From assembly GCA_033675265.1 (NCBI GenBank), contig JAUJYZ010000686.1:181001-245000 (forward strand): a DNA stretch of 64,000 nucleotides, given 5' to 3'. The translations under genes and the position numbers were made by a program. This DNA is from Actinostola sp. cb2023 (Eukaryota > Cnidaria > Anthozoa > Actiniaria > Actinostolidae). Positions 1 to 64,000 of the stretch are shown here, piece by piece. Position 1 is the first letter of the stretch. Each line of letters starts with the position of its first letter. Under the pieces are notes generated by a model that had not been told where the DNA came from, did not search any database, and saw only the letters and a program-made list of their open reading frames with translations.

Positions 1-244
1 TGGTTGGTCGGCTGGACTGATTTACGTGGCGATGTATACAAACAGTGATTGGATGAGTTGAAACGTGAAACTCGTTCGGGATCCACTATATGCCTGCAGT
101 TCAAGCATTCAGTATTGGTCTTGAAGGAATCAATGTGGTACAGTCATAACACACATTCATTGCATTACCACGTTGTACAATACAGGAGTGTACTTCCAGT
201 TTCATCTCCAAGACTTCAGCCAAACATCTCCGAGAAGTAACACA

Positions 245-3200
245 ATGAGTATGAACTGTGAATACAGAGCAATGCTGCTCGTTGTTGCCCGTCAGATAGG
301 CACGAAAGAACTCGAAGAACTAAAATTCCTATGTGTCGATATGATCCCTGAAAGTCGCCGAGAAGAAATTACAGAAACACTTCGACTTTTTCTCGAACTA
401 GAGAAGCAAGCTCGGCTTGGAATCGATCAACTGGATTGGTTGGGTTACATGCTTGACAAAATCGGCAGGCAGGATCTTGTTCTGAAGTTAAGAGACTTTC
501 AGTTCCAAAGAAACGCGTTTCTTGGGCATTTACGCAAAAGAACAATTACAGATTCTGCAACGCTGCAAGAAAATCATGCTACTGAAAATAGTGGTGAGTT
601 ATTAAAGCCACTGCATGTTAAACCAATCTCTTGCAGTTATATGTTTGATAAATACAACACTCTTATACCAGTAATTTATCAATCATTGTGGCAGAGTGCA
701 AACACTAAAACCATGAAACAGTACTAAGTATTTAGTGCTAAATAGCACCAATGGAACAATAGAAAACAATAGACATTGTACTATTTAGTACTAACTAAAG
801 TTAGCACTGTTTCATGGTTTTAGTGTTTGCACTCTGGCCAGTGTTTTTATAACGGGAATTTTTTAAGCTTTCAAATGGCTTCTTCGCGCATATTGGTCGT
901 GCGCAAGTACGGTCAGTAAAATGACTCAGAATAAGTCAGTTTAAATTAAACTAGAAAACTGCTAGCTATAAATGATTATGTTTTGGTTTTCCGATTTAGT
1001 TACTTTTACGCTAAATCTTTGTGTAACTGAATTAAATCACACTTAATTCCTGTTACGCATGTGATATATCAGTACTATCAATTTAACAAATTTACGATAG
1101 TTTCGCGTGGTATGTCCTCTTATTTACCACGGTTGGCGTCATCGAATCGTCAAAATTGTTGTGGATTCACGAGGCGTAGCCGAGTGCATCCACTTAACAA
1201 TTTTGACGATGAGATGGCGCCAACCGTGGTAAATAAGAGGACATACCACAAGAAACTATCGTAAGTTTGTTTTTTACCACAACAGAGGGAGAAAACATCC
1301 GAAAACGCCGATAAATTTTGAAAGAAAAACTGATTCAAGCGCGCGCTAGATCCGTGCGCGAGCGAACACGCAATTGCCGTGGTATGTACTCTTATTTACC
1401 ACGGCTCTAAGCCAATCAGAGAGCGAGAAACTGACTAGTTGTGGTAAAAACTCCTATTTTTAGCATGCGATCTTTATTATGACATGAATTGATTTATTCG
1501 ACTTGAAATAAAAAAACATTTTTTCTCTCGTGCTAGAATATTCAACGATACCGAATAATTATCCACCATCTTCTGAGTACAATCCATCAAACAACAGACA
1601 AGCTGGAGGTACAGTATTGTAATTAAAATCAGTTGTTACTCTTCCTCCTCGCAGCATCAGATTAAGTTAAAACTTAGCCTACAGCCGCTTTTTTACGCTC
1701 GCCACAGCGACCGCCAAAAAGCGGCTGTATTCGCAGGCTAGTTAAAACTAGACGCCCTATTGGCGTTAACCTCGGTTCCTGAATTGCATCAACTTCAGTT
1801 GCACTAATTTCAGGGAATAGCAAAAAAAGTAGCAAGCTCCATAAACATGGTCCATGCATGGTCCATGAACGCCAGACAACGCTTACTGTCATGCTTCAGT
1901 ATTAACTGAAGTTCGCTTATGTGTGTGTGTTGAAATCCCGGCCTTTGTCCATACACTTAATTGATCGATACTGCTAATCCTATCATGGGTACATGGCGTA
2001 GCAATTTCAATGCAGTAAATGTATGTGAGAAAATCGTATTTCCTAATTTTCTCCATGCTGGATGTTGCAGCAGAATCTTTTCCAATGTCCTAGTTTGAAG
2101 AAAGCCATGGATTGTACGTCAAAAAATCTGGACAATCAACGAATTTGGAGATGGTTCTATCAAAATTACATAATTAACGTAGCAATTTTCAATACAGTAA
2201 ATGTATGGGAGAAATTTGTTTTTCCCATTTTTTTGGCCGAACTAGATATTGCAGTTGCTCAGAATCTTTTCCAGTGTCATTTTTTGAAGAAAGCCAAGGA
2301 TTGTACGGCAAAAAATCTCAGTGGACAATTAACGAATTTGGAAATGGTTCTATCAAAATTACATAACGTAGCAAATTTATATACAGTAAATGTATGGGAG
2401 AAATCGATTTTCCTAATTTTTCGCCTTACCATACTAGACGTTGCAGCTGCTCTTCTCCTTTTCTGAGCCCTAGGTCCAGTTAAATCACATACTTACGAAT
2501 TTTCATATAACTCACAAAATTCTCTCTTGCGGGTTTTTACCAGGTGTAATGTTTTTGATGCGCAAAGGATTGTGGTAAAATGTATAAAGTGCCAATACTT
2601 TATCAATACTGTAGATTAATGACCATGACGTCAACCGGAAGTGTAAATAATTTCTGTTCGGGATTTCGTACATTAGAGATTTAGTCCAAGCCTAAGCCTG
2701 TGAGGTTACTTTATCCACAGGGAATATCAACTATGAAGGTATGAAACTCCGAACAGAAGTTATGTACACTTCCGGCTGACGTCGCCGTCGTCGATTTTAC
2801 AAAGCTTAAACTCCCTATGATTATCTCTAGAGGTGACTGCACGATGCATCCTCAGAATTGCGTCCGTGGGGGCCTGGTTTGGAGGATGTGCTTATCTTCT
2901 AAATCAATACAAAGACGATCCAGAAGCCTTGATAAATGTAATAACTAGAGTGATATTACCATCGGGTATCGTAGTGCGACACATCGCCAGTGGATCTGTG
3001 AAACTGTTGCTATGGGCGACGGACCTGAGCGCCCTTAAAGAATTATGGAATAGGTAATTGATGTAATAGAAAATGACGTGACCGATTTACGAGCTCTTTT
3101 GATTTGATCGATGCATGTGTGTCATGCTACCTACCCTGGGTTCCAGAGGCCTTAGGAGCCCACTCCTCGGCCTCTGGAACCCAGGCCGGGTACATCAGCT

Positions 3201-5980
3201 ACCTGGCACGCAGAGGACTACTTGAGAAGGTGGCTAGTGTTGATTGGCTGACTCACTGACTCACTCGCTCGCTCGCTCACTGGACACGAGCTCTCGCTTA
3301 CTGATTCATTGGACTGCATCGCTGACTTTTAAAATACCGACATCTGACATTAGAGTCGTTTTCGTATATGAGTGGGAAGTAGTTACGGTACGGTTCGTGC
3401 CATACGGTCGAGTGACCGTGACGTGTTGATTGGTTGAGCAATGATATATTTTGCGCTGTGATTAATTGGTCGACTAGAAGTACCGTGACTGCATTACTAC
3501 ATAGGTTCCCCACTCATGCGAAAACGATTCTAACTATGTGACTTATTATTGTAATTAACTATAACTGAGTGACTGAGTGACTGACGCTTGTCTTCACTAT
3601 CTTCTAAGGTACAAAACAGGTCAGCTACGCGAAGACCTGGAAAACCTACTGGTAACAGAAGACTTGAAGAACTTGGCAAATGGTGAAAAAATCGAATTTA
3701 GTGTTGAGATGAGTGAAGATGAATACAGGAACGCTTGCCTTGACTTGGTGATCGCGCATTATGAAGGTAACCAACAGTGCAAAATTGCCGTTTGTCTGCT
3801 GTTTCCCAGTCTCTAGCGCAGCCATTTCACTGAACCGCGGAGGGAATGGGACCAACCGTAAGAACAGGTAGTCTGCGTAGCCTGGCTTTCCGAGAGCCAA
3901 GTTACGCAGGCTAATGCAAAGGGTAGTGCTTTTTGAGTACTTTGCGGATATTACTTTCGTTTTCTAGTGAATTTCTTCAGTTCGTCTCATAAAGTGTGTC
4001 CCCTAACTAGCTCGCTTTCATGTACGGAATCCTAAAGCATTATGGGTAACTAACTATTCGCGAGATAGTCCATTCTTTAATATTTTGGAATGAATTGTTA
4101 ATTCATGAATTTAACATTTTTACGTTTATCTTTTTATTTTGATTTGTTCAGCTACAAGTTACCTCAACACCAGTCTCTCACGGACACTACATCGTTCCTG
4201 TTCTTTAACGGATATGACGTCACTCAACATACAGCCAATCATGGAAAACGCTCGAATCCAAGAGTTGCCACGTGACACAAAATACAAGATACCAATACAA
4301 AATAAACATCTCTTAAAGCTTCAATTAAGCGAATGTTCTTCGATGTCATCAGGACGCTTTAGTTCAAGTGTTTGCAGCGAATCATCTGAAAGTACTGGTG
4401 CGTATCCAGGCATTCCAATCATTAAAATATATTGTGCGCGCGTCTCTTTTGGTGGGTTTCCTGTGGCAGGGAGCGTTGGCATATTATATATTGGGCTTCC
4501 TGTGGCAGAGCGCGCGGCATATTGTATATTGGGCTTCCTGTGGCAGAGCGTGCGGCATATTGTATATTGGGCTTCTTGTGGCAGGGCGCGTTGGCATATT
4601 ATATATATTGGGCTTCCTGTGGCAGAGTGTGCGACATATTATATATTGGGTTCCCTGTGGCAGAGTGCGCGGCATATTATATATTGGGTTTCCTGTGGCA
4701 GAGCGCGCGGCATATTATATATTGGGCTTCCTGTGGCAGAGTGTGCGACATATTATATATTGGGTTCCCTGTGGCAGAGTGCGCGGCATATTATATATTG
4801 GGTTTCCTGTGCCAGAGTGCGCGGCATATTATGTATTGGGTTCCCTGTGGCAGAGCGCGCGGCATATTATATATTGGGTTCCCTGTGGCAGAGCGCGCGA
4901 CATATCATATATTGGGTTCCCTGTGGTACTCGTAATTTGTGTTACTTTTTTGTAGATGATTCCCACTTTTTACTTTGTGATTTCCTCCAAACGAGCGACA
5001 AAGTTCAAGATATCTGTGCCCTTCTCGACCGAGATATGATATTGTGCGACGATTGGCGGAGCCTCGCTTCCGAGTTCGGTAACAAGATGATTAATATTCG
5101 TCTCTGGGAAAGAAAGCCTTCGCCTTCGTTGGCTTTGCTGGAAGACATTGTCTTCAAATCGCCATACACGAAAGTGACTGAGCTAATCGATAAATTGTCG
5201 GAATTAGACCGGGATGATGTCGTGGCACAAATACAAGGTACAGGGGAATACCGGGAATGCATATATATGTGTATTTTTATTTTGTTTTCCTCTTCGTTTT
5301 TGACGAGACAATTGACTCGCCTCCCCCCTCCTCCCATCTTTTATAGTGTATTTTAACCGATATAATTAATGTTGAAAAATGTTCTTGAATTGCTGCATAG
5401 AGTCGTTTTCGTACTGATGAGTGAGAAGTAGTTACGGTACGGTTCGTGTCGTGCGGTACCGTGCCGTGACTGTGCCGTGTCCAAGCATTCTGATTGGTTG
5501 AGCAATGATTTTGCGCACTGTGATTGGTTGAATAGAATGTCTTCGATTCCGTACCGCGTGACCGTAAGGTTTCCCACCCGTAAGAAAACGACTTTAGTCT
5601 ATGTTGTGCCATAACGTACAATACTAAGGCTCATATTTCGTATATTTGCAGGTCGTGAATACAATAGCGACCCCTTATCACTATGGAACCTACCATTCAT
5701 GGTTAGAAAGAAAATTGCTGTAGAACTGGACAGTGCTACACAATCACAATTTACTGATGTGGTCCGTAATCTCGCAGATAATATAAGCCCCGGCGAAATA
5801 GAGTCCCTTAGAAAACGCCCCTCGCCAACCATGACCCTTCTAGAGGAACTAGAAACAGCGTTTCCCTCTTTACATGTATCACACCTCCGTGATGCGTGTC
5901 TTCAGGGTAAAGTTACCGACGCTGTAAAAACGCTAGAGCGATACACAAGAATGACTCAGTTAAAAAGGAAGAGAGTTTAA
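245..5980 (+). CDS. DED / TRADD-N-like / death domain / death domain adaptor, six exons
   Basis: Exons by eye: 245-593, 2831-3053, 3609-3766, 4152-4397, 4956-5237, 5652-5980. They sum to 1587 nt (528 aa plus TAA), with GT/AG borders and continuous phase. Residues 1-90 form a death effector domain with FADD-like signatures (LKFLC, LGIDQL, and the charged GRQDL near residue 75). Exons 2-3 (about 160-240) resemble the TRADD N-terminal ferredoxin-like fold: ALKELWNRYKTGQLRE, LVTEDLKNLANGEKIE, SVEMSEDEYRNACLDL. Exon 4 is a Ser-rich linker. Exon 5 (326-419) is a death domain (DICALLDRDMILCDDW, IRLWERKPSPSLALLED). Exon 6 (420-528) is a second one (FTDVVRNLADNISPGEIESL, RKRPSPTMTLLEEL) with a basic tail. 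Homotypic DED and DD contacts recruit caspases or kinases, so a cytosolic adaptor role is inferred. An in-frame ATG at 173 is possible; 245 was chosen because the DED starts directly after it. Introns hold MITEs and a minisatellite. Confidence 0.8.
692..836. mobile_element. MITE, family with CAGAGTGCAAAC ends, copy 1
   Basis: Near-perfect 31-bp terminal inverted repeats (692-722 and 806-836; ends CAGAGTGCAAACACTAAAAC) flank a short AT-rich core containing ACAATAGAAAACAATAGA. It lies in intron 1 of the adaptor gene. The same core and ends recur at 28052-28159 and 31392-31534, so this is a dispersed family, not a one-off hairpin. Confidence 0.75.
1092..1264. mobile_element. Foldback element, about 75-bp arms
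   Basis: Arms 1092-1170 and 1186-1264 are almost perfectly inverted and share TTACGATAGTTTC ends and TGGTATGTCCTCTTATTTAC. The loop is only about 15 bp, so a transcript of intron 1 would form a long hairpin. A partial copy of the same arm (GGTATGTACTCTTATTTACC) sits at 1381-1401. Confidence 0.75.
1675..1742. repeat. Short inverted repeat
   Basis: TAGCCTACAGCCGCTTTTT on the left pairs with AAAAAGCGGCTGTA plus GCAGGCTA on the right. It is a small MITE-like hairpin in intron 1 of the adaptor gene. Confidence 0.55.
1990..2462. repeat. Three direct copies of a ~185-bp sequence
   Basis: Copies start near 1990, 2177 and 2359, the last one partial. Each contains CAGTAAATGTATG followed by GAGAAA. 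The two complete copies also share GAATCTTTTCCA, TTGAAGAAAGCCA and GGTTCTATCAAAATTACATA. The open frame across them is a by-product. Lies in intron 1 of the adaptor gene. Confidence 0.7.
2626..2783. mobile_element. MITE with GACGTC/CCGGAAGTGT arms
   Basis: The left arm (TGACGTCAACCGGAAGTGTA, then TTTCTGTTCGG) is inverted at the right end (CCGAACAGAAGT, then TACACTTCCGGCTGACGTC). It ends about 45 bp before adaptor exon 2. Confidence 0.65.
3131..3192. repeat. Hairpin, CCTGGGTTCCAGAGGC arms
   Basis: A near-perfect inverted repeat with CCTGGGTTCCAGAGGCC on the left and GGCCTCTGGAACCCAGG on the right. GAGCCCACTCCT in the loop resembles the ends of the element at 32786-33523, so this may be a solo relic of that family. 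Confidence 0.55.
3352..3532. mobile_element. MITE with AGAGTCGTTTTCGTA...GAGTGGGAA ends, copy 1
   Basis: Terminal inverted repeats AGAGTCGTTTTCG and CGAAAACGATTCT, each followed inward by the ATGAGTGGG block. The interior carries ATTGGTTGAGCAATGAT, an inverted CCAAT box. It is in intron 2 of the adaptor gene. Related copies lie at 5399-5594, 17509-17712 and 17983-18131, and a second subfamily at 22361-22518 and 63415-63712. Confidence 0.7.
4454..4925. repeat. 38-bp minisatellite built on GGGHTNCCTGTGG, inside adaptor intron 4
   Basis: About 13 units of 38 bp, each GGG(C/T)T(T/C)CCTGTGGCAGAG followed by GCGCGGCATATTATATATT. They nearly fill intron 4 (4398-4955). The unit is not a multiple of 3, yet all three plus frames stay open across the array. 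The same unit occurs in facing pairs at 47927-48105. Confidence 0.85.
5399..5594. mobile_element. MITE with AGAGTCGTTTTCG ends, copy 2
   Basis: Left end AGAGTCGTTTTCGTA, right end AAAACGACTTTAGT. It has an internal CCAAT-type sequence (TGATTGGTTGAGCAATGATT) and a second ATTGGTTGAATAGAATG. It lies in intron 5 of the adaptor gene. Confidence 0.65.
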
Positions 5981-6090
5981 AAAGGTTGGAAAGGGTAGGT
6001 GGTGATTCTGGGATAGATCCAACTGGACCCACAATTGCATGAATAGCAGTCTCCAGGATCGATCTATTATAGACCGGTCTACGGGTGGCA

Positions 6091-6096
6091 AATAAA
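6091..6096 (+). promoter_or_regulatory. Candidate polyadenylation signal AATAAA
   Basis: A canonical AATAAA lies 111 bp after the stop codon of the adaptor gene. It is the first one on the plus strand downstream and is a reasonable 3' end. The cleavage site is not determined. Confidence 0.4.
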
Positions 6097-6203
6097 TTGG
6101 AAGATATGATCATATAAACCATTGATGTAGCAGTCTTAGATTTTGACAATCTTATCTCCAATGTAAAAACTGTATAGCCTATCCAAACTCCAAACTAGTC
6201 TTT

Positions 6204-6801
6204 CAGTCCATAAGTAGGAGCATCCATGCTACATATTGGGTCAATGTCACGCCGGTTTGAACAAGTTTGGCTATTTTTAGAACACGATTTCTCGAAATTG
6301 ACCAATCACTGTGCACTTCCAGTTTTATTTGATGCAACTCGTTTTATTTGTTGCAATTCGTTTTATTTGCAGCAACTCGTTTTATTTGTAGCAACTCGTT
6401 TTATTTGCAGCAACTCGTTTTATTTGCAGCAACTGGCGTTTTATTTGCAGCAACTCGTTTTATTTGATGCAACTCGTTTTATTTGTTAACTCGTTTTATT
6501 TGCAGCAACTCGTTTTATTTGCAGCAACTCGTTTTATTTGCAGCAACTCGTTTTATTTGTTGCAATTCGTTTTATTTGCAGCAACTCGATTTATTTGCAG
6601 CAACTCGTTTTATTTGCAGCAACTTGTTTTATTTGCTGCAACTCGTTTTATTTACTGCAACTCGTTTTATTTGCTGCAACTCGTTTTATTTGTTGCAACT
6701 CGTTTTATTTGCAGCAATTTCGTGTTCTAAACTAGCCAAACTTGTTCAAACGCCGTGACAGATTTTAATGCTACATGGATGCTCCTACTTATGGGCTCCT
6801 G
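6204..6801. mobile_element. TIR element, family CAGGAGCCCATAAGTAGGAGC, copy with minisatellite
   Basis: The right end (GCTCCTACTTATGGGCTCCTG) matches the ends of elements at 44227 and 45010. The left end is degraded (CAGTCCATAAGTAGGAGC). Subterminal inverted repeats include GTTTGAACAAGTTTGGCTA and its complement. The middle is filled by the minisatellite at 6325-6718. Confidence 0.7.
6325..6718. repeat. 18-bp minisatellite, GCAACTCGTTTTATTTGC
   Basis: About 21 units with A/T variants in the CAGCAA/TGCAA junction. They sit inside the TIR element at 6204-6801. Open frames across the array are repeat artefacts. Confidence 0.85.
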
Positions 6802-6959
6802 ATCGAGGACAACACCTTGAAAAACTTGTAACTATTAAATTCACTCAGTGGAGTGTTGTTCGTGGCCGCTCATTTATAAACTAAACACTCAGACCCAGTC
6901 TTCCAACATATTTGTCACAGACCGATATATATAGAGAAGCTTTAGCATCTTTAAATGAG

Positions 6960-6979
6960 GGGGGGGGGGGGGGGGGGGG
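6960..6979. repeat. Poly-G run of about 20
   Basis: An uninterrupted G homopolymer, prone to assembly error and able to form G-quadruplex DNA. No gene adjoins it. Confidence 0.8.
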
Positions 6980-7169
6980 TATAGGGTCTGCTGCATGTTA
7001 TCAGGCCTGATAAATGCGGCACTAAAACTCCTACGAGGAGCCATAACATGTTTGAAGGCAACATGAGCAAGAGGTGCATTGTGGGAGCACTGTTAGTAAC
7101 TGCTTTGTACTCCATATTTAACTTTGGAAATTTATTGGAAATCGAATTGAATTTCCAACGAATTTCCAA

Positions 7170-7258
7170 ACCTTGGAAATGTCCAAAACCCTGAAATTCT
7201 TTGGAAATATGTCCAAAACCTTGAAATTCTTTGGAAATGTCCAAAACCTTGAAATTCG
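7170..7258. repeat. About 30-bp tandem repeat, three units
   Basis: Units read GTCCAAAACC, TTGAAATTC, TTTGGAAAT in tandem. No coding features. Confidence 0.6.
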
Positions 7259-7310
7259 ATCTTTGCAAATGTCGAAAGTTTTGAAGAGTGCGCGTGTTAC
7301 ATGCGAGCTG

Positions 7311-7505
7311 TATACAGCTAATTCAGAAAACGTTGTCGGCGATCGACTATGTTTCCTTGTTTTAAAACGCGTAGGCATACATTTACAGATTCATCTGCCA
7401 TTGTCACCAAATACCAAAAGCATGCAAGTGAATTATCATATCTACCCATACTCCCTTTCGGTCTAGAGTCGATCGCCGACTCACGTTTTCTGAATTAGCT
7501 GTATG
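7311..7505. mobile_element. TIR element, ~36-bp arms
   Basis: ATACAGCTAATTCAGAAAAC and GGCGATCGAC on the left pair with GTCGATCGCC and GTTTTCTGAATTAGCTGTAT on the right. The interior is unique and non-coding. Confidence 0.65.
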
Positions 7506-8579
7506 CCCCAGCATCACTCGTTCACAAAGACTATGATAGTTTTACTGAATAACGATAGAACAAACGGCTTGACTAATGATACTGTACTAATATTCAACTA
7601 CCGTAATTTCTCTTTTTTTTTATCAGTCAATCAATCAATTTTTATTTGACTCAATTCATATAAATAGTCCTGCCTTCCAATTTTTGTAGTATTACCGGCC
7701 GGGCCCCGACAGAGTCGCACACAACTCAGTTTGATACAACTTACGAGCTATTGTTACCATGAGCGCTTTGATTACGATTGCAAAATTTGTAAGCCATAAT
7801 GTCTTTTTCTAAGAGAGCCAAGATTAAAGTGCAACAAGACGCTCAATGAGCGTTCACTCGGGCATTGTGAAAAGGAAAATGTCAGTTGTTCGAGGAAGTA
7901 CTTGAAAATGAATGCCAGTTGGTTGAAGAACAAGGACAATGTCAGCTGCGCGAGGAGAGACCTGACAATGACTGACAGTTGCGTGACGAGGGAGACTATG
8001 TATATACATGTATGTGTCGAGTTCATTTGATTTGCCTTTGAGTCATTTGATTACCTTTTGACTTTGAGTTCAATTGATTTGATTTTGATGAGTTTGTGTA
8101 AAGGCCCCCTCTCTAGCTTCAGATCCCGAAACGTCGAGTTTGGAATCGAGTTCGGGTTCGAGTTACGGTTCGAACGTCGAATAAAACAAGGACATCTTCT
8201 TCAATACAATATAATTTCTCTGACGTCATGACAATCAGTGACAGTTGAGTGACGAGGGAGACTATTAGTCCGGTGAGTACGAACATGATACGTCTTGAGG
8301 TTGCATAGGTCAGATGGTTCCGATAACGGCCTCGCGTTTGTTTAAAAAAAAAAATATTTTAAGCGAGCTTCTAGTCCTTTTACCACTTCTAGTCATTGAA
8401 CGATGAACTAGAATCCTGACCTTTTAATAGCTTGAAGATCTACAGCTGCTTTCAAAACTAAGATTCATAATCTACTTGAGTCCTGTGTCTCCTTTATCTT
8501 TTCAAATCTGCGGAGTAATCTTGAAACTCCGGATACGATTTAAATACGTCGCATACTCGTCATTTTGAAGCCGAACAAA

Positions 8580-8614
<35 letters not shown>

Positions 8615-8747
8615 CGAAATCCGCATTTTCTAACTCGGGCGGCCTGCGGCCTGGGCCCGAGTAATAAAAACGTGAAATATATTAAAAATCTCTTCCCGAA
8701 AATATTTGTTATTTGGCTTTGAGAACCCTTAATCTGAAACACGACTT
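7506..8747. other. Non-coding interval upstream of SIRT1
   Basis: I see no gene here. It holds a short hairpin motif (GACGCTC...GAGCGTTCACT, about 7833-7860) that recurs at 1751 and 42664, an ACT trinucleotide run near 8580-8614, and AT-rich sequence. The SIRT1 promoter and 5' UTR must lie in the last few hundred bases. No TATA box is evident. Confidence 0.5.
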
Positions 8748-8782
8748 GGGTTACCTGTGGTTAGGTAATGGGATCCCTGTGG
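8748..8782 (+). promoter_or_regulatory. Two GGGHTNCCTGTGG motif copies 70-100 bp upstream of the SIRT1 ATG
   Basis: GGGTTACCTGTGG (8748-8760) and GGGATCCCTGTGG (8770-8782) lie in direct orientation, 22 bp apart. They match the dispersed motif described in the findings and contain the RUNX-type TGTGG core. They fall in the presumed promoter or 5' UTR. A regulatory role is inference. Confidence 0.4.
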
Positions 8783-8851
8783 TATCACCGGATGCCCAAC
8801 AACATTACGTCATTACGTCCCCATAACTCACATACCAACAAACGCTCCAAA

Positions 8852-11800
8852 ATGGCGGAAGTTGGTAACGATTGTTTCCCTTCAAAGCGAATTCGCCTTT
8901 CTCCTGAGCGAGAAAACAACATTATAAGTACATCTACAGAACAAGTAATCGATAAAGACGAATCGATAATCGACGAAGAGCCGTTATTATCGAGTAGTAG
9001 CGTCTTTCAAGCTTCAAATGTTGACCCTTCGTTGTCACGTGAACAAGATGGCGACAATGACGACTTTCATAAACACGACCAGTTCGAAGGGGGTGACTTT
9101 CCTAGTTGTTTTAGCGTAGAGGATGACATTGGTAATAGCGAAGAACATCATTATCAGCCAATAGCAGGTAAAATATCGGGATTAATTGAATTTGATAGAA
9201 AACAATAATTATTGTCCGCCATTTTGTTTTGCTAAAAAATTGTCCGACAAAAAATCCACTGAAAACGATCCATAAATTTTCCTTTTAAAAATTAACTTCA
9301 TCAACGATAGATAAGCTTAAGTGTGTATCACTTAAAAATCTACGGTGAAATAACGTATTTAAAGTCGTAATAATTTGTGACAATTTCGGAATTTGACAGT
9401 TTCAAAAGAAGGGGGAGGGGTGGGTACTGATTTTTATTTTCGGAAATCGCATTACCTTGATACCGTAAGGGAGGGGAGAGGTGGGTTCTGATTTTTATAG
9501 GGAAGATGACTGTTACTAAAGCTGATTTGCTACTATTTAAGTAGCGATCCGCGTAAGAACTAAAGCGAAAACAATAGACCTGCGGCTATGGAGGACGTTA
9601 AAGAGGTGCGGTCGTAAATGTGTCTATCCAATTATAATGAACGATCTCATTGGAGAACTCCTCGTTAGCGCGAAATTCAAACAGTATATGTAACTTTACT
9701 TCGTTGATAGTACGATTACACAGCTGAAACTCATACAATTTGTCACATTTATCATAAACATTCACATCTCACATGGTACATTTCGAACAAAATCGTATGT
9801 GAGGAACTAAACATTTTATGTTACAATGCGTTCTGTTTGGGAGTCTCTGTTATTTATCTCATTGTCGTTGACAGATATGTCCCATTCACCTCAATGCTAT
9901 TGGATGAAATTTGGCGAGAGTGAAGTCCGCCGGAGCGCCCAAAACAAAACAATAACAAAATACACTTTCAATGTCCTAAAACTTGTAAAATCTCAAAAAA
10001 AAATCTGAAAATAGTTCATCATCCGCAACGATGTTCAAGTCATCATAGTAATAATCTCCTGTGTCAGTGTCATCGGTCTCTAGGTCGATTCCTCCTTTCA
10101 CAAGTTCAGGAAAAGTCTTTGTTAGAAAGAGGACTTCCATCACATCTAGTCTAATTCAATTCCCCGAGCGCATATCACTCTTAGGGAAGGATAAGAACAA
10201 AGACATGCAATGGTAAGAACGCTGATCTGGGTGTTAGATGAAATATTGATTCTTGTGAGGCGTCGAAGAGAGTCATTCGCTTTGTAAATTGAACAGTTCA
10301 GCGATCTCCACAGGTAGCCCAATAATAATTATAATAATTATTTGTCAGAGAAGGGCTAATTTTAAAATGGCTATAACTCGCTCAATTCTCGTCCAAATCG
10401 CTTCAAATCTTCACAGACAATAAAGGAATAATTGAGTAAGATACACAGGACTTTATAGAGGATTTCATTTTCATTTTATTATTTTATTGATTTTATTGAC
10501 ATTATCCACATAGCTTGGGCTACCTAGCTGTGCGATCTCGCCACAGCTTTCAATGTTCAATTCTCGTAGATGTTTTGCTGCTTTCCTGGTCTTGTTCTTT
10601 GACCAGTTTGCATCCTCGTCTGATAGAAACAGCCGTGATTCTTCACATGAACACAAGCGAAGTTGATCGGCGTTCACCGTGCCATGCTTCCATTCGTCGT
10701 GTCGCGAACATCAACAGAGCGCGGAAAAGGGCATTCCATTCGATTGGAATACCTCATGCACATTCACTCTAACTTTCCTTATCTTGTAAGTTACTTTTTT
10801 GCGTTTGATTTCGGCTTTTCAGATTCCTTTACATTGGCTTATTCAATGGCCTCAACTTGTTGACACGACATCGATGACTTGAAATTCGAGACGAGAGTCA
10901 GAATTTCGTGACGCTCACATACGAATTGTTCCCGAAGCCAATGAAACAATTGGAGAACGATTACTACTGCCATATACGGAGTTTCGTGTATGGAAACGAA
11001 GTATATCGTAGAAAAATCGGAGTTTCAAAGACTTTAACCAATCAGATCGCTGGATTTTAATAACTTAATCCCTTTACGATTTCTTTGCATAAGACATTCC
11101 TAAAGTTCCATAGCCGTTCGTGCTTTCGTTCTTACGCGGATCGCTACTTAAATCAATTTTATATAATTTTGTGCAAAGGAAAAGTCTCGGAAAAGATTGA
11201 TTTTGCTCTACTCATAACTGTCACCTTGTAGTTATGCATCAATTAATTCCAACTGTTACCATCCCCCATGGGCATACTCTAGGGATTTGTAAGGACCTGT
11301 GTCCCGGGGGTGGGGATTTTGTACAACAATGTGTTGCCCCAGGGGTGGGGGGCGGGGAAAACTTGACCGAGCATATAATCAATGGAGGAATTCATAATAA
11401 TGGAATTCGCCTGTAAAGAGATTACTTTGGTCGCCGATTGGCTTGAAAAACAAGGTCTTGCAACATTAAAGGCTTAGTTTGAAGGTATAAAGAAACACTT
11501 CATGATTTAATAAGCACAGATGACTTGATCTTATCTCTACTGTTATGGTTGATAACTCTTTCCAAAAGCCGTCTAGCTTTATTATTAAACATGCCTTTAA
11601 TAATTCAATTGTTGGTTGCTTTTCCATTGCCCGGGGGTGGGGAATTTGTTATTTCTGGCGGCCCAGGGGCAGGGAATTTGTAGTCCCAAGAATAAAAAAA
11701 TACAAATCCCCGGGGGTCAGCCGGGGGAGGGGATGGTAACAGCTGGAATTGATCCATGCATTAGCATTTTAATATATAGGCTGTGTCAAGGAAAATATGA

Positions 11801-14800
11801 TAATAAGGGTTCTTCTGGGGAAAAAGGGTAGTAGGGATGACCATCAAAATAACTAGAAAATATATACCCTTAAAACCAAACCATGAAAAAAATTCCCTAA
11901 AGATACCCCATGGTCTAAAATTACCCTATGAAATACCCTAAAAATGGATTTCACTTGGACAACCCCCCAAAATATTCTAAAAAATATTCTAAAAGGTATT
12001 CTAAAAAATATTCTAAAAAATATTCTAAGAAATATTCTAAAAGGTATTCTAAAAAATATTCTAAAAAATATTCTAAAATTATTCTAAAAAAAATATTCTA
12101 AAAAATATTCTAAAAATATTACGATCTTCCCTTGGCACTGTCTTGTGGTTTGCAAGCTATAGGGCCTGGTATTTGCAATTTTGTTGTTATTGGGACAAAC
12201 AAGTAATTCTCCCCTTTGATATAGTAGATGTAAAAATAATATTTTGTATTATTGACTGATGCAGGACCAATGGGATGGGTTCAACGACAAATGAGTCTTG
12301 GTGTCAGCCCAAGAGAAATTCTATCCTACATGGTGCCTCATGCTAAAATGGTATGCTGTCTTACACACCTAAAATAAAATACTGAACTGTTAATGTATCA
12401 ATTCATATTGTACTTTATTATATTTTTTGTCAAAGAACGCACGAAATATGCACAAGAACGCGCGAAATATGGGACCATATTTTGGGTAGTTACTTCAAAC
12501 TGGCTTTCCAATCATTCATGCAGAATCGTGTGATGAAAATTAACCAATCAGCGTGCGAGAAATTGACAGTTTTGGCTAGCGAGCACTCATACAGAAATTT
12601 CACTGTAATTAGTTGTTTTTCTTTCACCAAAATACATGTAGCTAGTTTCTTTGACAAAATATATAATAAACAACTTATTAGTCGGTTAAGCATCTAATAC
12701 GGCTGTGAATTTTTACTCGTCATGTATTTTGGCTTGCCTAAAGGCTCGCCAAAATACCAAATGACTCGTAAAAATACACAGCCGTATTAGATGCTTTTAA
12801 ACTCTTTCCTGACTGAACCAAAAACGACCAAAAATGGGGTTTATTGCATTTTATTCAATTTAATATTCTGTATTTACAGGAATAGCAAGTGCAATACCTC
12901 ATATGAAAGGTTAATAAATAATCTTTCAAAATATCATATCATAGTTGTACTTTATTCAAATTACACATGCATAAATTAGCATCAATTAATATAAATTAAC
13001 TGATAAAATATGAAAATCTTGGTTAAAATCCCATATGATGTATGCCAAACCTGCAAGAATGAAAAACATGTCAAACCAAAAAGTTAGGCTGATGTATGGG
13101 GAATGTTCAGAGAAAGTTTGGCCGAGAAAATGTAAATAGAACATATATTAGCTCAACTTGCGATCGTATTTCAAAATCCACGAGGTTACAAGTCGAGTGA
13201 CATTATATTTCTTTTTTAGCTATTATACACTTTACTAAGCCAACCAATTCATCAAATGAGCAACTTCAAACAATAATGCAGTCCATGGAAATGAAAAAAA
13301 CAAAAAAAATCTCTAGATTTCGGGTATCAGAACAATGAAAGTAATTCACGCATGAAACCAAAACAACTCACCTTCTGTCGCCATCCAAATCGTAAATTTG
13401 GTCGTTTATTTTGGACTCTTCACCACTGCTTATCCCTTCAAAATCATTGTCCTCATCATTATCTTGAAGGTAATCAAGCATTTCTTCTCTTTGGGTCATG
13501 AAATTGAATGCCTAAGCAGAACGATTTCGCTTCGGATGCCATTTTGAATTCCCATGTGCGACGCATAGCAACGCGATAACAAAGCTAAAATCTAGCCAAT
13601 CATTTAACCGAATTCAATGAAACGCGGCCTGTGATTGGCTTATAGCCTACTGCTGTTGTACAAGCGAATTTAAAGTGATTCTGATGTAATGGTGTAATTC
13701 TAGAGCAGTTCGACGTCATAGGTTGAATTCGACCTAAATTTACAGGGGCCGTCGGGAAAGAGTTAACCGACTAATAACCTCTATTTATGTATCTCTTTGT
13801 CCTTCTCCTAATAGATACGAAGGCTTTACTGTGCTATTATAATACATGTACCTACAGGAATTGTATAGCATAACCAGTATCATCCAGGATATACATCATA
13901 TAGTTTTTCCTAGTTTTGTGGTACTCCAACAGACTTCTAAAAACTCAATAATTTCCTTTCAGCCTTCAGAACTTCAAGATGATCACATCACCCTATGGAA
14001 AATAATCATTGATCTACTAACAGCACCAACACATCGCAGGAAACTTGACCATGTCAACACTTTAGATGATGTAGTTAGTCTGTTGCTTGGGTGTAAAAAT
14101 ATAGTGGTGCTAACTGGTGCAGGGGTAAGAACAATGATCACTGATCAAACACTAAATTCTCATCTAGAGTCTTTGAGTTTTAAAGGAGAATTTGAATTCT
14201 GATCACAACTGAAGTCACTTACACTGTTCTTGCATGGATTTGATCACTGATCAAACACTAAATTCTCCTCTAGAGTCTTTGACTTCTAAAGGAGAATTTG
14301 AATTCTGATCACAAGTCACTTACACTGTTCTTGCATGGACCCCTTGTATGATATTCTAGTCAGGGGCAGATCCAGGGGGTTATAACTTCCTCCCCCCACC
14401 CCTCCCCGCTATGGGTATTTGCTGATATCTTAGTCAGTCTGTCTCTCCCTCTGTCTCTCTCTACTGAAGCTTCGCAAACCCACTTCGCAAACTCCTGGAT
14501 TTACAACAATAATATTAATGTACCCATGCTACAATCTAGTGTTGTTCTGAATTTGTAGTGGTGTATTTTAGCATTGTGAAAAGCAGACACAATGTTTCAA
14601 ATAGACCATGAAATGTGTGCTTTGACAATCCTGTGTTGTAATCTTGTAATCAGGGACTTTTTAGTCCATGTACACATCATGCTCGAGGATCCAGCGGTTT
14701 TTGTCCGCGCTCCGAAGTCACCGGCCGAAACAAACTGCTGGATAAATTACCTGCTATTACGAGTTCTGTGGCGTGATACGAATCTTGATTTTGATTGGCC

Positions 14801-17800
14801 CTCTTTTTGAGGATGAAAAAGAGGGCCAATCAAAACTCGACCATAATTTTCAACGATAGCGTCCATGTTGACGGATGTTTTAAAGAAATGCATTTGCGTG
14901 ATGCGATCGATCACGTACTCTAGTTTTTCCCCGGGATCAATTTCCTAAAGCCAGAACAGTTCATGGACCTTCATGGTTCTCGAAGCGTTTAATTATCATT
15001 AAAAAAAAAAGGGGAATGATATGTATTTGCACAGCTACCGACAGGATATGGCAAAAGCTTGATATTTTTGCTTGTGATATCCGATCCTTAGCGCTGGTAA
15101 ATGTGTTGTTTGAATTGGGAGGCCAGAAACGATTTGAAGCTACAAGTACCGCCAACTGAAAGAATACGCACCACGAGTACGGAATACAGAGTTTTCAGCG
15201 TATATATCATTATGAACAATCTGGACTTCAGTTGTCACTACATTTTTGACATTTCTTTAGGGTCTGAAATGCGAGCTATACTAAATCCGTTTGAGAGCGT
15301 ATCACGCCCCAGAACTCGTACTAGTAGGTAATTTATCCAGCGGGTTGTTTCGGCCGGTGACTTCGGAGCGCGGACAAAAACCGCTGGATCCTCGAGCATG
15401 TGTACACATGCAATCAGGCCACTTTATTCAAGTGTTGATATGTTACTCTACTGTAGGTGTCTGTGTCTTGTGGTATCCCTGACTTTAGATCACGTGATGG
15501 TATCTATGCACGACTAAGTGAGGAGTATCCTGACCTACCTGACCCACAAGCCATGTTTGATATAACTTATTTTAATCAAAATCCTCATCCGTTCTTCAAA
15601 TTTGCAAAGGTGAGTAATAAATAACCAAACAAATTCTGTGTGTGTGTGTGGATGGATGGTCACAAGGGTGAAACCCATTAAATATATGGTGGAACCCAGT
15701 GCTTGATGGACACCCACTCTCTCAGCAACAATATACATGTACCATGATAATTACTGATTTATTTGGATTTTGCTCTTTTGTTTTAGGAAATTTATCCTGG
15801 TCAGTTTAAACCATCCTTGAGCCATAGATTTATCCAACAAATAGAAAAACATGGTTGCCTTTTAAGAAACTATTCACAGAACATTGATACATTGGAGCAA
15901 ATAGCCGGTATAACTAGAGTTATACAATGTCACGGTAAGAACTGGAAAGCTCACTATATTGCTGGCAATAGGACTGCAGTATGTGTTCATCTGCGCAATA
16001 AATGGTCATATGACATTAGTTTCTCACTCTTTTCTGATCCTGGAGACCTTTCACAAACCATTGCTGAGTGGACAGTACATAAAAATAACATTGTGTATTG
16101 TTTTTGCAGGGTCTTTCTCTACGGCTTCATGTACAAATTGTAAATACCAAGTTTCCTCATCTGATATTAAAGATGATATATTCAATCAGGTAACTGGTGA
16201 ATTATACTAGTTGTTACTGGTTGAATTTCTTTAATTAAATCGCTGATGTCCTGATGAAGTTTATCCCTTTTGCAGAGAATCCCAGTTTGCTCCAAATGCA
16301 AGCAAGAAGAAGGGACATTTGCCACCATGAAACCTGGTATCCTTTACCAGTAATGTTTATTGTTAAACAATAATTGAAACTACAGATTGCCCTGTTTTGT
16401 GGTAGTGTGCAACATACCAGGGAAGCAGGGGTGTGGTGAAGTAGTTAAATCTCTCGCCTCTCACCACTGTGGTGCCCAGGTGCTACATATGAGTAGAGTT
16501 TTTCAGTGTGTTCTCTGCCTTGCTCTTTTTTAGTTTATCTCCAGGTTCTCCGGTTTTCTTTCCTTCTTTCACACTAGAGAAATGAGGCGTAGATCTATAC
16601 GTAATTCACTTTCCATGTTAACAACAATAATACATGATTTGTATGAACAAATAATTGACAAAAAATTGCTGCTGACACATTTTGAGAAGTGTATTTTTTG
16701 TATTTTTCCATGTCTGAAACTTACCAGAGTACCCTCATACAGTCATTTGCAAAAATTCTGGCCGCCACAAAATATCAATATAACAATATATCGGGTGCAT
16801 TATGGGTAATTCAATAATACTATTTTGAGTTTTCTAACTTATTAAATGAAGCAAAATTTACAAACAACAAACATAAGACTAAAATAAACATTATACTAAA
16901 TATTTATACCAACTTTGCTGACGTTAATCCGCTTTAAGGGGAATTTTCGATTATTTAATTACCCAGAATGCACCCGATATATTGATATATTGATATTTCG
17001 TAGCGGCCAGAATTTTTGCAAATGACTGTAACATAAATATATATTTTTATTTGTTTGTTTATTTATTTACTGTCTTGCTTCCTTAACTCTTTATAAGATA
17101 TTGTATTTTTTGGTGAAAATTTACCATCTGATTTCTACCACCACTTGGAAGATGATTCTGAGAAGGTGTGGTACAGCAACATTAACTTATACGAATAACA
17201 ATAATACCACTAGAGCAGTACTCCAGTTGTGAGTGGTTTAGACATCTTTGTACTCACAAGACACAGTGTTAGCCTCAATTCAATGTAAATGATGTGCACA
17301 CAAATACCAACGAGAATATGAAAGAAATGTTGACATTGGACAATATAAACCTTTTAAAATTCCATGGTTTATTCTCTGAATTGAGTGAAGTGTGTTTTGT
17401 CAAGGAGTACAGTGGTGCCTAACAACTCATAACTAGAGTATTGCACTGCCTTTCATGTCTGATATACTTTATACATATACATGCAGTGCATTGTATGTAT
17501 ATTTTACTAGAGTCATTTTCACATGAGTGGGAAACCTACTGCATAGAGTTACCGTCACAGTACAGAATCGAAGACATTCTATTCAACCAATCACAGCACG
17601 CAAAATCATTGCTCAACCAATCAGAATGCTTGGATACCGCACGATCACAGTACCGTCACCGCACGGCATGAACCATACCGTAACTACTTCCCACTCATAC
17701 GAAAATGATTCTTACCTTTTACTAAAATCATTGTATTTGTAGGCTGATTTGTTGATTGTCATTGGATCCTCATTGAAAGTACGGCCTGTAGCTTTGATAC

Positions 17801-20800
17801 CAAGTAAGTACTTGTAATGGGAAAAATGAGAGTTCCCACTTTTTTGCTCTATATATTTTCCGTTCTATATTCACTCCCACTTGCAAAAACAGAAGGACAA
17901 GGAAAATCAATAATGTGTTATTATGAAGACACGTGTACATGTCAGATATCTTTTTGGGCATACAGGTACTTTCCCAAGTATTAGCGTCATTTGAAAGTGT
18001 GGGAAACCTACAGTACAGAGTTACGGTCACTGTACAGAATCAAAAACATTCTATTCAACCAATCACAGCATGCAAAATCATTGCTCAACCAATCAGAATG
18101 CTTGGACATGGTACATGCATGGCACGAACCATACAGACTCTATCATCATAACATTAATAATACTATTAGAGTGAATATTATTAATCATCCAGTCGATAAA
18201 ATGAAATAAAAAATTGAATCACTTACTGGAATATTAAATTGCAACACAAGCTACGTTTAATGTTCCAGTAAGTGATTCAATTTTTTATTTCGTTAATAAT
18301 ACTATTATTTGTCACATTTTCTTAGGCCGGATTGATGCAGATGTGCCACAGATTCTTATAAATCGAGAACCACTTCGTCACATGACATTTGATGTTGAGT
18401 TACTAGGCGACTGTGATGTCATTGTAGCAGAGCTTTGTAGAAGACTAGGTGGATCTTGGACTGATATTCTTGAAGGATCAAAAGTTTTTCCTGTGGACAG
18501 GTCTCTTTATCTTGGAATAACTGACAGTTTAGACACACCCAGTACAAGTGACTCCATGACTGCTGCAGAAGAGAAGGTTAGTACATTTTGTAAGACTAAC
18601 TGGTCAGTTGTTGGCTTGTTGGTGGGTCATCAGATAGTTGTTTGGTCAGTAGGTAAGTCAGCTGGACATTCATTAGTCAATCAGTCATTCAGTTGGTCAG
18701 ACAATCAGTCAGTCAGTCAGTCAGTCATTCATTTAATCAGTCAGTCAACCAGTCAGTCAATCAGCCAGTCAGTCAATCAATCATTCATTCATTCATTTAA
18801 TCAGTCAGTCAGTCAATCAATCAGTTGATCAGTCAGTCAGTCAATCAATCATTCTCATCCATTCATTCGGTCGGTCGGTCGGTCGGTCGGTCGGTCGGTC
18901 GGTCGGTCGGTCGGTCGGTCGGTCGGTCAAGTCGGTCAATCAGTCATTCATTCATTCATTCATTCATTTAATCAGTCAATCAGTTAGTCAGCCAGTAAGT
19001 CAGTCAATCAATCAGTTGATCAGTCAGTCAGTCAATCATTTGATTAGTCAGTCAGTTACATGTAGTCAGTCTGCAGTCAATCAATTGATCAGTCAGTCAA
19101 TCAGTTAGTTAGTCAGTCAGTCAGTCAGTCAATCATTTCATCAGTCAGTCAGCTAGTTGGTACATGTACATGCACTTTCAGTAGGTCAATCTTTTTATGA
19201 TGTATTCTGTATTTCTTTAGAACCTAGAAGAATGTCCAGGTGAAGAATGTCCAGGTGAAGAATGTCCAGGTGAAGAATGTCCAGGTGAAGAGTGTCCAGG
19301 TGAAGAATGTCCAGGTGAAGAATGTCCAGGTGAAGAATGTCCATCTGAAGAATGTCCAGGTGAAGAATGTCCAGGTGAAGAATGTCCAGGTGAAGAATGT
19401 CCAGGTGAAGAATGTCCATCTGAAGAATGTCTAGGTGAAGAATGTCCAGAGAAAAACCAGAAATCATCAGCAAACTCCACTCTTGAAAAACATTCACTGA
19501 AAAAAGAAACGTCATCCAATCTCATCTTAGAGATTGTTACAGCTACCACAGAGACGTTGCCAGAACAACACTATGGAATTCCATCTCAGACAAGTTCTCT
19601 TTCCAAAGACGACCCTCCATCCTCTCCTGGCACTGCTGTACAGGTTGATGTCCAGGAAACTGAGAGTACTACCATCCAATCAGTTGGCCAGGACACTAGT
19701 TGTATGTCTACTGATGATCAAAGACAGGGAATAATGGCTCCATCTGACACACCCCTAGCAACAGAGTATCCTAGCAACCAGGAATCTACACCTAATTATA
19801 CTAGTGAAGGTGGGTGCTTATACACCTATTATAACATTATCCAATGACAACCTATCACACCCAGGCATTGATTACTAGTGTCTGTCAATTCAACAGAAGT
19901 GATTGGTTTAATGAGGGTTTATCACGTAATTTCAAAATTCATAGGACAAAAAATGATTATCATAGCTGGAAAGAGCTCGTTGAAATTAGTAAAAATGTGA
20001 AGTTTAGAAAAGATCGCTTCACAAATTGCGAAGATATGAATTTTCAAAAATCGAAATTTTATATGAAAACCTTTGAAAATTTACGCTGGTAGGCAACTCT
20101 TGCCTCCAACAAAGGTTTTCATACAAAATTTCGATTTTTAAAAATTCATATCTTCGCAATTTGTGAAGCGATCTTTTCCAAACTTCACATTTTTATTAAT
20201 TTCAACGAGCTCTTTCCAGTAATGATAATCATTTTTTTGTCCAGTTTTGAAATTACATGATATAAAACCCTCATTCATTCAAGTTGCCACATGTTGTAGC
20301 AGATGGAGCATCATTCAACATTTTTAATGTTAAACTGTAGTTTTCTGTTCAGCAAATTTATGTTATAAAATAACTATAATATAATGCGTGCTCTGATTGG
20401 CCAAAGGATGTGTATTCTGCGCGCTCTATGAGAAGCTGCACATAGCACGTGCGTGCATATATGCAAACATTTTGGAAACGAACAGACTTGAAAATGTGCC
20501 TTAAAATCATATTATTGTATTTTATAAAAGAAATAGAAAACTCGGAAGCTGTGCTCTATTAAGTTATAGAAGCACTTGGGAATTGAAAGAAGACTCGAGA
20601 AGTGAGAGCTACGCCTCGCTACACTTTGTGCTTCTCCTATCACTTCTCTCGTCTTCTTCTAATTCCCGCGTGCTTCTATAACTTGATAAAGCATGCTGCC
20701 TCTATTTCTATGTCTTCATTAAACCGTGTGTCATGGGCTTAACCTGTTGTGATAACATATCACACCCTCTACGCACTCAAACATACTGTTATTTCAGCTG

Positions 20801-21418
20801 TGTAATATGATCCTAATACACTATTATTTTTCTTTTTTAGATCCACCTATATTCATATATCATCCTCCAAATCGATACATTTTCTATGGTGCCGAGATAA
20901 CCAACTCCCCTGTCCACTCCCCCTTTGCCTCACCAGTACCTAGCGACGACAGCAACAGTGAAGATTGTTGCAATTCAGACAATGGTAGCTTATCCAGAGA
21001 TGACTTTGAGTGCTCCACCCTGGAAGGCAATGACTACAGCAGTAGTGCTGACGGCAGTGAAGGATATGGCTCAGGTGTGATGTCCAATACCGACTACTCT
21101 AGTTATGAATTAAAGCTGATTACTGGTGCTCTTGGCAGCTATCACTGCGTGAGCGAAGAGAATAGTGTTATGTCAGCGGTAGACCTGATAGGTGAGAGTA
21201 CCATTGAGCATGGAAGTGAAGATCTTCTTCATATCAGTGACGTGTTGTCTCAGAGTTGCGTACCTCAAACTGGTAGTTCTGACGCCCCAGACAGTAGTGA
21301 CGATAGACTTGATAGTAGTGAAACTGTGTCGTTATTATTGAAAGATAATCCCTCTGATGCCACACAGGAATCTATCCCCTGTGATTCTACTGTAGATACT
21401 GAACACTGGGCATCTTAA
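8852..21418 (+). CDS. SIRT1: SIRT1 NAD+-dependent protein deacetylase, 12 exons
   Basis: Exons: 8852-9167, 12265-12350, 13963-14124, 15457-15609, 15787-15934, 16110-16189, 16276-16336 (start within 1 bp), 17098-17165, 17743-17803, 18326-18576, 19221-19809, 20841-21418. They total 2553 nt (850 aa) in phase. The ATG at 8852 sits in AAAATGG. SIRT1 hallmarks in order: basic KRIR near residue 12; GPMGWVQRQM (exon 2); NAD-binding GAG/VSVSCGIPDFRSRDG; SQNIDTLE; catalytic His288 in QCHG; zinc cysteines C296/C299 and C320/C323; VFFGENLP; GSSLKVRPVALIPS; ILINREPLRHMTFDVELLGD. The C-terminal HPPNRYIFYGAEI matches the ESA motif needed for SIRT1 activity. SIRT1 deacetylates nuclear proteins using NAD+, releasing nicotinamide. 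Oddities: SQNID in place of TQNID, and an acidic Cys-rich (EECPG)15 array at residues 465-539. Introns are dense with mobile elements. Confidence 0.95.
9535..11153. mobile_element. 1.6-kb TIR element in SIRT1 intron 1
   Basis: Ends ATTTAAGTAGCGATCCGCGT and ACGCGGATCGCTACTTAAAT are inverted, with further homology inward (GGCTATGG / CCATAGCC). The interior has two minus-strand acidic or charged open stretches, including one near 10005-10140 with DLETDDTDTGDYYYDD. It also has a reverse GGGCTACCTGTGG motif at 10308-10320. No transposase is recognised. Confidence 0.7.
11242..11753. mobile_element. TIR element with CCCCGGGG-rich ends, SIRT1 intron 1
   Basis: Ends TTCCAACTGTTACCATCCCC and GGGGATGGTAACAGCTGGAA are inverted. 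Both ends continue into G- and C-rich subterminal repeats (GGGGGTGGGGA, CCCGGGGGT). Confidence 0.65.
11960..12118. repeat. 11-12 bp minisatellite, AAATATTCTAA
   Basis: About 13 units of AAAATATTCTA with occasional AAAGGTATTCTA. They end about 145 bp before SIRT1 exon 2. Confidence 0.8.
12801..13762. mobile_element. piggyBac-like non-autonomous element bounded by TTAA
   Basis: TTAA (12797-12800) precedes ACTCTTTCCTGAC. On the other side GTCGGGAAAGAG precedes TTAA (13763-13766). The ends are therefore inverted CTCTTTCC(C/T)GAC next to a TTAA duplication, as expected for piggyBac. A minus-strand acidic exon (13372-13499, next entry) fits the N-terminus of that transposase type. No catalytic domain is present, so it cannot move itself. 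Confidence 0.65.
13372..13499 (-). pseudogene. Acidic first-exon remnant of a piggyBac-type transposase
   Basis: It reads MTQREEMLDYLQDNDEDNDF, then EGISSGEESK, and ends at a donor-like AAG|GTGAGTTG. Acidic Asp/Ser/Glu N-termini are typical of piggyBac transposases, but nothing downstream encodes the RNase H-like core. The assignment rests mostly on the host element's TTAA ends. Confidence 0.4.
14135..14340. repeat. Direct tandem duplication, two ~105-bp copies
   Basis: Both copies begin GATCACTGATCAAACACTAA and end CACTGTTCTTGCATGGA with few differences. The first copy starts 10 bp after SIRT1 exon 3. Confidence 0.8.
14669..15410. mobile_element. 0.74-kb TIR element, ~100-bp arms, SIRT1 intron 3
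   Basis: The left arm has ATGCTCGAGGATCCAGCGG, CGCTCCGAAGTCACCGGCCG and GTTCTGTGGCGTGATACG. All recur inverted at 15296-15400. A small internal hairpin (ATTGGCCCTCTTTTT / AAAAAGAGGGCCAAT) sits at 14794-14834. No transposase fragment is seen. It ends 46 bp before exon 4. Confidence 0.8.
16738..17030. mobile_element. MITE, TACAGTCATTTGCAAAAATT ends, SIRT1 intron 7
   Basis: TACAGTCATTTGC...CTGGCCGC and CGGGTGCATT on the left recur inverted on the right (AATGCACCCG, GCGGCCAG, GCAAATGACTGTA). It lies 67 bp upstream of exon 8. Confidence 0.75.
17218..17440. mobile_element. Degenerate TIR element, relative of 47355-47559
   Basis: Left GTACTCCAGTTGTGAGTGGT and GTTAGCCTCAATTCA; right GAATTGAG, TTGTCAAGGAGTACAGTGGT and CATAACTAGAGTA. 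The same blocks are better conserved at 47355-47559. Lies in SIRT1 intron 8. Confidence 0.55.
17509..17712. mobile_element. MITE with AGAGTCATTTTC ends, copy 3
   Basis: Inverted ends AGAGTCATTTTC and GAAAATGATTCT with GAGTGGGAAA / TTCCCACTC inside. It carries two CCAAT boxes (TCAACCAATCA). It ends 31 bp before SIRT1 exon 9 and could supply branch-point or acceptor context. Confidence 0.7.
17983..18131. mobile_element. MITE of the same family, truncated copy 4
   Basis: It matches copy 3 over GTGGGAAACCTAC, ATTCTATTCAACCAATCAC and TTGCTCAACCAATCAGAATG, but lacks the right end. Lies in SIRT1 intron 9. Confidence 0.65.
18200..18293. repeat. Foldback hairpin, ~40-bp arms
   Basis: GAAATAAAAAATTGAATCAC then TTACTGGAA is inverted as TTCCAGTAA, GTGATTCAATTTTTTATTTC with a short loop. 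It lies 32 bp upstream of SIRT1 exon 10. Confidence 0.75.
18640..19145. repeat. TCAG/TCAA/GGTC tetranucleotide tract
   Basis: Long CAGT/CAAT-type tetramers with a pure GGTC block at 18868-18927. They fill SIRT1 intron 10. The open frame running from exon 10 into it is fortuitous. Confidence 0.85.
19227..19451 (+). repeat. 15 copies of a 15-bp coding repeat in SIRT1 exon 11
   Basis: GAAGAATGTCCAGGT is repeated 15 times in frame, encoding (EECPG) with two EECPS, one EECLG and one terminal EECPE. Copies are near-identical at DNA level, which points to recent slippage expansion. It lies in the variable linker between the catalytic core and the ESA motif. Confidence 0.9.
19905..20280. mobile_element. 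Long foldback, ~175-bp arms, SIRT1 intron 11
   Basis: The left arm 19909-20090 and right arm 20113-20280 are inverted at about 90 percent identity by eye. Shared blocks include GAAAGAGCTCGTTGAAATTA, TCGCTTCACAAATTGCGAAG and ATGAAAACCTTTG. The loop is about 20 bp. Any primary SIRT1 transcript would fold here into a long double-stranded RNA. Confidence 0.85.
20550..20692. repeat. Imperfect inverted repeat, ~60-bp arms
   Basis: CTATTAAGTTATAGAAGCAC and GAAGACTCGAGAAGTGA on the left pair with TCACTTCTCTCGTCTTC and GTGCTTCTATAACTTGATAA on the right. The CTCTGATTGGCC flank near 20392 also occurs near 57248. Confidence 0.65.
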
Positions 21419-22360
21419 CAGTAATTAATGTAGGTCATTGATTTAAAAAATAGAGCAAGCCCAAGTCATTTTACTTTTATACCATGAAAGCCTTTTTAAG
21501 ATTTGTATTTCTTTTTTCCCCAAAAAATCATTGTTATGCTCTCAAGTAATGATAATAGATGTGCTATCTTGATTGTGACAAGAAATACAGTTTGAGATAG
21601 CGGGGGTTCGTAGTAAGTAGGTCCAATTTCTACACTGTAGGTGTCCAAATTCAAGAGATATACATTTCTCTTCGAGATAGCGGGGCTTAGAAGAGGCCAG
21701 GTCCAATTTCAAGGTGTCCAAATTCAATAGATATACATTTCTCTTCGAGATAACGAGGAACGCGATGCATGAAACGAATACTTTAGAATTCCACAAAAGT
21801 ATAGAAACATAGTTAGAGGTGTCAGTCTACCATGTGTCTGGGTCACACCTTTCACATGTCATACTGTTAGTATCTGTACTGATTTGAAACATAGTTAATG
21901 TTTGAAATCACTCAATTATTGGTACATAATATCGTACAAATGTTTGTATTTTGACAAAAAGTATCAATCTTCATTAATTCATCTTAACTACAGATTAAAT
22001 TGGATCAAATACATGTATGATATAATTATCACATTTTAATTAAGTTACTTAATTGAAGTCTGCCAGGGGCGTAGCCAGGCACTTTCACGAAGTACGCACA
22101 CCATTGATTTCCTTAGAGAGCAAAAGCTAAACTTGACATTTTTTAAAGTAAAGTACGCCACTGTCTGCTTGTGCAGGTTTTGGCTGGTGAAATTCACTGA
22201 TTACATTTTCGTGCAACTAATATTTCAGCCATGCAATACTAAGTCATAATAATATTAATTCATAACTACCGGTAGTCCCAAATGGGATTTGAACCTGTGA
22301 CTTCCTGGATACTTGTCACATGCTCTGTAAACCACTGAGCCAATGATGAGCATGGTCTTT
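21419..22360. other. SIRT1 3' flank and probable 3' UTR
   Basis: No gene. AT-rich sequence with a direct repeat pair (CAATAGATATACATTTCTCT-like, about 21645-21680 and 21722-21752). No canonical AATAAA is near the stop. A weaker ATTAAA lies near 21992. The SIRT1 cleavage site is undefined. Confidence 0.4.
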
Positions 22361-22518
22361 TATGAGTGGAAAAGTTACTGTACCATGCCATCCATGCCGT
22401 ATTGAAAGAGTTTGAGTGGTGGATGAGATGCATCTGCACGCTTTTTGACTGGTTCAGAAAGGAAGCCATTTGAGTGTCATGGTACCTGATAGGTTTCCCA
22501 CTCATACGAACTCGACTT
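22361..22518. mobile_element. MITE subfamily B, TATGAGTGG...CCACTCATACGAA ends
   Basis: Ends are inverted (TTTATGAGTGG / CCCACTCATA). The interior matches the repeats at 63420-63700: GATGAGATGCATCTGCACGC, TGGTTCAGAAAGGAAGCCAT and TTTGAGTGTCA. Confidence 0.7.
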
Positions 22519-22946
22519 AATAATTTAATGTTAATATAATACTTCATTTTGATCATCAATGAACTTTGCCTTAGTTAATCACAAGGGAGACCCACTACAC
22601 ATTATGTGAATAGGCTTTGTACATGACTCACAGGTGAATCTGGCAAATCTGTTGTGTATGGCAACCAAATATACCTTACTTATATAATATAGCTTTGCAA
22701 ACCATTTTCATAAAGGGAGTAGGTTATCAGTTTACCAGTCATGTCCATCTAGTTGGTACCCAGTACCCATTTACATCAGAAAATGGTGTTCTATGGGAAT
22801 TTGTAATTTGGATTAGTGTGAATGGTTTTCTTTAGGGGTTACGGCTTCGCCTGATCAAAGTGATTTCTTTCTCTCTTCATTGTAAATGGTCCTGTAATAG
22901 TGCCGCTTCGCTAATATATATAATAATAATTATTTGCTATGACATA

Positions 22947-23216
22947 CACTTGATTGCAGAAACGTAGTATACATTTATACAAATATCTAATGAGATGCAA
23001 CATGTTAGACATGCTAAAATACAACTGTTTAAGCACAAAATAGTGCTGAAAATTATTGTGTTGTCCTTGCTGGATGCGATACTAATCTAAAATTGATGTT
23101 TCAGATATATTAGAAGCAAATAAGCGATGTTTCGCACTTTGCATCTCATTAGATATCTTAATTATCTCAATAGATATTTGTATAAATATATACTACAACG
23201 TTTCTGCAAACAAGTG
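22947..23216. mobile_element. TIR element, CACTTGATTGCAGAAACG ends
   Basis: CACTTGATTGCAGAAACG, TAGTATACATTTATACAAAT and TCTAATGAGATGCAA recur inverted at the right end (TTGCATCTCATTAGA, ATTTGTATAAATATATACTA, CGTTTCTGCAAACAAGTG). Confidence 0.75.
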
Positions 23217-23297
23217 CATGTATAACTTTTATTTGATAACCAGCTTTAGAACTATTACCCATTGCTTGTAAATACTTATGAAATCTTGTATTATAAT

Positions 23298-23579
23298 TAC
23301 AGTGCGACTACACTAACCAAGGCCACCCAAGCAAATTTTCATACAAATTATCCAATCACAATTGAGTATTTAAACAATAGAATCTGCACAAATTGTCAAA
23401 TTTTCGCTTTAAAAGCATATATTTTACTTTATATGTGTATGTATATGATCAAGAGTGAACAAGAAACAGTTTAAAATGTAGAATTCGACATCATTCTGTT
23501 ATTCAGCGTCACAAATGTGATTAGAAAATTTGATTCAAAATTTGTTTGGGTGGCCTTGGTTGGTGTAGTTGCACTGTAA
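23298..23579. mobile_element. TIR element, TTACAGTGCGACTACAC ends
   Basis: Left TTACAGTGCGACTACACTAA with CCAAGGCCACCCAA; right TTGGGTGGCCTTGG with GGTGTAGTTGCACTGTAA. Related but divergent ends at 24425 (TTACAGTGCAACTCAACACT) suggest a second decayed copy. Confidence 0.75.
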
Positions 23580-23799
23580 CAGTATAGTCTTGCCTTAGTG
23601 TACAAAGTATAATAGGATATCCAATCATCTAAATAGAGTAAAACACAAGGAACAAGTTACAGCACAATGCTCAAAAGATAGTGTATCTTAGTGTATTCGC
23701 ATGCTCCTGTCGCTGTTATTAGCCAATCGCCTTCAGATTGACAATATTATTCTATAATATTGTTTTAGGTTGAAACAGAAGTATGGCAATATGTTTATG

Positions 23800-24300
23800 G
23801 TGGTCACACTCGTTTGTGTCACGCAATAATGTGATGCATGATGTCACACTTGTATGTCACACAATAACATGATGTCACACATTTGTGTCACAATAACATG
23901 ATGTCACATTTGTGTCACACAATAACATGATGTCACACATTTGTGTCACAATAACATGATGCATGATGTCACACTTGTTTGTGTCACAATAACATGATGT
24001 CACACATTTGTGTCACACAATAACATGATGCCACACTTGTTTGTGTCACACAATAACATGTCACATGTTTGTGTCATGCAATAGCATGATGTCACACTTG
24101 TTTGTGTCATGCAATAACGTGATGCATGTCACACATTTGTGTCACACAACGTGATGTATGATGTCACTTGTTTGTGTTATGCAATAAGGTGATGCATGAT
24201 GTCACATCTGTGTCACACAATGTGATGCATGATGTCACACTTGTTTGTGTCACACAATAACATGATGTCACAATTGTTTGTACATGTGTCATGCAATTAC
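23800..24300. repeat. About 30-bp minisatellite, GTCACACAATAACATGATG
   Basis: About 15 irregular units made of TGTGTCACACAATAACATGA, TGTCACACTTGTT and ATGCATGATG variants. Not coding. Confidence 0.8.
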
Positions 24301-24855
24301 GTTACACTTTGTAAAAGTGTACAATTTTTATTTGATTCTATAAAATGACTGTAATTCAGCCTTATGGCTGCAAGATTTTATCTCAATAAAACTATCTATC
24401 TAAAGTCTAAGACATTTATTATATTACAGTGCAACTCAACACTGACCACCTTATTTGAATACTTCTGTTGCCGTAATATTAGCCAATCAGCTTCCAACAC
24501 TAGTACTGGTGAGACATTCGATAGTTTTAGGTTGAGACCAAAGTCTTCAAATACATCGAAGGTGGTCACACTTGTTTGTTTTGCATATTCTTCCACGTTG
24601 TGTTTAATTGATCATATAAGTGATGCACTTCAGGGCTGTATGTGAAAAGTGAAAAAAAGCTCTCCAAACTCTGATTACATTTGGGCTCCCTGTGGTCAGC
24701 TTGAATTTTCAGATGCAAAAAAAAAATCAACAAAACCGCAGCAACTAAAACTGTTCCGTAGTCCTCGGTGCTTTCTTTGTGCGTGCTAAGTATTTTCCTC
24801 TAATAATATTATTTTAAAATTATTCGATTGTTTTTGCCAATTTTTGTAAAGATTC

Positions 24856-24898
24856 GGGTTTCCTGTGGCACAGTGTTGCACAATACCACAGGGAACCC
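24856..24898. repeat. Inverted pair of GGGHTNCCTGTGG motifs
   Basis: GGGTTTCCTGTGG (24856-24868) faces CCACAGGGAACCC (24886-24898). The spacer CACAGTGTTGCACAATA is itself partly palindromic (TGTTGCACAA). It can fold into a tight hairpin. A further forward copy lies at 24683-24695. Confidence 0.7.
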
Positions 24899-24905
24899 AA
24901 AGTTT

Positions 24906-27714
24906 CGCAAAAAAAAAAACATTTTTTTCATAGCAACTGATTGGAGAGAAAGACACTGCGGTAATTTGAAAGATGCACTGAAGAGTCGAGAAAATCATTT
25001 GAATTCATATTTGAAAAAAATATTTGCAAAGAGTTTCCAGTCCCTCACGCTTTGAACATACGGGACTTATGAATATTGGTGTATGAATTCAATATGGCGG
25101 CGTCCATGTTGTTTGGTGTTGTTGGTGTTTGTCGGTCACAACATCTCTGGTTCGGCCAGTTACTATAGGTTATACTACCTCGTGGGCCAGTAGGCAGGCA
25201 TTTCGGGTGCGTACTGTTTCTCATTGGAGTCAGAATTGAGTTCATAACCTGTGAATCGAAGGCTTCCCTGGTGTTGGAATAAAACACGTGTTAGAGGTCG
25301 TCTGTGCAGACTTCATGGATGTATCTTGGTAGAGGTTACATCACATAGAACACAAGGACTGTACATAAGCAGTAGTCTAACCCTATTAAACCCTAGTCGT
25401 TCTGCCTCTGGTCCATGTGATTTAGCCTCTATCTTGGTGTCATTCATATCAGCCAACAGAGTGAAGGTTAGTGTAAATATGGGTACAGGGTCAATCATGC
25501 TATGCTGTACTTTGGAATTGTGATGCTGGGTAATGCATTTATAAGGCTTGTGATCAGCTGAATACATTCTTGAACTGATTAATATAACTGATTTAAATGA
25601 GGTCTTGTGAATAATTCATGAAATTCATGACAGAAAAATCAGTAAAAAAGCTTTATAACTTATTCTCAGCAGCTTAAACGATTTCATACAGTGTCAAGAG
25701 ATAATGTGAAATACTGCTATTGTAAGATTGAAGACAAATTGAAATCGAGCGACTGACTAATATGTGGCATTTCAGTGATTTGCAATTGAGTAACAAGCAA
25801 AGGTTCCAAGCAAAAACTGTTGTTTACACAAATAAGATTTCATATTTGGTCAGTCACTTGAGCAGCATTCACGGAGGTTCTTGACTGAAGATGAATAAAT
25901 ATTGAAATTATGATCAACTTGGCTTGAGTTCTGAGATTGGATTAAACTGTGGTACTATTTTGGTATTTTTATTTGATTGGCAGTAAATTTCATCACTGGT
26001 GAAGAGAACTTGTGAACAATTATTATTCAGTTACAATTCTAAACTTCAAATACAACTGTAGATAACATTATTAGAATCAGTATCTTGTGCTTCCGATTGT
26101 AGAATATTATGTGCTTATTAAAAGTGAGAGGGCCGGATGGGAAAATATTTGGCTTGAGGTCATTGGCGAGATCCATGCTGAATGTCCAAGAGCCTTATAT
26201 TTTCCTGTCCTGCCCGACCTAACTCAGTCAATAGTAACTATTTTATCATATGACCCACCTGACCCTCTTTTTTCAATGGAGCACGCAAGTCGGGAAATAC
26301 AGTTTTTTCCAGACTGGCTTACACCATCACGTCGGATGGTCCATATCACATGACTTTTTCCAATGGTTTTAGTAAGAGGTGTGAGTCAGGAAATACAGGT
26401 CATATGATAATAGTGTTCATAGGGTTTCCTGTTGAGATTCATCATCATTTTTCATTCGATATTCAATTTTTTGAAAACTGGCAAACTGTAGTTCTATCAA
26501 CATAGTTTAGTCAACATCTAGGTGTAGCAGGAAAATACTATTAAACTGGTGGCAAAGAGTACATATACAATACTTTACCCGAATCTAAGAACTTATTGTT
26601 TTGGATTGTTGTGCATCATGAAACAAGCAGTTTTCATTTAAACTTTGTCTTAACCAGGTCAACGTTGTCAGTATTTCATCAGTTTTTGATGTGATAAATA
26701 TTGCAGTAGTCACTTTTACAAGATGAACATTCTGACATAAAAATCAAATCTCCATGAATATATCTATTTACTCAGGCTGTTGTGATTGCAGAGTATGTAG
26801 GCTTAATCTACATGTATTGTATCTATTTACTCAGGCTGTTGTGATTGCAGAGTATGTAGGCTTAGCTGGCACAAATTTTCATCCACTTTAATTTTAAGAA
26901 CATTTTTGAGGAAATATTTAGTGGTCTGTAGGAGATTCCATCGGACTTTGAAATGTTCATACCGTTATTTGAAATGTTTATTTGAAATGTTCGAATTACT
27001 GGTCACACGTGACATAGTTTAGCTATAACAAGGAAAAGGAATCAGTGAATAATTTATTGTACATGCATGAAATAAGTAGATAAAACTGCATATGAAATTA
27101 GGTACATTGTATTCCTCTGGGAATTCTTCATGAATTAATAACGAATATTTAATCAGAATTGAATAAATTAGATTTGCATATCTGATAAGGAACCAGTGTA
27201 ATTTACAGTAGTAACCATAGTAACCATCACATGGCTGTTTGAGATTCTTTATGAATCAGTGTCCAACCTGCATACAGTAATTCATAGTGTTTCTCTTTTT
27301 GTTCTTCCAAGTCGTTAATTATTGTATTTTGATTTCATTAGTAATGGAATGTATTCACTGTAATTAGTAAGGGGGAGGCATTAGTTAGAGCGGCAGCAGC
27401 AACAGCTTAGTTTTCTTTGATCACAAGTCTTGAAGGATCATCCTGTCATCCTTTTTCACTGGGTAGTATATTATGGTTATCTCTAACACTCATATTTACA
27501 CTCACCCCACCCTAGCAGCTAATATGAATGTCACAGTATACTACTGTGGGGTCTATAGTGGGTAAGGAATTTGGCATTCTTGTAGATTACGTTCATCCCC
27601 GGGGAAGCCTTTGATTTGCTAATCATGGTCTTAAAGGACGGCTCTGGTCTGGGCAGTCAGAGCCGCTATGTAGGCTAAATGGTCGTAAATCGGGGAAGCC
27701 ACTGATACTAGGTG
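24906..27714. other. Long interval with no supported gene
   Basis: Several short open frames lie here. One begins MAASMLFGVVGVCRSQHLWF at 25094 after AATATGG but stops after 24 codons. Another (25251-25523) ends before a donor-like GTTAGT. I recognise no domain in either. A degenerate inverted repeat around GGTCATATGATAA lies between 26240 and 26415. A direct repeat of about 45 bp sits at 26761-26865 (CTATTTACTCAGGCTGTTGT). Confidence 0.4.
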
Positions 27715-27865
27715 CTGGAAGGGTCATGTGGAGGTGGTGGGGCCTTGAAGTGGAGATTGGAGATGGTTGAGCCTAGAGGCAGAGGGGCCTAGAGGTGGTA
27801 GGGCCCAGAGGCAGAGGGGCCTAGATGTAGAGGTGGTAGGGCCTAGAGGTGGAGGGGGTAGGTGA
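27715..27865. repeat. Purine-rich short repeats, GAGGTGGTAGGGCCTA
   Basis: Irregular units of GCCTAGAGGTGGTAGGG and GGCAGAGGGGCCTAGA. Low-complexity DNA. Confidence 0.7.
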
Positions 27866-28051
27866 TGGAAGGTAGAAGTCCATAGGAAAAAGTGTACTAA
27901 CCAAAAAGGGCGTGTACCCTATAGAGATGGCATATCATTAAACTACATTTGTTTGAAAAAGGTTTTTATTGTGATATTAAATAAAGTATTTACATCAATA
28001 CAAACTAAGATACTGCATATATTACATATCATATATCATTAACTTATGTAA

Positions 28052-28159
28052 TACTGCAACCACTAGAACCAGAAACTAAGTACAGAATAAACAACGCTAA
28101 ACAGTAGTTGTATTTAGTACTATTTACTAAGTACTGTTTCATGGTATTGTGCTTGCACT
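28052..28159. mobile_element. MITE, CAGAGTGCAAAC family, degraded copy 2
   Basis: The right end AAGTACTGTTTCATGGTATT and TGCTTGCACT and the left CTGCAACCACTAGAACCAG match the family at 692-836. The core is shortened. Confidence 0.55.
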
Positions 28160-28182
28160 ACTACAAAGACAATAATTAAACT

Positions 28183-28610
28183 TCACGTCAAGGTTTCTAT
28201 TGGCCAATTCTGAATGCCTTATATGGTCAATGGAAAATTATCAGTCTGTATCAACAAAGAATATGGGAGAACTTGTAACCATAGCAACAATATGATTCAA
28301 GTTTCTTTACAGTTGCTCCAATGTCTCCCATGTTTCATTGAAATCTCAGACTGATGTGATACCACTGACTACTTATGCACCTATCAATGTCAAGCCTGAG
28401 GGGGAGTGGGAGGTTTACCAGACGAGGCCTCCCTGATGGTGGTGGAATTTGACAAATTATGTGGGTCTTTGATATTCATCCTATAAATGTTTAAATACGT
28501 TTATCAACTTTTGACAAGTCTTGGAATTCTTGTCTCCCCCTGTCTCCCCTCCCCCAGGGCTTAACATTGACAGGTGCATTATTTGAAATTGCCAATAGAA
28601 ACCATGACTT
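28183..28610. mobile_element. TIR element with nested inverted repeats
   Basis: The outer pair AAGGTTTCTATTGGCCAATT / AATTGCCAATAGAAACCATG encloses a second pair, GCACCTATCAATGTCAAGCC / GCTTAACATTGACAGGTGC. Two events, or one element inside another, would explain this. Confidence 0.65.
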
Positions 28611-28619
28611 AAAGTGCAT

Positions 28620-29974
28620 TCACACAAGACTGTAACTATAATCAATTATTGGTGGTCAAACAATAATAATTATTGAATCAGAGTCTTAGTCACCACAACA
28701 CAAGTGGGACATCACAACCATTACAAGAATTATTGTCGAAGTGCAATCTGTAATGTAACAAATCTCCCACCTAAATGGGAGGGAGTACTTGCCAATTCAC
28801 TTGAGTCATACGAAAGAACCAATCTTTTAACACTTTCAGCCAATACAAAATGTATGCACAGTACAGTATGCACTTCAATCAGTTGCAAGTTAAACATTTT
28901 AATTATAACACCAATCAAGTGTGAATGCGCTTTATGAAGCTTAATTATGTAGCATAACCCAGTCTCCAAGTTATCAAACTCTATTTATTGACAGAATCAT
29001 TGAGAATAACTCGGTGCTTCTCCAAAATAAAGATGTGCCTGCAGTGATTACAAGAGATTCAAGGGGACATGACAACATCTGCATGTCGTTTTCTGGTGGA
29101 AATTCTGTTGGTTAACCACCGTGCCATTTATCACAAACTGAATCAACTTCAATTGAATAGCAGACCTCATGAAAACTAGGATGTTCAGTAGAAATTTAGG
29201 AAAATATTTCTGTACAATATGAATTTTAGAGTGTTTAGGGAATGAAGGTATCAGTAATAAAAAGTGTTGTTAATAATATTTCAATTTTAGAGGTAAATCA
29301 ATCGTGAGAAAACACTGTTGAGAATGTAAGACCGAATAACATCATATTGCTTAAATCCAATGGATAACTTTGAAAAAGTGATGTAATAAATATTTCAATA
29401 TACAATGTACTGAATTTGATATTCATGGAGACTGGGTAATGCTACTCTAACAATGAGCACAAAGCATTAATACATGCAACATATTAACCTGATTTAGAAG
29501 CTGATAATCAAGGTAATACATGGCAAGTTTTGATGTCTTTGTGCTCTGTTTCGTTATCAACACAATTGGAGTGAAGTACAGATACAAAATCCATGGAAAT
29601 AAAACACACAAATGGAATAAAAAAAGATTTTGTACCCAAAGTGACTTGGTGGTACATAGACACATGTATCATTGGATTGGATTTTCTTTGTAAAGATTCA
29701 AACTATGAATACATGTAGCTGAGTATTTATTTTGTTCCATGGATTTGATGTCTGTACCTCATCCAATGTGTTTCTCTTTATTTAAATCGTAGTCTTGATT
29801 GCATTTCACACAAGCTATTGGTACAGTTCTGTATTTGCTATGTGTCAGACACAAGAGAAAGTACTGTAAACATTTTGAATGCAATAAAAGGCAGTAATGA
29901 CACAAAACCGTACCATTATACTTGTGTGTAATGCTTGTATACATGTAGGCTGTGTCAAGCCAAAAGGAACCTTT
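28620..29974. other. AT-rich interval without a recognisable gene
   Basis: Only short frames without domains. A small inverted pair (GCATTCACAC / GTGTGAATGC) spans 28618-28930. Nothing else is supported. Confidence 0.4.
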
Positions 29975-30253
29975 TTAGGATAGATTCATTGTACAAATAA
30001 TCCCAAGAAATACAAAGTATTGATTGATACTTAGACAGCCAACCAAATCAAAACTAGTGCCAAACGTTTGGAAAGATACCTTGAAGGGATCAGGATGTCT
30101 AGACATACAGAGGAACATTCCTGTCACTCTCCAAAATACAATAATACCATACGCAAATGTATTAACGTCCCTTTTCACTTGACACAACCTTGATATAAAA
30201 GTGTTGACTACACGTTGTAATCCATGTCCACAAAGTACTTCAATATGACACAT
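29975..30253 (-). pseudogene. Possible decayed protein-kinase fragment
   Basis: A 92-residue frame contains YMCHIEVL (Y-M-x-x-x-E-V-L, compare YMAPEVL) and then, after a spacer, VKRDVNTFAYGIIVFWRVTG. That fits kinase subdomain IX (D-V-x-x-F-x-Y-G-I-I-V-x-W). No HRD or DFG motif was found in the neighbouring minus-strand sequence, and an upstream stop interrupts the frame. I read it as a pseudogene remnant at best, and it could be chance. Confidence 0.3.
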
Positions 30254-31064
30254 GTATGTATCAAAGGGGTGTTGAATTGTCCCAGCAAAATGTCAGTCTC
30301 GCAAAATTTTGGTCAAATTGTGTGGGTCTTGAAGTCCCATTTTTTCACAAAAAGCCTTCTCAGAGTCTCAATCAACATGGTCACTTAGTAGTGACACCAA
30401 TCTATAGACAGCTTGGATTATAAAACACTTTGAAGTGGGGCAGTGGATATTTTGAGTTTCAAATGCTAAATGTAGGATCTTTTGTGCACAGTTTTATATC
30501 ATATTTTGTATTTTGTGGATTTGGTCAGACGACTGGCTGAACAAAGGTGTTTTGAGGTGATTGCAGAATATCACAAAACTGTGGTCAGTTAGGCCAGAAC
30601 TCTGAATAATGAGTTAAATAACTAAGGTTTGTAAGCACTGTAATCAGTTGCATGATATTCTGCACTCACGCCATTGTTTCCTTCTCAACATTCATTAACA
30701 CAACTATCAATAACTCACAATTCAGGCTGGACTATAATGTTGTGTTAATCTTGAACTGTTCCCATGTACAATGATGACTTTGGTCTTAATGTGGATGAAA
30801 TCTGAAAAGAAACAGAAATGAAGAATACATCGGCTCAGCAATCAAGACAGCACAGACATGACTAGTCCAGTCCCAGACTCACTTTCTATCCGCTCCAACA
30901 AGCTGAAGTCACGGAGGAAAGAGAGTCCAGCATAACTTGCATGCGCATGGTAGCTTAGCAGCCTGGTTACAAAGCCTGTCTGATCTCCAAAATGGCGGAG
31001 GCTCCAGTAAATCCTAGTTCAATAATTTAATAACAATTTAATATTTATATTGTGCAGTTTCTCA

Positions 31065-31304
31065 GTTCTGTATGAGCGATATCATTCAAATTTTGGGAAG
31101 AATTTCATCAATTCCGTGAAGTTTTCCCTCGCAAAGAGTAATTCTAATATTGTTCCAAAGTTTGAACAGCTCCAAGCCATTTATCAAGTGACTAGTGGGA
31201 ACCCGGATATTTTTGTTAATTTGAGTACAGGCTTTAGAAAGTCCCCGATTTATTCTTTATTAATCTGCACGCGCTGTCAGCCATTTCATTCCATTTTATT
31301 TTGA
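31065..31304 (+). pseudogene. RecQ-type helicase N-terminal fragment inside the TIR element
   Basis: The frame reads FEQLQAIYQVTSGNPDIFVN then LSTGFRKSPIYSLL. This matches the helicase Q-motif region plus motif I (family form: LPTGFGKS-x-x-Y). The key Walker A glycine is changed to Arg (GFRKS) and the first Pro to Ser, so ATP binding would be lost. An acceptor-like TTGTGCAG lies just upstream. It is a non-functional captured piece, since none of the later helicase motifs follow. Confidence 0.55.
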
Positions 31305-31391
31305 CAGCTCCATGTGAGGTAAACAAATCACTGGCAATATTACATTGCAGGCTTTGAAAATAGACAAAATGGGCTGATGCAATGCATGTTT

Positions 31392-31534
31392 AGAGTGCAA
31401 ACCATATGTCCGTGAAACAGTACTAACTAATTAGTACTAAGTAGCACTGATGAAACAATAGAAAACAATAGAGATAATACTATTTAGTACTATTTAGTAA
31501 TAGTACTATTTCACGGACATATGGTTTGCACTCT
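31392..31534. mobile_element. MITE, CAGAGTGCAAAC family, copy 3 (nested)
   Basis: Ends AGAGTGCAAACCATATGTCC and GGACATATGGTTTGCACTCT are perfect inverted repeats. The core ACAATAGAAAACAATAGAGA matches copy 1. It sits inside the Mutator-like element, so it inserted later. Confidence 0.8.
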
Positions 31535-31986
31535 ACATTCTTTAATCCAATTCAAAACCTTTGCAAACAACATTTCCATTTCATTTCCATGTCAATGCTA
31601 TTGAAATGTCTATTGAAATCGAAATACAACAGATGAAGAACCATATTCCCAAAAGATCTGAAATGGGTCAAAGAATGTAAACATTGTGTTAGTCGATTAA
31701 TTTTGGTCTATTGAGCTCCGATCTGATTGGCTGCTATGCTACCATGCGCATGCAAGTTATACTGGACTCTCTTTCCTCCGCGACTTCAGCTTGTCGGAGC
31801 GGATAGAAAGTGAGTCCGGGAATGGACTAAGACATGACATAACCAAAGAAGATCACTGACATATAAAACCTTTAGTCAACCTTAATTATGCATACATGGT
31901 TTATATAACATACATGTACACCTAACTAAGCTTACATGTAGCTTTGTAATTAATTCAAATATGTAAATTACAATGCATATTGCATG

Positions 31987-32770
31987 TTAGACTTTTCCAC
32001 AGTCCCCGCTCGGCCGTTGCACTCTCTCGCTAAGGGACTGTAATGGTACAATGGTAGCGTTATTCTGATTGGCTGATAGATCTGATCTACTTATCTAGGT
32101 TCTTATTGGTTTTGTCAGTACCGTCAAGACATCACATACAGATTACACGGCGACTCGACGGCGATTTGGGTAGAATTATGTTGGATTATCACGAATTTCT
32201 CGCTTGCATCGAGGCAAATTAGGTATGGATGGAGAGCAAATTTATCGATCTAGCCGTCTTTGGGGATGATAGGTCTTCGGATGAATTTTCTACGGATATA
32301 AAAGCATTTGAGTGAGCGACACTCGCCATGGAGCTTATTTTAATTTCCTGCCTTGTCATTTTTCTTACGGGGACGGGTCAGATGGCTAAAAATTCCACTA
32401 AATGACTTGTAAAAAGACCACAAAATAAGTATTTATGTATATATTTGTTATATTTTAGTTACTTATTTTATCAGTTGTTGGTTCGTGTTGATGTCTCACG
32501 ACTTACCGTAATAAATGTAGATGAATGTCTGTTTATTGACTTATTGAGACATTTAAAATAATACTCCAAATTTTAAGCCACAAGTATACTGCTTGGGCTG
32601 CCTGTGGAAACCTCAACCGTGTTGGGATCGTCGTTGGGATCCCTGTTTTTCGTTTCGCAAGGCATCATGGGTCCAATATTCTTGAACTCAGAATCCCTTT
32701 CGGCATTGTATCATTACAGTCCCTTAGCGAGAGAGTGCAACGGCCGAGCGGGGACTGTGGAAGAGTCTAA
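31987..32770. mobile_element. 0.78-kb TIR element, TTAGACTTTTCCACAGTCCC ends
   Basis: About 58-bp inverted ends (TTAGAC...CCGCTCGGCCGTTGCACTCT / AGAGTGCAACGGCCGAGCGG...GTCTAA). Flanks TTGCATG and TTGCCTG may be a 7-bp duplication with one change. The GGGCTGCCTGTGG motif lies inside at 32595-32607. No transposase. Confidence 0.75.
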
Positions 32771-32785
32771 TTGCCTGTCAGTCCA

Positions 32786-33523
32786 TTCTCGTACCCAGAG
32801 CCCACTCCTCATTTGGTTTGTCGCTGTCTCTGGGAAACCCTGTTGCTCGGTCGTCAAATTTTGACGACCAAGTCGTCATAGCGCATGCTCATACTAAAGA
32901 CCGCTGAGAGCGGGTACTGTGGAAGAGTCTACTGGCTACGTAGTGTTTATGTTGGTTTGAATATTCAAACAATGTAACAAGTACACAAGTTTGTACATTT
33001 ATCTTCGTGTAGCCATTTAAAAGCCCTTCGACGTTCATCACCCGTTCTTCTCTGGCTCTGTTGCGATAAAGGCTGGACGATAAATACATGTTCTAATATA
33101 ATCTTGCATGTGAGCCTTCCTGTCTTCCGCTTTGTTATTGTTTCTCTCGAATTATAAACTGATATTCCTTTGAATGCTCAAAGCAAGTACGATCGATTGT
33201 ATCCAGATTGTGTCTGTAGCCGTTACTTTTATAATTTATGTATTGTTAGATCTCCCTTCACGAATTTATGTCTACACAGTTTCCATTGATTTATTATTCA
33301 AAAAAGGTATATAGTTTTTGAAAATAATATTGTATGAAATTACTACAACCGTCGCTGTCATTCGCTTCATTCGCTTTGCAAGTTTGAATCTTTGTTTATC
33401 TCATGGACCAATCAAATACGATCATTCATTGTTGATTTCAACAGCCAATGAAATTCAATAAAATTTCAGGGTTTCCCAGAGCCAGCGACCAACCAAATGA
33501 GGAGTGGGCTCTGGGTACGAGAA
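32786..33523. mobile_element. 0.74-kb TIR element, TTCTCGTACCCAGAGCCCAC ends
   Basis: The inverted ends continue through CTCCTCATTTGGTTG and TCTGGGAAACCCTG. Flanks TGCCTGTCAGTC (32772-32783 and 33524-33535) match perfectly, suggesting a target duplication of 12-14 bp. It abuts the preceding element. No transposase. Confidence 0.7.
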
Positions 33524-33535
33524 TGCCTGTCAGTC

Positions 33536-34050
33536 AATCTACATGTAGTCAAGTTGACACTTTCATGTTTCATTACTATAAAGATTCTCAAACGTATTAT
33601 ATAAACTGCTATGACATTTTAGAATGAGTTTTAGTGAACGTAAAATCACTATGTGCTCAAATAATTGAACCAACATGAAATGACTACAACGTGACAGTGA
33701 AATGTGCCAACTAGAGCGTCTTTGTACAGAAAACATCGATAAAAACACGATCAATGGATTCATTGATAATAAATTACCTTTATCTTGCTATTTCCTTGGT
33801 GTTTGGAACTCATTTTATCGTGTTTAGTCGAGAAACATCGCTGGACACATGTCGCCATGCTGTCCTTGGTGAAGAAGGCCTGGTTACTGGAATACACAGG
33901 GTGACCAAGAATAGACAAAAAAATCATCATTGTTTTAAAAAAAAAGTGTTTTAGCTAGCGATTTTTAAAAAGCTTGATATAAAGTTGTTAACGTGCTAAG
34001 AAACAGTTTTGAAAAACACTTACAAATAAGATAAAACCTTCGTTTTTTTA
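33536..34050. other. Interval without a recognisable gene
   Basis: AT-rich unique sequence. Short frames only, no domains seen. Confidence 0.4.
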
Positions 34051-34143
34051 TCCCTGTGGTATACGGGCTTCCTGTGCCGTACTCATGAAAATCGCCGAAA
34101 ATCAAATTGCTTCCTTCGCAACAAACCTTATATATTCATTCCC

Positions 34144-34362
34144 AGTCCCCTTGGACTCTTAGGCAAATATATGGTTGGATTTTGTGATGTATTTCTTGTA
34201 CGGAAAATTCAAGTAATAAAATGTACCAAACTATTCGAAAACCGTACATTTATGGGCTTCCTGTGGTGTCCACAGGTATTCAAAACCGGTACCAACAAAG
34301 AAGAATCATTACTATCACGGGCTTCCTGTGGTACCTCATTTGCCTAAGAGTCCAAGGGGACT
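34144..34362. mobile_element. MITE containing two GGGCTTCCTGTGG motifs
   Basis: Inverted ends AGTCCCCTTGGACTCTTAGG and CCTAAGAGTCCAAGGGGACT. Two motif copies in direct orientation lie inside (34254-34266, 34319-34331). A third copy lies just outside (34065-34076), beside a half-match ATCCCTGTGG. Confidence 0.75.
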
Positions 34363-35480
34363 CACAATCATAAAATGAATGACACATATTTTTATTTGTT
34401 TATTTACAGTTTAATTAAACTTTATTTGGTTATATACAATTAGGTCAAACAAGACGTACCCTCCCCTCCCCTAGCGCACACGTTAATTATAATATTGGCG
34501 AAACCTTGTACTCAAACCTTTTCATCTTTGCATTCCTTTTGAAAGAGGAGAGCCTGGGACGAGTGTCATTTCTGATCCCAATTGTTGAATGAGCTCGATA
34601 GGCTGTTTAATATCCATTAGTTGTTTAGATAATCCAGCCTGCATAACGGTATAAGGGAATTGGGGTAGCCTATTATAGCCTCCTCTTTCTTGGTCTTCCT
34701 GTGTAATATCATCGCGGGATACCTGTGTTTGAATTTGTACTAGTATCCAGTCCCTTTAGGCCGTTCTGCAGGCTTGGTTCTAATAGACGTCGCTACTCGA
34801 GTACTTTTCCTCTATTTCCCATCATCCTTCGCGTCTTTTTCCAAATGACGTCATTAAATCGCGGTCGCGCGTAACCGAGTGGCCTGGGCATGTGTATAGG
34901 GTGATCTAACTCTTTGAACAAGTGGGATATTATCATTGTCAATGAACAAGGAACTCGGCCCTTTGAGATGAGGAATGTCAAAACTCTCAATACTGATAGA
35001 ATAAAGCCAGCTCTCTCAAGACAGACACCTATTTCTGGTCGTTGCTGCATGCACTGTCCTAGCAGACACCTCTCTAAGCCGGACAGTAAAGATTGGTCGT
35101 GGTCGCAAGGGTGTCCTACTTAGAGAGAGTTGACAGTATGTTTTAGTAACGTTGTTGGGTACGTCGGTAATCATAGCGACCTATCTTATTTATTGCTTCA
35201 ACTCAGTGTGGGGATTAAAGCAGATTAGCGCTTACCTTAGATTATTAACAATAAACCATTCATTCTAATCCAGGATTAAGACTAATCGGCCTTCAGGAAC
35301 TGCCTCCTGATCGTTGGCTGTGATACCAATCTATGATGACGATATGGTGTATATAATGAATTTTAAAAGAACGATAATGTTAGCTATACGCAACTGAATA
35401 AATAATTCATCACGTTGGTGCAACTAGTATCACTGACGCCTGATGAAGACTAGCAGTCGAAAGCTCGCGATCAACTTTAT
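34363..35480. other. Interval without a recognisable gene
   Basis: Contains a GGGATACCTGTG motif (34716-34727) and unique sequence. Nothing coding is supported. Confidence 0.4.
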
Positions 35481-35494
35481 AATGATCCATTGAT

Positions 35495-35655
35495 TACGAC
35501 GATAATGATGATGATAGTAGTGGTGATGACGATGATGATAGTAGTGGTGATGATGATGACAGTAATGATGATAATGATGACAGTAGTCATGATGATGATG
35601 ATGACAGTAGTGGTGATGATGATGATGATAGTAATGATGATGATGATAGATTTCA
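35495..35655. repeat. GATGAT/AGTAGTGGTG trinucleotide-type repeat
   Basis: Imperfect ATG/GTG triplets. Low complexity about 200 bp beyond the 3' end of the GPCR gene. Confidence 0.8.
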
Positions 35656-35861
35656 ATCGTGGTGGTGATATACACTGAAATTGGCAACTAAAACGAAAGT
35701 GCGCGTATTTCCAGTAATAATTAGTACCCCAAATCTATTGCTACAGTCCTCTTATATACATTTACTTCCATCGAGTATCATAGCTTGATCACACAGCGTT
35801 TGTTCTATGACATACAATTCAGGCGAGAGAGAGACCACTGACCGGCAACGACTTTACAGTC

Positions 35862-37115
35862 TCACAATCTTGACTCACGTGATGCGTTACCATGCCTACC
35901 AGTCGGAGATTCCGGCACGCCATGGCTTGCCATATTGTTAAAGGTTTTAAGAAGAGCTAATGGCGATTCACATTGCGCGGATGGACTCGTGTTGTCAGCC
36001 AGTGAATATCCTTGAAAATCACTAATAAAGAACCTACCAGTGAAGACGCCAGTGGACACACGGCGTAGTAGCTTGGGCCCTGTATCGATACATGAAATGC
36101 ACTTGGCGAGTACGCCTAGGGCGATCTTCTTGAAGCTCTGGTTCATGGTGATGAAGATGTAAGGGTTAATAGCGCTGTTAGCGTGGGATATCCAGAAGCC
36201 AATCATCACCACCCAAGGAGGGAGTTGCTTGAACCTGGAGTAGTGGAAGTTGATGAATATATGCATGATGTGAACGGGCAGCCAACACAGCGTGAACACA
36301 ACCAGAACGACAGCTAGCATTTTCATAACACTTTGTCTACTTCGAAGTGCTGCCTTGCGGTTTAGCTCGAGGAGATTTCCTGGTACTTGGCGTCGCCAGA
36401 GTCTTCGTACGATGATAGTGTGCATAAAGGCTATAGCTAGTAGTGGGAGTACGTACAGCAAGAACAACACGAGCAGGTAGAATATCTTTGGCGAGCGTGT
36501 GACGTGGAATTCAGGTCCCCATACTAGTTGACAGAGGTGGATGTTATCTTGGAACGAGCTGACGCGGTAGACAACCAGGTAGACGAACATGAACACAGCA
36601 GAGGCAATCCACACTATCAAAGACAGTAACGTTTTGTTATGAATGACGTGTATGTACTTCAGAGGATACACAACGGCACAGAACCTCTCGAGTGAAACTA
36701 GAAATAGGGCTATGATGGACGCTGCTATGGTAACAGCAATGACAAAATGTACCACTTTGCAGAGCAGCGTGCCAAATACACCTCCAAACCATCGTCCTTG
36801 AATAAACAAGTAGATCACAGAGTATGGCATGGCAAGCATTGTCGTAAGCAAATCTGCCATCGCCATATTGGTTATCAACACATTGGTCGTTGTGCGCATG
36901 TGCTGATAATGCACCACGGCGTGGATCACCAAGACGTTGCCAAGCAACGCGGTTACAAACGTGATGACGTAAGTGGTCGTCATGGCAATCTGGAGGTTAC
37001 GGGGAACATTGAAGCCATTCCAGTGACTGGTTATGTTATTGGTTTCTGATGAGAAATTCAATGAGTAATCGGATGTGTTAATTGCACGTGTAGCGGTGGT
37101 TGGGTAAATAAGCAC
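35862..37115 (-). CDS. Class A (rhodopsin-family) GPCR, peptide-receptor type, 5' end incomplete
   Basis: The frame gives 417 residues with seven membrane segments. Landmarks: N-glycosylation sequons at N13, N20, N27; N60 (TM1 GNVLV); D88 (NMAMAD, TM2); C119 and C195 for the extracellular disulfide; ERF at 143-145 in place of DRY; W169; P224 (TM5); CWLP at 277-280 (TM6); NPYIF at 317-321 in place of NPxxY; Ser/Thr-rich tail. These suit neuropeptide-type receptors coupling to G proteins, but the ligand cannot be read. The first codon here is GTG (37113-37115), an upstream TGA closes the frame, and the first ATG is residue 45, inside TM1. A start codon on an upstream exon is therefore required. 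TM7 HANSAINP is shared with the GPCR at 48881-49966, so the two are probably distant paralogs. Confidence is high for family, low for start. Confidence 0.88.
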   Translation of the reverse strand: MLIYPTTATRAINTSDYSLNFSSETNNITSHWNGFNVPRNLQIAMTTTYVITFVTALLGNVLVIHAVVHYQHMRTTTNVLITNMAMADLLTTMLAMPYSVIYLFIQGRWFGGVFGTLLCKVVHFVIAVTIAASIIALFLVSLERFCAVVYPLKYIHVIHNKTLLSLIVWIASAVFMFVYLVVYRVSSFQDNIHLCQLVWGPEFHVTRSPKIFYLLVLFLLYVLPLLAIAFMHTIIVRRLWRRQVPGNLLELNRKAALRSRQSVMKMLAVVLVVFTLCWLPVHIMHIFINFHYSRFKQLPPWVVMIGFWISHANSAINPYIFITMNQSFKKIALGVLAKCISCIDTGPKLLRRVSTGVFTGRFFISDFQGYSLADNTSPSAQCESPLALLKTFNNMASHGVPESPTGRHGNASRESRL

Positions 37116-37260
37116 TCTATTAATTCATAGTTGTTCTATACAAAGAGCATGGAAACCCTACTTACATTACAAGTGTCTTGTGCAATATGGAAAGCAAATT
37201 GTCTCGATTCTCTCTCAAAAACCTTGTACACTGCTTGTTCTACAATGCACTTTCTTTAGC

Positions 37261-37412
37261 CTGGTCTTTACTAGCGACCGCGCCAGCATATAAGCGAAAA
37301 TTAACACAAACACTGTATTACGTGAACATGGGCTCGACGCCAGCATAAGCGCATGCAAGCACATGAAATGGAAATATCTTGTGCTTATGCTTGCGTTACT
37401 AGTGAAAAATAC
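37261..37412. repeat. MITE-like sequence with GCATAAGC blocks
   Basis: CTGGTCTTTACTAGCGACCG and CTTGCGTTACTAGTGAAAAA are loosely inverted around CATAAGCG/CATGCAAGCACATG blocks. The same blocks and layout occur at 53940-54073, so it is a dispersed family. Confidence 0.5.
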
Positions 37413-37681
37413 GATTTAGTACAGGGAGACCGGCCATATGCACCCAACCAACTAGCTGAACAATCGACAGATCGGTCGTCCAGCATACTAACCGACCAGG
37501 TTATTGATGGATGGATGTACAGGCAGACCAACAACAAACCGAACAAGTACTAGATGGTATAGATACTTCCCTACCTAGTAAACAATCAAACGCGCGCGGC
37601 AAACCGACCAGGCGCGAACCTCCAATATACCAATAACCGACCGATGCATTGAAAGACGTATCAGACTGAATGACCATTCAA

Positions 37682-37812
37682 CTATCCAACCAACCAACCA
37701 ACCAACCGACCGACCGACCGACCAACCAACCAACCGACCGACTGACCGACCAACCAACCGACCGACCGACCGACCGACCAACCAACCAACCAACCAACCG
37801 ACCGACCGACGG
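37682..37812. repeat. CCAA/CCGA tetranucleotide repeat
   Basis: Runs of CCAACCAACCAA and CCGACCGACCGA alternate. The minus-strand frame across it is an artefact. Confidence 0.85.
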
Positions 37813-39805
37813 ACTAATCGACAAACTGACCAGGTGAACACGTCACCTGCGAAATCGTCAAACAAGCGAGAACGAAATATATTTGAAAAGAAAATAGAAA
37901 AGACCATTCGAATGTTTTCTCTTTGACAACAACGTCTAAAAGCGAGAATTAAATCATTGAGAATGTAATGAATACGACATCTGAAATCAATACACGCAGA
38001 CTTTCTGAGTAAACTAAACACGAATATAAACTGATTCAAAAACTGTACTGTAGTCAATCGATTTTGTAGAAATAATTTTCAAACGTGACGCACAATTAAA
38101 AATTCTGTATTTGCTTTCGGACCTTTCGAGACTTGACGGATATGATTGATATTCATTGCGAAATGAATCCTGACCAAACTAAGCCAGCCAGTCCGTGTAG
38201 CTAAAAAGCACTACACAGTTTTGATTTTAAACTTACCATTCGAGTCCATCTCTTCGTCTTCTTTTGGGCGGATGTAAAGCAGTGATCTCCGGGGCAGTGA
38301 TTTCGAAATGCTTGAGTTTTCCTGGACTAATGTTCCGTGGAGGACCAAAATCCAGACACTACAAGTAATGCTACTTGGTCGCGGCTCGAGTTTCAAGATT
38401 TCTATCCAATATTTCAAGGTGTTATATTTGCGCAAAGAGTAATTATCCAAGAAGGTTAGCTGTCCACTCGTCGGATAACAGAACATTTAGATAAAACTGA
38501 CATCCTGACAAAAGCAAACAGCGACGAACGTCATTCATAAAAAGTGGTGGCCGAACACGCTGCACGAACTGCATTTCCTTCACGTCAGAATGAAATGAAT
38601 AGCGCGAACAATTGCATAATTGATTATTTATTACGATTTCAAATTCCAGAAACATACTAAATGCGCATTGGGCTTAAAATTAAATGGTACTCTAGTGTTG
38701 AAGAGATTGTGTTGAAATTAAAAGGAATGAAATTAAAAACTACACTAAAAAAACTTAATGGAATCTGGTCAAACTGCACGACCAATATTTCCAAATTTCA
38801 GTCGATTTTGAGAAATCGTTTTTTAAGAGGATTTTGATTTTTATGAGTTCAGTTATCGGATTTATCAGATTCTTTGTGCTTTCCCCGTTATTAAATATTC
38901 ATGTTTAGTACTTCATCAAAAAGGCTCTAATTATACACCAAAAAAACCACTTCATAAACACACCAATCCCACACGCCTTGGAAGAGATCGTTGGATTATA
39001 GCTATTCGAAATCATTAAAACAATCGAATAAGAATTTAAACTGTGGAAGTGTTACTGATGTGCGTCTTCGTTAACGCACCGAAAATAATTTACATTTATT
39101 TCAATCACCAAGCTGGTTTTTTTTTTAGAAAGTCGATCGATTTTTTTTTTAGAATGTTTTTTAGAATTTTTCACTGATATTTTTTTTCCGAATTGTTTTG
39201 AATATTTTAAAATATTTTTTTTTGAATTTTGTTTTTGAGAATTTCGGGTATTTGATATCGTTATTATCTTCGCATGTGAGTTGCATTGCTAAAACATGAT
39301 TACAATTAAGGGTCTTATTGTCTAAACTACTAGCTGTACTTAGGTTAGGCTAGGAAACGTATTCGCTTTAAAAATTGGCGTTTTCGAGTGTGCAGATGTA
39401 GACAATAGGCACTAGTTACGTTTTAAAGTTTCTACTTTGTAGGGCCTTTTCCGCTGCGCTTTCGATGTAAATAGATATATAGTGAATACGGGACATCTAA
39501 ACGTGCAGTAAACTGTTTACATTTTAAAATAAAAAGCATCCGGAGAGAAGAGGCCTTATTTAATGTTCTGCTGAAGTATAGTTGGTAAATAAATTATCAT
39601 CGCTTTAATACACGGAGCTAGTGGAATTGAGAAGTGGAGAAAAGCGAGGATGAGAGGAAACGAGAGAGAAGAAAAAGGAAGGAAAACACATAGTATTAGC
39701 TAAGTGTGAGATTCTTAGTGTTTTTGTTTATAAATTCTAAGCCAATTTTGTGCAAATTAATAATAATAATCATTGATCTAAAGTATTTCAGTTATTAGCG
39801 TGTGT
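37813..39805. other. Interval without a recognisable gene
   Basis: AT-rich, with poly-T stretches near 39118-39230. Short frames show no domains. A 5' exon of the minus-strand GPCR could lie here but was not identified. Confidence 0.35.
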
Positions 39806-40715
39806 TTTCTAGGTCTGTGTTTTCTAGTGTGTTTTCTAGGTCTGTGTTTTCTAGGTCTGTGTTTTCTAGGTCTGTGTTTTCTAGGTCTGTGTTTTCTAGG
39901 TCTGTGTTTTCTAGGTCTGTGTTTTGTAGCGGTCTGTGTTTTGTAGGTCTGTGTTTTCTAGGTCTAGGTCTGTGTTTTGTAGGTCTGTGTTTTCTAGGTC
40001 TGTGTTTTCTAGGTCTGTCAGTGTTTTGTAGGTCTGTGTTTTCTAGGTCTGGTCTGTGTTTTGTAGGTCTGTGTAGGTCTGTGTTTTCTAGGTCTGTGTT
40101 TTCTAGGTCTGTGTTTTCTGTGTTTTCTAGGTCTGTGTTTTCTAGGTCTGTGTTTTCTAGGTAGGTCTAGGTCTGTGTTTTCTAGGTCTGTGTTTTTAGG
40201 TCTAGGTCTGTGTTTTCTTTGTAGGTCTGTGTTTTCTAGTCTAGGTCTGTGTTTTCTAGTGTTTTTCTAGGTCTGTGTTTTCTAGGTCTGTGTTTTCTAG
40301 TGTTTTTTCTAGGTCTGTGTTTTCTAGGTCTGTGTTTTCTAGTGTGTGTTTTCTAGGTCTGTGTTTTCTAGGTCTGTGTTTTCTAGGTCTGTGTTTTCTA
40401 GGTCTGTGTTTTCTAGGTCTGTGTTTTCTAGGTCTGTGTTTTCTAGGTCTGTGTTTTCTAGGTCTGTGTTTTCTAGGTCTGTGTTTTCTAGGTCTGTCAG
40501 TGTTTTGTAGGTCTGTGTTTTGTAGGTCTGTGTTTTCTAGGTCTGTGTTTTCTTGGTCTGTGTTTTCTAGGTCTGTGTTTTCTAGGTCTGTGTTTTCTAG
40601 GTCTGTGTTTTCTAGGTCTGTGTTTTCTCTGGTCTGTGTTTTCTAGGTCATGTGTTGTCTAGGTCTGTGTTTTCTAGGTCTGTGTTTTCTAGGTCTGTGT
40701 TTTCTAGGTCTGTGC
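39806..40715. repeat. 15-bp minisatellite, GGTCTGTGTTTTCTA, ~0.9 kb
   Basis: Around 55-60 units of GGTCTGTGTTTTCTA with TTTTGTA variants and short deletions. The 15-bp period keeps long frames open (for example FSRSV repeats). A small satellite outlier sits at 41522-41570. No start context or flanking exon supports coding. Confidence 0.9.
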
Positions 40716-41671
40716 ATATCAAACTTATGTCCTGCATCATTGAACATTTGCTTCTGTTGGGATCCAGTATCACGCGGACAACGTTTTTGTTAATGCGCCG
40801 GCTTGCGCAAAATGATTGAATAAAAAGGTACTTTGTTTACTAAAGCACGTTTGAGGCCCGATTGATCCAGCAATTTGTTCTGTGGCCGCTAAATAAAGCA
40901 GATTCGTACGTGACTGGTTTACCATTTCTCAAATCATCTTTTTCCTTTGACTGATGTGTAAAAAATATATAAAAGAAGATGGTAAGCTGCATATGTTTCC
41001 TCACAAATTCGAACTTACTTATTGATCTAATGTATTTTCGAATTCCCCTATGTACGGCTACTGCATACAGAGCACCAACTCAGAGCAACAAACAAAGAGT
41101 TTTAGATTTCATTTTGACGCGGCTAAATTATATCCAATATACATGTATTTTATATCAATACAGAGCATTCGAATCTGGCGGTAGGTTTTTGATTGACACA
41201 ATTTCCAAGGGATTCAGAGGGTTTTTGTGTGTAGCGTATGTCACGCTCTCCTATATCTCTTCAGAGATTTCAGCTCGATCGATTTTGAAGAAACGGAAAA
41301 TGACGCGGTCAAATATATTTATTTTGCTTGAATTTCCAGCTTATTCATTCCTTACATATTCGTCTTTTATATTCTGTTGGTAGGTTTTTGATTTGTATTT
41401 TAACAATGCAGTAAAAAGCAAAATTGCATCAAAATCATGCTGTTTTTATTGATAGACCGCCGTCGCCTCATCTGCATATGTGAAACAATGACCTTTTGTA
41501 TAACATAAGTTTGATATGTTTCTTGGTCTGTGTTGTCTACGTCTGTGTTTTGTAGGTCTGTGTTTTCTATAAACTGCTGTTTGTAAATCCTGTGGTATTG
41601 AAAAAATAAATTGAATTGAATTGAATTGCTGTTCGTGTTCACTAGTTCACAAAAGAATTTGCATTCAAATG
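40716..41671. other. Interval without a supported gene
   Basis: One 134-codon plus-strand frame (40979-41383) has no recognisable domain and weak context. I did not call it. Confidence 0.35.
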
Positions 41672-42481
41672 TCAGGTAAATATTTCATGTAGTTTTGAAA
41701 CGTACACCAAACTCGCGATATAACCATCACTGGTACGAAACCTGTTAGTAGATTCCATATGCTTGTTTTCGGTGTCAACGTCAAAACACAGATTCCTTTT
41801 CAAAATTACTTTGTCTGAATTCAGTTTGAGAATCCTCAAGAAATTCAAAGTTTCCTTCGTTTCTTTTTCTCTTTCGTCAGTCTTCTCATCGTCCTTTTTC
41901 CTGTCTTCCTGACGAGCGGCAGTCTCCACTTTTCGCTCACCAACAAAACACTTATTAATATAAACTGCGGTTGCAAATCTTTTTATAGATCTTCTAGCTT
42001 CTTCATCAGCAGGCTCGTTTTCCCTCTTCCCGTCTTCCTCACGCTCAGCAGTTACGACTTTTCGTTCACCGACAAAACATTTAGAAACTGCGGTTGCAAA
42101 TCTTTTGATAGTTCTTCTAGCTTCTTCATCATCAGGCTCGTTTTCCCTCTTCCCATCTTCCTCACGCTCAGCAGTTACGACTTTTCGCTCACCGACAAAA
42201 CATTTAGAAACTGTGGTTGCAAATCTCCGGCAGTAAAAACCTATAGTATCACGAGACTTGAGTACTACAACTAGTCCCACGGATATTCCAACCAGTAAAG
42301 GAATGCTTGGTATCTTCTTGCTCTCCCCACGACGGGCTAGCGCTGTTGCTTCTTGCTCAAGATTCGAGACACTTTCATTTCGTTTGGGCGATTGTTCAAC
42401 AGGATTTCCATCGCTGATGCAAGAATACACAGTCAAAAACAGAATTATTTTCCACGCACATGTGAAGTAGTTTGGAGACAT
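41672..42481 (-). CDS. Orphan single-pass membrane protein with 41-residue tandem repeats
   Basis: A single exon of 269 codons with an ATG in a fair context (ATCATGT). Residues 1-25 are signal-peptide-like (hydrophobic IILFLTVY then a small-residue cleavage zone). N35 is a sequon. Residues 58-75 (IPLLVGISVGLVVVL) are a probable membrane helix. A charged region follows, built from repeats at 86-126, 127-167 and a divergent third from 168, each starting RFAT.V and containing KCFVGERKV, EREEDGKRENEP and DEEARR. A 60-residue tail (LNFLRILKLNSDK) ends it. If inserted type I, the repeats are cytosolic. The first two repeats are almost identical in DNA, so the duplication is recent. No family is recognised. 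It is likely lineage-restricted, and expression is untested. Confidence 0.6.
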   Translation of the reverse strand: MSPNYFTCAWKIILFLTVYSCISDGNPVEQSPKRNESVSNLEQEATALARRGESKKIPSIPLLVGISVGLVVVLKSRDTIGFYCRRFATTVSKCFVGERKVVTAEREEDGKRENEPDDEEARRTIKRFATAVSKCFVGERKVVTAEREEDGKRENEPADEEARRSIKRFATAVYINKCFVGERKVETAARQEDRKKDDEKTDEREKETKETLNFLRILKLNSDKVILKRNLCFDVDTENKHMESTNRFRTSDGYIASLVYVSKLHEIFT

Positions 42482-44000
42482 GATGGCCGGTTACGAGCTC
42501 AGTGAAGGATTCTAAGAATAATGTACTCAGTAATATAATACGGAATCATTTTTCCAAGAATTCGGATATTTTTGTAACCCGATCCTACCCCCGGTAAGGA
42601 GGAATTTTGATTCAATAGATTTACTTGAAGTTACTTATGAGGAAAAAAGGAATCAATAAAGAACTAGACGCTCTAATAGCGTTCACTTGGGCTACTGATA
42701 ATGAGATGATGAAGCCGAGAATTGGTAGCTTTAAAATTGCAAGGTTTCTGAAAATGGTGAACATTATAAGGTAGTTTTAGCCTGTTACTGCACAATTTAA
42801 ATACAGTCATATTCTCTTGATACGGTACCGGACTGTAAAACAGTACTGATTTCTGTGGTCGACAACACCAGCTCAGAATGGGTATAAACGGCAAAGTTTA
42901 TAAGAGTACTTGTCAAAAAGGCATTAATAGGGAACTATTTCAGAACTGCATTAGTGCTATCTCTAAAACAGTGCTAAAACAGTCAAAACAGTGTTTGCCT
43001 TTTTTAGATGCTACATTATTGGTATAAATGGCAAGTTTAGCAGAATGAGTTTAGAGTGCCACAGAAATCGATGATTGATCACTGAGTATTAAGAATTATA
43101 AAATTTTTAGCCAGACATCGCAGCGTGACTTTTCGTCACTCCGGCCTTGCGTGACTCAGTACTGAACATGCTTGTTCATATCAAGTAGATTTTCTCTTCT
43201 ATGTTGACGATACTCGAGCAGGAAAGCGTAAATATAGCCAAGAACTAAAGTTCAATGGTTAATGAACATTTGTGATGCATTTATATTTTACAAAGAACGT
43301 TCCAAAGAACAGAATTTCGTGTTTTCTTAGCACGCTATAAAGTTGGGCAACGTAACTCGCCGTCTCGATTTCACAAACTCAACTGCGATAAAATCAACAG
43401 TATAAACTTACGAGTCTTGGCCTTATATACTTTCGGACAGAAGAATTACAAGCCACCAAATAATTCTTCGAAGTCTATAAGCTTACTAAAAAGCTCTTGA
43501 AAGGTTTATAAAATCAATATCCTGCGGGGACACAAATCAAGCTCACATTGTGCAAAAGCTATTATCAAAACATGAAATCAAAAGAACTATCGAATTCAAG
43601 AATTTCAAGCACTAACAAGAGTTTATAGTCAAGTGTTTAGTCATAATTTCGTCATTTGTAGTCCTTTGTTTGCCATTTCTAGCCATCATTTGCTCATATT
43701 TTGCTCATTTCATTTGATTTCATAGTTTGCTTTGATTTCTGTTTGACTGCCGTGATGAGTTCGCGGATGTTCAGCGCGGTTCAAATTCGCTCACTGACAT
43801 CTTTTAGAGTAGGCCTACCGTAAGCATAGTGAGCGTTTGGAGTAGAAGGCGATGAAGAACTTCAAAACACATCATTTCAGAGCTCAGCACCAAAAGAACA
43901 ACCGATCAAACCGAGCGAAGAACCTCGTGCTCTCTAGCTCGGGCTTCCTGTGGCCGGGATGGACTGGAACCTCTGACCCCAAAGAAAAAGCCTAATATTT
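42482..44000. other. Interval without a recognisable gene
   Basis: Holds the short hairpin GACGCTCTAATAGCGTTCAC (42668-42687), also seen near 1751 and 7833, and a GGGCTTCCTGTGG motif at 43941. Nothing coding is supported. Confidence 0.4.
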
Positions 44001-44027
44001 ACTTGGGCTACCACAGGTAGCCCAAGT
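44001..44027. repeat. Palindrome ACTTGGGCTACC-ACA-GGTAGCCCAAGT
   Basis: A perfect 12-bp inverted repeat around ACA. Its right half (CCACAGGTAGCCC) is a reverse copy of the dispersed GGGHTNCCTGTGG motif, and a forward copy lies 60 bp upstream at 43941-43953. Confidence 0.75.
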
Positions 44028-44226
44028 AAAAAACAGAAGCAAAAAAAGAGCGAAATGAAAATATGTGTCGACAGGCTTAGCCTCGTTCTCAAGCTACCCA
44101 ATCACGTGAGCTATTACGTCACTGGTTTTGACTGGCATTTTGGAAATGAAGCGATGCCTGATGGGATATCGAGAGGAGGGCCAGCCAACTCGTTTCCAGG
44201 GTCTCTCATCTCACAATAGTACGGAC

Positions 44227-44762
44227 CAGGAGCCCATAAGTAGGAGCCTCCATCTGGGATGTATTCGTGAGACGACCTGTGACCGGATCAGGCTATTTTT
44301 AGAACACCAGTTTCCCCGCGAAAGTTTAACACCAGGGATTTTTGATTTCGGCTTTGTTACGGAGTTTCTAGCTTTTGGCTTGGTAGGTTTACTATTTGAT
44401 GATTTTTTAGTTCCTTGAGAAACAGAACACGAACTTGAAGACTCTTGGTCACTTTCCGATGAAGTACTAAACTCTGCAAAAGAGTCACTGTAACTATCAC
44501 TATCATTTTCGCTCTCTTGACTTTCAGTTTCTTCAATTTCGCCAATTTCTTCGTCCGCCATTTTGTTCATATATCACAAATAAACACAAATCATCTCCCT
44601 CATTGATGCTGATTGGCTCTGTTTAATTCCCATGGTGGATTCCTAATCCAGTGGTTGATGATTAGTTCGCGGAAAAAGGTGTTCTAAAAATAGCCTGATC
44701 CGGTCACAGGTCGTCTCACAAACCCAGTACGGTAAATGGAGGCTCCTACTTATGGGCTCCTG
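44227..44762. mobile_element. TIR element A1, CAGGAGCCCATAAGTAGGAG ends, 6-bp TSD
   Basis: Inverted ends of about 80 bp include CAGGAGCCCATAAGTAGGAG, CGACCTGTGACCGGATCAGG and GGCTATTTTTAGAACACC. ACGGAC flanks both sides (44221-44226, 44763-44768). It shares ends with 6204-6801 and 45010-46469 and contains the acidic exon described next. Confidence 0.8.
44320..44570 (-). pseudogene. Acidic coding exon carried by TIR element A1
   Basis: It starts MNKMADEEIGEIEETESQES (second Met in AAAATGG), continues with SDSYSDSFAEFSTSSESDQE and a basic KPTKPKARNS stretch, then runs into the left TIR. Element A2 encodes a similar minus-strand SSFADFSTSSSEEE at the same distance from its right end (about 46170-46230). 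It is therefore a family gene part, perhaps the transposase N-terminus, not random sequence. No catalytic domain remains. Confidence 0.45.
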
Positions 44763-45009
44763 ACGGACGCGTTCGCCATCTTGGATTAGCGAAATGAGAG
44801 TCCTTGGAGACGAAGTTGGAAATATGGAAATAATAGCTAATTATGAAGTCAAGTCAATCATCTGCAGTAACGTGCATAATTATTAAACTGAAAGTGTTTT
44901 CTCACCTTGACAAAGATCATCAATATAACTCGTTATTAATTTTTCTGCATAGAATCATTGGCAGCAGATATATATACACATGACTTTTAAATCATATACT
45001 GTACACTAC

Positions 45010-46469
45010 CAGGAGCCCATTACTAGGAGCCTTCCTCTAGTAATAGGTTCATGTGACATCAAATGCACAAATTGGGCTATTTTTAGATATGCAAATTTCC
45101 GAAGATTTTCAAATTGAAAAATAAAATGGCCGCCAAACGGAAGACGCGAGGATCGCGCGGACTTGATCCAAAATATTGATATTCTTAATCCATGGAAGTC
45201 CAAGTCTATTTTTCCCTTGCACAAGAACGAGACACGGTGTACAATGAATCACATGTATCAATATAAACTGACATACTGCCAGAGCGCTTAGTGGAGACTT
45301 TTAGTTTGTCGACTCACGTTGTCGCGAAATTCTTCTACGTTCTTATACCTATCGCTTCATATGTTTATTCTTGTTTTATCAACTTTCTTTTGTTGGTTTT
45401 TGATTCATGATTTAGTCTTCGTAAGAATGAAGCGTTCTCCAATGATTTCGACTCTGATGAAGCAAAAGTTGGATAGCTAGCGGCGCCAACATAACAATTA
45501 AACCACACAAATGTGCACTTTGCTAAAGAACTTCTTCGCCGAAAGATAGTCGAAAAACAATTGAAACTTTCAACCGACGAACCGTGCCTTAAAGAGCGGC
45601 AAAGAACACTAAAACAAGAGGGTTATCACTGAGTGTATGCGAAGTTCATTCGCCAAAGGCGTCTTCAGTTCAAAGAAGGCAAGAAAGCCGGCACTCCAAG
45701 ATCAGCCGATGAATAAAAATGCGATAAAATCTTTATCCAGGCCACAGAAAAAGAAGTTCCTCTGTACCTCATTTCGCTGTTTTAGAAGGAACTTTGTGAC
45801 AATGTCGAGAATTTTCGACAAAATCCTACTTCAATTAGCTTCAAAGTTCGTGATTCATTTTGCTGCGTTTCAGATAACAATTGCTATTAAATTAGCAAAA
45901 CACACCGGCGGTTTGGAATATTCATTAGCTTGGTTCTCACTGCTAGTCCTGCACAAGTTTATTAGGTTCTTCGTATTAAAGAGATTATCCATGATACCAG
46001 ATCGTTGAATTCCTTCTCAGAAAGAGCAGAAGATGTTCGTTTTTTGGCCGGGTTTTGAACTGGCCTTTTTAACTAGTAACTTTGTTTTTAGAAGTTCTCG
46101 CACTTGAAGTTTTGATATAAATAATAATACCTGGAGTTGCTTTTTTGTTATGTTTTTAATGTTTTCAATCATTGTTCTTCCTCGCTTGATGAAGTACTGA
46201 AGTCGGCAAACGACGAAACTGATCTGAAATTTCACTAGATTCTGATTCTTTTATTAGAATCACTGGAACTACACGGTACGCTTTCGGCCGACATTGAAAG
46301 CAAAGCTAGCAGTGTTGAATCTGACGTCAAATTTATATTGTGTAAGACGCGACATGATTGGTTAATCGCGCGGAATTTTTAATGAGTGTTCTATTTTTAG
46401 CCCAATTTGTGCATTTGATGTCACACAAACGTATTATAGGAGAGGAAGGCTCCTAGTAATGGGCTCCTG
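45010..46469. mobile_element. TIR element A2, same family, 7-bp TSD
   Basis: Ends CAGGAGCCCATTACTAGGAG and CTCCTAGTAATGGGCTCCTG, with CATGTGACATCAAATGCACA and AATTGGGCTATTTTTAG inverted further in. ACACTAC flanks both sides (45003-45009, 46470-46476). It holds a start-like exon at 45126 (MAAKRKTRGSRGLDPKY) and a 123-codon plus frame. Confidence 0.8.
45637..46008 (+). CDS. Hypothetical 123-residue basic protein inside element A2
   Basis: The frame starts ATGCGAAGTTC. It is Lys/Arg-rich (FSSKKARKPA, RPQKKKFLCTSFRCFRRNF) and then hydrophobic (KFVIHFAAFQITIAIKLA, SLAWFSLLVLHKFI). No family is recognised. The length exceeds chance only modestly for this base composition. It may be an exon of a decayed transposon gene or non-coding. 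Confidence 0.2.
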   Translation: MRSSFAKGVFSSKKARKPALQDQPMNKNAIKSLSRPQKKKFLCTSFRCFRRNFVTMSRIFDKILLQLASKFVIHFAAFQITIAIKLAKHTGGLEYSLAWFSLLVLHKFIRFFVLKRLSMIPDR

Positions 46470-46484
46470 ACACTACGATATATA

Positions 46485-46771
46485 TATATATAGCTAATTG
46501 CATAATCGTTGTCGGGTTGAAAATCATGAAAGCTAAGACCAAAAGGAATTCTGGGAAATCAAAACTCTCAAATAACACCGTCAAATCATCGACCTTTTTA
46601 TCCAGACTTGTAGGATCTTAATAGATAATATACCTAGTTCAAAACTACGAGAACAATGAATATATCTGCATGTAATGCAGGTCATGAACTGATTTCCCAT
46701 CCATCCTTGCGGTCTCAGCTTCTATGATTTATGATTTTCAATCCGACAACGATTATGCAATTAGCTATATA
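46485..46771. mobile_element. TIR element, TAGCTAATTGCATAATCGTT ends
   Basis: TAGCTAATTGCATAATCGTT, GTCGGGTTGAAAATCAT recur inverted (ATGATTTTCAATCCGACAAC, GATTATGCAATTAGCTATAT). Interior non-coding. It begins 16 bp after element A2. Confidence 0.75.
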
Positions 46772-46852
46772 TTCCTAAAATCAAACCTCTTAATAAACTA
46801 ATGGGTCTACTATTAAGCTATCCAGGTCTAAAGGGAGTAGTAATACAAGCGT

Positions 46853-47040
46853 CAAGAGTTCCAGACTTCCGGTACGCACGCAATGCATTGTGAGATTATT
46901 ACAAAGGAAAAGTGAGCACCAAGTGAGCAAAAACATAGCTTGGGCTCCCTGTGTCTAGAATTGGTGCTCACTTTTCCCTTGTAATAATCTCATAATGCAT
47001 TGCGTGCGTACCGGAAGTCTGGAACTCTTGATGCTTGTAT
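46853..47040. mobile_element. Foldback element with a motif copy in its loop
   Basis: Arms of about 80 bp (TACAAGCGTCAAGAGTTCCA, ACTTCCGGTACGCACGCAAT, GCATTGTGAGATTATTACAA and their inverses). The dispersed motif GGGCTCCCTGTG lies in the loop at 46942-46953, between GCACCAAGTGAGCA and its partner. Confidence 0.8.
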
Positions 47041-47354
47041 AGAGTACCGATTACAATTTTCGCTATATCAACTTTCGATCCCCGATTTCGAAAGAACATC
47101 AATAAAGAAGCTTACACGCCAAATTTGAGAGCAATCGGTTAAATAGTGGCTGATATATGACCAGTTGAATATATAATTTCCCCACACAAATCACTGTAAT
47201 TTCGGCTTGGATCATCGTGACGTCACACTTCGGTACTCTATGGACCCATCTTAAAAATGCTTGAAATTTTTGTTAACCTCACTCTCCAAGATACAAAGCA
47301 AAACTAGGAGAAATTAGAATAACAAGCTACTCCTGAATGCGAGGCTAAGCAGAA

Positions 47355-47559
47355 TACTCTAGTTTCGAGTTGTTAGACACCGCTGTACTCCTTGACAAAA
47401 GACGCATTTGCGCAGCCTTAGCCTCAATTCAGGGTAAATTATTTACAAATACCGACGAGAACGATGTTTACGTTATTCTCTGGATTGAGGCTAATTCTGA
47501 GCAAATGCGTCTTCTGTCAAGGAGTATAGCGGTGTCTAAGCAACTCAAAACTGGAGTAT
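47355..47559. mobile_element. TIR element, TACTCTAGTTTCGAGTTGTT ends
   Basis: Left TACTCTAGTTTCGAGTTGTT, GACACCGCTGTACTCCTTGA, CAAAAGACGCATTTGCGCAG; right inverse AGCAAATGCGTCTTCTGTCA, AGGAGTATAGCGGTGTCTAA. A degraded relative lies in SIRT1 intron 8 (17218-17440). Confidence 0.75.
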
Positions 47560-47926
47560 TAAGTATTTTTGAGATAGGTCAATACCTGATTCAAAAATCA
47601 TTGTTGATAAAAGCAGTACTATATTATGATTATTGTGCTATTATTGACTTATTTTGAAGGATATGCTAGACAACCCTCTCTCTCTCTCTCTCTCTTGGGT
47701 TTCCTGTGCCACTTAGAAGAGGAGAGAAAAATCGAACCCAACACAAATTGATAAGCCGGGAGGAAGAGGTCTCTAGACACTGACTGAGTGATATACATTC
47801 TTATATTATGTACTGATTGATTACCTGGCTATAGTCTATCAATCGAATTATCTTCCCTTAATGGACAGTCACTACGCCACAGGCAACCCAACCATTTCTT
47901 TTGAGGCTAATTGCAATCTTTCTGAA

Positions 47927-48105
47927 GGGTTTCCTGTGGTAGAACGCGCGGAATACGTATTATATTGAGCTCCTTGTGTTCTTACAGTACGGAATCGAGT
48001 GCGTATACGTTCAACAGAGTACAACGTAAACGTATCCAATTCCGTGCGTAAAAACACAGGGAGCCCAATCATATAACATACCGCACGCTCTGCCACAGGA
48101 AGCCC
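47927..48105. repeat. Foldback of two 38-bp units facing two inverted units
   Basis: GGGTTTCCTGTGG at 47927 and GAGCTCCTTGTG at 47966 point right. CACAGGGAGCCC (48055) and CCACAGGAAGCCC (48093) point left. Each pair has 38-bp spacing and carries GCGCGG/CCGC between. The unit is the same as in the minisatellite at 4454-4925. Another inverted copy is at 47877 and a forward one at 48163. Confidence 0.7.
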
Positions 48106-48379
48106 ACCAAAAGAGACGTGTGCATAATATATTTTTTATAAATAGCTTCAAAAGAAACGGTTGGGCTTCCTGTGCTTACCATTAAGACCGCAGGCTCGTA
48201 CGATGCCAGTATAATCATGCGCAGTTCAATCGATTCAGGAACCAGTGGACTCGATGGTCCACCGCGATTATTATTTCACTATATATTTGTTAGGGATATT
48301 GTGATATATAATTGATGTGTGACGACATATATAGCATAGATTAGCATATAATTAGTAATTAATCTATAGTATGTAATCT

Positions 48380-48692
48380 ATTTTTTTGCCGGAAGTCCGA
48401 TCTATTTTTAGGTAACCGGAAATCTAATCTATTTTTAGTTAGCCGGAAGTCTAATCTAATCTTAGTTAGCCGGAAGTCTAATCTATTTTTAGTTAACCGG
48501 AAGTCTAATCTATTTTTAGTTAACCGGAAGTCTAATCTATTTTTAGCTAACCGGAAATCTAATTTATTTTTAGTTAACCGTAAGTCAAATCTAATTTTAG
48601 GAAACCGGAAGCCCGATCTATTTTAGGTAACCGGAAGTCTGATCTATTTTTAGCTAACCGGAAGTCTGATCTATTTTAGTGAACCGGAAGTA
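48380..48692. repeat. 27-bp minisatellite with ETS-type CCGGAAGT cores
   Basis: About 12 units of AACCGGAAGTCTAATCTAT plus TTTTAGTT, 11 of which keep CCGGAA. ACCGGAAGT is the ETS-family consensus. The array ends about 190 bp from the 3' end of the minus-strand GPCR gene. Confidence 0.85.
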
Positions 48693-48880
48693 CTGAAAGT
48701 GTGTAAGAAAGATGTAGACTTCTACTGTAGTTTTAAAATAAAACCATGTTCTTATCTTGTCATGGCACTTCCGCTTTCTAAAAAGAACATCAGATTTCTA
48801 AAAAAACACAAGGGCATTTCTGGTTACTAAATATAGCAACAGATATATGCTATGCTTAATGATAATAAATGTAATAATAC

Positions 48881-49966
48881 TTAGATAATGACCGTCTTGG
48901 TTGTTTTCTTGGATCCTCTTCTCCAAAACAAGAGACTGTCGCCTTTGTGTTTGTCTTTGTTTTTATTGCTTCCTTTCCCAGAACTTCCGTCGCCTCTGAT
49001 GATTCCTGATATGTGAGCCTTAAACAGCGCCCGCGAATTCTTGGTCAGCATCAAGTACAAGAAAGGGTTGATTGCACTGTTCGCGTGCGCAAGCCAGTAA
49101 AACGAAAAAATAAGCCATCGTGGCAAACACTTGTAGATTTCATAGTTAAACGTCGCTATTAGGTGATTGACGTGTACCGGAAGCCAACAAAGTGCAAAGA
49201 TCACCATTATGGTCACGAGTTTCACGATGACGCCCTTTTTCTGATCGTGCAATCGACGGTTGTATTCATCAGTTTCTTCTCCGATGGCTCGTTTTTTCCA
49301 TAGCACACAGATTATCATGGAGTACAGAACGATCATTGTCCACAAGGGAAACGCATAAATAACGGCGAATTTGACTAACATTTCGATGACGTAACGCTTC
49401 TGCCATATCGCAGCCGGCACGCAAAAGTAGTGCTCTCCTCCCGAGGACACGACCTCCATCTTAATGATCTCATGGATGGACAGTAGGCCAGCCAGGAGCC
49501 ATATAGCTGCGATCACGCGTTTGACGGTGCTTGTTGACATGGGTCTCTTAAGTACCTGTGTGGTTGCTAAGTAACGCTCGATGGTAATCACTGTCAACGT
49601 TGTCGTGGATACCAGAATAGCCACGGGGATCAAGAAGTTGCTAAGTTTACACAAAAATGTACCAAAGAATCCTGGGAACCATTGAGTCTCAACGTGCAAG
49701 TACGAAATGTTTATTGGGATAGAAGAGGCGGCGTCTAATATGTCGGCCACGGCCATGTTCACGACCAAATAGTTGAAGGAAACTTTCATTTTTTTGTGTG
49801 TACGAACTAAGTGAATGACGAATGAGTTGCCAGTGACAGCGGCTATCAGTACGAAGGCATTCGCAATGGTCAGCCCAATCTTAGTGCCATCATCCACATA
49901 CCCTTGACAACCTATTGGCGTGGAAGCCAGGTTGCTGCTCGAGTTCATTGATTGGTTGTTCGTCAT
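48881..49966 (-). CDS. Class A (rhodopsin-family) GPCR, peptide-receptor type, single coding exon
   Basis: 361 residues from an ATG at 49964-49966. Sequons at N4 and N8; N47 (TM1 GNSFVIH); D75 (NMAVAD, TM2); C106 (TM3) and a Cys in ECL2 (HYFCVP); ERY at 130-132; proline in TM5 (YAFPLW); CWLPVHVNHL (TM6); HANSAINPFLY (TM7); short basic tail rich in Gly/Ser/Lys (GSSGKGSNKNKDKHKGD). These place it with rhodopsin-type receptors for small peptides. The ligand and G-protein partner cannot be inferred. A plausible acceptor (CTCAAACAG|AAAAC) lies 5 nt upstream of the ATG, so a spliced 5' UTR is possible. It shares the CWLPVH and HANSAINP blocks with the GPCR at 35862-37115. Confidence 0.92.
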   Translation of the reverse strand: MTNNQSMNSSSNLASTPIGCQGYVDDGTKIGLTIANAFVLIAAVTGNSFVIHLVRTHKKMKVSFNYLVVNMAVADILDAASSIPINISYLHVETQWFPGFFGTFLCKLSNFLIPVAILVSTTTLTVITIERYLATTQVLKRPMSTSTVKRVIAAIWLLAGLLSIHEIIKMEVVSSGGEHYFCVPAAIWQKRYVIEMLVKFAVIYAFPLWTMIVLYSMIICVLWKKRAIGEETDEYNRRLHDQKKGVIVKLVTIMVIFALCWLPVHVNHLIATFNYEIYKCLPRWLIFSFYWLAHANSAINPFLYLMLTKNSRALFKAHISGIIRGDGSSGKGSNKNKDKHKGDSLLFWRRGSKKTTKTVII

Positions 49967-50065
49967 GTTTTCTGTTTGAGCAATTGAAAAACCACATCAA
50001 AATAGAGAAATGAAATATGTTCCAAAGTTAAAATAATATCACAACGTGAGGTTTATCATCCCAAT

Positions 50066-50250
50066 GTGATGATGATGATGATGATGATGATGGTGTTGAT
50101 GGTTCTACTGGTATTAGTGATGAAGAAGAGGAGGAAGAGGAGGAAGAGGAGGAAGAGGAGGAAGAGGAGGAAGAGGAGGAAGAGGAGGAAGAGGAGGAAG
50201 AGGAGGAAGAGGAGGAAGAGGAGGAAGAGGAGGAAGAGGAGGATAATGGT
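50066..50250. repeat. GAT triplets then GAGGAA hexamers
   Basis: (ATG)n followed by about 20 copies of GAGGAA. Frames on both strands are simple-repeat artefacts. It lies about 100 bp 5' of the GPCR start codon. Confidence 0.9.
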
Positions 50251-52290
50251 GAAGATGATGATGTTCATAATGATGACGGCGATGATGATGGTGGCTGTGG
50301 TGGTGATGGCGATGGTTGTATATGTACTGGTATTTATTGATTGATTGGTATTAGTGATGGTGAAGAGGAGGAAGAGAATGGTTGGTGGTGGTGAAGATGA
50401 TGATGTTTATAATGATGACGGCGATGATGATGGTGGCTGTGGTGGTGATGGCGATGGTTGTATATGTACTGGTATTTATTGATTGATTGGTATTAGTGAT
50501 GGTGAAGAGGAGGAAGAGAATGGTTGGTGGTGGTGAAGATGATGATGTTCATAATGATGACGGCGATGATGATGGTGGCTGTGGTGGTGATGGCGATGGT
50601 TGTATATGTACTGGTATTTATTGATTGATTGGTATTAGTGATGGTGAAGAGGAGGAAGAGAGAGGTTGGTGGTGGTGAAGATGATGATGTTCATAATGAT
50701 GACGGCGATGATGATGGTGGCTGTGGTGGTGATGGCGATGGTTGTATATGTACTGGTATTTATTGATTGATTGGTATTAGTGATGGTGAAGAGGAGGAAG
50801 AGAATGGTTGGTGGTGGTGAAGATGATGATGTTTATAATGATGACGGCGATGATGATGGTGGCTGTGGTGGTGATGGCGATGGTTGTATATGTACTGGTA
50901 TTTATTGATTGATTGGTATTAGTGATGGTGAAGAGGAGGAGGAAGAGAATGGTTGGTGGTGGTGAAGATGATGATGTTTATAATGATGACGGCGATGATG
51001 ATGGTGGCTGTGATGGTGATGGCGATGGTTGTATATGTACTGGTATTGATTGATTGATTGGTATTAGTGATGGTGAAGAGGAGGAAGAGGAGGATGGTGG
51101 TGAAGATGATGATGTTCATAATGATGACGGCGATGATGATGGTGGCTGTGATGGTGATGGCGATGGTTGTATATGTACTGGTATTTATTGATTGATTGGT
51201 ATTAGTGATGGTGAAGAGGAGGAAGAGAATGGTTGGTGGTGGTGAAGATGATGATGTTTATAATGATGACGGCGATGATGATGGTGGCTGTGATGGTGAT
51301 GGCGATGGTTGTATATGTACTGGTATTTATTGATTGATTGGTATTAGTGATGGTGAAGAGGAGGAAGAGAATGGTTGGTGGTGGTGAAGATGATGATGTT
51401 TATAATGATGACGGCGATGATGATGGTGGCTGTGATGGTGATGGCGATGGTTGTATATGTACTGGTATTTATTGATTGATTGGTATTAGTGATGGTGAAG
51501 AGGAGGAAGAGAATGGTTGGTTGGTGGTGGTGAAGATGATGATGTTTATAATGATGACGGCGATGATGATGGTGGCTGTGGTGGTGATGGCGATGGTTGT
51601 ATATGTACTGGTATTTATTGATTGATTGGTATTAGTGATGGTGAAGAGGAGGAAGAGAATGGTTGGTGGTGGTGAAGATGATGATGTTTATAATGATGAC
51701 GGCGATGATGATGGTGGCTGTGATGGTGATGGCGATGGTTGTATATGTACTGGTATATTTGATTGATTGATTGGTATTAGTGATGGTGAAGAGGAGGAAG
51801 AGAATGGTTGGTGGTGGTGAAGATGATGATGTTTATAATGATGACGGCGATGATGATGGTGGCTGTGGTGGTGATGGTGATGGTTGTATATGTACTGGTA
51901 TTTATTGATTGATTGGTATTAGTGATGGTGAAGAGGAGGAAGAGAATGGTTGGTGGTGGTGAAGATGATGATGTTCATAATGATGACGGCGATGATGATG
52001 GTGGCTGTGGTGGTGATGGCGATGGTTGTATATGTACTGGTATTTATTGATTGATTGGTATTAGTGATGGTGAAGAGGAGGAAGAGAATGGTTGGTGGTG
52101 GTGAAGATGATGATGTTCATAATGATGACGGCGATGATGATGGTGGCTGTGGTGGTGATGGTGATGGTTGTATATGTACTGGTATTGATTGATTGATTGG
52201 TATTAGTGATGGTGAAGAGGAGGAAGAGAATGGTTGGTGGTGGTGAAGATGATGATGTTTATAATGATGATGATGGCTGTGGTGTTGATA
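50251..52290. repeat. ~142-bp satellite, about 14 copies
   Basis: Each unit contains GAAGATGATGATGTT(C/T)ATAA, TGATGACGGCGATGATGATG, GGTTGTATATGTACTGGTAT, TTATTGATTGATTGGTATTA and GTGAAGAGGAGGAAGAG. Start points at 50251, 50391, 50535 and 50677 give the period. Copies differ by few substitutions, implying recent amplification or gene conversion. Confidence 0.9.
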
Positions 52291-52344
52291 TTGAAGGTTG
52301 TGGTGGTGAAGATGATGATAAAATTGTCCAAGGACAATTTCTCA

Positions 52345-52618
52345 ATTGGTAACGAAATTCCGTATTTGGTAACGAAATTCCTTATTTGGTAACGAAATCC
52401 CATATTTGGTAACGAAATTCCATATTTGGTAACGAAACTCCATATTTAAATTTGGTAACGAAATTCCATATTTGGTAACGAAACTCCTTATTTGGTAACG
52501 GAATTCCATATTTGGTAACGGAATTCCATATTTGGTAACGAAATTCCATATTTGGTAACGAAACTCCTTAATTGGTAACGGAAATCCATATTTGGTAACG
52601 GAATTCCATATTTGGTAT
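52345..52618. repeat. 20-bp minisatellite, TTTGGTAACGAAATTCCATA
   Basis: About 14 units with AAATTCC/GGAATTCC/AAACTCC variants. It directly follows the 142-bp satellite. Confidence 0.9.
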
Positions 52619-53250
52619 GTAAATATCGTTTTCCCACCAATACCATTCTCCACACAATAAAGCACAACGAAAGCCAATGATTTTCTATATTTTCTTACTC
52701 ACTTGTAAAGAGCATTGAGATTTATATGTAATGCGCTTTTTCAAGAATTAAATTATTATTATTATTATTATTATCGAATTTTTGTATCTTTAGTCTAGCT
52801 TCCTGCTGGAACTCTAGAGAAAATCTTGGCTTTTAGAAGAGTAAAAGCTAAAGTTATTAGAAGAAACGATAATCGGATTAAAGCTACAGGCAGACTGTTT
52901 TATCGTTAAAATATCTCTGGCATCTGCATGAAGTTGCGTTGTCCTTCAATATTATATTTTAAATAGTAATTTAAGTATATACACTCATCAACTAAAATCA
53001 AACTGAAATACTTAAACAGAATAGTTATTGTATACTATTGAAGCATTTTGATTGGTGGATTTTAGTATCTTTTGATTGGTTCAGACGGAACCATTTTGAC
53101 AGTGGCATGCTGACATCATACAATAACGAAGCACTTGGTTGAAATGGTTGCTTTTGATTGGCTAAGAGAAAAGCCATTCGAGTGTAATGTACTTTAATGA
53201 AACAAATTTAAAATTAGAAAAAAAATTTCATGTCATAGTATACAAGGTTC
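52619..53250. other. Interval without a gene
   Basis: Contains a TTA run (52750-52775) and CCAAT-bearing MITE-like fragments near 53040-53190 (TTTTGATTGGTTCAGA, TTTTGATTGGCTAAGAG). Confidence 0.4.
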
Positions 53251-53439
53251 TATAGACTCTTTTAATAAATCCCACAATGCATGATTTTCCGCGCCTGACA
53301 TCAAATTTATTCTTTTGTATCCCATTCATTTTCCTTCATTGTTTTCAGTCTTTGTATATTTTGAATAGAATGCAAAATAATAAGTTTGACGTCAAGCGCG
53401 GAAAATCATGCATTGTGGGATTTATTAAAAGGGTCTATA
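53251..53439. mobile_element. MITE, TATAGACTCTTTTAATAAAT ends
   Basis: About 55-bp inverted ends continue through CCCACAATGCATGATTTTCC and GCGC, with the inverse at 53385-53439. Interior short and unique. Confidence 0.8.
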
Positions 53440-55384
53440 CCTTCATTTGATTCCTTTACGCACTTACGTTTTATTTATTTAGCGAAAACTAGTTTCGTTT
53501 TTACAACCTCTTCAGTTCGCTAAAGGTCTTCTGTGTTGAACTACATAGCTGTGTGCGCGCGTAAATTCAAATACTTTGCGCGCGCACTACATAACAAACC
53601 CTGTGTTGCCGGGTAGAAAAAGATAGGTAAAGCATGAATATAGTTTCACAACAACTTTCTAGTTAAGGAATAACCTTGTATACTATGCCATTTACAAAGT
53701 CCTTGGGGTCTCGTTAACAGTAATATCAGAGGGGGAAAAAATCAATTTTTGGATTGTCGAAAGCCGAAGTCATGCATACATGAATCAAGTTGAAAAGTGA
53801 AAGTGACAATTAGACATTTAAGCCATAGTTAATAGAGAGTATTATGTTTAAGCCATAGTTAATAGAGGGTACTATGTTTAAGCCAATGAAATAAGTCGTT
53901 GTGAACTTTAACCCAATCATCTCTAAGTCATTTTAAGGCTGGTTTCGGCTACGATGCAAGCACAAGCATAAGAAACTTGTCTCGTACGGTGCAAATTCAA
54001 GCGCAGGAACAAGAAAATAAAATGGACAATGTTGATCCTTGCGCTTATGCATACGTCGCTAGTGTAAACTAGGACTTAATAGACTCGTCACTCGAGACTG
54101 CATGACAACGGCTGTGAATGAAACGATTTCTAAACGTAAATCATTTTAAGAAAACTGAAATTCCAATTAGGTGACAGTTGGTAAGAGAACATTAGCAAGT
54201 CACTTAAGTTCCTACTCTGAGGCAAGTACGATCAACACTTGGCACGAATATTGCACAACTTTCTTTAACGAGGATAAATGTTCCTCACTAGTTAGGGAAT
54301 ATATATAGACGTACCCAGATAACAGTTAATATGCATTTTGTTCGCCTGAAAACCAGATTTATGACACGGTGGCGGATCCGGGAGGGGGTGGTCATGGGGG
54401 GACCCCCTGCCATACCTGAGGTTCAATTGATTGTTTTATCCTAGAATCTAGTTTTGCCACAGGTTTGAAGTAAATTTTGTGTTGGACCCCCCTCCTGGAT
54501 CCACCCTTGTGACATGTTTCTTTTGCGATTGAAAGATGAAGACGAAAAGTAGTTTATAAAGTAATAAACATTTCATGTATTTTGCCGAGAGTCGAACAAT
54601 AAAAAAACTCTAGTAGTTTTCGCGCCTTCGCTGCGATATTACTACGATAGAAACGTTTGCTCCACCTCCGCCTTCAAAAGTCTGCAACAATTAGCCAAAA
54701 TAATGCATCAATATTTTGAATTACAATTCACTATTCAAAACAGTTCAAGCCCTCCCCCTCCCACCTTTTTGAGACCGGAATTCCGCCTCCTATGTAATGA
54801 AACTGAACTGTTTAGATGAGAAAAACATTATAGTGCCATTGTACAGAGTTCTACACAGTCTTCATATGCAAACTCTACGATACACTGTATGACTTCTTCA
54901 CTATCAGGGTCCTATAATCATCTCAAAGCTCTAAATCTACCATTGCAACTATAATAAGCTAAGAACTACGATAGAGACTGTCGTTAAGACATTACGGTGC
55001 GCTATCTGTACTTACCGGCGTCTTGGAATCTAGATCGAGTACAGAATATAGAATCGGTAACTAGAAGGGTGAACTTGTGAAGCTAGAGAATTCAGCGCGG
55101 GATGGAATTCACCTCAATTTTTGCGTGTAAAAAGCGTTGTTTCAAATGCTGAGAAATAGTAGTAGCGTACTCAAAGGTCAGAAACTCTTCTGAACACTTC
55201 ATTACGAAGATAGAATTCCGTTGCTTAATGGAACCAATTGTGCAACTAGCAATCTCTACGGCGGAAATACAAACAATCAAATACTTAACTTGTTGTCGAT
55301 GTCAAGATTGTCTAGTGACTATATTGCCGCAAATCGGCCCCAGGGCACATTACGCACGAATTATAAGAGGATTAAAAGTAAAGA
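53440..55384. other. Interval without a recognisable gene
   Basis: Contains a relative of the 37261 MITE-like sequence (53940-54073), a short direct repeat (GTTTAAGCCATAGTTAATAG, 53817-53885) and an inverted purine/pyrimidine pair around GGATCCGGGAGGGGG / CCCCCTCCTGGATCC (54375-54502). No gene seen. Confidence 0.4.
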
Positions 55385-56585
55385 GAACCAGTAGAGATCC
55401 TTTACTATATACAGGTTTTATGAGGGAGATTTGGTACAGTTTCAGTATATATATATATGCGATACAACGCGCGCTGTGATTGGTGTGTTTATATTACGAG
55501 AACCAGTAGAGATCCTTTACTATATACAGGTTTTATGAGGGAGATTTGGTACAGTTTCAGTACTATATCTGCGATATAGCGCGCGCTGTGATTGGTGTGT
55601 TTATATTACGAGAACCAGTAGAGATCCTTTACTATATACAGGTTTTATGAGGGAGATTTGGTACAGTTTCAGTACTATATCTGCGATATAGCGCGCGCTG
55701 TGATTGGTGTGTTTATATTACGAGAACCAGTAGAGATCCCGTTATATATATATATGCGATATAACGCGCGCTGTGATTGGTGTGTTTATATTACGAGAAC
55801 CAGTAGACGTCCCGTTGTATATCTGCGATATAGCGCGCGCTGTGATTGGTGTGTTTATATTACGAGAACCAGTAGAGGTCCCGTTATATATCTGCGATAT
55901 AGCGCGCGCTGTGATTGGTGTGTTTATGTTTATATTACGAGAACCAGTAGAGATCCTTTACTATATACAGGTTTTATGAGGGAGATTTGGTACAGTTTCA
56001 GTACTATATCTGCGATATAGCGCGCGCTGTGATTGGTGTGTTTATATTACGAGAACCAGTAGAGATCCCGTTATATATATATATGCGATATAACGCGCGC
56101 TGTGATTGGTGTGTTTATATTACGAGAACCAGTAGACGTCCCGTTATATATCTGCGATATAGCGCGCGCTGTGATTGGTGTGTTTATATTACGAGAACCA
56201 GTAGAGGTCCCGTTATATATCTGCGATATAGCGCGCGCTGTGATTGGTGTGTTTATATTACGAGAACCAGTAGAGATCCTTTACTATATACAGGTTTTAT
56301 GAGGGAGATTTAGTACAGTTTCAGTATATCTATATCTGCGATATAGCGCGCGCTGTGATTGGTGTGTTTATATTACGAGAACCAGTAGAGGTCCCGTTAT
56401 ATATCTGCGATATAACGCGCGCTGTGATTGGTGTGTTTATATTACGAGAACCAGTAGAGGTCCCGTTATATATCTGCGATATAGCGCGCGCTGTGATTGG
56501 TGTGTTTATATTACGAGAACCAGTAGAGGTCCCGTTATATATCTGCGATATAACGCGCGCTGTGATTGGTGTGTTTATATTACCG
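55385..56585. repeat. ~70-bp satellite with GCGCGCGCTGTGATTGGTGTG
   Basis: About 14 units of TATCTGCGATATAGCGCGCG, CTGTGATTGGTGTGTTTATA and TTACGAGAACCAGTAGAG. Two forms alternate: short ones ending GTCCCGTTATA and long ones adding TCCTTTACTATATACAGGTT and GAGGGAGATTTGGTACAGTT. Every unit keeps an ATTGG (CCAAT) core. Open frames are artefacts. Confidence 0.9.
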
Positions 56586-57705
56586 TATATAGACTATATA
56601 GGTCATTCTATGTCATATAAACGTGGGATGGATTAAGCGGTTAGTGAGAGGGCAGTGTAATCTTCCAAGGGCCGAGATAATGGTAAGTGCTAACAGGGCG
56701 GAGATATATTGTGATCCTCTCAAGTGTGTCGGGGAAGAGGATTTCATTAAAGCTCTTTAGTCTCACCTGCAGGGAGGGGGTAGGGAATGGATTGGGCATA
56801 CTTAGGTGGGTGGGCTGAGGAGAGTTTTGTCTTCATAGACTCTTGGCACAAGTCATATGCAGATACATCTTTCAAGGTCTTTCAAAGCCTCTTTTATATG
56901 CGTAAGATGAAAGATGGGTTAAAGAGCCTATCGCTTCAATGACAGACTTAGGATCTGCAATGATTAAGCATGCAAGGACTGAGAAGGAAAAAAAACACAA
57001 AAATTAATTAATAAATTAATTTAATAATAAATTAATTTAAAAAATAATAAATTAATAATAATAACTTATTTAAATAAATAACTTAATAATAAGATTATCG
57101 CCCAGCTTTTGGTCGAATAAATCGATAACGATAATGTGTCGTAGACCTTTTAAAGGCTCTGTGTCCGCTCCCATGATGCTTTGCCGCAATGTTTTGATAT
57201 TGTGTGAACGAGTGCTTTATTATTATATAGTTAAGTCAATCAGCGCGCTCTGATTGGCTGAAAACTGTGCTGTATCAGAGAACGGAGCACGGTTTGATGA
57301 CGCTATTTTTCGGCTGTTTGGTTTGATGCAAAATTGTGAAGAAAACAAACCAAGTGCGCGCTCGATGGCGTAACTGGCGTCAGTAGCGCGCGCACTTCAC
57401 TCGTTTAAATGTTATTCAAAAACACGGCTCGTGCTCTCCCACACTTCTTTCGTGCTCTCGTCACTTCCTTAGTGCTGTATTATTGAACGGAGCACGGAAA
57501 AAGCTGTTCTATTTAAACATGCTACAATATAGACTAAAACACACTATAGTCTTTCTTGGTTAGGATGATTCAAACAGACGCCTTATCGTTCAAATCTTCC
57601 GTCTGATTTGAAATCGCATATTTCGACGAAAATACTTTGTGCACGCAATGCATCATGGGCTAGGAACAAGGGTGAATATCATATGGACATTTATATACAC
57701 CTATT
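56586..57705. other. Interval without a gene
   Basis: AT-rich TAATAAATTAATTT stretch (56998-57085) and an element-like block near 57200-57510 with CGCTCTGATTGGCTGA, GGAGCACGG and its partial repeats, similar to 20392 onward. Confidence 0.4.
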
Positions 57706-57971
57706 TCAATTATGTTAGTCACCCGAAAAGGGTGTAGGTGCGACCCTGAAGGATCATGGGAGTTTCTATTTGCAGCCATATTCTTCATGAACGTCTTGTA
57801 CTAAACAAGAACATTGCGGTGAAGCACATTCAAGTGACATTCAAAATGAGATGGCCGAAATTTGTTGTCGAAATGTCAGGGAATTTTGGTAGAAAGACTT
57901 GGTAGAATGAGTATCTCCCATGATTCTCTGGGGTCGCACCTTTGTGAGTCAAGGGTGACTAACTTAATTGA
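57706..57971. mobile_element. TIR element, TCAATTATGTTAGTCACCC ends
   Basis: TCAATTATGTTAGTCACCC, GGTGCGACCC and ATCATGGGAG recur inverted as CTCCCATGAT, GGGTCGCACC and GGGTGACTAACTTAATTGA. Confidence 0.75.
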
Positions 57972-58196
57972 ATTAGCTGTAATATAACAATGCGGCCAGG
58001 AAGTAGGAGGAGGGTTTGTTTTCTTGGGTAAAGGTATCAATAATGATCCACTCGGAAGGCCGAGTGGGCGTGGGTGGCGTGGATGTGGTAACTATGTATG
58101 GATGTATAATAAACAATTATCTGATGGGAATACTAATTGGTGCTAATTAAATTAGGCAAGTAGAAAGGAATAGAACAGCTGAACAGCTGATATATG

Positions 58197-59030
58197 AATG
58201 GATGGATGGATGGATGGATGGATGGATGAATGAATGAATGAATGATGAATGGATGGATGAATGATGGATGGATGGATGGATGAATGAATGAATGGACAAA
58301 CGAATGAATGAATGAATGAATGAATGGACAAATGAATAATGAATGAATGAATGAATGAATTGATGAATGAATAAATGAATGATGTGGAATGGTGAAAGGA
58401 TGGATCGTTGGATAAATAATAGATAGATGATGATGGATGGTGGATGGATGGATGGATGGATAAATAGATAGATGTGTGGATGGATGGATGGATGGATGGA
58501 TGGATGGATGGATGGATGGAGTATAAATACAGTATTATTTATCATTATTATTATAAATGGATATATGGATGGGTAGACGGATGGATATGAATGAGTGGAT
58601 GGGTGAAAGAACGGATAAATAGATAGATGGATGGATGGATGGATGGATATGGATGGATGGTAGATGGATGGATGGATGGATGGATATATGGATGGGTAGA
58701 TGGACGGATGGATAGATATGGATGATGGATGATATATGATATATGGATGGGTAGATAGATGGATAATGGATGGATAGATGGATGGATGGATATGGATGGG
58801 GATGGATGGATGGATGGATGGGTAGATGGATGGATGGATGGATGGATAGATAGATGGTAGATGGATGGATGGATGAATATATGGATGGGTAGATGGATGG
58901 ATGGATGGATATATGGATGGGTAGATGGATATATGGATGGGGTAGATGGATGGATGGATATATGGATGGGTAGATGGATGGATGGATATATGGATATATG
59001 GATGGGTAGACGGATGGATGGATGTACAGG
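58197..59030. repeat. GGAT/GAAT tetranucleotide tract, ~0.83 kb
   Basis: Imperfect GATG, AATG and GATA tetramers with GGGTAGATGGATGG sub-units. The long His/Pro/Ser-rich minus-strand frames (IHPSIHPS) are artefacts of the repeat. Confidence 0.95.
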
Positions 59031-59509
59031 TGGAAGGGTTGGTACGTAAGAATCAGAGGCCAATCAGGATCGATTTGTAGGTAGGTAGGTACTCGTGAAA
59101 GCAATGGACAAAGTGAGCAACAACAAACAATATTAGCTACGGTCACGTATACACAAACAGTCAAATCCCATTAGCAGGTCGATGATCTCTTAGCTACGAA
59201 CTACGCCTCATAATCCCTGATAACCAATTACTGATAGTTTACGCCGGTAATCTATAAAAGAAAAGAGTTTGGATTGTGCTTGGAACACTGTGTTGATGAT
59301 GGATTAGTTCGAATTTCCGCTCGAAGAGAAGTACTCTGGAAACGAGAAAAGCCATCTCAATGCGAAAATCCATATTAAATAAAAAGTTGTAGGGTTTTTG
59401 ACACATCTAACCAAGCACTTCAGGTCATTTAACTCAGTCGAGATTCTTGCTAAAAAAGTAAACTAAATCAATTAAATATAATGGTTTAAAAGGGAAATAT
59501 GAGGCCGAA

Positions 59510-60110
59510 TGTGAAGAAGCCATTTAGATGCTTATGCGCCATTTGGAAGCCATTCGAACGTTAGTTTTTAAACAATTTTAGTCAACGCTTGGAAGGCATT
59601 TCTTACGTTAGAGTCTTGCATGGGAAGCCATTTAAATGCTTACGCGCCATTTGGAAACATTCAAATGTTAGTCAACGTTTGGAAGGCATTTCAGGCATTT
59701 CATGCGTTTGAGTCTTGGGAAGCCATTTAAAAATGCTTACGCGCAATTTGGAAGCCATTCGAATGTTAGCCATATTCAAATGCTAGTCAATTAATAATAA
59801 TTTCTTACGTAGCCATTTAAAAATGCTTACGCGCAATTGGGAAACCATTCAAATGTTAGCCATATTCAAATGTTAGTCATTTAATAATAATTTCTTACGT
59901 TAGAGTCTTGGGAAACCATTTAAATGCTAACGCGCAATTTGGAAGCCATTCAAACGTTAGTCATTTCAGGCATTCCTTACGTTAGAGTCTTGGGAAGCCA
60001 TTTAAATGCTTACGCGCCATTTGAAAGCCATTCAAATGTTAGTCAGCGCTTGGCATTTCAGGCATTTCTTACGCCGGTTCGAGTCACATTGGGAACCCAT
60101 TTAAATGCTG
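59510..60110. repeat. Irregular ~100-bp repeats, ATTTGGAAGCCATTCAAATG
   Basis: About five diverged units, each with CCATTTAAATGCTTACGCGC, CATTTGGAAGCCATTC and GGCATTTCTTACG, TTAGAGTCTTGG. Not coding. Confidence 0.75.
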
Positions 60111-61365
60111 CTCAACAATGAGACCCATTTAAGTAACATATGTGAAATACTGTACTTCTGATGATTGTCAACAAGCTAGCCTCCCAAGAACGCCATTGGG
60201 AAAACCACTTAGATGCTCGTTAAGAAAACCCATTTGAAGGTTCGTTCGAAGAACATTTAGTGACGAGAAACTTAAGTAAATAATTAATTAGACTGGATTT
60301 CTCACTGAAACATAACAAGGAAACAGGTGTTCGGTGTTCGTTTTTGTTTATTGAGCTTTTTTGTGATATAAAGTAAACGCTGGTAAGCAAATAGAACAAC
60401 GTATCATGTCATGTTTAATAACAGATGACAAATGGAAGAAATCCAGCTTCTTTCCGTGCATGGTGACATGTACAAACACAACTGTACAACACACAACCAT
60501 TAACGTGTAGTTAGCGGTTTGTCGCGACGCGCGCCGCCTGCAGTCGCGCCATAACGAGAACACCATCCACAGTAATGAGTTCAGGAGCGGAGTTAATTCA
60601 CTGACACATTGATGGAACGATTTTACAGCATGGGGACTAATTAGGAACTCTAGTACGTTCGATAGGAAGAAAAATAAAGGTCAGAATACAAATCTAGAAG
60701 AAATGTAAGTGATCAGAGCTTCATTTCAGGGGGGCAAACGGGGATTAAAGCTTCGATTGATCAAAAATTCTAGAAGGTTTAATCGAAACATCATTTTAAG
60801 ATAATCAAATAAAAAACCTCATGCAGAGGGGATTAATTGTCCAGACATTTTGTAGGTTGCCATACTGCATGGAATATTCGCCGTAATTCGAAGGTAGCAT
60901 TTGATTAGCTTTATCAACGCAACATGGTCGGATACACTGGACCGATTTGCTCCTAATGGGTTATCACAAAAAGCTTTTAAGAAACAACAGAAAATAAAAG
61001 ACTTTGCGTAAAAGATTTCGATCTTTAAAGCGGTTGGGATTAAAAAACAGTCATGAAAGATTTTTCTTCAGGACAACTAGCATTGGGTCGTTCTATAGGA
61101 TGTTCTTAAAAAATGCAGTCGGGGATATACGGAAAGGCTTCTGTATTGTTTTGTTTTTAAAACCAAATAAAACGCTACAAATGCGTTTCGAATCGAACGT
61201 TTGATCCGGAAACAGGATTAGATTTGGCGACGAGATTTGATTTCTGGACTAAACTTCGAACTTACACTTGAATTGCTTTTTTGAAAACAAACAACTTCTG
61301 TAAAACTCGTTGATGATCAAAGATTCGAACAACAACAACAACAAAAACAACAAAACATTTGCATA
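60111..61365. other. Interval without a recognisable gene
   Basis: Only short frames with no domains (60348-60566 minus; 61004-61204 plus). It could be UTR or intron of a gene starting near 62.6 kb on the minus strand, but no exon is recognised. Confidence 0.35.
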
Positions 61366-61640
61366 ACGAAGATTCGAACGTTTGATCATGGTCAGCAGTA
61401 CATGAATGGCTTGCGAAAACTAACAAACATTACATGGACATACCAATATTTTTTTATCGAAATCACTGATCCCTTGCTCAACTAGAGATTCGAACGGCAA
61501 AATTCGAACGTTTGATCGTGGTTTCCGGGACATGAATGGATTTCGGACACTAACAAATAAAACATGGACATAGTTTTATAGAAATCACACTGATCCCTTG
61601 ATCAAAGATTCGAAACGGCAAAATTCGAACGTTTGATCAT
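61366..61640. repeat. Three diverged ~125-bp repeats with ATTCGAACGTTTGATC
   Basis: GATTCGAACGTTTGATCATG, ACATGAATGG and ATCACTGATCCCTTG recur in order three times. Non-coding. Confidence 0.65.
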
Positions 61641-61931
61641 GTCACGAAAATGAGTTGTTTTTGAACATACAAAACAGCTACGCGCGAGGGCCGGACGTAG
61701 GGAATAAAACACAATCCCCCAAAGTGCTTACAGATAAAGGTTTAGTCATTGATGTTGGTTGAGCGAGTTTAAGTTCACGATGTTCCACTGGGTGGATTAG
61801 GCTACAGCGGCGCGACGTCATGAGAGTAAGTTAGTTTTATGGGGAATAGAATCGGCTATGATGTAAGACTACCGACTCGTCATCAAGACTTGCGGTCGAA
61901 TTTTAAAACAATGGTACAAGTACGTACTCGC

Positions 61932-62230
61932 TTTAATAATGAGTTACAAGACAATAGATAGCTGTAAATACACGATATAGGGCTGTATATTATAGGTATA
62001 AAATTTGTAAAAAATCTATTAAAAAAAATAAGTATAAAAATATGTCAAATTTAAGGGTTGTCGCTTGTGCTTTTAAGTATATTTTAGTTTTAATAATGAG
62101 TTACAAGACAATAGATAGCTGTAAATACACGATATAGGGCTGTATATTATAGGTATAAAATTTGTAAAAATCTTTAAAAAAAAATTAGTATTGATCAAAT
62201 TTAAGGATTATCGCTTGTGCTTTTAAGTAT
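61932..62230. repeat. Tandem duplication, two ~155-bp copies
   Basis: Both copies contain TTTAATAATGAGTTACAAGA, TAGCTGTAAATACACGATAT, GGGCTGTATATTATAGGTAT and CGCTTGTGCTTTTAAGTATA. Confidence 0.85.
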
Positions 62231-62574
62231 ATTTTAGTTCAGTTCATCATTTATATACTCGACTAAACGTTATTATAACGTGGCAAAAGTCAAACGTTTT
62301 CGACTTTAAAGCTATCATCATTTTAGTGTGAAGATTGTTCTCTGGTAGTTGGTGCATTCAAAATGATATATAGTGTATACTGTCTTTGTATTCAGAATTC
62401 TAGGTATGATTTCTTATGATAGTAAACCGCGTAGTTGTAGCTTGCGCTTTAAATACTGTGTGGAAAAAAAATCGATATGAGGCTTTGTGCGCCATCATTT
62501 CAGATCGAGAAGTCTCAATTAAACTTGCAAAGAAAGCAGAAATTCGCTGTTATTTCTGTCTAAAAACGTCTTAC

Positions 62575-62640
62575 CTTGGTCCGTAACACTGCTGTTCCTT
62601 TGCGTCCTCGCCGGTTGTCGCTCGTTACCCGCTATATGTG
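62575..62640 (-). promoter_or_regulatory. Candidate minus-strand first (5' UTR) exon
   Basis: GC-richer than its surroundings and ends at a good donor on the minus strand (ACCAAG|GTAAGACG, boundary at 62575/62574). Two CRE palindromes lie just upstream on that strand. It could feed the minus-strand GPCR at 49966, whose ATG is preceded by an acceptor, or an unseen gene. Inference only. Confidence 0.25.
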
Positions 62641-62674
62641 CTCTACCGCGAGTAGACTGGGATCGAATTCCAAA

Positions 62675-62696
62675 TGACGTCACACATCTGACGTCA
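62675..62696. promoter_or_regulatory. Two perfect CRE palindromes TGACGTCA, 14 bp apart
   Basis: TGACGTCA at 62675-62682 and 62689-62696. This is the CREB/ATF consensus. Paired sites at this spacing are uncommon by chance and lie 35-60 bp upstream of the candidate minus-strand exon. Confidence 0.4.
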
Positions 62697-63414
62697 CGAT
62701 GAAATGCGCGACAGGTTTGAGTGTTTCTCTAGTCGTAGATCTAAAAGTAAAGGAAGAATTCGCTGATGGTCAATTGGTGCTTGAGGGCTGTGCTAATGAG
62801 AGAATAATACAGCCATGTGGCACGGAAGAGTCTTGACACTTAGAATGGTTTGTATTGAACGATCAATACAAATGAGTAGGAGGATATAGAACACGGCATT
62901 GCCACTCAAATGGCTTCCTTTCTGAACCAATCAAAATGAGGCGCACGGGAAAAGGGAGGGGAGGGAGGAGGGGAGGAGAGGGGAATGGGGATCTCAACAA
63001 CAACAACAACTTTATTTCAAGATGGTAAACACATAACAGATGAGATACACAAAGTACTGATAAACTAGTGACCCTCAAAATAAACATGTTCTCATCCAAT
63101 CAACCTCTTTCAATATACAGCACAGCAAACGAGTAGGTAAAAATAGAACACGGCTTTGACAGATGCAGTAATTTGACGTCAAGTGATATAACGTAGGTAT
63201 AATTATAGAAATTAGTATAAGAAATGAAATATAAGGCCAATGACGTCATTCGCACCTCCCTGTCACTTTAGGGCCTCTTGTATTTATAGTAAGGTATATC
63301 CGTATAGGAGTAGCGTCCGTATTATAGTAAGGTATCAGATAGGTTTCCCCTGGTTATACTAAGCCAGTGTTTTGGTAAGGTGATCGTGTTATACCGTTGA
63401 CTGTAAGCGGATGA

Positions 63415-63712
63415 ATGTGGCACTCAAATGGCTTCCTTTCTGAACCAATCAAAAAAGCGTGCAGATGCATCTCATCCAATCAAACTCTATCAATACGGCA
63501 CGGTACCGTGACACTCAAATGGCTTCCTTTCTGAACCAATCAAAAAGCGTGCAGATGCATCTCATCCAATCAAAATCTTTCAATACGGCACGGTACCGTG
63601 ACACTCAAATGGCTTCCTTTCTGAACCAATCAAAAAGCGTGCGATGCATCTCATCCAATCAAACTCTTTCAATATGGCACGGTACCGTAACTTTCCCACT
63701 CATACGAAAACG
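63415..63712. mobile_element. MITE subfamily B with three internal ~87-bp repeats
   Basis: GTGACACTCAAATGGCTTCC, TTTCTGAACCAATCAAAAAG, CGTGCAGATGCATCTCATCC and ACGGCACGGTACCG are repeated three times. The right end is TTCCCACTCATACGAAAACG as in the family at 3352. A partial unit also lies at 62893-62942. Confidence 0.75.
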
Positions 63713-63781
63713 CTTCAATTAGGTTCAATTAGTTGATCTAGATATTATGACTGTGGCCCGATACACAGTAATGCGTTTTCC

Positions 63782-64000
63782 AAAGTAGTAGCAAAACCTT
63801 CGCGTGCATTTTATCGAAAACGTAGCAAAAACTTCGCATGCATTTTATCGAAAACGTAGCAAAAACGTCGCGTGCATTTTATCGAAAACGTAGCAAACAC
63901 TTCGCGTGCATTTTATCGAAAACGTAGCAAAAACGTCGCGTGCATTTTATCGAAAACGTAGCAAAACCGTCGCGTGCATTTTATCGAAAACGTAGCAAAC
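63782..64000. repeat. 34-bp minisatellite running off the window edge
   Basis: Units of AACGTAGCAAAAACTTCGCG plus TGCATTTTATCGAA, at least six copies. The array is truncated by the end of the window. Confidence 0.9.

Follow-up and report, generated by a model that had tools for sequence, protein, structure and literature searches.

Proteins that combine a DED with a TRADD-N domain form a widespread immune theme of invertebrates, in which a constant region is joined to variable tails (Kaur et al. 2021, eLife, PMC8195603). According to the main text of that study, this DED+TRADD-N theme is expanded in cnidarians, where the DEDD2 clade numbers 17-168 copies, some members in Crassostrea virginica carry Death-like superfamily domains in the tail, and the classic TRADD clade is vertebrate-only. 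The same main text describes a superfamily signature, a tiny residue with Ser, or in some cases Cys, at the beta2-beta3 turn, and proposes a hinge model in which the TRADD-N bridge silences the domains on either side until a signal is received (PMC8195603). C-terminal double death domain repeats are reported for some Apaf-1/CED-4 homologs, and DEDs for Nematostella members of the Apaf-1/CED-4 family (PMC2246300); Acropora FADD is reported to interact with caspase-8 (PMC4715348). The order DED-TRADD-N-DD-DD was not found named in the literature searched, which comprised titles, the starts of abstracts and parts of the main text of Kaur et al.

Here we describe a sea anemone gene in which these parts occur in one chain. 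In the window, by which we mean the whole 64,000-nucleotide stretch analysed (Actinostola sp. cb2023), one gene of six exons at positions 245-5980 on the + strand encodes a 528-residue protein. Its structure, together with a full-length relative in Actinia tenebrosa, supports the earlier proposal of a single chain carrying a DED, a TRADD-N-type domain, a death domain (DD1) and a further death domain (DD2), the last by predicted fold.

Gene structure and relatives in Actinia tenebrosa

Joined, the exons give a coding sequence of 1587 bases with a single terminal stop; each of the five introns begins with GT and ends with AG, and the frame is kept over the five junctions, in agreement with the exons, start and length given by the first-pass annotation. 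Exon 1 (245-593; all exons are on the + strand) carries the start codon, the DED (residues 7-86) and the start of a linker. Exon 2 (2831-3053) contains a Gly-rich hydrophobic segment (residues 122-140) and the first half of the TRADD-N-type domain, including Gly171-Ser172, while exon 3 (3609-3766) contributes the second half (YKTGQLREDL...SEDEYRNACLDL). A Ser-rich linker (residues 244-325), which aligns to the A. tenebrosa relative, makes up exon 4 (4152-4397). Exon 5 (4956-5237) encodes DD1 (residues 326-419), matched by Pfam Death, and exon 6 (5652-5980) the probable DD2 (residues 420-528), assigned by predicted fold, and the stop codon. A possible polyadenylation signal, AATAAA at 6091-6096 (+), is the sole one in the 620 bases past the stop.

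The intron phases are, in order, 1, 2, 1, 1, 1. The reported coincidence of domain and exon borders, DD1 with exon 5 and DD2 with exon 6, stands, and phase-1 introns bound the modules: exons 2-3 together are 1-1, with phase 2 at the internal junction, and exons 4 and 5 are each 1-1. Assembly by exon shuffling, as the first-pass annotation had proposed, therefore fits this arrangement.

Several repeats lie within or beside the gene. Most of intron 4 (4398-4955) is taken up by a 38-base minisatellite (12.4 copies, 4453-4926); the frame running from exon 4 through intron 4 into exon 5 has no stop, so that intron retention would insert 186 codons. Intron 1 holds perfect 31-base inverted repeats at 692 and 806 (692-836), perhaps a short MITE-like element, and a 19-base tandem repeat (20.8 copies, 6322-6717) lies just 3' of the gene.

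Two relatives were found among the 7,991 scored candidates of a predicted-protein search, both from A. tenebrosa. The first (P0001; LOC116298542 isoform X2, 579 aa) shows 48% identity over 100% of the query (E 7.5e-152), and its alignment spans every exon junction of the 528-residue protein. This full-length match supports the splice model as well as the order of the four parts, and together with the frame check it rules out chance open reading frames or a wrong splice model. P0001 has the same order of parts as the protein described here, but its linker between DED and TRADD-N is about 26 residues longer and its C-terminus has about 36 residues more. The second relative (P0002) matches in the DED and TRADD-N as far as the beginning of exon 4, where the alignment reaches the stretch around TSL, and then continues into an unrelated tail with no Pfam Death match. 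P0002 thus indicates that the tail can vary between relatives, with a constant part followed by a variable one. Two further protein searches recovered P0001 alone and missed P0002 (1 of 313 candidates; 1 of 7,991 scored).

Domain composition

The DED is recognized by Pfam with E 2.1e-19 in the whole protein and 6.1e-21 for the exon 1 region alone, and it aligns to both A. tenebrosa relatives. Its sequence matches fall, in order, on caspase-8 chains (E 1.6e-11), PEA-15 (2e-5) and FADD (8e-5), and it contains the RxDL motif, as RQDL at residue 75 (R75-L78). DD1 is matched by Pfam Death at residues 343-419 (E 9.4e-10), and its nearest solved death domains by profile are those of MyD88 (E 3e-4) and p75NTR (E 0.008). 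The confidence that the first-pass annotation placed in the DED and in DD1 was thus justified; its equal confidence in DD2 was not, as that domain lacks a Pfam match and draws its support from predicted fold and similarity to DD1.

DD2 gave no Pfam match, and a PDB profile search with it recovered nothing up to E 10. AlphaFold2 predicts six helices for this region (the best of five models has a mean pLDDT of 74.5), and in comparisons of the predicted fold by Foldseek and VIA the first rows were mostly death domains, so that the modelled fold is six-helical and nearest to that class. The DD1 profile picks up DD2 at E 0.009. MAFFT run with single exons laid exon 6 onto DD1, and exons 4 and 6 were therefore excluded from one alignment. 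We regard exon 6 as encoding a probable death domain, six-helical in the model and resembling DD1. No Pfam catalytic domain was found above cut-off in the 528-residue protein, and weaker Pfam matches (DUF6179, F-box_4, PTB, bDLD3 and others) were set aside as noise.

The TRADD-N-type domain of exons 2-3 was recognized through paralogs rather than by a direct Pfam match. In this protein TRADD-like_N stays below the Pfam cut-off (E 0.029 in the whole protein; 0.014 and 0.011 for the region alone), and P0001 has no TRADD-like_N match at E up to 1. Run on the same genome, the TRADD-like_N family model yields two hits at E up to 1 (L013 and L014); among 14 control genomes it gave a match, below cut-off, in 1. 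The TRADD-N regions of both paralogs exceed the Pfam cut-off (L013, E 2e-7; L014, E 2.1e-6, with two exons joined manually). Exons 2-3 align with L014 at 42% identity over 101 residues (E 4e-28 in a single comparison) and with L013 at 33% over 114 residues (E 5e-16), and profile-profile alignment by hhalign of three sequences of this gene's kind with four paralogs gave a probability of 99.7%. The intron of L014 matches the exon 2/3 intron in position and phase (AG|G, W-K/N-R then Y).

All seven aligned domains carry a tiny residue with Ser or Cys, being Gly-Ser in six and Gly-Cys in one; we place this motif at the beta2-beta3 turn by analogy with that described in the main text of PMC8195603 rather than from a structure. 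PF20694 matches 6 of the 7 members of this alignment at E up to 1. Collectively, the paralog alignments, the profile probability, the common intron and the Gly-Ser motif show, on grounds of sequence comparison, that exons 2-3 are homologous to TRADD-N, which upholds the earlier call of a TRADD-N-type domain. The ferredoxin-like fold put forward for exons 2-3 is putative: the one model to cover it, an AF2 model of P0001 built from a six-row alignment, had a mean pLDDT of 37.9, with the TRADD-N region below 50 nearly throughout. When the PDB was searched by profile with this region, no TRADD entry appeared among the matches listed.

Genomic context

We searched the same 424 Mb assembly for further copies of these domains; the counts are lower bounds, because the best candidates alone were scored and exons were read singly. 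At least 45 Death matches (E <= 0.001) and at least 25 DED matches were found, each against 0 of 14 control genomes, and a TRADD-N protein query gave at least 35 matches at E <= 10, two of which are this gene. The same query delineated arrays at C1478:6564-86691 and C745:295862-410810, with both orientations on C745, and single places on five other contigs (C1538, C1156, C97, C93 and C926). Several TRADD-N exons in the arrays score identically and are perhaps near-identical copies or assembly duplicates. Screening of the 40 kb upstream of the gene for a local paralog array (L009-L012) gave at best one match, at E 0.04, and such an array was rejected.

When the match lists were compared, Death and TRADD-N matches shared a contig at this gene and on C745, about 287 kb apart in the latter; within the limits of these searches, this gene is the only site in the genome where TRADD-N and a death domain occur together. 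DED and TRADD-N share a contig at this gene, on C926 (in one frame, the DED below the Pfam cut-off) and on C1156 (36 kb apart). The paralogs differ in what follows TRADD-N: at L013 a TPR lies downstream in a later, separate frame; L054 (C1538, 468-1715, -) joins TRADD-N and a Ras-type GTPase (E 1.4e-29) in one 415-residue frame; and a single frame of L039 combines TRADD-N with a weak DED and a tail that matches nothing in Pfam, the frames of L055 and L056 looking similar. Tails among TRADD-N relatives thus include DD-DD, TPR, Ras-type GTPase, a tail without Pfam match and the unrelated tail of P0002.

Among the other DED places, five were inspected within 8 kb of sequence and four within 10 kb, and adjoining frames included NB-ARC-like (L049, L050), NACHT-LRR (L051) and WD40 (L052) matches. 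On C632, a Death exon (E 2.4e-12) follows a DED exon (Pfam E 2.1e-21) after about 1 kb, both on one strand, and we consider the pair a candidate FADD gene.

Elsewhere in the window, a sirtuin gene, which we take to be SIRT1-like, spans about 15450-18600 (+) and is probably wider (SIR2 domain E 2e-60, exons joined by eye). Just downstream of it, the frame 19221-19847 begins with a GEECP repeat and could represent the C-terminal exon of the sirtuin gene. Two single-frame genes for rhodopsin-type GPCRs lie at 35862-37124 (-) and 48881-49996 (-) (7tm_1 E 6.5e-51 and 1.5e-44).

Functional interpretation and alternative explanations

We consider it reasonably probable that the protein is a DED+TRADD-N adaptor whose tail, in this sea-anemone version, consists of two death domains; these would provide the input, the DED the output and TRADD-N the hinge. 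The C-terminal DDs of such a protein would join a DD platform, either a receptor or a MyD88-like one, and the N-terminal DED would then nucleate or join DED assemblies involving caspase-8-type proteins, FADD or DED-NB-ARC/NACHT receptors. The intervening TRADD-N would serve as a hinge under regulation or as a surface for interactions, in line with the superfamily-wide proposal of Kaur et al. in their main text (PMC8195603). Bridging of receptors to DED caspases, the role suggested by the first-pass annotation, is plausible. The further suggestion that bridging would proceed without a separate FADD is not supported in this genome, where the C632 candidate makes it unlikely that the protein replaces FADD. 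Origin by merger of a vertebrate-type FADD with TRADD is likewise doubtful, because DED+TRADD-N proteins with variable tails are described as widespread in the main text of PMC8195603 and because the genome holds other TRADD-N tails. The DD-DD tail was probably added, by way of phase-1 exon units, to a DED+TRADD-N gene that already existed, which is consistent with the intron phases and with P0002.

PEA-15 and cFLIP are precedents for a rival reading as a decoy or brake. By capping DED filaments with its single DED and occupying DD platforms with its death domains, the protein might damp death or NF-kB signalling, a role that would fit its sequence nearly as well as that of an adaptor, although we judge it rather unlikely overall. 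Compatible with a brake are the lack of any Pfam catalytic domain above cut-off, the rank of PEA-15 ahead of FADD and behind the caspase-8 chains among the DED matches, and the characterization of DEDD2 as a negative regulator in the main text of Kaur et al. (PMC8195603). The RxDL motif in the DED speaks against it, however; the remaining features suit an activating adaptor equally well, and nothing found separates the two.

Either an activating or an inhibiting protein could in addition be tethered, if the Gly-rich hydrophobic stretch that precedes TRADD-N (residues 122-140; exon 2, window about 2850-2905) inserted into a membrane, which we hold to be improbable. The stretch recurs in P0001 and P0002 and is clearest in L054, where it reaches 1.77 on the KD hydropathy scale with a GES sum of -35.4. 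But its KD value is marginal in this protein (1.53), low in P0001 (1.12), where a window within TRADD-N is more hydrophobic (1.61), and weaker still in L013, L014 and L039 (0.77, 0.42 and 0.99). Moreover, an Arg lies within the stretch in this protein and in P0001, a spanning helix would leave the DED separated from the DDs by the membrane, and the stretch may be just a helix of the TRADD-N fold. The most elaborate version of the adaptor, a single-chain, membrane-tethered, TRADD-N-gated link from DD to DED beside FADD that would be a sea-anemone invention present once in the genome as searched, is likewise improbable. Least credible of all is an error of the gene model in which two genes, one for DED+TRADD-N (exons 1-4) and one for DD-DD (exons 5-6), have been joined. 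The model here comes from genomic DNA, and P0002 does combine DED+TRADD-N with another tail that lacks a Death match; yet P0001 holds all the parts in one public-record protein that spans every junction, and the splice sites preserve the frame over all five.

Should the protein be an adaptor, its DD and DED ends belong to classes whose binding partners are known, so that the TRADD-N switch idea put forward in the main text of Kaur et al. becomes testable (PMC8195603). As an adaptor, one protein would join DD platforms to DED effectors, with TRADD-N as the hinge between them, providing cnidarians with a second route between DED and DD beside FADD, built from phase-1 exon modules.

Comparison with known systems

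FADD consists of just two domains in about 200 residues. The protein described here resembles it in carrying an N-terminal DED and, further on in the same chain, a DD, but differs in its length of 528 residues, its central TRADD-N and its probable second DD. With TRADD it shares a TRADD-N-type domain followed by a DD, whereas the N-terminal DED and the probable second DD set it apart.

The closest likeness is to the DED+TRADD-N family as described in the main text of Kaur et al., in which the N-terminal Death-like domain is usually a DED, since the N-terminal DED, the Gly-Ser TRADD-N and the variable tail are all present here (PMC8195603). The oyster DED+TRADD-N group has an extracellular part (PMC8195603), whereas this protein begins with its DED; the difference from the family at large is that the tail here consists of two death domains. 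As DED+TRADD-N proteins have already been published, the kind is known; what is new is the pair of death domains in the tail, which makes this gene a new version of a known theme rather than a new kind.
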